A model generated the notes under the pieces. It ran no database searches. It had not been told where the DNA came from and worked only from the letters and a program-made list of their open reading frames with translations. A stretch of DNA of 45,500 bases from Sphingobacteriaceae bacterium (GTDB lineage Bacteria > Bacteroidota > Bacteroidia > B-17B0 > Aurantibacillaceae), in the NCBI GenBank assembly GCA_947453445.1, contig CANGGP010000023.1:1-45500 (forward strand). The letters are read 5' to 3'. A program made the translations under genes and the position numbers. This document shows positions 1 through 45,500 of this stretch, piece by piece (position 1 is the first letter of the stretch; each line of letters opens with the position of its first letter).

Positions 1-894
1 GAGCGGCATCGTGCCAATGTTTGTGGTATAACTGATTATTACTTCACCATTACCGCTCACATTACCCGAAGTAGTGTAGGCGCTGAAAAGACTGCCAAGA
101 TAACTTGAACCACCACCACCGCTTGAGCCAGCGCCAATTGTTCCAATCACCTCGCCAATACTAACAGAAGGGATATACTGTCCAGATGCACCGATCAATC
201 CGCCGCCAAAGCCTCCAGTTAAACCGATGTTGTTCGCGCCCTGGTTAGATGACGATTCGGTACCTCCGGCGCCACCTGTCCACAGAGCCCCCGCGAAACC
301 ATTATTACAAACGCAAAAACCAGAAGTACCGGCAATCCCCCCGGCTGTCTGAGATCCACCCGTAGGCAAAACATATCCGCCATTGCTAGGGAAACCTGCA
401 CCGCCGCCGCCCCCATAATAACCGCCACCGCCGCCACCGCCCGTACCCCTGCCGCAGCCCAATATTCTGTTACCTCCCGCACCACCGCCGCCACCGCCAA
501 CAATTACTCGGTTAGCAAGTGAATTCCCATTCAGCCTAACATCTGAGCCGCCACCCCCCGCGCCCCCAATAGCCGCGGTACAGGGCGAAACGCCGGCAAG
601 TCCGCCACCGTTATAGCCGTTACTTCCCCCAACGTAAATATTCAACACATCTCCAGGACTTACACTAAGCACACCAAAAGCTGTGCCGCCAAAGCCGCCT
701 AACAACCCCTGGGTATTGGAACCTCCTCTAGCGCCCTTGGCTGTTAGGCTCAGTGACGATACACATGAAGGTACAGTAAAAGATTGCGGAAAGCCGGTAA
801 AAGTATAGGTGAGGGTGACCTGCGCCAAATAAGCCTTGGCGCAAAACATGAATAAGAAAGTGAATGAAAAAACAGATATGGAAAAATATTTCAA
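1..894 (-). CDS. Secreted glycine-rich protein, ALK/LTK-like glycine-rich domain (partial, C-terminus outside window)
   Basis: An open frame on the minus strand runs off the left edge of the window (298 codons visible). The proposed start is TTG at 894, because it gives a complete signal peptide (Lys-Tyr followed by a hydrophobic stretch ending AKAYLAQ); an in-frame ATG at 849 would cut the signal in half. After cleavage the chain is largely Gly-rich: a VTLTYTFTGFPQSFTVPSC start, a PGDVLNIYVGG stretch near residue 80, GGGGSDVRLN at about 113-122 and NRVIVGGGGGGAGG just after. From memory this order (beta-rich start, then GGGxSDxR and RVIVxGGGGG) is that of the bacterial relatives of the ALK/LTK glycine-rich domain. 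Probably a cell-surface or extracellular protein; the T9SS tail or other domains expected downstream are not visible. Codon content is GC-richer than its neighbours only because of glycine codons. An 8-codon ATG frame at 925 precedes it in another frame. Confidence 0.7.
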   Translation of the reverse strand, partial: MKYFSISVFSFTFLFMFCAKAYLAQVTLTYTFTGFPQSFTVPSCVSSLSLTAKGARGGSNTQGLLGGFGGTAFGVLSVSPGDVLNIYVGGSNGYNGGGLAGVSPCTAAIGGAGGGGSDVRLNGNSLANRVIVGGGGGGAGGNRILGCGRGTGGGGGGGYYGGGGGAGFPSNGGYVLPTGGSQTAGGIAGTSGFCVCNNGFAGALWTGGAGGTESSSNQGANNIGLTGGFGGGLIGASGQYIPSVSIGEVIGTIGAGSSGGGGSSYLGSLFSAYTTSGNVSGNGEVIISYTTNIGTMPL

Positions 895-1379
895 GACTTT
901 AGCGTTTAAAGTGGCAATTCTTCATACAATCAACTATTAAAGTAACAACATTTTTCAAGCTCTTGCAAGATTTTAACAGTAATCAATTGCAAAGCATCAA
1001 ATTCACAATCTTAATTTAGCTTAAAACCATTAATGTTTAGTTCACTTGCAAATGTTGCTGGTAATTGAAGAAAAAGATATTATGCATGAATGAATAATAC
1101 ATAAAGTAAAAATTAGCAATCAATTAATAAAATAATAAGTCGACAGCATTTCCATTTTTTTAAACAAAATAAATACATTACTGCCGCTGGCTTTCGCTTT
1201 TGACCAAGCCACGAGAGATTCGCAATCAACTTGGCGCTTTTCGCTCAACACTTATTTTTTTGTTGCAGTGGGAATTTAGCTTATTTGCGGAATCGTTTTC
1301 CTCACTTACAATAATAACCTCCTGCATTGCGTTAGTAGTTTGTTGGGCATGAAAAAAAAATAAACTGATAAATTGGTCT
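895..1379. other. AT-rich intergenic region, 485 bp
   Basis: This stretch separates the divergently transcribed glycine-rich and Kelch genes and should hold both promoters. I found no convincing RNA gene or conserved ORF in it. A GC-richer island at about 1180-1250 interrupts otherwise AT-rich sequence and may be a fragment of a dispersed repeat. A weak promoter-like element for the minus-strand gene (TTG, 21-bp spacer, TACTTTAA) lies around 933-965. Confidence 0.4.
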
Positions 1380-2651
1380 ATGACAATTGCTTTAAACAAC
1401 ATCACATACAATACGATCTTCTCCATCATACACAAGACCGCCAAATTATTTGCTTTGGTTTTGATGGTTTGTTTTCATAACCTTGTTTTGGCGCAAAACT
1501 GGATTCAACTGTCTAATTTTCCGGGCAGCAAACGCGACGATGGCGTTGCTGTTTGTGTAAACAACAAATGTTATTTTGGCACCGGTTTACAAGAAGGTTG
1601 GAGCGCCACCATCGATTTTTTTGAATTGGATTTACCAACGCTAAGTTGGAAGAGCATACCTGATATGCCGCACACCACCGAAAGGCAATACGCTTGTGCC
1701 TTTGCGGGGCCGAATAGTTTTTATGTTTTTGGCGGTGATGGTATTGGCGGGGCCTTGTCGACTTTATACCGTTATGATGTGGCTGCCCGCACTTGGAGTT
1801 TAATGGCTTCAAAGCCCGGCCAAGGATTAAGTGGCGCTGCCTGTATGGTGTTTGGAGATTCAGTTGTATTTGTGGGTGGCAGAAATAATCTTGTACACAA
1901 CACAAACAACGAAGTGTGGCTTTATCAAATCAGCAACAATACTTGGCATCAAAAAAGTGATTTTCCCTATGGTGGTCGTTGGCGCGGCTGTGCTTCGGTG
2001 CTGCACAACAAAGGTTACTTTATGTTTGGTTTGGATTCAAACGACGCTTATCGCAAAGAACTTTATCGTTATCAATTGAGTAATGATACATGGAATAAAG
2101 TGGGTGATTTTCCAAGCGGCATCGGACGAACTTATTCCTCGATGGTTACCGGCAGCGAGCAATTGGTGCTGTTTGCCGGGCAGGATACTATGAGAAATTA
2201 TTACAAGGACATCTGGTATTATAACGACATCAACAATGTGTGGGTGAAGGATCAAAACCTTCCGTCCTTTGGTCGTAAAGGTGGGCTTTGTGCAAGCAAC
2301 GGGAGAAATTTGTATTACAGCTGCGGTATTAATTCGGCTGATCAGCGTTTAAATGAAACCTGGATGACAGACATTCCGCTTGGATTGAAGTCTCAAAAAA
2401 AATCAGATTTCGATTTTGAGGTTTTTCCCAATCCTTGCGAAAACAGTTTTTTTATTCAAGCTTTGCCGGAGCATTCAAAACCCGCAACTTACCGACTGTT
2501 AAACACTAACGGTTTAGAGCTTGTTGCATCAAAGTTAATTGACAATGTTCCTACATGGATAGACATCCGTTTTTTAGAAACCGGACTGTACATGCTTGAA
2601 TTAAAAATTGAGGGCGGAAGTTCGGTGGTCAAAAAAATAATCAAACATTAA
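1380..2651 (+). CDS. Secreted Kelch-repeat protein with type A T9SS C-terminal sorting domain
   Basis: The protein (423 aa) begins with a hydrophobic segment ending VLAQ at about residue 39, a Sec signal peptide, although the 22-residue stretch before the hydrophobic core is long and a later start (ATG at 1464) is possible. Residues 45-330 hold about five to six Kelch-like blades, with repeated patterns such as YVFGGDGIGG, VVFVGGRNN, YFMFGLDSN and LVLFAGQDT followed by W-x-x-x blade ends. This predicts a beta-propeller. The last 80 residues (FEVFPNPCENSF ... GLYMLELK ... VVKKIIKH) are a classic Por secretion-system sorting domain, so the protein should cross the outer membrane through T9SS and be released or anchored on the surface. 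Ligand unknown; propellers of this kind usually bind protein or glycan. Confidence 0.85.
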   Translation: MTIALNNITYNTIFSIIHKTAKLFALVLMVCFHNLVLAQNWIQLSNFPGSKRDDGVAVCVNNKCYFGTGLQEGWSATIDFFELDLPTLSWKSIPDMPHTTERQYACAFAGPNSFYVFGGDGIGGALSTLYRYDVAARTWSLMASKPGQGLSGAACMVFGDSVVFVGGRNNLVHNTNNEVWLYQISNNTWHQKSDFPYGGRWRGCASVLHNKGYFMFGLDSNDAYRKELYRYQLSNDTWNKVGDFPSGIGRTYSSMVTGSEQLVLFAGQDTMRNYYKDIWYYNDINNVWVKDQNLPSFGRKGGLCASNGRNLYYSCGINSADQRLNETWMTDIPLGLKSQKKSDFDFEVFPNPCENSFFIQALPEHSKPATYRLLNTNGLELVASKLIDNVPTWIDIRFLETGLYMLELKIEGGSSVVKKIIKH

Positions 2652-2676
2652 AACCACAATTGAGAAAAATAGGCCT

Positions 2677-3216
2677 CTACTTATCCTTGTAGATCAGCAT
2701 ATTAATGATGCCCTTGGTAGGACTGGAGTTGTCGCTTAATGACACCACAAAAGGTTTGCGCTGGCCTTCAAAACAATTGTAAACCACATAACCTTTGTCT
2801 TCGGTTGGATTGGGCAGTTTGTTGGCATAATAGTCTTTTAGGTCACAAAATAAATAGGAACTCAGTTCCATATCGTCGGTATTAATTTGCAAGCTAATTT
2901 CTTCTAAACTGTCTTTGTTTAAAGTGTATTCGATTGAATAATTTGTGATGCTGTCGACTTTATATTCGAAGTACAAATGTGTGGCAGAAGCTTCGGTTGG
3001 CGCTTGGGTTTCGGTGGTTTTAATCATTTCAGATTTAGAATTCAAATCCAGTCCTCTAAATACGCCATCTTTAGATCGGATGATTTCATCCATTAATATA
3101 TGGTAACCCGAAAAAATACGTGGTTTCTGTTTCACTTCCTCTTTGGGTGCATTGGTGCATGCAGTAATAAAGATGAAACTAAAAAAAAGGAAGCCTATGT
3201 AATGTTTGAGTCTCAA
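2677..3216 (-). CDS. Uncharacterised lipoprotein
   Basis: A 179-aa protein with a signal-peptidase II lipobox: a hydrophobic stretch ends in FIFITAC, with Cys20 as the likely lipidated residue followed by TNAPKEE. The mature part is acidic and Ser/Thr-rich with a YxxYxxDS-type beta-strand pattern and no recognisable motif. It is convergent with the Kelch gene, 25 bp apart. A TAATTTTG element (matches TAnnTTTG) lies just upstream, near 3227-3234. I do not recognise the family. Confidence 0.75.
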   Translation of the reverse strand: MRLKHYIGFLFFSFIFITACTNAPKEEVKQKPRIFSGYHILMDEIIRSKDGVFRGLDLNSKSEMIKTTETQAPTEASATHLYFEYKVDSITNYSIEYTLNKDSLEEISLQINTDDMELSSYLFCDLKDYYANKLPNPTEDKGYVVYNCFEGQRKPFVVSLSDNSSPTKGIINMLIYKDK

Positions 3217-3372
3217 GCGATAAAACTATCCAACAAAATTAAGGAATAATACCTTGCTATTGCTTGATCAAAAAGAAGAAACTAACAGTAGATTGTTTTT
3301 AAACTCAGCATTAAGTTTTAATGATACTTGCTTAAGCTCTTATTTACTAAAGAGTTCATTATTTACTTATGT

Positions 3373-3523
3373 TGCTAATGAATGCGCCGCTTCCCCACAA
3401 GCTTGCGCTTCTGGGCGCATTTATCCACCATACTAAATGTTAAACTTAAGAACGCATCGATATGCTAATTCCGCATTCTGCCTCGAGGCGGATTTAGTTC
3501 GCGCGTTGTTATTGTGCTGAAGG
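3373..3523. repeat. Hairpin repeat array, unit 1 (151 bp; modules A and B)
   Basis: First of two full 151-bp tandem units. Module A is a hairpin with arms AATGCGCC (3381-3388) and GGCGCATT (3414-3421). Module B, about 60 bp further on, has the near-inverted arms aattccgc and gcggattt around a CCTCGAGG palindrome. Read on the minus strand module A translates MRPEAQACGEAAHS, close to the last 14 residues of LysS; module B reads IRLEAECGIS. Alternation of two related hairpins resembles a BIME composed of two REP types. Confidence 0.8.
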
Positions 3524-3674
3524 TGCTCATGAATGCGCCCCCTATGCACTAGCTTGCGCTTCAGGGCGCATTTATCCGCCATATTAAATGTTAAACTTAA
3601 GAAATAATCGATATGCTAATTCCATATTCTGTCTCGAGGCGGATTTAGTTCGCGTGTTTATTATTGTTTTTTGG
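3524..3674. repeat. Hairpin repeat array, unit 2 (151 bp; modules A and B)
   Basis: Second full unit, starting exactly 151 bp after unit 1 and differing from it by scattered substitutions. Module A arms are AATGCGCC (3532-3539) and GGCGCATT (3565-3572). On the minus strand module A reads MRPEAQASA, a stop, then GAHS, so a LysS-like reading is interrupted here. Module B reads IRLETEYGIS. Confidence 0.8.
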
Positions 3675-3754
3675 TGCTCATGAATGCGCCGCTTCACCAC
3701 TAGCTTGCGCCTCGGGTCTCATTTAGTTCGCGACTTTCTTTATTGTGCTGAAGG
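3675..3754. repeat. Hairpin repeat array, unit 3 (80 bp, A/B hybrid with internal deletion)
   Basis: Starts 151 bp after unit 2 but is only 80 bp because the middle of the unit is missing. The left arm is AATGCGCC (3683-3690) as in units 1 and 2; the right arm is GGTCTCATT (3715-3723), close to the lysS-type arm GGCCTCATT, so this unit looks like a recombinant. On the minus strand it reads ATG AGA CCC GAG and continues as MRPEAQASGEAAHS then stop. Confidence 0.75.
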
Positions 3755-3807
3755 TGCTCATGAATGAGGCCCCTCCGCACTAGTCTGCGCTTCTGGCCTC
3801 ATTTGAG
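3755..3807. repeat. Hairpin repeat array, unit 4, overlapping the 3' end of lysS
   Basis: The last A-type hairpin has arms AATGAGGCC (3763-3771) and GGCCTCATT (3795-3803), a 9-bp perfect stem in which both arms differ from units 1-2 in a compensating way. The right arm is the lysS sequence coding for the conserved QMRP; the left arm lies in the ten-codon tail that follows it. It could also act as the hairpin of the lysS 3' end, although no U-tract follows. Confidence 0.75.
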
Positions 3808-5296
3808 GGAAAAACAAAACTTCTTGGATGGAGGATTGGTTGGTCATTAACATGGTTAATCGATCAATTCCAATACCAATACCGGCCGTTGGCGGCATGC
3901 CATACTCCAATGCGCGTAAAAAGTCATGGTCAATAAACATGGCTTCATCATCGCCTCTTTCTTGTAAACGCACTTGTTCTTCGAAACGTTCGCGTTGATC
4001 AATCGGATCGTTTAACTCAGAATAAGCATTGGCAATTTCTTTTCCGTTAACCATTAATTCAAAACGTTCAACCAAACCTGCATTGCTGCGGTGTTTTTTC
4101 GTCAAAGGACTCATTTCAACCGGGTAGTCGGTAATAAAAGTTGGTTGAATATAATTGCCCTCACATTTTGCGCTAAAAATTTCGTCAATCAATTTTCCTT
4201 TGCCCATGCTGTTATCGGCATGAATACCAAGTTTGGTGCAAACTTCTCGCAAGGCATCTTCGTTCATGTTGCTAATGTCGAATCCGGTAAATTCTTTAAT
4301 GGACTCATACATGGTGACACGCTTAAATGGCGCTTTAAAATCGATTTGATTTTCACCAACGGTTAGCAGTGTGGTGCCATTTAAATCATTGGCAGCTTTT
4401 TCCAATAATTTTTCGGTAAAGTCCATCATCCAATTGTAATCTTTATAGGCCACATAAAATTCCAAAATGGTAAATTCAGGATTGTGTGTTCTATCCATGC
4501 CTTCATTTCTAAAATCTTTGGCAAATTCGTACACCCCTTCAAATCCGCCAACAATAAGGCGTTTGAGGTATAGTTCATTGGCAATTCTTAAATACAAAGG
4601 AATATTTAATGCGTTGTGGTGTGTGATAAAAGGACGTGCTGTGGCACCACCCGGAATGCTTTGCAAAATAGGTGTTTCAACTTCAAGCATACCGGCATTG
4701 TTTAATGAAGTACGAATTGAATTCACTAATTGTGAGCGTTGCACAAATGTTTTACGCACTTGCGGATTGATGATTAAATCAACGTAACGCTGACGGTATC
4801 TGAATTCCGGGTCACTCACCTCATCAAATGATTTGCCGCTTTCTTCGTCGGTTTTTACAATTGGTAAAGGCTTTAATGATTTGCTTAACAATTTAAATGA
4901 AGTAACATGGATTGAAATTTCACCTGTTTTGGTCGTGAACACATAACCTTGTACACCAATGATATCGCCAATGTCGAGTAATTTTTTCCAAACCAATTCA
5001 TAGGCGCTTTTATCTTCACCCGGACAAATATCATCTTTACGAACATAAATTTGAATTCTGCCGGTAGCATCTTGTAATACGGCAAATGCAGCCTTACCCA
5101 TATCACGCACACTCATGATGCGGCCTGCCAATTGAATATCTTTATAATTTATTTTATCACGTTCGTAGTTTTCTCTAATATCAGCTGCGTTCGCATTCAC
5201 AGTAAACTCTTCTGCCGGATAAGGATTTACGCCATTGGCAATAAGTTCTTTTAATTTTTCTCTTCTAATTAATTCAGGTTCGCTCAGGTGTTGCAT
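3758..5296 (-). CDS. lysS: Lysyl-tRNA synthetase, class II
   Basis: Charges tRNA-Lys with lysine. The 512-aa protein shows the N-terminal OB-fold anticodon-binding domain (about 50-140), class II motif 2 at 262-275 ([14 protein letters not shown]) and motif 3 at 472-483 ([12 protein letters not shown]), with the family-typical end [14 protein letters not shown]. Length is normal except for ten extra residues after RPE ([10 protein letters not shown]), which are encoded by the last unit of the adjacent hairpin array. It is transcribed alone on the minus strand, divergent from the sigma factor gene. The start ATG at 5296 gives the expected short N-terminal helix. Confidence 0.97.
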
Positions 5297-5465
5297 TGTT
5301 GTTTTATTTGCTTGCGAAAATACACTATACCAAGCACTTGAAGAGAATAAATTATCAAGATTGTGAAAAACCGCTCAAAAAAGTCCATGTTTTTGATGAA
5401 GGGTTTTTTAATCAGTTAAAATGAAGCGCCTAATTTTAATCTCCTGATTATCAACGCGATGTAAT

Positions 5466-5541
5466 TTTGTTTAATCTTTTAACATTTTTGTTAAACAGAA
5501 TGACTTAGTTTTGTTTAACAATTTAATAAAAACATTAAACA
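5466..5541 (+). promoter_or_regulatory. Operator-like array of four TGTTwAACA-type palindromes with a TAGTTTTG -7 element
   Basis: Directly upstream of the sigma factor ATG (5543) are two perfect 9-bp palindromes, TGTTAAACA (5489-5497) and TGTTTAACA (5512-5520), flanked by two imperfect ones, TGTTTAATC (5468-5476) and CATTAAACA (5533-5541). Their centres are 21, 23 and 21 bp apart, about two helical turns. A TAGTTTTG at 5506-5513 matches the Bacteroidota -7 element and overlaps the third site. This looks like a regulated promoter; the regulator is not in the window. Confidence 0.5.
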
Positions 5542-5542
5542 A

Positions 5543-6049
5543 ATGACAGCGATTGAATTCAACACCCGCATTTTACAAGAAAAATCCTCATTGAATCATT
5601 TTGCCCTGAGTTTAACCCGTAATACCGAAGATGCCTTAGATTTGATTCAGGATACTTATGTAAAAGCAATTACCTACCGCGATAAATTTGAAGACAGCAC
5701 AAATTTAAAAGCTTGGTTGTTCACCATTATGAAAAACACTTTCATTAATGCTTATAGAAAAAACACCAAAACAAAACAATTGATCAGTAAGGGCGATGAC
5801 ATTGCCATGAACCGTGCCTTTAAACAAAACAGTTACGACCATAGCGAAAGCAGAATGAACACCAAAGAAATTGTGAAAGAAATTGATGCTCTTGAAGACC
5901 ATTACAAAGTTCCTTTTGCGCGTTATTACAGTGGTTATAAATACGAGGAAATTGCCTCTGAGCTTCAATTGCCTTTAGGCACTATAAAAAGCAGAATATT
6001 TATTGCGCGCAAAATGCTCATGAATAGTTTAAAACATTACCAAAATTAA
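5543..6049 (+). CDS. RNA polymerase sigma factor, ECF (sigma-70 family)
   Basis: A 168-aa alternative sigma factor with region 2 at about 20-75 (EDALDLIQDTYVKA, then LKAWLFTIMKNTFIN, the -10 recognition and core-binding helices) and region 4 at about 110-160 (YKYEEIASELQLPLGTIKSR, the helix-turn-helix for -35 contact). No anti-sigma factor gene is adjacent. The stop codon is 2 nt before the photolyase ATG, so the two are co-transcribed. From context I infer a light- or UV-response regulator; the sequence itself shows only that it is an ECF sigma factor. Confidence 0.92.
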   Translation: MTAIEFNTRILQEKSSLNHFALSLTRNTEDALDLIQDTYVKAITYRDKFEDSTNLKAWLFTIMKNTFINAYRKNTKTKQLISKGDDIAMNRAFKQNSYDHSESRMNTKEIVKEIDALEDHYKVPFARYYSGYKYEEIASELQLPLGTIKSRIFIARKMLMNSLKHYQN

Positions 6050-6051
6050 GC

Positions 6052-7410
6052 ATGACAAAAAACAAGCATGCGGCTCCAGTTACCATATTTTGGTTCAGAA
6101 GAGATTTGCGACTGCACGATAACCATGGCTTGTTTCAGGCATTAAAGGAAAACAAAAATGTACTCCCCATTTTTATTTTCGACACAAACATTCTTAATCA
6201 ATTAGAAGACAAATATGATCGCCGCCTTGATTTTATTCATCAAGCTTTACAGGCTTTACAAACAGAATTAATTTCCCATGGCTCTGACTTAATGTGCCTG
6301 CACGGCTCTCCAATGGAGGCTTTCAAGCAGCTAATAGCCACCCATGAAATTGATGCAGTATACTGCAACCACGATTACGAAAAATACGGCATTGATCGTG
6401 ATGATGCCATCAAAAGCTTATTACTAACACATCACATCAAATTTCACAGCTTTAAAGACCAAGTTGTATTTGAAAAAGGCGAAGTGGTAAAAGACGATGG
6501 TTTACCTTACACCGTTTTTACTCCGTACAGTCGTAAATGGAAAGCCCGCTTAAGCGCAGCTGATTATGCTGAATACAACAGCTCAGCCTACTTCAATCAT
6601 TTTTACAAAACAAGCTGTGGTGTTTTACCAAGCTTAAAAAGCCTTGGTTTTACAAAAACCGATATGCAATTCAACAAAAGCATAACGGTTAGCAAATTGT
6701 TGCTCGAAAAATACAAGTCACAACGCGACATTCCATCATTGCCCGGCACCAGCAAACTAAGCGTTTATTTGCGATTTGGCGTTGTGAGCATTCGTGACTT
6801 GGTGCGTTTAAGTTTGCCTGTGAGTGAAACTTGGTTAAACGAATTAATTTGGCGTGAGTTTTACATGATGATTTTATGGCATTTTCCGCATGTGGCGAAC
6901 AAATCATTTAAACCGAATTACGACCGTATTCAATGGTTACAAGACGAGGAAGGTTTTGAGAAATGGTGCCAAGGCAAAACAGGTTTCCCCATGGTGGATG
7001 CCGGCATGCGTGAATTAAATACCACAGGCTTTATGCACAACCGCGTGCGCATGATCGTGAGTAGTTTTTTGGTGAAAGATTTATTGGTTGATTGGCGTTG
7101 GGGCGAAGCCTACTTCGCAAAAAAACTAAACGACTTTGATTTCAGTGCCAACAATGGCGGTTGGCAATGGGCTGCAGGATGCGGTTGTGATGCGGCGCCT
7201 TACTTCAGAATTTTTAATCCCTCTGAACAACAAAAAAAATTCGATCCCGAATTCAAATACATCAAACATTGGATTCCTGAGTTTGGCACCTCAAATTATC
7301 CTGCACCAATGCTCGACCATGCCGAAGCGCGCAAGCGCACACTCGCGCATTATAAAAAGGCGCTCACCGAGCACCAAGTACCTGATTTATTTGAAGCCTT
7401 AACGGACTAA
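6052..7410 (+). CDS. phrB: Deoxyribodipyrimidine photolyase (class I photolyase/cryptochrome family)
   Basis: Repairs cyclobutane pyrimidine dimers using blue light with FAD as catalytic cofactor. The 452-aa protein has the N-terminal antenna-binding Rossmann domain (IFWFRRDLRLHDNHGL) and a C-terminal FAD domain with LPGTSKLSVYLRFGVVSIRD, WLNELIWREFY, GFPMVDAGMRELNTTG, MHNRVRMIVSSFL and WQWAAGCGCDAAPYFRIFNP. The residue facing FAD N5 (Asn378 in E. coli PhrB by motif alignment) is Cys379 here. It sits 2 nt after the ECF sigma gene and overlaps the 3' end of the convergent desaturase by 12 bp. A repair enzyme is more likely than a pure cryptochrome, but the sequence alone does not settle that. 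Confidence 0.93.
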   Translation: MTKNKHAAPVTIFWFRRDLRLHDNHGLFQALKENKNVLPIFIFDTNILNQLEDKYDRRLDFIHQALQALQTELISHGSDLMCLHGSPMEAFKQLIATHEIDAVYCNHDYEKYGIDRDDAIKSLLLTHHIKFHSFKDQVVFEKGEVVKDDGLPYTVFTPYSRKWKARLSAADYAEYNSSAYFNHFYKTSCGVLPSLKSLGFTKTDMQFNKSITVSKLLLEKYKSQRDIPSLPGTSKLSVYLRFGVVSIRDLVRLSLPVSETWLNELIWREFYMMILWHFPHVANKSFKPNYDRIQWLQDEEGFEKWCQGKTGFPMVDAGMRELNTTGFMHNRVRMIVSSFLVKDLLVDWRWGEAYFAKKLNDFDFSANNGGWQWAAGCGCDAAPYFRIFNPSEQQKKFDPEFKYIKHWIPEFGTSNYPAPMLDHAEARKRTLAHYKKALTEHQVPDLFEALTD

Positions 7411-8124
7411 TTTAATAACCCGAATCTTATCCAATAACAAGATGATTGGATAGGTTGGGTCTAATTCCCACCACTTCACTGCAAAGTTTACTTTTGCACC
7501 AGCTTGGTGATGGTTGTTTTGGAATAATTCTCCCATCAATAAAAAATCGATGAACAAAGTGTTGCGTGATTTATCAGGGCAATCAAAATTTCTATACCCG
7601 TATTTATGTCCTGCCCAATTAACAATGGCGCCTTGAATTGGTCCCATTAAAAAGTGAATCGGTAAAAATAAAAACATCCACCAATGTGTTGCAAAAGCCA
7701 TGTAAAAAGCAAAATACAAAAGTCCGAAAGAAATACGCGTAGGCCATGCATCGGCTATTCTATCAATCATGGGGTACTCCGGAAAATTGCGGTCAAACTT
7801 CTCATCCACTGTTACGCGTTTGTTCAACACATCATTGTAAATTTTGCGTGTGTGCAACATCATTTGCAAAGCATCTTTAAAAAAGTGCGGTGTGTGCGGA
7901 TCTTGTTGTGTATCGCTATAAGCATGATGCATGCGGTGCAAAATGGCATAAGCTCTGGCATTGAGGTATGATGAGCCTTGGGTTACCCAAGCAAAAACAT
8001 AGAAAAACTTTTCCCAATTCTTACTCATTGTAAACATCTTGTGCGCAGAATAACGGTGTAAAAAAAAGGTCTGACCAAATAAGGAGAGATACCAATGTAA
8101 AATAAGAAAAATTAAAATGGCCAT
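7399..8124 (-). CDS. Membrane fatty-acid (acyl-CoA) desaturase
   Basis: A 241-aa di-iron membrane desaturase introducing a double bond into fatty acyl chains. The three histidine boxes are present: HRYSAH at 23-28, HRMHH at 63-67 and NNHHQAG near the C-terminus. Hydrophobic segments occur at 1-20, 40-50 and two between about 130 and 165. It is shorter than typical delta-9 desaturases but has all boxes. It lies convergent to the photolyase; the 12-bp overlap of the coding ends implies interlocked transcription. Confidence 0.88.
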   Translation of the reverse strand: MAILIFLILHWYLSLFGQTFFLHRYSAHKMFTMSKNWEKFFYVFAWVTQGSSYLNARAYAILHRMHHAYSDTQQDPHTPHFFKDALQMMLHTRKIYNDVLNKRVTVDEKFDRNFPEYPMIDRIADAWPTRISFGLLYFAFYMAFATHWWMFLFLPIHFLMGPIQGAIVNWAGHKYGYRNFDCPDKSRNTLFIDFLLMGELFQNNHHQAGAKVNFAVKWWELDPTYPIILLLDKIRVIKLVR

Positions 8125-8196
8125 AATGAATGCGGATAAAGGTGTAAGGTAGTCTTAATAGACCGGCAATTTTGTTTTTATTAAAGGAATAAGATT

Positions 8197-8226
8197 AAAA
8201 AAGCCTTCCGGCATTCGGAAGGCTTT
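8197..8226 (-). terminator. Rho-independent terminator of the atp operon
   Basis: A 10-bp perfect stem, aagccttccg (8201-8210) with cggaaggctt (8216-8225), with a 5-nt loop. Read on the minus strand it is followed by a T-run. It lies 17 bp past the atpG stop and ends the ATP synthase operon. Confidence 0.85.
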
Positions 8227-8242
8227 AACGTTTTGCAAATAA

Positions 8243-9121
8243 TTAACCCTTAAGTGCTTCGGCTCCACCCACAATCTCGAGGATTTCCTTGGTAATTGAG
8301 GCCTGACGGGCTTTGTTATACATGATTTTTAGATCGCGCTGCATTGATTTGGCGTTATCGGTTGCTTTGTGCATGGCGGTCATGCGTGCTCCGTGTTCGC
8401 TCGCAACTGAATCTAATAAGGCTTTGTAAAATTGTGTTTTAACAGAGCGTGGAATTAACTCACTGACAATAAATTCTTGGTTGGGTTCAAAAATATAATC
8501 TTGTTTGCTTGATTTTGCAGCTGAAGCAGTTGGTACAATAGGCAACAACTGTTCATCGGTTGGAATTTGAACGGCTGCATTTCTAAATTGATTATAAACG
8601 ATAATCACTTTATCAAATTGTTTATTCAAATAAGCATCCATAATTTTTCCCATCACAAAAGCCGATTTTTCATAATCTACTTTATCTACCAATTCGTTGT
8701 TGTGGTGAGGAATATCTTGACCGCTGATAAAATGTTTTGTTTTACGGAAAGCGTCTTGTACTTTTTTACCAACGGCAACAATGGTTACATCTGAACTTTT
8801 GTATTCGTTGTTGATAAGGCTGTAAACTTTTTTAATGATGTTGGCATTAAATGCCCCCGCTAATCCGCGATTAGAAGAAACAGCGATGATGAGAACGTTA
8901 CCTTGGCCGCTGTTGCGGGCATATACGTTTTCAGAAACATCTACACTTGAACTCACGTTTTCAAGTATCTCTTTTAGTTTGTTGGCATAAGGACGCATTT
9001 GAACAATGGCGTCAGTAGCACGTTTCAACTTTGCAGCACTCACCATTTTCATGGCGCTTGTAATCTGCATGGTTGAACCAACTGAGGTTATTTTATTTCT
9101 GACTTCCTTTAAACTTGGCAT
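8243..9121 (-). CDS. atpG: F-type ATP synthase subunit gamma
   Basis: The central rotor stalk (292 aa). The N-terminal helix (MPSLKEVRNKITSVGSTMQITSAMKMVSAAKLKRA) and the C-terminal helix (ARQASITKEILEIVGGAEAL) are the coiled coil that turns inside alpha3beta3. The start at 9121 gives the standard gamma N-terminus. It is the last gene of the operon, separated from atpA by a 69-bp AT-rich spacer that includes an aattgaaaattgaaaa-type inverted repeat. Confidence 0.97.
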   Translation of the reverse strand: MPSLKEVRNKITSVGSTMQITSAMKMVSAAKLKRATDAIVQMRPYANKLKEILENVSSSVDVSENVYARNSGQGNVLIIAVSSNRGLAGAFNANIIKKVYSLINNEYKSSDVTIVAVGKKVQDAFRKTKHFISGQDIPHHNNELVDKVDYEKSAFVMGKIMDAYLNKQFDKVIIVYNQFRNAAVQIPTDEQLLPIVPTASAAKSSKQDYIFEPNQEFIVSELIPRSVKTQFYKALLDSVASEHGARMTAMHKATDNAKSMQRDLKIMYNKARQASITKEILEIVGGAEALKG

Positions 9122-9190
9122 ATAGAAATTGAAAATTGAAAATTAAAAATGAAAAATTTTAAATTCTTCATTTTTAATTTTTCATTCATA

Positions 9191-10768
9191 TTATTTGTAT
9201 TTCGCTAAAAGATCGTTTGCGCAGGCTTCGATGGTTTTTGTAATATCATCGGTAAACTGTCCGCTTTTTAATGCATCCAAAGTGGCTTTGTGCTTACGCT
9301 CCATTTGATCTAAAAATTCTTTTTCAAATTCGCCTACTTTATTTACAGGTACGCTTCTCAACATGTTTTTAGTTCCCAAATAAATAATGGCAATTTGAGA
9401 TTCTACTCTAAACGGAGAGAATTGTCCTTGTTTTAAGATTTCAGTATTACGAGAACCTTTATCCAATACTGATTTTGTGGCTGCATCTAAATCTGAACCA
9501 AACTTTGAGAAGGCTTCCAACTCGCGGTATTGGGCTTGATCTAATTTTAAAGTACCGGCCACTTTTTTCATGGATTTAATTTGCGCATTACCACCCACAC
9601 GTGATACCGAAATACCTACGTTAATAGCAGGACGAATACCTGAGTTAAACAAGTTCGACTCTAAGAATATTTGACCATCGGTAATTGAAATTACGTTGGT
9701 TGGAATATACGCAGAAACGTCACCTGCTTGTGTTTCGATAATTGGAAGTGCTGTTAAAGAACCACCACCTTTTACCAATGGTCTGATTGATTCAGGTAAA
9801 TCGTTCATGTTTCTGGCAATTTCGTCAGATGCATTGATTTTAGCGGCACGTTCTAATAAACGGCTGTGTAAGTAAAACACGTCACCGGGATATGCTTCAC
9901 GTCCCGGAGGGCGACGTAATAACAATGAAACTTCGCGGTAAGCCACAGCTTGTTTTGACAAATCATCAAATACAATTAAAGCCGGACGACCGGTATCGCG
10001 GAAAAATTCTCCGATGGCAGCACCTGAGAAAGGCGCGTAAAATTGCATTGGCGCAGGATCGGCAGCATTCGCAGCTACAATCACTGTGTAAGCCATGGCG
10101 CCATTTTCTTCCAATACACGCACCACGTTGGCTACTGTAGAGGCTTTTTGGCCGATGGCAACATAAATACAAAATACAGGTTTGCCTGCAGCATAAAATT
10201 CTTTTTGATTGATAATGGTATCGATACAAACGGCTGTTTTACCAATTTGACGGTCACCAATCACCAACTCACGTTGACCACGTCCAATCGGAATCATGGC
10301 ATCGATGGCTTTGATACCGGTTTGTAAAGGCTCGGTTACCGGTTGACGGTAGATAACACCGGGTGCTTTACGTTCGATTGGCATTTCGTAGGTAGTGCCT
10401 TGGATAGGACCTTTACCGTCGATTGGTTCGCCCAAGGTATTTACCACGCGGCCCAACATACCTTCACCCACTTTTAAGGATGCAATGCGTTTGGTACGCT
10501 TACAGGTACTACCTTCTTTAATCCCTTGTCCTGAGCCTAATAACACGGCCCCAACATTGTCTTCTTCGAGGTTTAATACGATGGCTTGTAAACCATTTTC
10601 GAATTCGATTAACTCGCCTGATTGTACTTTCGACAAGCCGTAAATGCGGGCAATACCGTCACCTACTTGTAAAACGGTTCCTACTTCTTCTAATTCAGCT
10701 TCACTCTTGAAGCCGCTTAATTGTTGTCTTAAAATTGCAGATACTTCTGCCGGTTTTATTTCAGCCAT
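9191..10768 (-). CDS. atpA: F-type ATP synthase subunit alpha
   Basis: Non-catalytic nucleotide-binding subunit of F1 (525 aa). It shows the P-loop GDRQIGKTA near residue 170, [11 protein letters not shown], and the [10 protein letters not shown] region that contains the arginine finger contributed to the catalytic site on beta. It follows atpH by 18 bp. The catalytic partner beta (atpD) is not in this operon. Confidence 0.98.
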
Positions 10769-10786
10769 GTTGATATGGTTAGTGTA

Positions 10787-11326
10787 TTAGTTTAATGCTT
10801 TATTCGTTAATTGCTTTTTCATGTTACTTAACTGACGGGCCACGGTTCTATCAATTTGTTGATCGCCGATGGTTAAAGTAAATCCGCCAATTGTTTTTGA
10901 ATCAACTTTTTCAATCAATTCAATTTCACCTTTCATTTGTGCTTTTAATAAGCCAATTACCTTTTCTTTGGTTTTTGCATCCAAGCCACTGGCCGAAGTA
11001 ACTACCGCAGTAAAGATATTGTTGTTCACTTTATATTGTTCTTCAAAGGCTTTAGTAATTTCCCCAATGATTGATTCGCGGTGTTTTGCGGTGATGAGGT
11101 TCAAAAAAGACATTGAGGTTTTTGAAATTTTAGAAGCAAACACATTGTTTAATACTTCCATTTTTTTATCCGTTTTAATGATCGGACTTTTCAAAAACAA
11201 ATTAAATTCTCTGTTTTGATCGCACACTTGTTGAATAAGCTTCATGTCGCTTCTCACGGCTTCCACCTGATTCGACTCTTGGGCCAATTCAATTAAAGAT
11301 TTTGCGTATCGGTTTGCAACAATCAT
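10787..11326 (-). CDS. atpH: F-type ATP synthase subunit delta
   Basis: Connects the F1 head to the peripheral b-stalk (179 aa). An N-terminal helical domain begins with MIVANRYAKSLIELA, and the C-terminus carries the conserved signature GGFTLTIGDQQIDRTVARQLSNMK. The start codon lies 2 nt after the atpF stop, indicating translational coupling. Confidence 0.95.
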   Translation of the reverse strand: MIVANRYAKSLIELAQESNQVEAVRSDMKLIQQVCDQNREFNLFLKSPIIKTDKKMEVLNNVFASKISKTSMSFLNLITAKHRESIIGEITKAFEEQYKVNNNIFTAVVTSASGLDAKTKEKVIGLLKAQMKGEIELIEKVDSKTIGGFTLTIGDQQIDRTVARQLSNMKKQLTNKALN

Positions 11327-11328
11327 GC

Positions 11329-11844
11329 TTAGTTCAGATTTAAATCATTCATTAAGTTAGAAACCAAAGCTTTTTGTTTTTCATCGTTTGCCAACTCAGC
11401 TTTTAAAATCTTTTCGGCAATTTCAATCGATAAAACGGCTACTTGATTTTTTAGTTCAGCCACAGCAGCATTTTTTTCATTTTTAATTTGGTCGCGTGCT
11501 GCCGACATCATGCGGTCAACATCGGCTTGGGCTTTGTGTTTTGCTTCAGCGATGATCGATTCTTTGGTGTCGCGTGCTTCTTTTAATAACACATCGCGTT
11601 CGGCGCGTGCTTCGTTCAAAATGCGTTCGTTGTTTGATTGCAATTCACGCATATCTTTTAACGCTTTATCAGCACTTTGTAATGCTTCTTCAATACCTTC
11701 TTCTCTGGTTTTGATGGCATTTAAAATTGGATTCCAAGCGTATTTTCCGAGTAATACCAATAAAATTAAGAAAACAACTGTTGTCCAAAATATTAAACCG
11801 ATGCCCGGTGTGATTAATGACCCTAGTATAAATAAACTGCTCAT
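11329..11844 (-). CDS. atpF: F-type ATP synthase subunit b
   Basis: Peripheral stalk of the ATP synthase (171 aa). One N-terminal membrane helix (about 8-33, GIGLIFWTTVVFLILLVLLG) is followed by the KYAWNPILNAI turn and a long charged helix that dimerises. Only one b gene is present, as expected for a non-photosynthetic bacterium. Confidence 0.95.
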   Translation of the reverse strand: MSSLFILGSLITPGIGLIFWTTVVFLILLVLLGKYAWNPILNAIKTREEGIEEALQSADKALKDMRELQSNNERILNEARAERDVLLKEARDTKESIIAEAKHKAQADVDRMMSAARDQIKNEKNAAVAELKNQVAVLSIEIAEKILKAELANDEKQKALVSNLMNDLNLN

Positions 11845-11875
11845 TTTATTTTGTTTAAATTTTTGTTTGTGAAAT

Positions 11876-11904
11876 AAAGCCCTTAACCAACCGTTAAGGG
11901 CTTT
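11876..11904 (-). promoter_or_regulatory. Intercistronic hairpin between atpE and atpF
   Basis: A perfect 12-bp stem, aaagcccttaac (11876-11887) with gttaagggcttt (11893-11904), and a 5-nt loop, starting just after the atpE stop. On the minus strand only ATTTC follows, so it is not a strong terminator. It could partly stop transcription or protect the 3' end of an atpB-atpE mRNA, raising c-subunit output relative to b. Confidence 0.65.
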
Positions 11905-11911
11905 AAATTTT

Positions 11912-12130
<219 letters not shown>

Positions 12131-12153
12131 TTATTGGTTATTAATTGTTCTTT

Positions 12154-13293
12154 TTAATGTTTTGCTACTGCTTTCTCATCTTCATTACCGTGTGAACCCT
12201 CTTCATGGTGTTCGGCCGAAGCAGAACCAATGAAAAGTGCAGTTAACAAAGTAAAAATATAAGCTTGTAATAAGGCCACTAAACACTCTAAAACATCAAT
12301 GAATAAAGCGAACCCAACCGCTACCGGAGAAATCCACAAAGTTTTGAAAACGAAAATTAATCCAACCAAACTAATTACAATGATGTGGCCTGCAGTGATG
12401 TTTGCGAACAAACGAATCATTAAGGCGAAAGGTTTGGTAAAAATACCTACCACTTCTAATGGCACCAAAATTGGATAAAGTGCTTTGGGCGCCGGTGGTG
12501 CAAAAATATGGTGCCAGTAATGTTTGTTGGCATTTACATTGGTAACGATGAGTGTAATCACCGACAACACAAAAGTAAAAGCAATGTTTCCGGTTAAGTT
12601 GGCGCCGATTGGAATTAAACCCATGGCATTGTTAATGAGGATAAGGAAAAATACAGTTAACAAATAAGGCACGTATTTATCGCTGTTGTGACCAATGTTT
12701 CCTTTGGCAATATCATCGCGAACAAAAGTAACAAGCGGTTCAAAAAACGATTGTTTACCTTTGGGTGCCGAAGTTACGCCGGTTGTTTTATAGGCTTTGG
12801 CAATGGATACAAATAACCAAAATAAGATGATGGCGGTTAAAAATAACTGGGCCACGTTTTTTGTGATTGAAAAATCATATACCGATTCGTTGGCATCTTC
12901 AGAAACTATGCTTTCATCTTCTAATTTATAACCGTTATAAGTGGCATGACCATGTTCAAAGCGTGACGACATGAACATTTGCAAACCTTTTGTATTTGAA
13001 TAAATAATTACCGGCAATGGAATGGCAACTGCTTCGTGGCCTTCGCCCCATAAATGCCAAGAATGTGCATCTAAAATGTGTTCAAATGCCACAGCGGCAA
13101 TGTCAACGGGTTTTTCTTCATGATTTTCAGCTTCTGTGGCGGCGTGTTCAGTGCCGGCGCTTGCCATTTCAGTCTTATGGCTTGAATCAGCGGGTGCTTC
13201 AGGCTCATTGGCATAAAGCGCACTTGTAAAAATCGTAAAAAATATGGCTAAAACGAAGTGACTTAAGGCGGAAGTATTGATTTTACTGGTCAT
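12154..13293 (-). CDS. atpB: F-type ATP synthase subunit a, with exported N-terminal extension
   Basis: Forms the proton half-channels against the c-ring. The essential arginine is in MIRLFANITAGHI, and five to six membrane helices fill about residues 155-355. At 379 aa it is over 100 residues longer than E. coli AtpB. The extra part starts with a signal-peptide-like segment ending SALYANE, followed by an acidic, His-containing stretch (to about residue 150) that should lie in the periplasm. The C-terminus is also His/Glu-rich (EHHEEGSHGNEDEK). Long AtpB N-termini are common in Bacteroidota. First gene of the operon, 38 nt downstream of a consensus promoter. Confidence 0.95.
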   Translation of the reverse strand: MTSKINTSALSHFVLAIFFTIFTSALYANEPEAPADSSHKTEMASAGTEHAATEAENHEEKPVDIAAVAFEHILDAHSWHLWGEGHEAVAIPLPVIIYSNTKGLQMFMSSRFEHGHATYNGYKLEDESIVSEDANESVYDFSITKNVAQLFLTAIILFWLFVSIAKAYKTTGVTSAPKGKQSFFEPLVTFVRDDIAKGNIGHNSDKYVPYLLTVFFLILINNAMGLIPIGANLTGNIAFTFVLSVITLIVTNVNANKHYWHHIFAPPAPKALYPILVPLEVVGIFTKPFALMIRLFANITAGHIIVISLVGLIFVFKTLWISPVAVGFALFIDVLECLVALLQAYIFTLLTALFIGSASAEHHEEGSHGNEDEKAVAKH

Positions 13294-13330
13294 CTGCTAA
13301 AAAAAGCTGTCTTGTTTTTGAATTCGGGTG

Positions 13331-13360
13331 CAAATGTAGGTATTTTTTGAGGAAAAACAA
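13331..13360 (-). promoter_or_regulatory. Promoter of the atp operon
   Basis: On the minus strand TTG (13360-13358), a 19-bp spacer and TACATTTG (13338-13331), followed by CACC, match the Bacteroidota vegetative consensus exactly. Transcription should start near 13324, giving a leader of about 30 nt before atpB. Confidence 0.8.
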
Positions 13361-13435
13361 GATTAATTTCCTGTATTTTTTGACTTAAAATGTTGATTTT
13401 TGAGGCTCATAAAAAAGCATTTGCGAATTAAAAAG

Positions 13436-13849
13436 ATGAATTACTGGCTAATTAAATCTGAACCCTCGGTATATCCTTGGGAACAGCTTAAAAAAGATAA
13501 AAAAACCGACTGGACCGGGGTGCGCAATTACGCTGCAAGAAACAACCTGCGGGACATGAAAAAAGGGGATTTGGCCTTTTATTATCACAGTAACGAAGGG
13601 CAAGAAATTGTGGGCATTGCCAAGGTGGTGAAAGAACATTACCAAGACCCTACAACCGATGAAACCGCTTGGTTGGCTGTTGATTTTGCCCCTTACAAAG
13701 ACTTTAAAAAAACTGTGGGATTAACAACCTTAAAAAACGATCCATTTTTTCAAAGTATGGATTTGGTGCGGCTTGGAAGGTTAAGTGTTGGGAAGGTAAC
13801 AGAGACAGAATTTTTCAAAATTTGCGAGCTGGGCGGTGTTAAACTTTAA
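13436..13849 (+). CDS. EVE-domain protein (thymocyte nuclear protein 1 family)
   Basis: A 137-aa single-domain protein with the EVE/PUA-like pattern: MNYWLIKSEPSVYPWEQL, DWTGVRNYAARNNLRDMKKGD and AFYYHSNEGQEIVGIAKV. EVE domains bind modified bases in DNA or RNA. I chose ATG 13436 because family members begin with xYWLxKSEP; a TTG 36 nt upstream would add twelve non-conserved residues. It converges on the NadR-like kinase gene with a 4-bp overlap of the coding ends. Confidence 0.9.
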   Translation: MNYWLIKSEPSVYPWEQLKKDKKTDWTGVRNYAARNNLRDMKKGDLAFYYHSNEGQEIVGIAKVVKEHYQDPTTDETAWLAVDFAPYKDFKKTVGLTTLKNDPFFQSMDLVRLGRLSVGKVTETEFFKICELGGVKL

Positions 13850-14400
13850 AGCCCTTGGTTTTGGTTTAAAAATGTGTTGATGCCGATAAGTGCACTTTGA
13901 AGGCGTGCTGTATTTGCGCCCTTTACAATGGCGTATGATTTGTTTTGGGCCTTTATTTCTTCAATATTTCGTTCAAAAATGAGGTCGCGGCTAAATTTAT
14001 TTTGGCGCAAAGGATCTTTTTGCCAAGGCAAATCATTGGCAGTGATCAGATAAAAATCAGGTTTACCTTGTTGCATTGATTGCAAGATGCTGTTGGGGCA
14101 GGCATTGAATTCCAATTCTGCCCAGATTTTGATGGTGATTAAATTGGTATCACAAATAATTATTTTTTTACCGCTTTCATTGGCTGCTTGTTCAAGTTGA
14201 ATTTGTTCTTTGGCAATTTTTTCTAAATCTTCAATCTGATAATTGTTGATGTCGGCCTTTTGGAAATAAATACGCGCAAATTCAGGCACCAAAGCCGCCT
14301 GATAATGTTTGGCCAAAGCTTCGCAAAGCTCGGTTTTGCCGGTGCTTTCGGCGCCAATAACCGCGATTTTTATGCAAGATTGTTTTTCCATTTTCTCCAT
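13846..14400 (-). CDS. NadR-type nicotinamide riboside kinase-like ATPase
   Basis: A 184-aa P-loop kinase with Walker A GAESTGKTELCEALA near residues 16-30 and the downstream motif VPEFARIYF, which matches the ribosylnicotinamide kinase domain of NadR. It would phosphorylate nicotinamide riboside to NMN in the cytoplasm. It lacks the helix-turn-helix and nucleotidylyltransferase domains of full NadR. The reading frame overlaps the end of pnuC by 31 bp; pairing with PnuC supports NR salvage. A role on another nucleoside-like substrate, such as thiamine, is less likely given the motif. Confidence 0.8.
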   Translation of the reverse strand: MEKMEKQSCIKIAVIGAESTGKTELCEALAKHYQAALVPEFARIYFQKADINNYQIEDLEKIAKEQIQLEQAANESGKKIIICDTNLITIKIWAELEFNACPNSILQSMQQGKPDFYLITANDLPWQKDPLRQNKFSRDLIFERNIEEIKAQNKSYAIVKGANTARLQSALIGINTFLNQNQGL

Positions 14401-14915
14401 CCATAAAATGCAAAAGCTGCAAAAGCCGCATACAATATGGCAAACAAATACATGTGTTTGATGCCATACAAAAAAACATAAGCCGAATCAATAAAAACCC
14501 AGATGAGCCAATTTTCGAGCCACTTTTTGGTCATCATATACGTTGCCGTTAAACTGCAAGCCGTTAGTACGGCATCAAACAACACTTGATCACTTTTAAA
14601 AAACCGCAACAAAAAATAATATACGATGGCTTGTATAATTGTGATGGCAAGGTACAGCGGGGATTTATTAAGATCCATTTTACTGACTTCAAAATGTGTT
14701 TGACTTTTTTGATTCCAAAAATACCAACCATAAATACCGGCTACAAAATAAAAAACTTGCAAGGCGCTATCGCCATATAAACGCTGTTCGAAAAAGGCAA
14801 TACACGATAACACAACAGAAATAAGTGCCGTAGGCCAACACCAAATGTTTTGTTTAATGGTAAGCCACACACCCAACACGCCACTAATCAATGCAATCAG
14901 TTCAAGCCACGACAT
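14370..14915 (-). CDS. pnuC: PnuC-family nicotinamide riboside (vitamin) transporter
   Basis: A 181-aa membrane protein with about seven hydrophobic segments. It shows family motifs: WLTIKQNIWCWPTALIS at 17-33, YGWYFW near 62 and ENWLIWVFID near 134-143. PnuC proteins move NR across the inner membrane by facilitated diffusion, with trapping by a kinase; the overlapping downstream kinase gene fits this. Because a ThiE-like gene lies immediately upstream, a thiamine-type PnuT cannot be fully excluded. Start ATG overlaps the preceding stop by 1 nt. Confidence 0.85.
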   Translation of the reverse strand: MSWLELIALISGVLGVWLTIKQNIWCWPTALISVVLSCIAFFEQRLYGDSALQVFYFVAGIYGWYFWNQKSQTHFEVSKMDLNKSPLYLAITIIQAIVYYFLLRFFKSDQVLFDAVLTACSLTATYMMTKKWLENWLIWVFIDSAYVFLYGIKHMYLFAILYAAFAAFAFYGWRKWKNNLA

Positions 14916-15547
14916 TATTCAAGCTCAATTTCTAAGCGCTCAAACTCATTTAAGATGTTCATGAACCTTTCGTAAGGTTGTTCGGCACCCCATATGTATG
15001 AATTAAATGCGATGCCGTGAAAACCATATTTAATTGATTTTTCAATGCTCGACACGGAGGTGCCGCCACGCGCGATGACCTTTTTGCCGCTTGTTTTAAG
15101 TGCATTTGTTAAGCCTGCCTCATAAAAACCACTATACAATTCACCGGTCATGTTGTTGTACATGGTACCCAACAAAAAATAATCATAAGATCTTTCTTCT
15201 TTTGCAAAAAGTTGCTGTAAACGAGAATATGAACGGCTTTTCGACACATGATCAAAACGTAATCTAAGGCGAAAGCGAACATAAAAATAACGCCACTTTT
15301 TCGAGAGGTGAATTTTACCCAAGTGAATGCCTTTTAATTTGAACTTAAGGGCCAAATCGTGGTGTGTATGAATAATAATACGGTCGTGAAAATGTTCAGG
15401 AATTTGTTTGATATACTCCTTTAATCGGTTGGTTGAATATTTTGGCTTGCGCAAATGCAAAGTTTGCAATCCGCTTTCAAACATTTTTGTCACCAAACTT
15501 TGTTCGTCATCAATGTCCCTTGCCGGTGTTATTACGATTAATTTCAT
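14915..15547 (-). CDS. ThiE/TenI-like thiamine phosphate synthase family protein
   Basis: A 210-aa TIM-barrel protein with ThiE/TenI features: LHLRKPKYS near residue 30, IIIHTHHDLALKFKLKGIHLG near 57-77 and VIARGGTSVSSIEK near 155-168. The canonical ThiE residues that hold the pyrimidine (QLREK, NDR) are altered to HLRKP and THH, so it may be a TenI-like aminase-associated paralogue rather than a true thiamine phosphate synthase. The ATG overlaps the stop of the GGGPS gene by 4 bp and the stop meets the pnuC start, so it is co-transcribed. Confidence 0.75.
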   Translation of the reverse strand: MKLIVITPARDIDDEQSLVTKMFESGLQTLHLRKPKYSTNRLKEYIKQIPEHFHDRIIIHTHHDLALKFKLKGIHLGKIHLSKKWRYFYVRFRLRLRFDHVSKSRSYSRLQQLFAKEERSYDYFLLGTMYNNMTGELYSGFYEAGLTNALKTSGKKVIARGGTSVSSIEKSIKYGFHGIAFNSYIWGAEQPYERFMNILNEFERLEIELE

Positions 15548-16290
15548 ATGTGCTTTGGGGTTTTTAATGGCTGTTCAAAACATGCGCTTAAAGACTTCAG
15601 TAAATTTATGTCTTTTTCCAATGCGTTACCAACCACAATCATATTGGCACCGGCTTGAATGTAATCCTTCACTTTTTTTGCAGTATTAATGCCGCCGCCT
15701 ACTATCAGCGGTAAATGTATTTTTTCTTTTACCTCTTTAATCAAAATAGGCGGGATGCTTTTTTTGGCACCGCTGCCCGCTTCCAAATACAGCAATTCAA
15801 AGCCCAAGTATTTTGCCGCCAAAGCCGTATCGAGTAATTGTTGTTTGTTGTTTAAGGCAAGCGGTTGGGTTTTGGTGACTTTTTGGGTGCTTGATTGCTT
15901 ATCGCCATTCAACAAAATATAAGCCATGGGGGCATGTTTTAATTTCATCCGATAAATATTCGGTGCCATTAAAACTTGTTTTGAGATTAAGTAATCGGGG
16001 TTGCGGCCCGATAATAAACTGGGTAAAAACAAGCCATCTGCCTTGTCGCTTAATTGGTTTTCATCGCCGGGAAAGAGCACAACGGGTAAGTTTGAAATTT
16101 CCTTTATTTTTTTGACGGTTTCATCGATGTTTCCGCGCAAAAGTTTGCTCCCGCCAACCAAAAAACAATCCACGTTTGCTTCATTGGCCATGCGAATCAA
16201 CAAAGGATTAAATTTATCGGGGTCAATCAAAACAGCAAACAATGTGCGTTTGCCTTTGTGAAGAGATTTTATCAGTTTTTTAAATTTCAT
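15544..16290 (-). CDS. Geranylgeranylglyceryl phosphate synthase (GGGPS/PcrB family)
   Basis: Joins a polyprenyl diphosphate to glycerol-1-phosphate, the first step of archaeal-type ether lipids. The 248-aa TIM barrel shows FAVLIDPDKF near 18, DCFLVGGSKLL near 41-51, GDENQLSDKADGLFLPSLLSG, YLEAGSGAKKSIP near 167 and LIVGGGINTAKKVKDYIQAGANMIVVGNALEK. Group II enzymes of this type are known from Bacteroidota. It lies between the PPTase (11-bp overlap) and the ThiE-like gene, and a polyprenyl diphosphate synthase is encoded at 44.4-45.4 kb. Confidence 0.9.
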   Translation of the reverse strand: MKFKKLIKSLHKGKRTLFAVLIDPDKFNPLLIRMANEANVDCFLVGGSKLLRGNIDETVKKIKEISNLPVVLFPGDENQLSDKADGLFLPSLLSGRNPDYLISKQVLMAPNIYRMKLKHAPMAYILLNGDKQSSTQKVTKTQPLALNNKQQLLDTALAAKYLGFELLYLEAGSGAKKSIPPILIKEVKEKIHLPLIVGGGINTAKKVKDYIQAGANMIVVGNALEKDINLLKSLSACFEQPLKTPKHI

Positions 16291-16852
16291 GCAATGAATA
16301 AACCATCATATAATTACCCATCTTTTCCCAGCCCAACATAAATGTTTTGTTGTAATCGTGCTTTGTAATTTTACCAATAATTTTATTGTCCTCAAAATCT
16401 TGAACGCTCAAATTAGTGATAAAATCGAGGCCTTTTAAGCCATGTAATTTATAAAGACATTCTTTGGCCGACCAAAACCGAATCAAGGTATTCACATCAT
16501 CTAAGGCGTATGTTGCTTCGGTTGCATTTAAAAACTTGTGTTTTATCTGTTTCACTTTATCCCTTACGAGTTCAATATCTATACCGGCATTGTGCTTTGT
16601 GTTGATGAGGATGGCCAAATAATCATGAGAATGTGAAATAGAGATAAATTCAGGGCGATTCGCTAAATAAGGCTTTCCGGAATCAGTGTAATGAATTGCT
16701 GTGAATGCTTCCCCTAAAAGTGCTTGTAAGACGCATAAACTGCCCGCTTTTTCAAGTTCGCGTTTCGACAAATTGGGCTGATTGATACGGAATAATTTTA
16801 AATCCAATAAACCAAGAACAATTTGAGTGTTTATGTGTTTTATAGTCAACAT
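16280..16852 (-). CDS. 4'-phosphopantetheinyl transferase (Sfp/AcpT type)
   Basis: Transfers the phosphopantetheine arm of CoA to carrier proteins. The 190-aa protein has the two hallmark motifs: GIDIELVRDK near residues 94-103 (metal-binding Asp/Glu) and FWSAKECLYKLHGLKG near 127-142 (WxxKEaxxK). It is the first gene of the five-gene minus-strand operon and is divergent from ahcY with a 67-bp shared promoter region; a TAAGTTTG -7 element (16871-16878, minus strand) lies inside the ahcY promoter. Confidence 0.9.
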   Translation of the reverse strand: MLTIKHINTQIVLGLLDLKLFRINQPNLSKRELEKAGSLCVLQALLGEAFTAIHYTDSGKPYLANRPEFISISHSHDYLAILINTKHNAGIDIELVRDKVKQIKHKFLNATEATYALDDVNTLIRFWSAKECLYKLHGLKGLDFITNLSVQDFEDNKIIGKITKHDYNKTFMLGWEKMGNYMMVYSLHEI

Positions 16853-16860
16853 AAGATTAG

Positions 16861-16891
16861 TTGAGAATTACAAACTTATGGTTTATCTTTG
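16861..16891 (+). promoter_or_regulatory. Promoter of ahcY
   Basis: TTG at 16861-16863, a 20-bp spacer and TATCTTTG at 16884-16891 fit the Bacteroidota consensus. The expected start of transcription, near 16898, leaves a leader of about 20 nt. The spacer also contains the minus-strand -7 element of the PPTase gene, so the two promoters overlap and may compete. Confidence 0.75.
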
Positions 16892-16919
16892 TCATCCTTA
16901 AAAATTTAAAAACAAAAAC

Positions 16920-18239
16920 ATGTCAACAACAACTGCAACCAAATTCACAGCCTTTAAGGTTAAAGATCTTTCTTTAGCTGAGTGGGGAAGAAAAGAAATT
17001 AAATTAGCCGAAGAAGAAATGCCGGGCTTAATGGCCTTGCGTGCCGAATACGGAAAATCGCAACCTTTAAAAGGTGCACGTATTGCAGGATGTTTGCACA
17101 TGACCATTCAAACAGCTGTATTAATTGAAACATTAACTGCTTTGGGTGCTGAAGTAACCTGGAGTTCTTGTAATATTTTCTCTACCCAAGATCATGCTGC
17201 TGCTGCCATTGCTGCTGCAGGTATTCAAGTTTATGCTTGGAAAGGCATGAATGCTGAAGAGTTTGACTGGTGTATTGAACAAACTTTATGGTTTGGCGAA
17301 GACCGCAAACCATTGAATATGATTTTAGATGATGGTGGTGATTTAACCAACATGGTATTTGATAAATATCCTGAATTGGCAGCCGGCATCAAAGGTTTAT
17401 CAGAAGAAACCACAACCGGTGTTCACCGTTTGTATGAGCGCATGAAAAACGGCACATTGTTGTTGCCTGCTATCAACGTAAACGACTCTGTAACCAAATC
17501 TAAATTCGATAATAAATACGGTTGTCGCGAATCATTGGTGGATGCTATCCGTCGTGCTACCGATATTATGTTGGCCGGAAAAGTTGCTGTTGTTGCCGGT
17601 TACGGCGATGTTGGTAAAGGTTCTGCACAATCATTGTCATCGCAAGGTGTTCGTGTAATTGTGACTGAAATTGATCCTATCTGTGCTTTACAAGCTGCGA
17701 TGGACGGTTACCAAGTTCAGAAAATGGACAATGCCGTAAAAATTGCGGATATCATTGTAACAACTACCGGAAACAAAGACATCGTTGTTGGTCGTCATTT
17801 TGAATCGATGAAACATGGTGCCATTGTGTGTAACATTGGTCACTTTGATACTGAAATTGACATGGCTTGGTTAAACAAAACTTACGGCAATACCAAAGAC
17901 GTTATTAAACCACAAGTAGATAAATACACGATTAAAGGAAAAGACATTATTGTTTTGGCTGAAGGTCGTTTGGTGAATTTAGGTTGTGCTACCGGTCACC
18001 CAAGTTTTGTAATGAGTAATTCATTCACCAACCAAACTTTGGCGCAATTAGAATTATGGACCAACACTGCCGCTTACGAAAAGAAAGTATATGTGTTGCC
18101 AAAAATTTTAGATGAAAAAGTTGCGCGTTTGCACTTGGCTAAAATTGGTGTTGAATTAGATACACTCAACAAAGAACAAGCGGATTATATTGGTGTAAAG
18201 GTTGAAGGTCCTTTTAAAGGGGATGCTTACCGTTACTAA
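16920..18239 (+). CDS. ahcY: Adenosylhomocysteinase (S-adenosylhomocysteine hydrolase)
   Basis: Splits S-adenosylhomocysteine into adenosine and homocysteine, removing the inhibitory product of methylations. The 439-aa protein has [17 protein letters not shown] near residue 56, [16 protein letters not shown] near 81, the NAD-binding [11 protein letters not shown] near 225-235 and the terminal [15 protein letters not shown] with the Lys-Tyr pair reaching into the neighbouring subunit. Single gene with its own promoter and terminator. Works in the same cycle as metF further downstream. Confidence 0.98.
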
Positions 18240-18259
18240 AATTTTCTAAATAACTAGAG

Positions 18260-18290
18260 CCCCAACACCAATCGGTTGTTGGGGTTTTTT
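18260..18290 (+). terminator. Rho-independent terminator of ahcY
   Basis: Stem ccccaaca (18260-18267) with tgttgggg (18277-18284), 9-nt loop, followed by TTTTTT. It lies 20 bp past the ahcY stop and reaches the stop codon of the convergent gene. Confidence 0.88.
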
Positions 18291-18797
18291 ATTGATTTTT
18301 TTTATTCAAACTTCTTATCATTTCTCCATAATTTTGTTTTTTGTGCATGGCATTGATGGTGTTTACAATGCGCCCGCCTTTGGTGGCGGCTGTTTTAGCA
18401 CTTTCGATATAACGGTGAAAATAGTTTTGGTGGGATAACAATTGAGATTGAAATTGTTTCAGTGCCACGGCATCTTCCTTTAAACAAGCCATTAATTCTT
18501 TTGAAATGATTGGCGCGCCTTCATCTAATTCGAACTTTATTTTTATTTGAGCACCTTCTTTTTTCTTTATTTTTTTTCTTAAGTCGGCATTGATCGCGAT
18601 GATGAATTCACCATCACCCATTGGATAAGTGCTGATTTGTTCGAATTTTACATCATCCATCAAACCCTTGATGCGAAAGGCTTTTTGTCTTTTCGTTTAA
18701 GCTTAATGAGTATGTCTTTTGGAATATCGACATAAGTCCAGCCGGTTTTTTCACCTTTGGCCTCAAATTTATTGATGATGGCAATAAAAGCAAACAT
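18289..18797 (-). pseudogene. DUF1905/YdeI-family protein, interrupted by a one-base frameshift
   Basis: Two minus-strand frames together make one family-typical protein. The first (ATG 18797 to stop at 18660) encodes the DUF1905 start: MFAFIAIINKFEAKGEKTGW, YVDIPKDILIKLKRKDKK. The second, ending at 18289 and with an ATG at 18663, encodes the rest: FRIKGLMDDVKF, PMGDGEFIIAINADLRKKI, EGAQIKIKFELDEG and the YdeI tail SHQNYFHRYIESAKTAATKGGRIVN. The frames join if a run of five T (18682-18686) had six. So either the gene is recently broken, or the run was miscounted in sequencing, or ribosomes slip at AAAAAG. Family role is poorly known. Confidence 0.75.
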
Positions 18798-18862
18798 ACT
18801 TAAAGATACAAGAATTTATTCAGCTGATGTTTGCACCTTTAACATGCGCAAAAAACAATGGC

Positions 18863-20107
18863 TTAAACTTTTTGTAATTCTATCACCGTAATTTCGGGCC
18901 AAATGCCCAAGCGGCCAGGATATCCTAAAAAGCCTAAACCCCGGTTAACGTAAATAAATTGTTTACCGTGCTTGTAAAGTCCTGCCCATTGTTTGTATAC
19001 CCATTGCGAAGGACTAAAACGTAAACCCGGAATTTCAATGCCCAATTGCATGCCGTGGGTGTGGCCACTGAGTGTTAAATCAATGTCAGGATATTCGGGC
19101 TGCACTTGTTTTTCCCAATGACTTGGGTCGTGACTCATCAATATTTTATAAGGATAATTTTCAGTGCCTTTGTGGGCTAAATCCATTTTGCCGTATTTTG
19201 GAAAGTTCATGTTACCACCCCAGTTTTCTATTCCCAAGAGGGCAATTTTTTCACCGTCTTTTTCAATGGCAACATGCTCGTTCATTAATAAACGCCAGCC
19301 TGCATTGGCATGCACTTTTTTAAGGTCGTTTAAATTTTGCGTTTTTGCTTGTGGACTATCCCATTGTTTATAATCGCCGTAATCGTGATTGCCAAGTACA
19401 GAATAAACACCATAAGGGGCCTTTAATCGGCTGAATGTGCTTTCGTATCCTGCTGTTTCGGTGCTTTCGTTATTTACCAAATCGCCTGTAAATAATATCA
19501 TGTCGGCATCTTGTTGCATCACTATGTCAAATGCTTTGTTGAGCGGCGCATTATCGAGGAATGAACCGGTGTGAATATCTGACAATTGAACTATTTTAAA
19601 ACCATTAAATGCTTCGGGCAAATTTGGAGATGGCACTTTCACTTTGTGCACACGGTACTTGTATGCCCCTTTCACCATGCCGTATAAAAAACCAATGGCA
19701 GGAATGACAGTGAAGGTGATGGCCAACTGACTCATAAATTTTAGTCGGCTTATTTTGTGGCTTACTTCTACCCCTTCGCTTGGTGCCGATTGAAAGAAAG
19801 AAAAAATCCAACGGAACAAGCGTATAATGTCGTCGATTAACAAAAAACTAATGCCAAAAAGTTTACAAATCACGAGTATTAAAAAACCCGACATGATTAA
19901 GCGCATGCTATTGGTCCAGTTTGGCGGTGGATACACCAAGGCAACAAGCCCCATGACCACGTTGATGGCCACCAAAGAATATGCGATATAAAGAATGATG
20001 TTTTTTTTAGGTCCTGTAAAATCTTGTATAAAAGTTTTAACAGCTTGTAAAAAATACAATTCGATCACTGAAACAATCAGGAAAAAAATAATGAATCTGC
20101 CAACCAT
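18863..20107 (-). CDS. Membrane-anchored metallophosphoesterase
   Basis: A 414-aa calcineurin-like phosphoesterase. Residues 1-105 hold about three to four membrane helices and a further one lies near 130-145; the catalytic domain follows with the metal-binding motifs QLSDIHTGS, FTGDLVNNES, LGNHDYGD, MSHDPSHW and LSGHTHGMQ. All ligands are present, so it should be active. Topology resembles the YkuE/YaeI group. Substrate unknown; related enzymes act on UDP-diacylglucosamine or cell-envelope phosphoesters. Divergent from the double Ddl gene. Confidence 0.88.
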   Translation of the reverse strand: MVGRFIIFFLIVSVIELYFLQAVKTFIQDFTGPKKNIILYIAYSLVAINVVMGLVALVYPPPNWTNSMRLIMSGFLILVICKLFGISFLLIDDIIRLFRWIFSFFQSAPSEGVEVSHKISRLKFMSQLAITFTVIPAIGFLYGMVKGAYKYRVHKVKVPSPNLPEAFNGFKIVQLSDIHTGSFLDNAPLNKAFDIVMQQDADMILFTGDLVNNESTETAGYESTFSRLKAPYGVYSVLGNHDYGDYKQWDSPQAKTQNLNDLKKVHANAGWRLLMNEHVAIEKDGEKIALLGIENWGGNMNFPKYGKMDLAHKGTENYPYKILMSHDPSHWEKQVQPEYPDIDLTLSGHTHGMQLGIEIPGLRFSPSQWVYKQWAGLYKHGKQFIYVNRGLGFLGYPGRLGIWPEITVIELQKV

Positions 20108-20217
20108 AATTTGAAAGCCTAAAAGTAAATAATTAAGCCTTCACGCCTTTGCTAAGTATCTACAAACCAATGTTAATTAATTCCAAAATAGGCCGGTGAT
20201 ACTTTGCGCCTTTCTTT

Positions 20218-20225
20218 TACTTTTG
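20218..20225 (+). promoter_or_regulatory. Candidate -7 element before the double Ddl gene
   Basis: TACTTTTG matches TAnnTTTG and lies 24 bp before the ATG at 20249, a normal distance for this phylum. No TTG occurs at the ideal upstream distance, so the -33 part is weak. Confidence 0.4.
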
Positions 20226-20248
20226 ATTAATTATCAATTTTGTATTTA

Positions 20249-22960
20249 ATGATGAACGGTCATAAAACGCGTATAGGCATTATTTTTGGTGGACAAAGTA
20301 AGGAAAGAGAAATTTCATTTGCCGGTGGCCGCACCGTATATGACAATTTAAACAAAAGTTTATTTGAAGCCCTTCCTATTTTTGTCGACAGCTTTGGTAA
20401 TTTTATTGAACTCAATTGGGCCTTTATTTACAAGGGCACCATTCGCGATTTTTATCCCCCGGTTGAATTTTTACCGGCTCATTCTAAATTTCAGTTGTAC
20501 GCCGAAAATTTAGGCGAACTGAATGAAGTCCAACAAAATGAATTGATTGCGCGCATCGGAAAAAAAATTCCTGTGGAGCAATTAAAACAAAAAATTGATT
20601 TTGCCTTTTTGTGTTTACATGGTCCATATGGTGAAGACGGCCGCATTCAAGGCATGTTCGACTATTTACAGTTGCCTTATAGCGGCTCGGGCATTTTACC
20701 GTCGGCCATTGGCATTGATAAAGCATTACAAAAAGAGTTGATGGTGAATAAGGGCTTTAACAGTCCGAATTATTTTACCATCGATCGCCAAGCTTGGTTA
20801 CAAGGAAAAGCAAAAAGCAGTTTTGAAAAAGCTAAAAAAGAAATTGGTTTCCCTTGTGTGATTAAACCGGCGAATCAAGGCTCGAGTATTGGTGTGAGCA
20901 TTATACAAGAAGCGGATGAAACCATGTTTATGGCGGCCGTTGAAAAAGCACTTTTCACAAAATGGTTGGATGCCAAAACTTGGTTGAACTTCAGTGATGA
21001 AGCAAAACATCAATTTGTAAAAACCATTGCCGATATCAGAGAAGGCATTGGCATGCCCATTTTAATTTCGGAGCCAAAACATTTAAATGCCCCCATTATT
21101 TACGATCCGAATCAGCTTTTGGATTTTTTGAATTCAAATTTAAAAACAGATGGTTTTTTATTGGAAAGTTTGGATGGTGAAAGCACAGTATTGGTAGAAG
21201 GATTTATTGAAGGCAAAGAATTTTCGTGTATTGTGTTGGAAGACGAAACAGGCAAGGCCATTGCATTACCGCCAACTGAAATCAGAAAAGGAAAAGAATT
21301 GTTTGATTACCGCAGTAAATATTTACCGGGCTTATCAAGAAAAATAACGCCCATTGATTTGCCGGATGCACAAATTGAAGCCATTCGTAAAGACTGCGAA
21401 AAATTATTTTACGATTTACATTTTGATGTGTATGCCCGTATTGACGGCTTTTTAAGCAAGGAGGGTAAAATCTTTTTAAATGATCCAAATACCACCAGTG
21501 GCATGATGCCCTCGTCGTTTTTCTTTCATCAGGCCGCTGAAATAGGATTAAACCCATCGCAGTTTCTAACTTTTATCATTAGAACCTCTTTGTCGAAACG
21601 GCTTAAACAATCAAAAGGTAATGAGGCTTTTCGCCACTTATTAGAAACTTTGGATGCCGCCATTTTAAAAGACAGAGATGCTTTGCGTCATAAAGTGCGT
21701 GTAGCAGTTATTTTGGGTGGTTATTCATCTGAGCGACACATATCGGTAGAAAGCGGAAGAAACGTATTTGAGAAATTATCTTCTTCAGAAAAATATGCGC
21801 CTTTTCCGGTTTTTTTAACCGGCGATGCAAATGCACATCAGTTGTATCAGTTACCGATAAATTTAATGTTAAAAGACAATGCCGACGACATTAAAGAAAA
21901 GGTAGAACATTTTAAAGTACATCCGGTGATTCAATCCATCATGCTTGAATGTGCCGATATCACAAACAAATACGCTTCTGCCAATCAAACCTCAGCACCA
22001 CAAGCTTTAGATTTTAAACAATTGAAATCAAAAGCCGACGAGGTGTTTATTGCCTTGCATGGCAGGCCTGGAGAAGACGGCGCCATTCAAGAAAAGTTAG
22101 ATGCCATTGGTTTATCATACAATGGCTCGAGCAAAGAAAGTTCATCGATTACCATCGACAAATACCGCACCAACGAAATTTTAAGAACTAACGGTTTCTT
22201 GGTTGCCGAACATGCCTTGATTACAAAAGAAGAATGGAACAACAACAAGGCAAAATATGTGGCCTTATTGGAGAACACCATCAAATATCCATTTATCGCG
22301 AAACCCGTTGATGATGGATGTAGCAGCGCTGTAAAAAAAATCAAAACCTTAGACGAGTTTGAAGCTTTTTGTCAACTGATGTTCAGAACAAGTGAAGATT
22401 TGGACATGACTGCTGCGAATAAATTACAGATAAAGGCCAAAGAAGAGTTCCCACAAAAGAATGTGATTTTGGTTGAAGAACTCATCAGCCGAGGCAAAGC
22501 AAAACACTTTTTGGAAATAACCGGAGGCATGTTAACGCGATTCGATGAAAAAGGAAACCTCCAATACGAAGTGTTTGAAGCCTCTGAAGCATTGGCTGAT
22601 GGAGAAGTTTTAAGTTTGGAAGAAAAATTTTTAGCCGGACAAGGTCAAAACATTACACCGGCCAGATATGCGCAAAGTGCTGAAGACAGACAAAAGATAA
22701 GCGATCAGGTGAAGTCTACTTTGGGTGCAGCCGCCAAGGTGTTGGGTGTTAGCGGCTACTGCAGGATTGATGCATTTGTAAGGGTATTTGAAAATTGCCG
22801 GGCTGAAATTGTTTTTATTGAAGTGAATTCATTACCGGGCATGACGCCTGCTACTTGTATTTTTCACCAAGCGGCCATTAATGAATACAAGCCCTATGAG
22901 TTTATTGATAAAATTTTAGACTTCGGTAAATCGCGTTTATTGGCAAACGCAAAGTCTTAA
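20249..22960 (+). CDS. Tandem D-alanine--D-alanine ligase fusion (two ATP-grasp ligase units)
   Basis: About 903 aa, more than twice a normal Ddl. The first unit has GGQSKEREIS near 14-23, LHGPYGEDGRIQG near 130, IKPANQGSSIGVS near 210 and NDPNTTSGMMPSS near 410. The second begins near 485 with VILGGYSSERHIS and continues with LHGRPGEDGAIQ, AKPVDDGCSSAVK and FIEVNSLPGMTPATCIFHQAA near 860. Ddl joins two D-Ala for peptidoglycan. Unit 1 keeps the GSSIGV loop but has NDPN in place of the metal-binding ExN, and SGMM in place of PGMT. Unit 2 keeps EVNxxPGMT but has a changed GSS loop. So the units have diverged. I chose ATG 20249; a TTG 9 nt earlier and an ATG 3 nt later are alternatives. Confidence 0.88.
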   Translation: MMNGHKTRIGIIFGGQSKEREISFAGGRTVYDNLNKSLFEALPIFVDSFGNFIELNWAFIYKGTIRDFYPPVEFLPAHSKFQLYAENLGELNEVQQNELIARIGKKIPVEQLKQKIDFAFLCLHGPYGEDGRIQGMFDYLQLPYSGSGILPSAIGIDKALQKELMVNKGFNSPNYFTIDRQAWLQGKAKSSFEKAKKEIGFPCVIKPANQGSSIGVSIIQEADETMFMAAVEKALFTKWLDAKTWLNFSDEAKHQFVKTIADIREGIGMPILISEPKHLNAPIIYDPNQLLDFLNSNLKTDGFLLESLDGESTVLVEGFIEGKEFSCIVLEDETGKAIALPPTEIRKGKELFDYRSKYLPGLSRKITPIDLPDAQIEAIRKDCEKLFYDLHFDVYARIDGFLSKEGKIFLNDPNTTSGMMPSSFFFHQAAEIGLNPSQFLTFIIRTSLSKRLKQSKGNEAFRHLLETLDAAILKDRDALRHKVRVAVILGGYSSERHISVESGRNVFEKLSSSEKYAPFPVFLTGDANAHQLYQLPINLMLKDNADDIKEKVEHFKVHPVIQSIMLECADITNKYASANQTSAPQALDFKQLKSKADEVFIALHGRPGEDGAIQEKLDAIGLSYNGSSKESSSITIDKYRTNEILRTNGFLVAEHALITKEEWNNNKAKYVALLENTIKYPFIAKPVDDGCSSAVKKIKTLDEFEAFCQLMFRTSEDLDMTAANKLQIKAKEEFPQKNVILVEELISRGKAKHFLEITGGMLTRFDEKGNLQYEVFEASEALADGEVLSLEEKFLAGQGQNITPARYAQSAEDRQKISDQVKSTLGAAAKVLGVSGYCRIDAFVRVFENCRAEIVFIEVNSLPGMTPATCIFHQAAINEYKPYEFIDKILDFGKSRLLANAKS

Positions 22961-23059
22961 AGCTAATGACCACAAGGCTTGATTCGCTTTGCATATAAAG
23001 GCCGGGTTAATTTCGAGAATAAATATTAATCGTCGCGGATAATCCTTAATTTTGTATGA

Positions 23060-23878
23060 ATGGAATTTGAAATTAAAGCCAAAAACAAACTTAGTCTTGG
23101 TATTAAGGAACTATGGGAATACCGTGAGTTGTTTTATTTTTTTACGCTTCGCGATATTAAAGTAAAATACAAGCAAATGGCATTGGGCTTTATGTGGGCG
23201 GTAATACAGCCATTGGTGTTGGCCTTGATATTTTCATTCTTTTTAGGGAAGGCCATTTCAAATTATACCCATTTAAGTTTACCGTATGATGTGTTTGCTT
23301 TTAGCGGTTTGGTTGTTTGGGGAATTTTTTCAGGCGGCTTAAACAACGCCGGTAACAGCATGGTGAGCAATGCCAGCATCATCAAAAAAATTTATTTTCC
23401 GCGATTGATTATTCCAATCTCTTCTGTACTCGTAAGTTTATTCGATTTTTTAATGGCCTTTGTGGTTTTCTTTTTTTATTGTTTGTTTAAAGACATTTAT
23501 TTTTCATGGTACTCCATCATTTATTTTCCACTGGCGGCATTCTTGGCATGTATGGCAACTTTTGGGGTGGGTTGTTTATTAGCAGCACTCAATGTAAAGT
23601 ATAGAGATTTTAGATACTTGGTGCCATTTATGATACAGTTTTTATTGTTTGTAACACCGGTGTTGTTTCCGCCGAAAATTGATCAAAATGCTTATTACAC
23701 GGCCTTTGTGGCATTAAACCCTTTAACTGCGCCATTGGATATTTTTAGAGCCTCCTTTGATGGTGGTCATGTGAATGTAGGCCAAGACTTGGTAAGCATA
23801 GGTGTTTCTTTGTTTTTCCTTGTGTTGGGATTGTTTTATTTCAGAAAAACGGAAGGCTATTTTGCAGATTTGGCTTAG
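23060..23878 (+). CDS. ABC-2 type polysaccharide export permease (Wzm/KpsM-like)
   Basis: A 272-aa inner-membrane protein with six predicted helices. The N-terminal cytoplasmic part (LWEYRELFYFFTLRDIKVKYKQ) and ALGFMWAVIQPLVLALIFS are typical of permeases exporting O-antigen, capsule or teichoic-acid-like glycans. Such permeases need an ATPase (Wzt/KpsT) that is normally the next gene; here the next gene is on the opposite strand, so the ATPase must be elsewhere. A TAATTTTG (23047-23054) lies very close to the ATG and may give an almost leaderless transcript. Confidence 0.88.
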   Translation: MEFEIKAKNKLSLGIKELWEYRELFYFFTLRDIKVKYKQMALGFMWAVIQPLVLALIFSFFLGKAISNYTHLSLPYDVFAFSGLVVWGIFSGGLNNAGNSMVSNASIIKKIYFPRLIIPISSVLVSLFDFLMAFVVFFFYCLFKDIYFSWYSIIYFPLAAFLACMATFGVGCLLAALNVKYRDFRYLVPFMIQFLLFVTPVLFPPKIDQNAYYTAFVALNPLTAPLDIFRASFDGGHVNVGQDLVSIGVSLFFLVLGLFYFRKTEGYFADLA

Positions 23879-23890
23879 TGCTGAATAAAA

Positions 23891-24235
23891 TTATTTTTTG
23901 TTTTTGTTCGCGCCCATTGTTACCAAAAACTTAAGCATGAGTTCTTTTTCTACTTCACCAATTACTTCTTTGCCTGCTCTTTTATTGGCTTTAGGCACCA
24001 TTTCCTTAAGTACTTTGGCCCACTTAACTTCATTTCTTGAACTCGGTTTTTTTAAACCATGACAAGTGCCGCAATTTGTTTCAAACAATGCCTTGCCTTT
24101 ATTTAAATCCTCAAAAGTATAGCCCGGGTATTTTTGCGCACCTCTGTCGGCATCAGCTTGAGAAGTGATAATGGGTTTGCTTCCGGCACAAGCAAATAAA
24201 AAAAGCAGGACAATGGAAACGTTGATTCTTTTCAT
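23891..24235 (-). CDS. c-type cytochrome lipoprotein
   Basis: A 114-aa exported mono-heme protein. Start at the ATG giving MKRINVSIVLLFLFAC, which is a lipoprotein signal with Cys16 as the lipidated residue. Heme binding is by CGTCH in FETNCGTCHGLKKP; the distal Met is probably in VPKANKRAG or the MLKFLVTMG stretch. The C-terminus is Lys-rich. It is probably a small electron carrier or sensor tethered to a membrane. Lies 33 bp after the beta-barrel gene on the same strand. Confidence 0.85.
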   Translation of the reverse strand: MKRINVSIVLLFLFACAGSKPIITSQADADRGAQKYPGYTFEDLNKGKALFETNCGTCHGLKKPSSRNEVKWAKVLKEMVPKANKRAGKEVIGEVEKELMLKFLVTMGANKNKK

Positions 24236-24268
24236 ATTTAAAAGTAACAAAAAATTTATGTTTAAAGT

Positions 24269-25114
24269 TTAATTGAAATATCTTGAGGCGGTTATTCTAA
24301 TTAATGGGGCATTATTTGATGTTAGTTTTTTTGGCACATTAAATTGGGCGTAATAGCTCGCATTCGCAGCAATACCCCACTTATTAACCTTGTACTTTAA
24401 TGTAATGCTTGTATACAAGGCTGTTAGCGTGAATCCTGTATTAATGGTGTTTTGATTAACACTTTTACCTGCTTTATCGGTAATTTTATTTTTTACCGTA
24501 TAATTTTGATAGGCATTAGATGTGCCTGCATAAGCCCCAAAAGAGATTGGAAAACTTAATTTGTCATTTTTTTTCCAAACATTTTTTTTGCTGAAAACAT
24601 GTTCCAAATCAAAACATGTGGTGTAGTCGGTTGTACTACCAGTGCTTAATATGGCATAAATGGTGGGTGTGAGTCTTTTGCTATACCATGAACCACTTAA
24701 TGTAACGAAATTGGATGCGGAAGCACTAACTTGTTTGGTAGAGTAGTAAAAGTTGTAGGCATAGTCAATCCCTAAAGTTAAATTGTCGCCAAAATCTTTA
24801 TCGAAGCCGGCATTTAAGCAATAATAATCCAAAATTCTTTTTTTATCCGCGGGCAACAAAACAAAATAAGTAGAGGCATAAAATCCTGAAATGTGATTAT
24901 AATTAATTGTTGGCTTCAAATAATATTCATCTTTAGCCATTTTCTTTCCATTTTGTTGGATATTATTTCCGACTTGCGTTGATATTTTAAAAGTGTTTGC
25001 TTTTTCTTTCACCACAGAATCAATGCGTGAAGAATCAGGAGGCGGGTTATTGGTTGATTGTGCGTGAAGAATTCTTGTATTCAATAAGCACAATAAAAAA
25101 CTCAAGACAAACAT
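24269..25114 (-). CDS. Predicted outer-membrane beta-barrel protein, uncharacterised
   Basis: A 281-aa protein that starts with a signal peptide ending RILHAQ (an earlier in-frame start would add 33 residues that do not look like a signal). The mature part has a proline/serine linker and then about 10-12 amphipathic strands with alternating residues and many Tyr/Phe, such as SGFYASTYFVLL and LTLGIDYAYNFYY, ending in RITASRYFN, with the aromatic-rich end expected for BAM insertion. Function unknown; the next gene downstream on this strand is the cytochrome lipoprotein. Confidence 0.65.
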   Translation of the reverse strand: MFVLSFLLCLLNTRILHAQSTNNPPPDSSRIDSVVKEKANTFKISTQVGNNIQQNGKKMAKDEYYLKPTINYNHISGFYASTYFVLLPADKKRILDYYCLNAGFDKDFGDNLTLGIDYAYNFYYSTKQVSASASNFVTLSGSWYSKRLTPTIYAILSTGSTTDYTTCFDLEHVFSKKNVWKKNDKLSFPISFGAYAGTSNAYQNYTVKNKITDKAGKSVNQNTINTGFTLTALYTSITLKYKVNKWGIAANASYYAQFNVPKKLTSNNAPLIRITASRYFN

Positions 25115-25501
25115 GTTACGGTTAAATACTCTTCTGTAAAGAGGTAGCAAAGTTTTCGAATAGATACACAAAACTTGATGGTAAAAATTATCTGTGAATT
25201 TTTCTTTTTGCAATGTGTAAAATGCATTTGAGCATTTTCAAATGTAAATGCTTTTATAGACTAATTCAATCCTAAGGCATTAATCTCTACAGGGATTCAT
25301 TCTTGTATCGCTATTAAAAGGTGAATATTGAAAAATTAGAGGCTATTATAATCTTGTCGGAAGGGGTTTTAAAACACTTGATAAATTGCTCAGGATTAAG
25401 CGCAATTTTATAGAAACTTCTAACTTAACAAATCACCGATTGAATTTAAAATAATTGTATGATATACATAATGCAGAATACTTGAATCAATGACAAGTCA
25501 G

Positions 25502-25936
25502 TTAGGAGTAGACATGCAAAGATGTACCGGTTAAAGTGGTGTTGTATTTTGTAAGGCTGGCTGCAGCCGGACCTTGCATCACATTGCCGTTGCTGTCATA
25601 TATTGCCCCATGATTGGGGCAAATAAAAACATTCGATTTTGAGCTGTAATTTATTGTGCTCCCTTGGTGTGTGCAAGTTGATGACACGGCAATAAATGTG
25701 TCTGTAAGTGTTCTTGCAACAATTACATTGGCATTTAAAATAAAGCCTCCTTTAGTGGCCAAGGGACCATTGCTAACATCTAAATTAAAGTCAACGGGCG
25801 TTGGCGCAGGGTTATTTTGATTTTTGTTACAAGAGCTTAAGCCGCCGATGCAAGCAGGGAGCAAAACAGAAATGGCGCCGATGCCTACCTGTGCCAAAAA
25901 ATCCCTTCTTTCTATTGTTCTCTCTGAATTTTTGAT
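25502..25936 (-). CDS. Rieske [2Fe-2S] protein with Tat-like leader and no standard start codon for it
   Basis: The Rieske domain is complete: STCTHQGS supplies Cys-His, and FICPNHGAIYD supplies the second Cys-His, so a 2Fe-2S cluster is expected. A hydrophobic stretch and LSSC precede it, suggesting a lipid-anchored or Tat-exported protein. The only usual start is TTG at 25897, which leaves AQVGIGAI without a charged n-region. The open frame continues upstream, adding TIERRDF directly before Leu-Ala-Gln, a twin-arginine RRDFL motif, but the only start-like codons there are ATA (25915) and ATC (25936) before a TAG at 25946. The true start is therefore uncertain, or the gene has lost its ATG. 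Confidence 0.7.
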   Translation of the reverse strand: MKNSERTIERRDFLAQVGIGAISVLLPACIGGLSSCNKNQNNPAPTPVDFNLDVSNGPLATKGGFILNANVIVARTLTDTFIAVSSTCTHQGSTINYSSKSNVFICPNHGAIYDSNGNVMQGPAAASLTKYNTTLTGTSLHVYS

Positions 25937-26265
25937 AGTCGTAGTCTATTAATATTGAATTCTGATTATTTGATTAATTATAAAACGAAAAGAAAGCATG
26001 AAAATTACCTTGTCGTTTTTATTGTTGATGCTTTTGAGGTGAAGGCATCTCATTTAAACGTTAACGTCATATTTCAACAGCTTTGTTTCACTTTATTAGA
26101 CCAAGCATTACTGAATTGGTTTAAAAGAGAAAAAATATTTTACAAATTATACTGTAGTTCAATCGGTTTGGGTTTTAAAAACGGCTTTTCAAATACTTTG
26201 GAAAGGATTATGTCAAGTGCTCCCACCTCTACTTCTTGCCAATATTTCGACATAAACACCATAAA
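25937..26265. other. AT-rich intergenic region
   Basis: About 330 bp between the Rieske gene and the tRNA terminator. It holds no gene I can support. It contains, at 26217-26228, a 12-bp copy of the 3' end of the neighbouring tRNA (gtgctcccacct on the plus strand), 126 bp from the tRNA's own copy. Confidence 0.4.
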
Positions 26266-26295
26266 GTAAAAAACCCTTCCAAATTGAAAGGGTTT
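26266..26295 (-). terminator. Rho-independent terminator downstream of the tRNA
   Basis: Stem aaaccctt (26271-26278) with aagggttt (26288-26295). Read on the minus strand it is followed by a T-run (TTTTTTAC), about 50 bp past the tRNA 3' end. Confidence 0.8.
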
Positions 26296-26343
26296 GTCGT
26301 GCTTTCGCACTCGCTCGCTCAAAATCTCACCGGGCTTTTGATG

Positions 26344-26417
26344 TGCTCCCACCTGGGCTCGAACCAGGGACCCTCAGATTATGAGTCTGATGCTCTAACC
26401 GGCTGAGCTATAGGAGC
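26344..26417 (-). tRNA. tRNA with anticodon CAT (elongator Met, or Ile2 after modification)
   Basis: A complete 74-nt cloverleaf on the minus strand. Acceptor stem GCTCCTA pairs with TGGGAGC (one wobble), D-stem GCTC/GAGC, anticodon stem TCAGA/TCTGA with loop CTCATAA, T-stem CCTGG/CCAGG with loop TTCGAGC, and discriminator A; no CCA is encoded. The anticodon is at 26381-26383. The anticodon stem lacks the three G-C pairs of initiator tRNA. The CAT anticodon cannot tell Met from lysidine-modified Ile2. Confidence 0.95.
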
Positions 26418-26432
26418 GCGGTTAATTTTTTT

Positions 26433-26528
26433 CTTCCGATAACCTTGGAAGAACCAGGGACCCTCAGTCCCGATAACTATCGGGAGAGTCTGATGCTCTA
26501 GCCGGCTGAGTTCCGATAGCTATCGGAA
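26433..26528 (-). pseudogene. Decayed tRNA copy 1, interrupted by three palindromes
   Basis: Pieces of the intact tRNA reappear: gaaccagggaccctcag, gagtctgatgctcta and ccggctgag (plus strand). Each loop or junction region is replaced by a CCGATAG-type palindrome: a decayed copy in the T-arm (26433-26451), tcccgataactatcggga in place of the anticodon loop (26468-26485), and the perfect 18-bp ttccgatagctatcggaa at the acceptor/D-arm junction (26511-26528). It cannot be a working tRNA because the anticodon is gone. Confidence 0.75.
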
Positions 26529-26643
26529 GAGCGCGGTTAATTTTTTTCTTCCGATAACCTTGGAAGAACCAGGGACCCTCGGTGCCGATAAAATCGGGAG
26601 AGGCTACTGCTCTAAATAATTGGTTACCAATTTATTTTGTTTC
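26529..26643 (-). pseudogene. Decayed tRNA copy 2 (tandem, 115-bp period)
   Basis: Starts 115 bp after the equivalent point of copy 1 (gagcgcggttaattttttt at 26414 and 26529). The first 50 bp are identical to copy 1, including the decayed palindrome at 26548-26566; then the match fades through ccctcggtgccgataaaatcggg (short stem ccgat/atcgg at 26585-26597) and gctctaaataattgg. It ends about 60 bp before the HAD gene. Confidence 0.65.
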
Positions 26644-26702
26644 ACGCTTATTTTGTGAGCAGGGTTGCAAAAATAGATAAAGTCCCCATATTTGCAAAAT
26701 AA

Positions 26703-27332
26703 ATGAAAGGCGTTAAAAACATCATATTCGACTTGGGAGGTGTAATTATCAATCTTGATATCATGGCAACGATACAAGCCTTTAATGAAATTAGCGATGT
26801 TCCTTTTGAAAGCATCTACACTCAGGCCAAACAAAACCCACTCTTTAATCTTTTCGACAAGGGTGAAATAAGTGAATTTGATTTTTTCACTGCCTTGCGC
26901 AAAGAGCTTCGCTTTAATGGTCCGGATGAACTAATTTATGATGCATGGAACAAGATGCTGCTGGATGTGCCTGAGGAACGATTAGACCTATTGATAGAAG
27001 CCAAACAAAATTACAGCACCTTTTTATTGAGTAATACCAACGAAACACATATATCGGTTTTTGAAAGAGAACTTTATCAAAGTCAAGGTGTAAGAAATTT
27101 CAATGATTATTTTGACAAGGTTTATTATAGTTGCAGAATTGGTATGCGTAAACCCGATGCGGAGATATTTGAATACGTGATGAAGAAAAACAAATTGATT
27201 CCTTCAGAAACAATATTTATTGACGATTCGGTGCAACATGTGAAAGCAGCAGGTGACTTGGGCATCAATGCTTACTTATTAAATCCCAACATGGAAGTTG
27301 GTGATTTACTGAGAGAAATTAAGTTGTTATAA
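26703..27332 (+). CDS. HAD-superfamily hydrolase (YihX-like)
   Basis: A 209-aa phosphatase-type protein. Motif I is IIFDLGGVIINLD (the usual second Asp is replaced by Gly-Gly, as in the YihX/epoxide-hydrolase N-terminal group), motif II FLLSNTN, motif III Lys in GMRKPDAEIF and motif IV IFIDDSVQHV. It probably dephosphorylates small sugar phosphates such as glucose-1-phosphate, though substrate cannot be read from sequence. Converges on the alpha/beta hydrolase gene with a 14-bp overlap. Confidence 0.85.
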   Translation: MKGVKNIIFDLGGVIINLDIMATIQAFNEISDVPFESIYTQAKQNPLFNLFDKGEISEFDFFTALRKELRFNGPDELIYDAWNKMLLDVPEERLDLLIEAKQNYSTFLLSNTNETHISVFERELYQSQGVRNFNDYFDKVYYSCRIGMRKPDAEIFEYVMKKNKLIPSETIFIDDSVQHVKAAGDLGINAYLLNPNMEVGDLLREIKLL

Positions 27333-28089
27333 AATTATAGACCACATCAAAAAAAGCTTGTGGTTTTTCGGCGTGAACCCAATGTGCGGCGCCTTCAACT
27401 TCCTGAACAGTAAGATGGCTAAAACGCTGCTTAAAATCTTCTATGTCAAATGCATTGATGTAATTTGATTTTTCGCCTTTCACAATTAGCGTGGGTGTAT
27501 CATCGTTGTAAAAAGGCACAGCCACCCCAATGTTGTCGTATCGATCATGAATCACTTTTAAATTAAATCGCCAATCCAATACAGTATTACCTAGGTCTTT
27601 TCGGTATATATTTTTTAGCAAAAACTGCTTGGTACCAAAATCCTCAATGTGTTGGTTTAATATCAATTCGGCTTCTTTGCGTGATTGCACCAAATTAAAA
27701 TCAACGGCGTTTAAAGCTGCCAAAACTTGCTGATGGTGCGGCTCATAACTTCTGGCAGCAATATCAACCACAATTAATTTTTTGGCTTTGCCCGGAAAAA
27801 GCCATTGAAAAAATAAAAGTGTTTTGCCACCCATACTATGGCCTAATAAAATTGGATTTTTTATTTGATGGTCCTCAATAAACTCGTTTAAATCCTCAGC
27901 CATGCTTTTATAATCCCACTCATCGGCATGTGCCGAAAGGCCGTGGTTACGTTGATCAAGGGTATATACGTGGAAGTTTTTTTCGGAAAAATTTTTCGCC
28001 AATGTATTCCAGTTATCACTTTGACCAAATAGGCCATGAAGGATGATTAAAGGTTGTCCCTGTCCAAATGATCGGTAAGCTAATTTCAT
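27319..28089 (-). CDS. Alpha/beta hydrolase (YbfF-like esterase)
   Basis: A 256-aa serine hydrolase. It shows the oxyanion HG motif (LIILHGLFGQSDNW), the nucleophile elbow GHSMGGKTLLFF, the acid region LIVKGEKSNYI and the catalytic His in EGAAHWVHAEKP. These match acyl-CoA or ester hydrolases of the YbfF group. The ATG at 28089 starts the family-typical MKLAYRSFGQGQP; a longer frame to 28140 would add 17 unlikely residues and overlap a terminator. Confidence 0.88.
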   Translation of the reverse strand: MKLAYRSFGQGQPLIILHGLFGQSDNWNTLAKNFSEKNFHVYTLDQRNHGLSAHADEWDYKSMAEDLNEFIEDHQIKNPILLGHSMGGKTLLFFQWLFPGKAKKLIVVDIAARSYEPHHQQVLAALNAVDFNLVQSRKEAELILNQHIEDFGTKQFLLKNIYRKDLGNTVLDWRFNLKVIHDRYDNIGVAVPFYNDDTPTLIVKGEKSNYINAFDIEDFKQRFSHLTVQEVEGAAHWVHAEKPQAFFDVVYNFITT

Positions 28090-28124
28090 GTTTAATAATT
28101 GGCAAATGTATCTATTAATTGAAT

Positions 28125-28150
28125 TAAAAAAGCCCCGCAAATGCGAGGCT
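28125..28150 (-). terminator. Rho-independent terminator
   Basis: Stem agccccgc (28131-28138) with gcgaggct (28143-28150), one G-U pair, 4-nt loop. On the minus strand a T-run follows. It ends the small charged secreted protein gene. Confidence 0.82.
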
Positions 28151-28155
28151 TCTAA

Positions 28156-28368
28156 TTAATGTGGTTTTTCTTCTTTCTTTTTTTCCGCGTCTTTTTTCTC
28201 GCCTTTGTGCTCACCTTTATCTTTGTGATCTTTTTTATCACCATCCTTATGCTCCTTGTGCTCTTTTTTCTCTCCTTTGTTTTCTTTTGCTTTCTTATCG
28301 TCTTGAGCATGCATTGACAATGATGCGCTTAATATTAAAGCGGCTACTGTTACAACAATCTTTTTCAT
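28156..28368 (-). CDS. Small secreted Lys/Glu/His-rich protein
   Basis: A 70-aa protein: signal peptide MKKIVVTVAALILSASLSMHAQ, then about 48 residues of almost only Lys, Glu, Asp, His and Gly (for example KKEHKEHKDGDKKDHKDKG), ending EEKPH. The mature part is low-complexity and probably unfolded; repeated His/Asp/Glu could bind metal ions, while Lys could bind nucleic acid or anionic glycans. No family recognised. The same design is seen in the next gene upstream on this strand. The terminator directly after it supports a real gene. Confidence 0.65.
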   Translation of the reverse strand: MKKIVVTVAALILSASLSMHAQDDKKAKENKGEKKEHKEHKDGDKKDHKDKGEHKGEKKDAEKKKEEKPH

Positions 28369-28513
28369 AAACATTGATTTAATTGGTTGGTACAAATGAA
28401 CTAAAACGTAGAGATAAATTAAAAAAATTGAGGTTAATTTATCTAAATTAAAGGTTTATAAGATAAATGCATTTATATCATTGATAAAAATCGTTTCTGA
28501 TTTTTACTCAAAA

Positions 28514-28756
28514 TTAATGCGGCATTTTAACATGCTCGTTTTTTTGATCACTGGGTAATTTTTGTTCTGATTTTTTTTGCTGTTTAGATTCTGAATTACT
28601 CTCTGCTCTTCTTGCCGTGTTGCTTTCGTCCTTTTTACCGCCATTCTTACGTTCTTCTTCTTTGGCTTTGTCGTTTTTATTACCATTGTTGTCTTGTGCA
28701 GAAATGGCAAACACATTGAAAATTAAAAACGCCAAGATGAAACTGATTTTTTTCAT
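28514..28756 (-). CDS. Small secreted charged protein, same design as its neighbour
   Basis: An 80-aa protein with a clear signal peptide (MKKISFILAFLIFNVFAISAQ) and a low-complexity tail rich in Lys, Asn, Ser, Glu and Gln, ending HVKMPH. The start, the AQD cleavage region and the PH ending match the downstream neighbour (28156-28368), so the two are likely diverged paralogues. Both genes are preceded by the 13-mer TTTAATTTAGATA (minus strand; 28775-28787 and 28440-28452). Confidence 0.6.
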   Translation of the reverse strand: MKKISFILAFLIFNVFAISAQDNNGNKNDKAKEEERKNGGKKDESNTARRAESNSESKQQKKSEQKLPSDQKNEHVKMPH

Positions 28757-28818
28757 GGTTGATTTGTATTGTGATATCTAAATTAAACAATTAATCTGAT
28801 AATAAAAACATTGTCAAA

Positions 28819-29535
28819 TTACTTTAGTTGCCTTAAATACATCTGTACTGTGTTTTCCAAACCCAGGTATAATGCATCACTTATAAGGGCATGACCAATC
28901 GACACTTCGATGAGTTTTGGAATGTTTTCGTTGAAATATTTTAAATTCTGTAAACTTAAATCATGTCCGGCATTAATGCCTAAACCTAAAGCAAGTGCTT
29001 TATTGGCTGCGTGAATAAATGGGGCGATGGCCTGTTGTTTGTTGGTGTGGTATTGTGCGGCATATGATTCAGTATAAAGCTCAATGCGCTCTGTACCCGT
29101 GGATGCAGCCCCTTCAATCATGACCTCATCTGCATCAACAAAAATGGACGTACGGATGCCTTTTGACTTAAACAGTTGAATGTGCTCAATCAAAAAATCT
29201 TTGTGTTGTATCGTATTCCAACCGTGATTGCTCGTTAATTGATTTTCTGCATCAGGCACCAGTGTTACCTGATGTGGTTTTGTTTCAAGTACTAAATCCA
29301 CAAACTTTTTTTCGAAGGGATTTCCTTCGATGTTAAATTCAGTGGTAAGGGCGCTTTTTAAATTTCTGACATCTTGGTAGGTAATGTGGCGTTCGTCAGG
29401 ACGCGGGTGCACCGTGATGCCCTGTGCACCAAATCGCTCAATATCTGCAGCGGCTTTGATTACATCCGGCACATTTCCGCCGCGCGCGTTGCGCAGAGTG
29501 GCAATCTTGTTAATGTTCACGCTTAGTTTCGTCAT
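28819..29535 (-). CDS. pdxJ: Pyridoxine 5'-phosphate synthase
   Basis: Condenses 1-deoxyxylulose-5-phosphate with 3-amino-2-oxopropyl phosphate to form vitamin B6. The 238-aa TIM barrel has the canonical motifs: [17 protein letters not shown] near 5, [13 protein letters not shown] near 40, [13 protein letters not shown] near 70, [20 protein letters not shown] near 88 and GHDLSLQNL near 190. It is divergent from the CBS-ACT gene with a 76-bp gap. Confidence 0.97.
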
Positions 29536-29569
29536 GGCAGCCTATCAATTAATGTTAGTTTTTCTTAAA

Positions 29570-29602
29570 TTGAAAACAAAACTAATTAAATTACTACTTT
29601 TG
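29570..29602 (+). promoter_or_regulatory. Candidate promoter of the CBS-ACT gene
   Basis: TTG at 29570-29572, a 22-bp spacer (longer than ideal) and TACTTTTG at 29595-29602, 9 bp before the ATG at 29612. The opposite strand carries a TAGTTTTG for pdxJ in the same gap. Confidence 0.45.
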
Positions 29603-29611
29603 AAAAATTAA

Positions 29612-30274
29612 ATGTTAGCAGGCGACTTAATAACAGATGAAATTCCACCCTTAAAGATGACCGATACGGTGGAAATGGCTTTGGATTGGATGGAACAATT
29701 CAAGGTATCGCATTTGGCTGTGGTGAACAACAGAGAACTTGTGGGTTTGGTTTCCGAAACTGAACTTTTAGATTACGAACACCCTGAGGAACAAATATCT
29801 GCCAGTAAGCTACATATTTTAAAGCCCGCCATTCATTATTACCAACATACCTACGATTTACTGCGTTTAATGAGCAGTTTAAATTTAAGTTTAATCCCCG
29901 TTATTGACGAAAAGGAGCAATACAAAGGTTGCATTACCTTGCAGGGCATGGTGCAAAACTTAAGCACCATGGCATCGGTTCAAAATCCGGGCGGTGTAAT
30001 TGTTTTGGAAATGAACCAACATGATTATTCGGTTACACAAATTGGCAATATCATAGAAGGAAATGAAGCCAAAATTTTAAGTCTGCATGTTTCGTCACAG
30101 CCCGATAGCACCAGGATTGAAGTAACCATTAAAGTAAACCGTGAGAACTTGGGTCCCATTATTCAAACTTTTAACCGTTACAATTATTCGGTAAAAGCCA
30201 TTTTTCAAAACAATGATTTTGATAAGGGATTGGACGATCGATTAAATGAATTTCTTCATTTTCTAAACATCTAA
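29612..30274 (+). CDS. CBS-domain pair plus ACT-like domain protein
   Basis: A 220-aa cytoplasmic sensor-type protein. Two CBS motifs occupy about 1-120 (VSHLAVVNNRELVGLVSETELL and LSLIPVIDEKEQYKGCITLQ), and residues 130-205 look like an ACT domain (VIVLEMNQHDYSVTQIGNII ... NYSVKAIFQ). CBS pairs bind adenine nucleotides and ACT domains bind amino acids. The arrangement recalls AcuB-like regulators. No enzymatic part. Target unknown. Confidence 0.8.
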   Translation: MLAGDLITDEIPPLKMTDTVEMALDWMEQFKVSHLAVVNNRELVGLVSETELLDYEHPEEQISASKLHILKPAIHYYQHTYDLLRLMSSLNLSLIPVIDEKEQYKGCITLQGMVQNLSTMASVQNPGGVIVLEMNQHDYSVTQIGNIIEGNEAKILSLHVSSQPDSTRIEVTIKVNRENLGPIIQTFNRYNYSVKAIFQNNDFDKGLDDRLNEFLHFLNI

Positions 30275-30300
30275 AAATTTTTGAAAAGCAGGCAAATCGA

Positions 30301-31020
30301 TTACAAAGATTCCTGTGATTTATTAAGTGCATCGACAAACTGCTGTGGTGATAAGGCTTCACTAAGTTTAAAATGGCCAATGCGGGTGCGGCATAATTTT
30401 GTGAGATGCGCTCCTGAACCCAAGGCCAATCCAAAATCACGCGCAATGCTGCGAATATAGGTACCTTTGCTGCAAACGATTCTAAAATCAACCGAAGGCA
30501 TATTGATACCCGTAATTTCAAATTCTTTGATCTCAATTTCACGGGCTTTTAATTCTACTTCTTCTCCTTTTCTTGCCAGTTCATACGCGCGTTTACCATT
30601 TACAAATACAGCACTAAAAATTGGCGGCACTTGGTTTTGTAATCCAATAAAATTTTTGGCGGCTAGCAGAATATCGTCGTTTGTAATGTGTTCAGTTGGA
30701 AATGTAAAGTCAACAGGTTTTTCAAGATCATAACAAGGTGTGGTAGCGCCGAGCAAAAAGGTGCCGGTGTATTCCTTTTCCTGCCCCATTAATTCGTTGA
30801 TGGTTTTGGTTTTTTTTCCTGTACAAACAATTAACAGTCCTGTTGCCAAAGGATCTAAGGTGCCGGCGTGACCAACTTTGGGTTTTGTTTTAATGTTATC
30901 CAACATCAATGATGGATGGTGTTTGATGGCGTGTTTAATTTTGTTTACCACCTGAAAGCTACTCCATGTGTAGGGCTTGTCGATGAGCAGTAATTCGCCA
31001 GTATAGAAATTATGGTTCAA
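30301..31020 (-). CDS. truB: tRNA pseudouridine-55 synthase
   Basis: Makes the universal pseudouridine in the T-loop of tRNA. The 239-aa protein has GELLLIDKPYTWSSFQVV at the start, the catalytic motif GHAGTLDPLATGLL and GTYIRSIARDFGLALGSGAHLTKLCRTRIG. The only ATG (31104) lies deep in metF; I prefer the TTG at 31020, 11 nt past the metF stop, because homologues begin a few residues before GELLLIDKP. The genes are co-transcribed. Confidence 0.93.
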   Translation of the reverse strand: MNHNFYTGELLLIDKPYTWSSFQVVNKIKHAIKHHPSLMLDNIKTKPKVGHAGTLDPLATGLLIVCTGKKTKTINELMGQEKEYTGTFLLGATTPCYDLEKPVDFTFPTEHITNDDILLAAKNFIGLQNQVPPIFSAVFVNGKRAYELARKGEEVELKAREIEIKEFEITGINMPSVDFRIVCSKGTYIRSIARDFGLALGSGAHLTKLCRTRIGHFKLSEALSPQQFVDALNKSQESL

Positions 31021-31030
31021 ATGAAACAGT

Positions 31031-31984
31031 TTAAAAAACCTGAGAGGCCACTTTTTTAGTGGCTTCGGATGCGCCCATGGTATAAAAATGCAAACAAGGC
31101 ACATTGGCTTTGATTAAATCTTTGCTTTGTTCGATACACCATTTAATGCCTACTTCTTTTACTTGGGCATCTGTTTTACACTTTTCCAATTCTTCGTAAA
31201 AAGGCTGCGGTATATCGATGTGAAATACTTTTGGAAGCGTGGTAATTTGTTTTTTGCTGCTTAATATTTTTAATCCCGGTATTATGGGAACAGTTATACC
31301 ATTGGCGCGGCATAAATTCACAAATTCGAAATATTTTTGGTTGTCGTAAAACATTTGTGTTACCACGTACTCTGCCCCTGCATCCACCTTGGCTTTCAAG
31401 TATTTTAAATCACTGATCATGTTGGGCGCTTCAAAATGCTTTTCGGGATATCCGGCCACACCAATACAAAAGTTTGTAGGGGCTGCATCTTTCATTTCTT
31501 CATCTAAATATTGCCCGGCATTCATCCCCGAAATTTGTTTCACCAAATCCAATCCAAAGTGATGCCCGTTTGGCTCCGGCACAAAAGCCGGTTCGGTTTT
31601 AATGCTATCGCCACGCAAAGCCAATACATTGTCGATGCCTAAAAATTGTAAATCAATCAAGGCATTTTCTGTTTCTTCTTTGGTAAAACCGCCACAAATA
31701 ATGTGTGGCACGGCTTCAACATCATATTTGTTCATGATGGCAGCACAAATACCAACTGTACCGGGACGCTTACGAATACTCACTTTTTCGAGGTATCCAC
31801 CTTCGCGCTTTTTGTAAATGTATTCTTCGCGATGGTACGTTACGTCAACAAAAGCAGGTTTAAACTCCATTAAAGGATCAATGCCGTCGTATATGCTTTG
31901 AATGCTTTTGCCTTTTAATGGCGGCAAAATTTCGATTGAAAAAAGTGTGTTTTTACTTTTGCTTAACTTCTGTGTTAATTTCAT
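31031..31984 (-). CDS. metF: 5,10-methylenetetrahydrofolate reductase
   Basis: Reduces methylene-THF to methyl-THF with FAD, supplying the methyl group for methionine. The 317-aa TIM barrel has FSIEILPPLKGKS near 15, FVDVTYHREEY near 46, LALRGD near 118, FCIGVAGYPEKH near 162 and EYVVTQMFYDN near 200. It lies between the NifU-like gene (26 bp) and truB. Confidence 0.96.
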   Translation of the reverse strand: MKLTQKLSKSKNTLFSIEILPPLKGKSIQSIYDGIDPLMEFKPAFVDVTYHREEYIYKKREGGYLEKVSIRKRPGTVGICAAIMNKYDVEAVPHIICGGFTKEETENALIDLQFLGIDNVLALRGDSIKTEPAFVPEPNGHHFGLDLVKQISGMNAGQYLDEEMKDAAPTNFCIGVAGYPEKHFEAPNMISDLKYLKAKVDAGAEYVVTQMFYDNQKYFEFVNLCRANGITVPIIPGLKILSSKKQITTLPKVFHIDIPQPFYEELEKCKTDAQVKEVGIKWCIEQSKDLIKANVPCLHFYTMGASEATKKVASQVF

Positions 31985-32010
31985 AGGTGAATTCGATGGT
32001 AATAATTGGA

Positions 32011-32247
32011 TTATCGGTTTACCGCCACAATTTGTTTTATTTCAGGCACAGCGCGGCGAATGGTTTCTTCAATGCCAGCACGCATGGTCATCACACTCAT
32101 ATTACAAGTTTTGCAGGCGCCCATTAATTCGAGTTTAAGAATTTGATCCTCGGTAATTTCAACCACCTCCACATTCCCGCCATCAGCCTCCAAATAAGGC
32201 CTAATGCTATCCAATGCCGCTTCAACTTTTTGATAAATGGTTTCCAT
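32011..32247 (-). CDS. NifU-like Fe-S scaffold domain protein
   Basis: A 78-aa stand-alone NifU C-terminal domain. It shows RPYLEADGGNVEVVEI near residue 16 and the cluster-binding CKTC (GACKTCNMS near 44). Such proteins carry and deliver 4Fe-4S clusters. It is first in a likely operon with metF and truB. The length fits a complete single-domain protein. Confidence 0.92.
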   Translation of the reverse strand: METIYQKVEAALDSIRPYLEADGGNVEVVEITEDQILKLELMGACKTCNMSVMTMRAGIEETIRRAVPEIKQIVAVNR

Positions 32248-32261
32248 TTTTTTTATTTGGC

Positions 32262-32291
32262 CAAAGATAGCAGTAAAGCTTCAATTGACAA
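32262..32291 (-). promoter_or_regulatory. Promoter of the NifU-like/metF/truB group
   Basis: On the minus strand TTG (32291-32289), a 19-bp spacer and TATCTTTG (32269-32262) fit the consensus exactly. The expected start of transcription is only about 8 nt before the ATG, so the leader would be very short. Confidence 0.7.
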
Positions 32292-32348
32292 ACGGGCATT
32301 TCTATTTTATAATTTGTTTGGCTGTTAAAATTATCGGTAATTTGTTTT

Positions 32349-33092
32349 ATGGAAGACAATAACCTGATTTTTGGAACGCGCGCAGTAATTGAAGCCATTG
32401 AGGCCGGTAAAGACATAGAGAAAATTCTTTTGCAAAAAGGCCTATCGAATGAACTGTACCATCAACTGCGACAAGCTTTAAGGGGACAAACCATCCCGTT
32501 TCAGTTTGTGCCGCCTGAAAAGATGAAACGCCTTACCGACAAAAATCACCAAGGTGTAATTGCCTACCTCACCGAAATTACCTATTACGAAACCGAGAAT
32601 TTACTTGATTTGGTGTTCACTTCAGGCAAAACACCGCTTTTACTGATATTGGATAGAATAACTGATGTGCGCAATTTTGGCGCCATTGCCAGAGGTGCTG
32701 AATGCGCAGGTGTTGACTTTATCATTATACCAAGCCGTGGTGCTGCCCAAATAAATGGTGATGCCATAAAAACCAGTGCCGGAGCGCTTCACCGCATTAA
32801 AGTATGCCGAGAAGACAATTTAAAGCAAACCATTGAATATTTAAAATCGAGCGGCATTCAAATTGTTGCTTGTCACGAAAAAACCGATCATTTGTTATAC
32901 GATGCCGACTTTAACAAACCAACAGCCATTATCATGGGCAGCGAAGAAAACGGCATTAGTCAAGAGTATGTAAAACGCAGCGACATGCAAGTGAAAATAC
33001 CGATGGTGGGCCATACCGCATCGCTAAACGTTTCTGTGGCCAGTGGTATTGTTTTGTTTGAAGCAGTGAAACAAAGAATGGGAATAAAATAA
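32349..33092 (+). CDS. rlmB: 23S rRNA 2'-O-methyltransferase, SpoU/TrmH family
   Basis: A 247-aa SPOUT methyltransferase, by family the enzyme for Gm2251. The N-terminal substrate-binding part begins NNLIFGTRAVIEAIEAGK; the three knot motifs follow: LDRITDVRNFGAIARGAECAG near 103, IIMGSEENGIS near 195 and VKIPMVGHTASLNVSVASGIVLFE near 216. Divergent from the NifU-like gene. Confidence 0.95.
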   Translation: MEDNNLIFGTRAVIEAIEAGKDIEKILLQKGLSNELYHQLRQALRGQTIPFQFVPPEKMKRLTDKNHQGVIAYLTEITYYETENLLDLVFTSGKTPLLLILDRITDVRNFGAIARGAECAGVDFIIIPSRGAAQINGDAIKTSAGALHRIKVCREDNLKQTIEYLKSSGIQIVACHEKTDHLLYDADFNKPTAIIMGSEENGISQEYVKRSDMQVKIPMVGHTASLNVSVASGIVLFEAVKQRMGIK

Positions 33093-33131
33093 TTTTTTTA
33101 TTGCCAGCATAAACCATTAAACAAATTGCTT

Positions 33132-33650
33132 ATGCCAAATACAATTGCACATTTAATTGATAAAATAACTGCCAACAACAAGGAGGTTATTCAGTTATTA
33201 AATACTTGTCCCGAGTCAATATTAAATCAAAAACAAAATGCAGCGTGGTCGGTTTTTGACATTATGGAGCATTTGGTTTTAACCGACAAAATGGTGTATA
33301 TCATGCTCCGCCGACCTTCTAACGATCAATCCACTAGAACAAACATTGTTGGAGAAAATATTTTGTCGGAAAAAATTGTGAAACAACGTAGTCATAAATT
33401 AAACGCACCAAGTAGTTTACAGCCCAAAGGAATTTTTACAACAAAAGCCGCTTGTGAAGAAGCTTTTATGGGCATACGCGAAAAATACATTCATGATTTA
33501 AACAGCAAACAAATTGTGATTGACCAACGCATTTACAAGCATCCATTTTTAGGAGACATGACCGTGAGCGATTGGTTGTTATTTATTGTATATCACAACC
33601 AAAGACATTTGCTGCAAGCACAGGAGCTCATAAAAAGTTTGATTACTTAA
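33132..33650 (+). CDS. DinB-like putative metal-dependent protein
   Basis: A 172-aa four-helix protein of the DinB/YfiT type. The metal ligands would be the His in SVFDIMEHL near residue 46 and the C-terminal YHNQRHLLQAQE pair near 157-161. Family members are often thiol transferases or are uncharacterised. I prefer the ATG at 33132 over a TTG 6 nt upstream. Lies 39 bp after rlmB and may be co-transcribed. Confidence 0.78.
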   Translation: MPNTIAHLIDKITANNKEVIQLLNTCPESILNQKQNAAWSVFDIMEHLVLTDKMVYIMLRRPSNDQSTRTNIVGENILSEKIVKQRSHKLNAPSSLQPKGIFTTKAACEEAFMGIREKYIHDLNSKQIVIDQRIYKHPFLGDMTVSDWLLFIVYHNQRHLLQAQELIKSLIT

Positions 33651-33743
33651 TCATTTTCAATTTAAGCCCGTCTCTTGATACAAGCAATTGCTTTGTTTTT
33701 TGTTCTGTATTAAATGCATCTGCAACAATAAAAACATGAAGTT

Positions 33744-34130
33744 TTAAGGTTTATTCAAGCATGATAGTGAATCATTTAAAACTATTAGTGTAACCGGTGT
33801 GAGTCCTTGCAAAATAAAATTCAATTGTTTGGCACCCTTGCGGGTTAGATCAATGCAGCGTTTTGAGCTTTTTGGTAAACGGTCGTTGATGCGGACGATG
33901 ATCACACTATCGTTTTTGGTATTGCGGACTTTTACCAATGTGCCATACTTTAAACATTTGTGCGCGGCAGTTAGACTGTCATGCCGAAAAACCTCGCCAC
34001 TGCTGCAGCGCCGTCCTTCAAACTTTTTGGCATAATACGAGGCAATACCTGTTTGTGAAACAAGAGAATCTGATTGGCTTTTTCCAAAAAAACACATCAA
34101 ACAAAAAAGGAAGACGTAAGAATGCTTCAT
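33744..34130 (-). CDS. RlpA-like double-psi beta-barrel protein, secreted
   Basis: A 128-aa protein: signal peptide ending FFGKSQ, then a compact RlpA domain with TGIASYYAKKFEGRRCSSGE, AAHKCLKYGTLVKVRNT, VIVRINDRLPKSSKRCIDL and LTRKGAKQLNF. RlpA proteins cleave naked glycan strands at division sites. Here there is no SPOR domain, so targeting to the septum is not indicated. The key Asp in NDR is present. Confidence 0.88.
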   Translation of the reverse strand: MKHSYVFLFCLMCFFGKSQSDSLVSQTGIASYYAKKFEGRRCSSGEVFRHDSLTAAHKCLKYGTLVKVRNTKNDSVIIVRINDRLPKSSKRCIDLTRKGAKQLNFILQGLTPVTLIVLNDSLSCLNKP

Positions 34131-34219
34131 TGCCTTAAATTAATAAATTTTATTTTCATGAATTGATTGTTATATTTACTACAAGTACTTTGTTTGTTTC
34201 ATCCTAATTAATAAGCATT

Positions 34220-35821
34220 ATGAAAAAAATATTCATTAATCTTTCAATATTTTTTATTGTCTTAATTGGCTTAGCAGGATTTGCTTGGGCTTATTTTTGG
34301 TGGGCATATGTAGTGGCCCTTCCGGTTATTATGGTTGGTATTGCCGACATCTATCAAAAAAAACATTCCTTAAGGAGAAACTTCCCATTTATTGGCCGTA
34401 TGCGCTGGTGGGCCGAATGGATGCGCCCAAAAGTGTACCAATATTTTGTTGAATCAGATACCGATGGTGCACCTTATAATCGTTTAAGCAGAACTGTAAT
34501 TTATCAACGCGCAAAAAAAGTAAACGACAGTATTCCTTTTGGCACGCAATTAAATGTATATGAAACAGGTTATGAATGGTTGAACCATTCCATCAATCCA
34601 TTGCCATTAGAACATGGCGAACACGATCCACGTGTATTGGTTGGCGGGCCGGATTGTAAACAACCTTATTCGGCCAGTATTTACAATGTGTCGGCCATGA
34701 GTTTTGGGTCCTTAAGTCAACACGCCATCATGGCCTTAAATGGCGGTGCTAAATTGGGCAACTTTGCGCACAATACCGGTGAGGGCGGTTTAAGCCCTTA
34801 TCATTTGGAGCCGGGCGGCGACATCATTTGGCAAATAGGTACCGGTTATTTTGGTTGCAGGCATCAAGACGGCACATTCAATCCCGAAGCATTTAAAGAA
34901 AGAGCACATTTGCCCAATGTAAAAATGATTGAAATAAAATTATCGCAAGGGGCAAAACCCGGACACGGCGGTATTTTGCCGGCTGCAAAGGTAACCGATG
35001 AAATTGCGAAAATACGTTTGGTAGAAAAAGGAAAAGATGTTTTGTCGCCTTCTTATCACCGAGCCTTTAATTCGCCAATGGGATTATTAAATTTTGTAAA
35101 ACAATTGCGTGAGTTAAGCGGCGGAAAACCTGTTGGTTTTAAATTGTGTATTGGACAAAAAACCCAGTTTTTGGCCATTTGCAAAGCCATGTTGAAAACA
35201 GGCATCATGCCCGATTTTATTACCGTTGATGGTGGCGAAGGCGGAACAGGCGCAGCGCCCGTAGAATTCAGCAATTCAGTAGGCATGCCTTTGCGCGAAG
35301 GCTTGGCATTTGTATACGATGCCTTGCATGGATTTGGCATTAAAAAACACATAAAAATCATTGCTTCCGGTAAAGTACATACCGGTTTTGATTTGGTAAA
35401 GAATTTTGCCTTGGGTGCTGATATGTGCAACGGTGCACGCGCCATGCTGCTAGCCGTTGGATGTATTCAAGCTTTAGAGTGTAATAAAAATACTTGCCCT
35501 ACAGGCGTTGCCACACAAAATCCCGAACTATACAAAGGATTAGACGTAGGTGACAAACGTGTGCGTGTGAAAAATTTCCATGATGAAACTGTAAAAGCCG
35601 CTGTTGAATTAATGTCTGCTGCAGGCATTAAACACCCGAGTGAATTACACCGCTCACATATTTATAGAAGAGTGAATGCGGCCCAAATTCAAACTTATGC
35701 CGAAATGTATCCATACTTATTGAAGGGCTCTTTGTTGGAAGCCCCATATCCTAAAGGATGGGAGTTGGATGTGATGCACAGTACCGAAGAAAGTTTTGAC
35801 AATGTGGTGAAAATGGCTTGA
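34220..35821 (+). CDS. FMN-binding glutamate synthase-like protein, membrane-anchored
   Basis: A 533-aa protein with one or two N-terminal membrane helices (5-45), then a glutamate synthase central/FMN domain: AMSFGSLSQHAIMALNGGAK, FAHNTGEGGLSPYHLE, KPGHGGILPAAKVT, DGGEGGTGAAPVEF and the iron-sulfur region ECNKNTCPTGVATQ. It lacks the glutaminase domain, so it should not use glutamine directly. Often annotated as glutamate synthase; a role in a different oxidoreduction is possible. Single gene with its own promoter region. Confidence 0.88.
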   Translation: MKKIFINLSIFFIVLIGLAGFAWAYFWWAYVVALPVIMVGIADIYQKKHSLRRNFPFIGRMRWWAEWMRPKVYQYFVESDTDGAPYNRLSRTVIYQRAKKVNDSIPFGTQLNVYETGYEWLNHSINPLPLEHGEHDPRVLVGGPDCKQPYSASIYNVSAMSFGSLSQHAIMALNGGAKLGNFAHNTGEGGLSPYHLEPGGDIIWQIGTGYFGCRHQDGTFNPEAFKERAHLPNVKMIEIKLSQGAKPGHGGILPAAKVTDEIAKIRLVEKGKDVLSPSYHRAFNSPMGLLNFVKQLRELSGGKPVGFKLCIGQKTQFLAICKAMLKTGIMPDFITVDGGEGGTGAAPVEFSNSVGMPLREGLAFVYDALHGFGIKKHIKIIASGKVHTGFDLVKNFALGADMCNGARAMLLAVGCIQALECNKNTCPTGVATQNPELYKGLDVGDKRVRVKNFHDETVKAAVELMSAAGIKHPSELHRSHIYRRVNAAQIQTYAEMYPYLLKGSLLEAPYPKGWELDVMHSTEESFDNVVKMA

Positions 35822-35824
35822 GTT

Positions 35825-36049
35825 TAATGGAACGCAGATGACGCGGATTTGTATGATTGATGATGATTAAATTCCATCAGCGCAAATCAGCTAAATCATA
35901 AAAATCAGCGTTCTATCAGAAATGGAACGCAGATGACGCAGATTATTATGATAAATAATGATTTGTTCTAATTCGTGAAAATTAGTGGAATTCGTGGCTA
36001 ATTATTCAGCCTTAATCCACTCTATCCGCGTCATCAGCGTTCTATCACC
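35825..36049. repeat. Direct and inverted copies of a GAACGCAGATGACGCGGAT-type repeat
   Basis: Between convergent genes, ggaacgcagatgacgc occurs twice in direct orientation (near 35828 and 35922), and its inverse (atccgcgtcatcagcgttc) appears near 36025-36045, with a shorter atcagcgttctatcag near 35904. The outer copies can form a large hairpin. From memory this is a widespread dispersed repeat type in bacterial genomes. Confidence 0.6.
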
Positions 36050-37951
36050 CTAAAGCTCCTCCTGAATCTCCAACCAGCGCATCGATTTTTCATCCAAGGC
36101 ATCGCTAATAGTTTTTAATTCATTTGAAATTTTTTGAATTTCCGCAAAGTCGGTGATACCACTTGCCAATTTGTTTTCCAAGTCCAATTTCTGCTTTTCT
36201 AATTTTGGGATATCCTTATCCAATTGCTCAAGCTCGTGTTTGATTTTAAAAGATATTTTTTTTGCAGGGGCAACAGGGGTAATTTGTTCCACCGGTTTCT
36301 TTTCCTCAACGGGCGCTTCAACAATTAACTCAGGCATGGCTTCATTTTTATGCGTGGCCTTCCATGTACGGTATTCGGTGTAATTGCCGGGAAAATCTTT
36401 GATGGCCCCATCACCTTCCAAAACAAAAGTATGATCAACCAAACGGTCAATAAAATAACGGTCGTGCGACACAATCAACACGCAGCCTTTAAACTCCTCT
36501 AAAAAATCTTCAAGTGTTTGTAAAGTCACAATGTCTAAATCATTGGTGGGCTCATCCAGAATTAAAAAATTAGGATTCTTCATTAACACCGTGAGCAAAA
36601 ACAACCTTCTTTTTTCGCCGCCGCTTAAAGTATGCGCGTAGCTAAATTGCACATTGGGCGTAAAATTAAAACGTGTGAGCAATTGTGATGCGGAAAGGCT
36701 GGTACCGTTAGCCAATGGAATATGCTCAGCAATATCGCGTACAATTTCAATAATGCGTTTATCTTGATTAATCACCATGCCGCCTTGTGAATAGTACCCA
36801 AACACAATGGTATCGCCCAAGGAAACTTTGCCGCTATCAACCTGTTCCTTTCCTTGAATGATGTTTAGCAAGGTGGTTTTACCCGTTCCGTTTTTTCCAA
36901 CCACACCAATTTTTTCACCGGGAATAAATGTGTAAGTAAAGGCTTCACTCAGGATTTTTTTGTTGGGAAAAGTTTTGGTGATGTTGTGCAATTCTACAAT
37001 TTTAGAACCCATGCGTTGCATTTTGGTGGTGAGCTCTAATTTCTTTTCAATGCGTTTTTGTTTCGCCTTTTTTTCAATTTCATAAAAAGCATCCACACGC
37101 GATTTCGACTTGGTGCCGCGGGCTTTGGGCATTTTGCGCACCCAAACAATCTCCTTGCGGTATAAGTTGCGGGCCTTATCAATTTCAGCACTGGCGATTT
37201 GTTCGCGCTCAGCTTTCTTCTCTAAATAATAATCGAAGTTGCCTTTGTATTCGTATAAGTTGTGATTATCAATTTCAATAATGCGATCACAAACCTCATC
37301 CAAAAAATAACGGTCGTGGGTAACCAGCAAAATACTTATGGAAGCATCTTGCAAATAATTTTCGAGCCATTCAATCATTTCAATGTCGAGGTGATTGGTA
37401 GGCTCATCCATGATAATTAGGGTGGGTTTATTGATTAAGGTAAGCGCCAAGGCCACGCGTTTTTTTTGTCCCCCCGACAAGGTGCTGATAATTTGCGTGG
37501 TATCTCGAATTTCTAAGCGTGACAAAATTTCAACAATGTTTTTTTCGTAATGCCATGCATCCAAATGGTTCATTTCGTTTAAGGCATCTTCGAGTTTTGT
37601 GGCCACATCATCGCTGTGATTGGTTTCGCTCAATTTAATCACGGCATCGTAATTTCTAATGCAACGCACAAAGGTGTTATCTGCACCATCAATCAATTGT
37701 TGAATGCTTAAGGTTTCATCAAAAGCAAAGTTTTGGTCTAAAAATCCAACGGTGGTGTCTTTTCGAAACACCACTTCACCCTCATCGGCAATTTCAATGC
37801 CTTTTAATATTTTAAACAAGGTTGTTTTGCCCGAACCGTTTTGTGCCACCAAGGCCACTTTTTCGCCATAGTTAATGCCAAAACTAATTTTGTTAAACAA
37901 TACTTTGGCGCCGTATGCTTTAGAGAGATTATTGATGGAGAGTAGATTCAT
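36050..37951 (-). CDS. ABC-F family ATPase (Uup-like)
   Basis: A 633-aa soluble protein with two ABC cassettes and no membrane part: Walker A AQNGSGKTTLFK near 35 and GKNGTGKTTLLN near 350; signatures LSGGQKKRVALAL and LSGGEKRRLFLL; Walker B IMDEPTNHLD and LDEPTNDLD. The linker (about 240-320) and the C-terminal coiled coil (about 560-633) are of Uup type. ABC-F proteins act on the ribosome or on branched DNA; without a resistance context, a housekeeping role is likely. A TACCTTTG at 38030-38037 (minus strand) is a good -7 candidate. Confidence 0.93.
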   Translation of the reverse strand: MNLLSINNLSKAYGAKVLFNKISFGINYGEKVALVAQNGSGKTTLFKILKGIEIADEGEVVFRKDTTVGFLDQNFAFDETLSIQQLIDGADNTFVRCIRNYDAVIKLSETNHSDDVATKLEDALNEMNHLDAWHYEKNIVEILSRLEIRDTTQIISTLSGGQKKRVALALTLINKPTLIIMDEPTNHLDIEMIEWLENYLQDASISILLVTHDRYFLDEVCDRIIEIDNHNLYEYKGNFDYYLEKKAEREQIASAEIDKARNLYRKEIVWVRKMPKARGTKSKSRVDAFYEIEKKAKQKRIEKKLELTTKMQRMGSKIVELHNITKTFPNKKILSEAFTYTFIPGEKIGVVGKNGTGKTTLLNIIQGKEQVDSGKVSLGDTIVFGYYSQGGMVINQDKRIIEIVRDIAEHIPLANGTSLSASQLLTRFNFTPNVQFSYAHTLSGGEKRRLFLLTVLMKNPNFLILDEPTNDLDIVTLQTLEDFLEEFKGCVLIVSHDRYFIDRLVDHTFVLEGDGAIKDFPGNYTEYRTWKATHKNEAMPELIVEAPVEEKKPVEQITPVAPAKKISFKIKHELEQLDKDIPKLEKQKLDLENKLASGITDFAEIQKISNELKTISDALDEKSMRWLEIQEEL

Positions 37952-38682
37952 GGAATGATTTAATTTTAATAGAATTCATGGAATAGCATTTTTTTCTTGT
38001 TTTTTTTAGCAAAGCTATTTCATGGGCGGCAAAGGTAGGTAATCCATCTTTTATTCCACTTATAAATTTGTACCCTACTTATTTATTGTTGTTAATCCTT
38101 AAATATTACTTCTGTAGAATCAATTATTTGTTCAGTTTTTTGGGCGCCCTGTCGCGCTTTCCGTTCCAAGTCTGTTTGTCCTTTGCTGTGCTTGTATGTT
38201 TGCGGTAGCTTCCTTGCTTTACTCATTGCTGGCTCAAAACCATCTATGGTTTTGCCCCTTCCTCAACCAACAAGCACATTGCAAAGTCCTGCACATCCTT
38301 TCCACTTCAATCGCTGGCGCAGCTCTTTGTAATCTGACAATTCGTTTTTCTTCTCATTTCTTAAAATCAAACATTTACTTTTCAGGAAAATTAATGCTAT
38401 TCAAGACTATTAATTTTTCAATTACACGCAAATATTCATAAGTCGCCGGAATTTTTTGAAGCACGATTATTTAGCCAAACAATTTTTAAATCACTAACAG
38501 GCCTAAAATTTTAGGAATTATATGTCACTCCAAACAACATATGTCGAATCAAAAACCGAATATGATCTCTGAACAAGAAAAACTGCGCTTCCACTTAAAG
38601 ATGTGCCACGCAGAAAGGTTTCGCGCTTTGATGCGTTGATTTAAATTCAATCAAAGACTTAAAACCGCAAAATTAAATCCAT
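37952..38682. other. Gene-poor region of about 730 bp
   Basis: The first 90 bp hold the ABC-F promoter. About 38140-38345 is distinctly richer in GC and CT dinucleotides and may be a dispersed repeat or relic; no frame resembles a known protein. The remainder is AT-rich apart from a possible 32-codon ORF at 38541-38639. I see no RNA gene. Confidence 0.4.
38541..38639 (+). CDS. Possible 32-aa small protein
   Basis: An ATG-to-TGA frame encoding MSNQKPNMISEQEKLRFHLK then MCHAERFRALMR. The composition (a helix with E-K-x-x-F-H and R-F-x-A-L-M) looks protein-like rather than random, and it stands alone in a gene-poor stretch. No promoter or homologue can be shown, so this is tentative. Confidence 0.3.
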   Translation: MSNQKPNMISEQEKLRFHLKMCHAERFRALMR

Positions 38683-38710
38683 AAAAAAACCCCGCTGTTT
38701 TAGCGAGGTT
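38683..38710 (-). terminator. Rho-independent terminator of the MORN-like protein gene
   Basis: Stem aaccccgct (38688-38696) with agcgaggtt (38702-38710), one G-U pair; on the minus strand a run of T follows. It lies 21 bp past the stop of the gene at 38732. Confidence 0.82.
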
Positions 38711-38731
38711 CTTCATTCATAAAAAGCAATT

Positions 38732-39193
38732 TTAATTCACTTTGCTGTAATCTTTGCTTGATGCCACAGCGCCGTTTTCATCCCAAGTGGTCCAAACACC
38801 GGTTTTTTCACCATCGTTATAATTCATTTCAAAACGTTTGTTGCCTTTATCATCAAATACCAACCAGGTACCGGTTTTTTTACCCAAGCTGTAAAAAGCA
38901 ATGGCTGAAATTTTTCCGCTTTCGCTGTAACGAATCCATTTTTGGTCTCTTTGCCCTTTTGTAAAAGTGCCGCTTTCCATTTTTGCGCCTGAAGCATAAA
39001 AATAAGTCACTTCACCTTCAATGACTCCTTCTTTAACAGTTAAGTCGGCTTTTAAATTATTGTGGGTAGTTGCAATAACGCCGTTAAATAATTCACCGTC
39101 GCTATCAACATATAATCCTTTTTCATTTTGAACCTGAGCGCTTAAGAAGCTTGTACTGAAAGCTGCAATAAGCAAAAAAAACATTTTTTTCAT
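38732..39193 (-). CDS. Secreted MORN/YwqK-repeat protein
   Basis: A 153-aa protein: signal peptide ending SFLSAQ, then four repeats of the MORN-2 type: GEVTYFYASGAKMESGTF, QKWIRYSESGKISAIAFY, GTWLVFDDKGNKRFEMNY and GVWTTWDENGAVASSKDY. These form a flat beta-sheet and often mediate surface contacts. Database names such as YwqK-family antitoxin are commonly attached, but there is no toxin gene beside it. A second protein of this kind is at 43940-44449. Confidence 0.82.
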   Translation of the reverse strand: MKKMFFLLIAAFSTSFLSAQVQNEKGLYVDSDGELFNGVIATTHNNLKADLTVKEGVIEGEVTYFYASGAKMESGTFTKGQRDQKWIRYSESGKISAIAFYSLGKKTGTWLVFDDKGNKRFEMNYNDGEKTGVWTTWDENGAVASSKDYSKVN

Positions 39194-39364
39194 GGTGCTT
39201 TGTTTTTAAGGTTTCGAAAATTAAAATGGCCATTATGCCTAAATCATTTTCTTAAAACAAAGGTATTAAATTAAAGATTTGGAAACCTAGGGGTAATAAA
39301 AAGTTAACGTTTACTTTACGTTAAGCTTTTGGTTTGCTGCTGTATCCCTTTATTAGAAAGCCTT

Positions 39365-39685
39365 CTAGAGCTCCTTTAAGGTTAATTCGGCGAAATAGGT
39401 TAATTTATTTGAGGAAACCATCAAAGGTTCGAAGCCGATGGTATTAATTTGAACAGTTAAATTTTTATTTGGATCCAATTGCAAATTAAATTCACCATCC
39501 AAATCAGCATAAAGTAATTCGCCGGTTTCTACAATTTTAATTTCAGCACCTGCTACCGATTCGCCGTGTTTGTTAATCACCTTGGCCTTAATGGTTCTTA
39601 GTGAAGGTTTATCATTACCGGCATTTAAAAATGCAGTGCTAAAAATGAATGCTAAAAAGAGTAGGAATATTTTTGCTTTTTTCAC
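39365..39685 (-). CDS. Small secreted protein with carboxypeptidase-regulatory-like domain
   Basis: A 106-aa protein: signal peptide ending STAFLNAGN, then a single Ig-like fold of the CarboxypepD_reg type (KAKVINKHGESVAGAEIKIV, LYADLDGEFNLQL, NTIGFEPLMV). This domain is best known at the N-terminus of TonB-dependent receptors, but here it stands alone with no barrel following. Function unknown. Confidence 0.78.
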   Translation of the reverse strand: MKKAKIFLLFLAFIFSTAFLNAGNDKPSLRTIKAKVINKHGESVAGAEIKIVETGELLYADLDGEFNLQLDPNKNLTVQINTIGFEPLMVSSNKLTYFAELTLKEL

Positions 39686-39759
39686 ATGGTAAAATTAGAG
39701 GGGGAACTTCATTTTCACTTTAAACAAAAGTTATCAAACTGTTAAGAAGTGGGTGGTGT

Positions 39760-40130
39760 AAGAGTTCTCGCAGAGACGCTAAGGGCGCAAAGAGGAGTTA
39801 AATCTAGAATGGTTCGCGCTGAGACGCGAGGAGCGCAGAGGATTTGTAAAGTGTTCGGTTTTGTTTTGCCCCTATGGGTCAAGGGCGAACTTGGGCTTAG
39901 TTTTTTTAATACTGTTTGGTCTCTCTGAGACCATAATAAATACCATCCTCTGCGTGCTTTGCGCCTCTGCGCGCTTTTTAAAATAATATCCTCAATGTGC
40001 TCTGCGTCTACGCGTGCTCTGCGTCTCTGCGCGCTATAATTCAGTGCTTTTCTCTTCGTGTTTTATTAAAACCTTTCATGCTCCTTTTCTCTGCGAGCTT
40101 TGCGTCTCTGCGTGCTTTATTAAAAGAAGT
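39760..40130. repeat. Cluster of CGCAGAGACGCAAAG-type repeats in both orientations
   Basis: Two copies in one orientation (about 39768-39796, cgcagagacgctaagggcgc; and 39818-39843) face three copies in the other (about 39949-39976, 40000-40034 and 40089-40118, with the core ctttgcgtctctgcgtgctt). The two groups can pair over about 30 bp across a 110-bp loop. The cluster ends just before trmD. This repeat type is familiar from many bacterial genomes. Confidence 0.7.
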
Positions 40131-40145
40131 GTAATATATTTGTTT

Positions 40146-40829
40146 ATGCATATTGACATAATTAGCGCCGTACCCGATTTAATGGTGAGTCCTTTTTCAC
40201 ACTCCATTATTAAAAGGGCTGTTGAAAGCAATTTGGTGGAAATCAACTTAATTAATCTAAGGGATTACGCCACCAATAAACAAAAGCAAATTGATGATTA
40301 CGCCTTTGGCGGAGGCGCCGGCATGGTTTTATTGATAGAACCAATTGCTGCTTGCATCGATGCCCTAAAAAAGAAACGGGTGTACGATGAAATCATTTAC
40401 ATGTCGCCTGATGGAGATATGTTGGATCAAAAAATGTGCAATCAAATGTCCTTGTACAAAAACATTTTAATTTTATGTGGGCATTACAAAGGCATTGATG
40501 AAAGAGTGCGTGAGCATTTGATCACCAAAGAAGTGAGCATTGGCAATTATGTTTTAAGCGGAGGCGAATTAGCCGCGGCTGTGATGTGCGATGCGGTGAT
40601 CCGTTTAATTCCGGGTGTACTCAACGACGAAACCTCTGCCCTTTATGATTCTTATCAGGACAATTTAATCGCCCCGCCTGTGTATTCCCGTCCCGCCACC
40701 TTTAACGGTTGGGAGGTGCCACCTGTGCTATTGAGCGGCCACACTGCAAAAATAGAGCAATGGCGCCATGAACAAAGCGTTGAAAGGACCAAAAATAGAC
40801 GGCCTGAGCTATATCATAAGCAGCCCTAG
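40146..40829 (+). CDS. trmD: tRNA (guanine-37-N1)-methyltransferase
   Basis: Methylates G37 next to the anticodon and so prevents frameshifting. The 227-aa SPOUT protein begins [20 protein letters not shown] and has [40 protein letters not shown] and [30 protein letters not shown] chose ATG 40146; the open frame reaches back to 40014 through the repeat cluster, but those residues are translated repeat. Confidence 0.96.
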
Positions 40830-40869
40830 GCCAAGCTTAATAATTGGTTTAATTCTTTCATTTTCCTAA

Positions 40870-40877
40870 TAAATTTG
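40870..40877 (+). promoter_or_regulatory. Candidate -7 element of the pntAB operon
   Basis: TAAATTTG matches TAnnTTTG and lies 30 bp before the pntA ATG. A TTG at 40844-40846 is 23 bp upstream, a little far. Confidence 0.45.
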
Positions 40878-40907
40878 CGTTATTTGGGCCACTTAATTTA
40901 AACGCAT

Positions 40908-42443
40908 ATGAAAGTTGGTATTCCAGCGGAAATATTTCCTGAAGAACTAAGGGTGGCGGCCACCCCAAAAACCGTGAAAAGACTTCAGAAGCAAGGTTTT
41001 GAAGTGTATATTCAGCGCAATGCCGGTGTTAAGGCAAAATATTCGGACAAAGAATTTGAAGAAGCAGGGGCCAAAATTGTAGGCACCGCAGCCGAAATTT
41101 ATGGTCAATCGGATATTGTTTTAAAAGTAAAAGAACCGGCTGCCAATGAAATTGAAATGATGCGCGAAGGTTTGGTATTGCTCAGCTATTTGTGGCCTGC
41201 TCAAAATCAAGCGCTGCTTCAAAAATTGGCAGATAAAAAAGTAAACGCTGTGGCCATGGATGCCATTCCGCGTATTTCAAGAGCCCAGAAAATGGATGTG
41301 TTGTCCTCGATGGCAAACATCGCAGGCTATCGTTCAGTGATTGAAGGCTCCTTTCATTTCGGTCGATTTTTAAATGGTCAAATAACTGCTGCCGGTAAAG
41401 TTGAACCGGCTAAGGTGCTTGTGATTGGTGCAGGTGTAGCCGGTTTGGCCGCCATTGGTGCCGCCAATTCACTGGGCGCTGTGGTACGTGCATTTGATAC
41501 CAGAAAAGAAGTTGCCGAACAAATTGAATCAATGGGTGCGCAATTTTTAACGGTTGAATTAGAAGAAGATGGCGCTACTTCATCGGGTTACTCTAAAGAA
41601 ATGAGTAAGGAATTTATTGCTGCCGAAATGGCGCTCTTTAAAGCACAAGCCGAAGAAGTAGATATTATCATTACCACAGCGCAAATTCCGGGTAAGCCTG
41701 CGCCTAAATTAATTTTAGATTATCACGTGGCTGCCATGAAACCGGGTTCGGTGATTGTAGATTTAGCGGCCTCTAGCGGCGGTAACTGCGTTTTAACCAA
41801 ACCGGGTGAAGTTTATACAACCGACAATGGTGTTACCATCATTGGTAAATTAAGTCAATTACCTACCCAAGCTTCACAGCTTTACGGCAATAACTTATGT
41901 CATTTATTAGATGATATGGGCAAAGCCGATAAATTTAAAATCGACATGGAAGATGCGGTTGTATCGCGCGCCATGGTCACCTATAACGGGAAAATTAATT
42001 GGCCGCCACAGCCATTGCCTGTTAGCTCTGCGCCAAAAACAGCAGCACAAGTAAAAGCTGAAGCGCCTAAACCAACTGAAGAAGAATTAGGAAAAAAACA
42101 ATCGCGCTCAATGGTGATCCGTTTAGCTGTTATTGGTTTGTTCTTATGGATGCTTGGTCAATTTGCACCGGGTGAGTTTATGCAACACTTTACGGTGTTT
42201 GTATTGGCGGTGTTTATCGGCTGGCAATTGATTTGGAATGTATCACACTCCTTACACACACCGCTTATGGCTGTTACCAACGCCATTAGTGGTATCATCA
42301 TTGTTGGGGGCTTGCTGCAAACAAACAGTGATTTCTCGAGTCCAATGACCATTTTGGCATTCATTGCCATTTTAGTGGCCAGCATTAATATTGTAGGCGG
42401 ATTTGTGGTAACACACCGCATGTTGAAAATGTTTAAAAAATAA
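40908..42443 (+). CDS. pntA: NAD(P) transhydrogenase subunit alpha (fused alpha1-alpha2)
   Basis: With PntB this proton-translocating enzyme passes hydride between NADH and NADP+. The 511-aa protein has the NAD-binding dI domain (1-380: [50 protein letters not shown]) followed, after an Ala/Pro/Lys linker near 390-410, by four membrane helices (alpha2). The fusion matches E. coli PntA. It is followed by pntB after 8 bp. Confidence 0.96.
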
Positions 42444-42451
42444 GATACTAT

Positions 42452-43858
42452 ATGATCGCACAACAAATTCAGACCGCTGCATATTTATTTGCCAGTATTC
42501 TGTTCATCTTAAGTTTAGGAAGTTTATCTTCTCAGGAATCGGCCAAACGTGGCGTGTTTTACGGCATCGTTGGGATGATTATTGCCATTATTGCTACTGT
42601 ATTGGGTGATGGCGTTCAAGGCCATACCTACATTATTACTGCCATTGCCATTGCATCGGTGATTGGTGTGTTATTGGCGCGTCGTGTTGAAATGACCTCC
42701 ATGCCACAATTGGTTGCCATTCTTCATAGTTTTGTTGGTTTAGCTGCCGTGTTGGTTGGTTTTGGTTCATACCTCGATCCTAAAACCCACAGCCTTGCAC
42801 CAACCGAACACAGCATCCACTTGGTTGAAGTGTTTATTGGTGTATTTATTGGTGCGCTTACTTTTACGGGCTCCATCATTGCTTGGGGAAAATTAGAAGG
42901 CAAGGTGCGCAGCAAACCATTGTTGTATCCGGGTCGTCATTTGGTAAACATTAGCTTGGTACTTATTTCAATTGTATTGGGTGTAATGTTCTCAATGGCT
43001 GAAGGAACTGATGGGTTGATTTATTTGTACATCATGACCGCTATTTCATGTTTCATTGGCGTAATGTTGGTAATGGCCATTGGCGGTGCCGATATGCCTG
43101 TTGTGGTGTCGATGTTAAACTCCTATTCAGGTTGGGCTGCTTCTGCTGCCGGCTTTATGTTAGGAAACGATTTATTAATTGTAACTGGTGCCTTGGTGGG
43201 TAGTTCAGGCGCCATTCTTTCAATCATTATGTGTGAAGCCATGAACCGCTCATTCTTTTCGGTTATTTTTGGCGGATTTGGAAATGCCCCTGCTGCAAGC
43301 GGCGATGTCAAGGCAATGGAAGGCGAAGTTACTTCTATCACACACGAAGAAACAGCCACCTTATTAAAAGAAGCCAAATCATTGGTGATTGTACCGGGTT
43401 ATGGTATGGCCGTTGCAAAAGCGCAATACCCAATTCATGAAATGGTGCAAGTGCTTCGCAAAGCCGGTAAAAAAGTTCGTTTTGCGATTCATCCTGTAGC
43501 CGGACGTTTACCGGGACACATGAATGTTTTATTGGCAGAAGCCAATGTACCATATGACATTGTACTTGAAATGGATGAAATCAACGAAGACCTTCCAGAT
43601 ACTGATGTGGTGATGGTAATTGGTGCCAACGACGTGGTTAATCCCGGCGCACAAGATGATCCATCAAGCCCTATTTACGGCATGCCTGTTATTGAAGCCT
43701 GGAAAGCCGAAAAAGTAATTGTGATGAAACGCTCAATGTCGGTGGGTTATGCCGGCGTTGAAAATCCTTTGTTCTACAAGCCAAATACCGATATGTTGTA
43801 TGGTGATGCAAAAGAAAGCGTTGAAAAAATTCTTGGTTTTTTAAGACCTAAAGTTTAA
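42452..43858 (+). CDS. pntB: NAD(P) transhydrogenase subunit beta
   Basis: Forms the remainder of the proton channel (about eight helices, 1-260) and the NADP-binding dIII domain (about 300-468: [78 protein letters not shown]). Length 468 aa, as in other bacteria. Uses proton-motive force to make NADPH. Confidence 0.97.
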
Positions 43859-43874
43859 TTGTTTTATAAAACGC

Positions 43875-43908
43875 AAAGCCCCTGTTAAAAATAACAGGGG
43901 CTTTTTTT
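43875..43908 (+). terminator. Rho-independent terminator of pntAB
   Basis: Stem aaagcccctgtta (43875-43887) with taacaggggcttt (43892-43904) and a T-run to 43908, 16 bp past the pntB stop. It may also end the convergent lipoprotein gene, for which the T-run is weaker. Confidence 0.88.
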
Positions 43909-43939
43909 ATGTTTCAATTTTTTTATAAATCAATTCAAT

Positions 43940-44449
43940 TTATTTCTTCAACTCAATCTCTTTGATCACGCGGTCTTTTTTAAAAATTACTTTCTTGTTT
44001 GCTTTACCAAGTGAATCATAATAGGTCCATACACTATCTTGTTGATCATTCTTATAAAAACCTGAATAACGCAGTTTACCGCTTTCGTAATACACCATAT
44101 TTGGTCCTTGGCGCAATCCTTTGTCGTAGTGCATTTCACTCCAAGCAATGCCTGTAGGAAAAAAGGACATCCATTGTCCGTGACGTTTTCCTTGACGGTA
44201 AAAGCCAACAAATTTCGTAATGCCCGTTGTGTATTTATCCACATAACTGCCGGTATAGCTACTATCGGGCGGTAAAATTAAAAGTGGATTTTTTTTCTTC
44301 ATCGAATCCCCTTTTCTTTTTTGATCTATTTTAGAAAGGGAATCCAAGGCTTGTTGTTCGGCTTCACTGAGCTGATCGCCTTGGTGTGAACAAGACGAGA
44401 AAAAAAACGAAACTAAAAAAGTACTGAGTATTAAGCGTGCTGGTTTCAT
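43940..44449 (-). CDS. MORN/YwqK-repeat lipoprotein
   Basis: A 169-aa lipoprotein: signal MKPARLILSTFLVSFFFSSC with Cys20 as lipid site, a charged linker with LSEAEQQALDSLSKIDQKRK, then four MORN-2 repeats (TTGITKFVGFYRQGKRHGQW, GIAWSEMHYDKGLRQGPN, GKLRYSGFYKNDQQDSVWTY, SLGKANKKVIFKKDRVIKEI). Surface-attached, role unknown. I chose the ATG at 44449, two bases before the upstream stop; an earlier ATG at 44467 would overlap it. Confidence 0.82.
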   Translation of the reverse strand: MKPARLILSTFLVSFFFSSCSHQGDQLSEAEQQALDSLSKIDQKRKGDSMKKKNPLLILPPDSSYTGSYVDKYTTGITKFVGFYRQGKRHGQWMSFFPTGIAWSEMHYDKGLRQGPNMVYYESGKLRYSGFYKNDQQDSVWTYYDSLGKANKKVIFKKDRVIKEIELKK

Positions 44450-44450
44450 C

Positions 44451-45428
44451 TTATTTTTTTCTTTCAATGGCGTAAGTTAATAATCGCTGTAGGCTGTTTC
44501 TTGACTCGTTTTCAGGCAACTGCTGTAAAGTTAACAGGGCTTGCGCTTTGTAATCGTGCATGATTTTATTGGCATAAGTGATGCCGCCTTTTTGAATCAC
44601 AAAATCAATCACCTTTTTTACTTGCTCACTTTCTTCATTGTGGTTTTTAATCAGGTTGATGATTTTTCGTTTTTCATTCCATGTGCTTTGATTTAAGGCA
44701 TAAATTAAAGGCAAGGTCATTTTCTTTTCTTTAATATCGATGCCCGTTGGTTTACCAATATCGCCTTCACTGCCAAAATCGAACAAATCATCTTTTATCT
44801 GAAAGGCAATGCCGGTAAGGGTTCCAAACTGATGCGCCGCTTTAATTAATTTTTCATCTTGGGTTACCGAAGCAACACCGGCAGCGCAACAAGCAGCAAT
44901 GAGGGTAGCCGTTTTTTTGGTGATGATATCAAAATAAACTTCTTCCGAAATATCTAAACGGCGCGCTTTTTCAATTTGCAACAATTCACCTTCGCTCATT
45001 TCGCGAACAGCATTGCTTACAATTTTTAATAAGTGAAAATCATTGTTGTCGAGTGATAAAAGCAATCCTTTCGACAATAAAAAATCGCCAATCAATACAG
45101 CGATTTTATTTTTCCATAACGCATTGACGCTAAAAAATCCGCGGCGTTCGTTGCTGTCGTCAACAACATCATCATGCACCAATGTGGCAGTGTGCAGTAA
45201 TTCAATCAAAGCAGCTGCCCTGTGCGTGCTGTCGTTAATGGCCCCGCACGACTGTGCCGACAAAAAAACAAACATGGGGCGTATTTGTTTTCCTTTGCGT
45301 TTTACAATGTATGAGGTAATTTTATCAAGCAGCGGCACCGAACTTTTCATGGCAACTTTGAATTTCTCTTCAAAAATTTCCATGTGGTGCGCAACCGGTA
45401 ATTTTATTTCATCAACTGCTTTTGACAC
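44451..45428 (-). CDS. Trans polyprenyl diphosphate synthase (long-chain type)
   Basis: Builds the polyprenyl chain for menaquinone or related lipids by adding IPP units. The 325-aa protein has the two Asp-rich motifs LVHDDVVDDSNERRG near 88-102 and IAFQIKDDLFDFGSEGDIGKP near 212-232, and GKQIRPMFVFLSAQ at about 50. The residues before the first Asp motif are LLHTAT, small, which suits a long product. Start is a GTG at 45428; an ATG 45 nt later is possible. Might also supply the GGGPS substrate. Confidence 0.92.
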   Translation of the reverse strand: MSKAVDEIKLPVAHHMEIFEEKFKVAMKSSVPLLDKITSYIVKRKGKQIRPMFVFLSAQSCGAINDSTHRAAALIELLHTATLVHDDVVDDSNERRGFFSVNALWKNKIAVLIGDFLLSKGLLLSLDNNDFHLLKIVSNAVREMSEGELLQIEKARRLDISEEVYFDIITKKTATLIAACCAAGVASVTQDEKLIKAAHQFGTLTGIAFQIKDDLFDFGSEGDIGKPTGIDIKEKKMTLPLIYALNQSTWNEKRKIINLIKNHNEESEQVKKVIDFVIQKGGITYANKIMHDYKAQALLTLQQLPENESRNSLQRLLTYAIERKK

Positions 45429-45500
45429 AAGTTCTAAGTTAAAATTTTATTTTAAAATGGGCGAAACTAATTTGTTTTTATTGGCTAATTGCCCACAAGC
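45429..45500. other. Upstream region of the polyprenyl synthase, window edge
   Basis: AT-rich sequence with no feature that I can support; the next gene lies outside the window. Confidence 0.4.

Follow-up and report, generated by a model that had tools for sequence, protein, structure and literature searches.

The window, by which we mean the whole 45,500-nucleotide stretch of DNA analysed here, carries an intact tRNA-Met(cat) gene with degenerate, hairpin-bearing tRNA copies on its 5′ side. These copies resemble the trace left by a small mobile element that is widespread in Bacteroidota. The locus is probably a degraded member of a family of GIY-YIG nuclease cassettes directed at tRNA genes in Bacteroidota, with homing as the most likely mode of action. 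As reconstructed from aligned sequences, the full element shows the order native tRNA 5′ half, hairpin, leader, complete tRNA, terminator, GIY-YIG ORF of ~80–110 aa, tRNA stretch, hairpin, native tRNA 3′ half and native flank. In the same alignments, the native tRNA gene is split at one lineage-specific site in the D, anticodon or variable/T region. Variants include loci with a 3′ relic only or a 5′ relic only, and arrays of relics or of ORF-plus-relic units. Since no ORF remains in the window, its membership rests on relic anatomy and synteny.

The tRNA-Met locus in the window

The features of the locus are collected in Table 1. It had been described in the initial annotation as two tandem copies of a tRNA with a CAT anticodon. 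The 115-bp unit is indeed repeated (TTCCGATAACCTTGGAAGAACCAGGGACCCTC at 26434 and 26549) and both copies are degenerate, but copy 2 amounts to about half a copy (roughly tRNA positions 20–57, with its own anticodon hairpin, CCGATAAAATCGG, at 26585–26597), and the CAT anticodon is lost from both. Palindromes had also been reported at the T, anticodon and acceptor/D positions of copy 1; all three sites and the perfect 18-mer were recovered, although the palindrome of the T loop is imperfect. The palindrome CCGATAGCTATCGG has two matches in the window with up to two mismatches, against 0.02 expected.

Table 1. Features of the tRNA-Met locus, in window coordinates
Feature	Position	Strand	Content, location or basis
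Intact tRNA-Met(cat)	26343..26417	-	ARAGORN; Rfam RF00005, 69.8 bits
Leader separating intact tRNA from copy 1	26418..26433	-	GCGGTTAATTTTTTTC on +; again at 26533-26548; sequence, alignment
5′ relic copy 1	26434..26532	-	tRNA 1-4, hairpin, 11-35, hairpin, 41-57, imperfect hairpin
Perfect 18-bp palindrome TTCCGATAGCTATCGGAA, copy 1	26511..26528		acceptor/D-arm junction
Palindrome TCCCGATAACTATCGGGA, copy 1	26468..26485		takes the place of tRNA 36-40 (anticodon loop)
Imperfect palindrome TTCCGATAACCTTGGAA, copy 1	26434..26450		T loop; again in copy 2 at 26549-26565
5′ relic copy 2 (worn)	26549..26616	-	tRNA-like stretch; near the position of the native tRNA in relatives
Putative native tRNA promoter element TATTTTTG	26668..26675	-	5′ of all relics; motif shared upstream of tRNA-Met in relatives
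3′ relic stub AGGTGGGAGCAC, the tRNA 3′ end, 12 nt	26217..26228	-	~115 nt past intact tRNA

On the native upstream side, homology of the window to its relatives ends at about 26662. From this end the distance is 244 nt to the intact tRNA in the window versus 16–30 nt to tRNA position 1 in three relatives (L107, L097 and L091), so the relics occupy the gap. The Bacteroidota −7 promoter consensus is TAnnTTTG. In the window, the relics and the intact tRNA seem to share the putative native promoter. We read the intact tRNA-Met(cat) as the putative rescue copy of the element. The breakpoints of the anticodon hairpin in copy 1 are identical to those in G003, G009, G021 and G028. Plain tandem duplication followed by decay was set aside because identical hairpin breakpoints recur in other genomes.

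Between the intact tRNA and the 3′ stub there is no GIY-YIG ORF, and contig C23 has no PF01541 match among the matches listed. An Rfam scan of the window gave RF00005 alone at the gathering score, and no group I intron. The 3′ stubs at L088, L090 and L107 are longer than that of the window. A further kind of relic, TGGC.AGAA.T..(hairpin)..AGCCCAGGTGGGAGCAC, was observed downstream of tRNA-Met at the same three loci and at 26217–26240 of the window; it perhaps derives from a lineage with a T-loop site.

Altered tRNA copies elsewhere in the genome

The neighbourhoods of all 32 full-scoring tRNAs of the genome were compared with the tRNAs themselves. Altered copies were detected at five of the 32: tRNA-Met of the window, Arg(tct), Arg(ccg), Ser(gga) and an initiator-like Met on contig C144. 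A GIY-YIG ORF lies just 3′ of the tRNA at Arg(tct), Arg(ccg) and Ser(gga). On C144 the cassette is cut off by the contig end, with only 20 residues present (83% identity with L207 across 18), and the rest of it is probably on C131. A sixth relic, of Leu(caa), opens contig C6, where it stands after the C-terminal part of a GIY-YIG ORF that shares 62% identity with the Leu(tag) ORFs of L096 (E 4e-16). The intact Leu(caa) is found close to the C113 contig end, and we infer a join between C113 and C6.

Several irregular structures were seen around these tRNAs. At the end of C113 (L061:1659–1796), an ORF begins like a GIY-YIG nuclease (MASVYILYSK) and then turns into GATCAATCTCAAAAGTTG; only about ten residues resemble the GIY-YIG start. 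This may perhaps be a repeat inserted in a nuclease gene and breaking the contig, and the GATCAATCTCAAAAGTTG stretch also occurs 3′ of tRNA-Val in L308. Downstream of the Arg(ccg) relic (L055:1200–1700) there is a repeat containing ACATTTGGCATT and GTCCCTCCGGGACCATTGTAAATC at intervals of ~180 bp. At L060:1290–1420, a broken GIY-YIG start (PF01541 21 bits, below the cut-off) comes after a second 3′ end of Ser(gga); by its sequence, this would represent the remains of a tandem cassette.

Association of GIY-YIG nucleases with tRNA genes

A GIY-YIG domain was confirmed in all three ORFs tested (PF01541, E 4.5e-16, 3.7e-16 and 5.1e-12). Alignment A1 has invariant Y, G, R and E columns, as expected for a GIY-YIG active site, and we take these columns to have the corresponding active-site roles. 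PF01541 matches were present in at least 59 of 60 genomes. The ORF sample comprised, among the matches listed, most short ORFs of the genus and some of those of the class. Of 129 distinct GIY-YIG ORFs, 45 are followed within 400 nt on the 3′ side by a tRNA or a fragment of one, compared with none of 131 shuffled segments. When only loci chosen by their nuclease were considered, a tRNA or fragment lay within 400 nt 3′ of the stop in 36 of 117 distinct short ORFs, a same-strand tRNA lay within 400 nt upstream in 26 of 117, and 40 of 109 loci had at least one of the two.

A tree was built from 122 GIY-YIG ORFs taken from 131 rows after long or short ORFs had been dropped; it has few columns and many open forks. 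All 53 rows labelled by hand as tRNA-linked, some of them from loci chosen by tRNA, fall into one half of the tree (53 of 62 rows), and among the nine unlabelled rows of this half at least five more adjoin a tRNA or relic (L145, L197, L201 and both rows of L152). None of the 60 rows in the other half has a tRNA within these limits; one on a very long branch (L190) just misses, with a tRNA-Ser 436 nt upstream. Separate groups were formed by the nucleases of Val (anticodon site), Asp (40<>52) and Arg(tct), the last with one stray Arg(cct) row. Leu(tag) falls inside the Met-e group, and Met-i is made up of two groups and a single row. A perfect arm of at least 7 was found around the ORF 3′ end (−40 to +110) in 36 of 55 tRNA-linked ORFs versus 7 of 63 others, with four of the 122 tree rows omitted from this count for lack of sequence.

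One subclade (L171, L177 and L178, with L195 and L219 in the same clade) lies 140–164 nt from tRNA-Phe, -Met and -Arg. Members at two separate tRNAs of G030 show no differences over the aligned region; judged by this identity, the subclade apparently moves between tRNAs.

Hairpins replace fixed tRNA segments

Unrelated hairpins are found at different tRNA types: CCGATAGCTATCGG, TCCGCC..GGCGGA, CCCTTCC..GGAAGGG, TCTCGTCAC..GTGACGAGA and GC-rich units of 40 nt. In each case the hairpin replaces a fixed segment of the tRNA, which is the same across genomes for a given tRNA type and tracks the GIY-YIG lineage. The Met-e hairpin is placed at 35<>41 in the window and in G003, G009, G021 and G028. 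At Met-i, six loci have the hairpin at 36<>47, and the two kinds of stem (TCCGCC.. and CCCTTCC..) match the two nuclease groups; thus, two nuclease lineages use a common site with separate stems. The Val hairpin takes the place of the whole anticodon arm (28<>46) and the Asp hairpin lies at 40<>52, each in several genomes. For tRNA-Val, two nuclease lineages correspond to two sites, 28<>46 and 53<>59. Four Val-lineage nucleases (L235, L255, L259 and L281) are located at tRNA-Arg(tct), where the hairpin in the anticodon arm is the same or similar.

Ordinary stems of intact-looking tRNAs (L145, L197, L201, L204, L205, L208-1354 and the second row of L222) were not counted as inserts in this map, nor were the doubtful cases L165 (second row), L199 and L203. 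The mapping of replaced segments gave no hairpin in WIN_c2 or in the two C12_up rows. Relics of tRNA-Val with a replaced anticodon arm are called tRNA-Glu or tRNA-Cys by ARAGORN (L166 and L155).

Covariation was analysed for the Val hairpin. From 80 loci, 66 hairpins were obtained, of which 53 passed the flank filter and 50 (49 distinct) were retained; L236, L294 and L295 were left out, as their coordinates pointed to another copy. The rows were picked for having a hairpin and are therefore 100% paired by construction, so the information is carried by two-sided changes. We counted 24 such changes (cells) in the 49 distinct rows, a number that is inflated by relatedness and was reached in none of 500 shuffles. 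Pairing drops when the alignment is slid. Cruder measures were reached by 11 (pairs) and 10 (types) of 500 shuffles. Covariation in short palindromes can also arise without selection, through template-switch correction.

Empty and filled sites

Comparison with relatives, which the initial annotation had proposed, was decisive and yielded an empty/filled pair, the only one that is resolved on both sides. In G018 the site is empty and tRNA-Val stands alone. G020 matches it upstream at 95.9% over 905 nt, up to position 28 of tRNA-Val. After this position come hairpin TCCCGACTAAAAGTCGGGA, a leader, a complete tRNA-Val, a terminator, a GIY-YIG ORF, a tRNA stretch and hairpin TCCCGACTAAAGTCGGGA, beyond which the native tRNA continues from position 46 to its end and into the native terminator, with 85% identity to G018 over 1,168 nt. 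The insert is hairpin-ended and ~0.4 kb long. The split point of the native tRNA-Val coincides exactly with the hairpins, and both junctions are marked by similar ones. A hairpin has taken the place of the split site in each native half, but the inner tRNA-Val is identical to the empty allele of G018; the inner copy of tRNA-Met is likewise identical. This pair favours the opposite of the idea that a tandem duplication had protected the functional copy: here the relics represent the native tRNA, and it is the intact one that arrived with the element.

Empty sites with a lone tRNA-Met are also found in several relatives. In the T-loop lineage, the sequence 3′ of the G003 relic is 95.3% identical to empty G017 over 129 nt, starting at tRNA position 58; a different contig of G003 carries a further tRNA-Val, which is intact and similarly flanked.

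These junctions also bear on the possibility that the hairpins are the functional ends of the element. The GIY-YIG protein would then recognise and nick the hairpin as a folded single strand or cruciform, in the manner of a REP/RAYT or IS200-type transposase rather than of a homing nuclease, and the tRNA would be the preferred landing place. Such a role would agree with the covariation of the hairpin, with its presence at both junctions, in G020 as well as in 15 named loci, and with the same or a similar hairpin at the four loci where the lineage sits at another tRNA. The identity of the intact tRNA to the empty allele would also be easier to understand if the tRNA sequence were not the substrate. 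However, stems differ between lineages at one and the same position of Met-i, few copies of the palindrome lie outside tRNA relics, and GIY-YIG proteins of such size are not known to act as transposases. We therefore consider hairpin-directed movement unlikely.

Relics can be multiplied upstream of the intact tRNA, with two in G006 and ten in G001, the latter with a period of 89 bp. The G001 array (L315, near 2,150,500, − strand, ~600–1,500) consists of ten head-to-tail 89-bp units, each comprising the 5′ half of tRNA-Val, a hairpin and a leader, before one intact tRNA-Val. It looks like the product of repeated out-of-register repair. A mirrored order, 5′ relic–ORF–intact tRNA, was found at Arg(cct) and Ser(gga).

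The ORF often ends within the relic, at the stop TAG of TAGCTC, so that its C terminus is read from the relic. This arrangement could point to a functional RNA, either a tRNA-like structure at the 3′ end of the nuclease mRNA (for stability, processing or regulation) or a decoy, with the hairpin kept for the RNA fold. Maintenance of pairing by compensatory changes, and the native promoter that relics and tRNA seem to share in the window, would be in line with such a role. Yet relics are also located upstream of the ORF and in ORF-less arrays (the window and G001), and their extent ranges from 12 nt to nearly full length, which makes an RNA function very unlikely as an explanation of the relics.

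Genome-wide counts of the palindrome

The initial annotation had regarded the palindrome as a frequent dispersed repeat and proposed that a single such element chooses hairpin loops of DNA or RNA; tRNA relics would then merely collect it. Across the 3.72 Mb of the genome, CCGATAGCTATCGG has five exact matches, and allowing one mismatch raises the number of places to 12, compared with 0 for the reversed control. With only 12 such places, it is not highly iterated here. Four of the 12 are in tRNA relics (two in the window, one in C6 and one in C144), and eight are outside. The palindromes of the relics do overlap or abut the D, anticodon, variable or T regions, so their placement in or beside tRNA loops was described correctly, and this placement together with the occurrence of CCGATAGCTATCGG elsewhere in the genome speaks for a preference for loops. 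On the other hand, unrelated hairpins occupy one fixed site, the replaced segment is constant for each tRNA type, the hairpins are tied to one nuclease clade, and they mark both junctions of a precise insertion.

We also excised the palindrome in silico from each place and counted pairs across the junction. There was no excess at the eight non-relic places, but the four relic places showed none either, so this is a weak test (fraction of random sites with as many pairs, 0.34–0.73 at the relic places and 0.17–1.0 at the others). A dispersed palindrome with a loop preference was set aside on the basis of the unrelated hairpins at fixed sites, the nuclease clade and the empty/filled pair, and we regard it as very improbable. 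The palindromes are better explained as part of the nuclease cassette than as a dispersed repeat that seeks hairpin loops.

REP/RAYT and other bacterial palindromes are short palindromes tied to a nuclease or transposase gene; the enzyme is a tyrosine transposase, and there are many intergenic copies. In contrast, the palindromes of the cassettes are few, sit at fixed tRNA sites and go with a GIY-YIG protein, and 12 places in 3.72 Mb do not amount to a high-copy dispersed repeat. Other palindromes, CCGATGGTTATCGG and CCGATAATTATCGG, were noted in G000 at C29:120, C48:360, C96:3774 and C42:155 and 344, several of them near contig ends.

Proposed mechanism and known systems

Based on this anatomy, we propose that the nuclease would cut the tRNA gene at the point where the relics bear a hairpin. 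The broken ends would recombine with the donor's two half-tRNAs, which would act as short homology arms, and the recipient would acquire the nuclease together with a ready-made tRNA that rescues the lost gene. The hairpins would stop the halves from being cut or from acting as tRNAs. Further breaks at the intact copy, followed by out-of-register repair, could give tandem relics such as the two in the window and the ten in G001. In the window, the ORF would then have been lost, leaving the relics, the tRNA and the 3′ stub.

If the nuclease cuts the bare tRNA sequence, its own rescue copy should be cut as well, because the inner tRNA does not differ from the empty allele. This would call for sister repair or context dependence.

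Synthetic Cleave-and-Rescue elements combine a nuclease against a gene with a rescue copy of that gene in one element, and the rescue is recoded to resist cutting. The cassettes differ in being natural, bacterial and directed at tRNA. Unlike the recoded rescue, the rescue tRNA-Val is identical to its target allele in the one pair available, so sequence-based resistance of the rescue copy was not seen there. More tentatively, the cassettes may constitute a phylum-wide, natural class of cleave-and-rescue elements, in which each nuclease lineage would act on one position of one tRNA gene and bring a complete replacement tRNA. A covarying hairpin that replaces the cut site at the element ends would serve as an immunity mark, and it would travel with the nuclease to a new tRNA. 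This broader proposal is possible, though we hold it with less assurance than the assignment of the window locus.

With free-standing homing endonuclease genes (HEGs), the cassettes share a GIY-YIG catalytic domain and insertion at one site in a conserved gene with empty alleles in relatives. In contrast to a group I intron with an HEG, the split tRNA of G020 is accompanied by a complete copy; the Rfam scan for introns covered the window only. Among the top-ranked titles on broad topics in the open-access literature, we found no description of such bacterial tRNA-splitting cassettes.

One of the two closest parallels comes from fungal mitochondria, where mobile endonuclease ORFs carry a duplicated 3′ part of the host gene (atp6 in Allomyces; atp6, atp9, cox2 and nad3 in Glomus) (PMC3630166). 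As in the cassettes, an endonuclease ORF (GIY-YIG in atp9) enters a gene and brings a restoring piece, while the native piece is left downstream (PMC3630166). However, the fungal ORFs replace the C terminus of a protein gene and no junction hairpin is mentioned in the accessible part of that paper, whereas the cassettes contain a complete tRNA and hairpin-bearing native halves (PMC3630166). SegB of phages T4 and T6 is a free-standing GIY-YIG homing endonuclease (PMC13096335). It resembles the cassette nucleases in lying near tRNA genes, and it cuts within tRNA genes and drives tandem amplification; in contrast, it is phage-borne, and no split tRNA, rescue tRNA or hairpin relic is described in the accessible text (PMC13096335). 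A survey of GIY-YIG proteins places bacterial members in mobile elements, and its accessible text mentions no tRNA target (PMC1564403).

As tRNA genes are essential and conserved, they would be ideal homing targets only if the invader mends the break. The anatomy of the cassettes would allow such repair, with a nuclease, a spare tRNA and disarmed target halves in ~0.4 kb. The cassettes would also explain small GIY-YIG ORFs beside Bacteroidota tRNAs and odd pseudo-tRNAs, and they are perhaps behind some contig breaks at tRNA loci. Relics with a replaced arm are a source of false tRNA annotation. The fixed positions of the hairpins predict the cut site of each nuclease.

Distribution

A scan for Val-lineage nucleases confirmed 239 stretches, of which 80 were kept. 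A tRNA lies within 250 nt upstream at 59 of these 80 loci, and it is tRNA-Val at 54; some of the others are without upstream sequence. A 5′ relic could be tested for at 54 loci. A half-copy of the tRNA is present at 29 of these and bears a hairpin at 18, and a hairpin-bearing 5′ relic was not detected at the other 36 of the 54. Fifteen of the 18 loci with a 5′ half-copy and hairpin also have a hairpin in the 3′ relic, and L238 has none. A tblastn search of 50,697 phage records with the Val nuclease (one protein) gave no match at E 1e-5. A strict relic pattern, which represents one variant and thus gives a lower bound, occurred in 10 of 395 genomes of the phylum, the genome of the window not being among them (reversed control, 0).

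According to their titles, 76 of the 80 Val-lineage loci belong to Bacteroidota, including Pedobacter, Mucilaginibacter, Cytophaga, Winogradskyella and Marivirga. The remaining four comprise one ‘uncultured bacterium’ and three loci titled Kuenenia, Streptomyces and Actinomyces, which may be misnamed bins.
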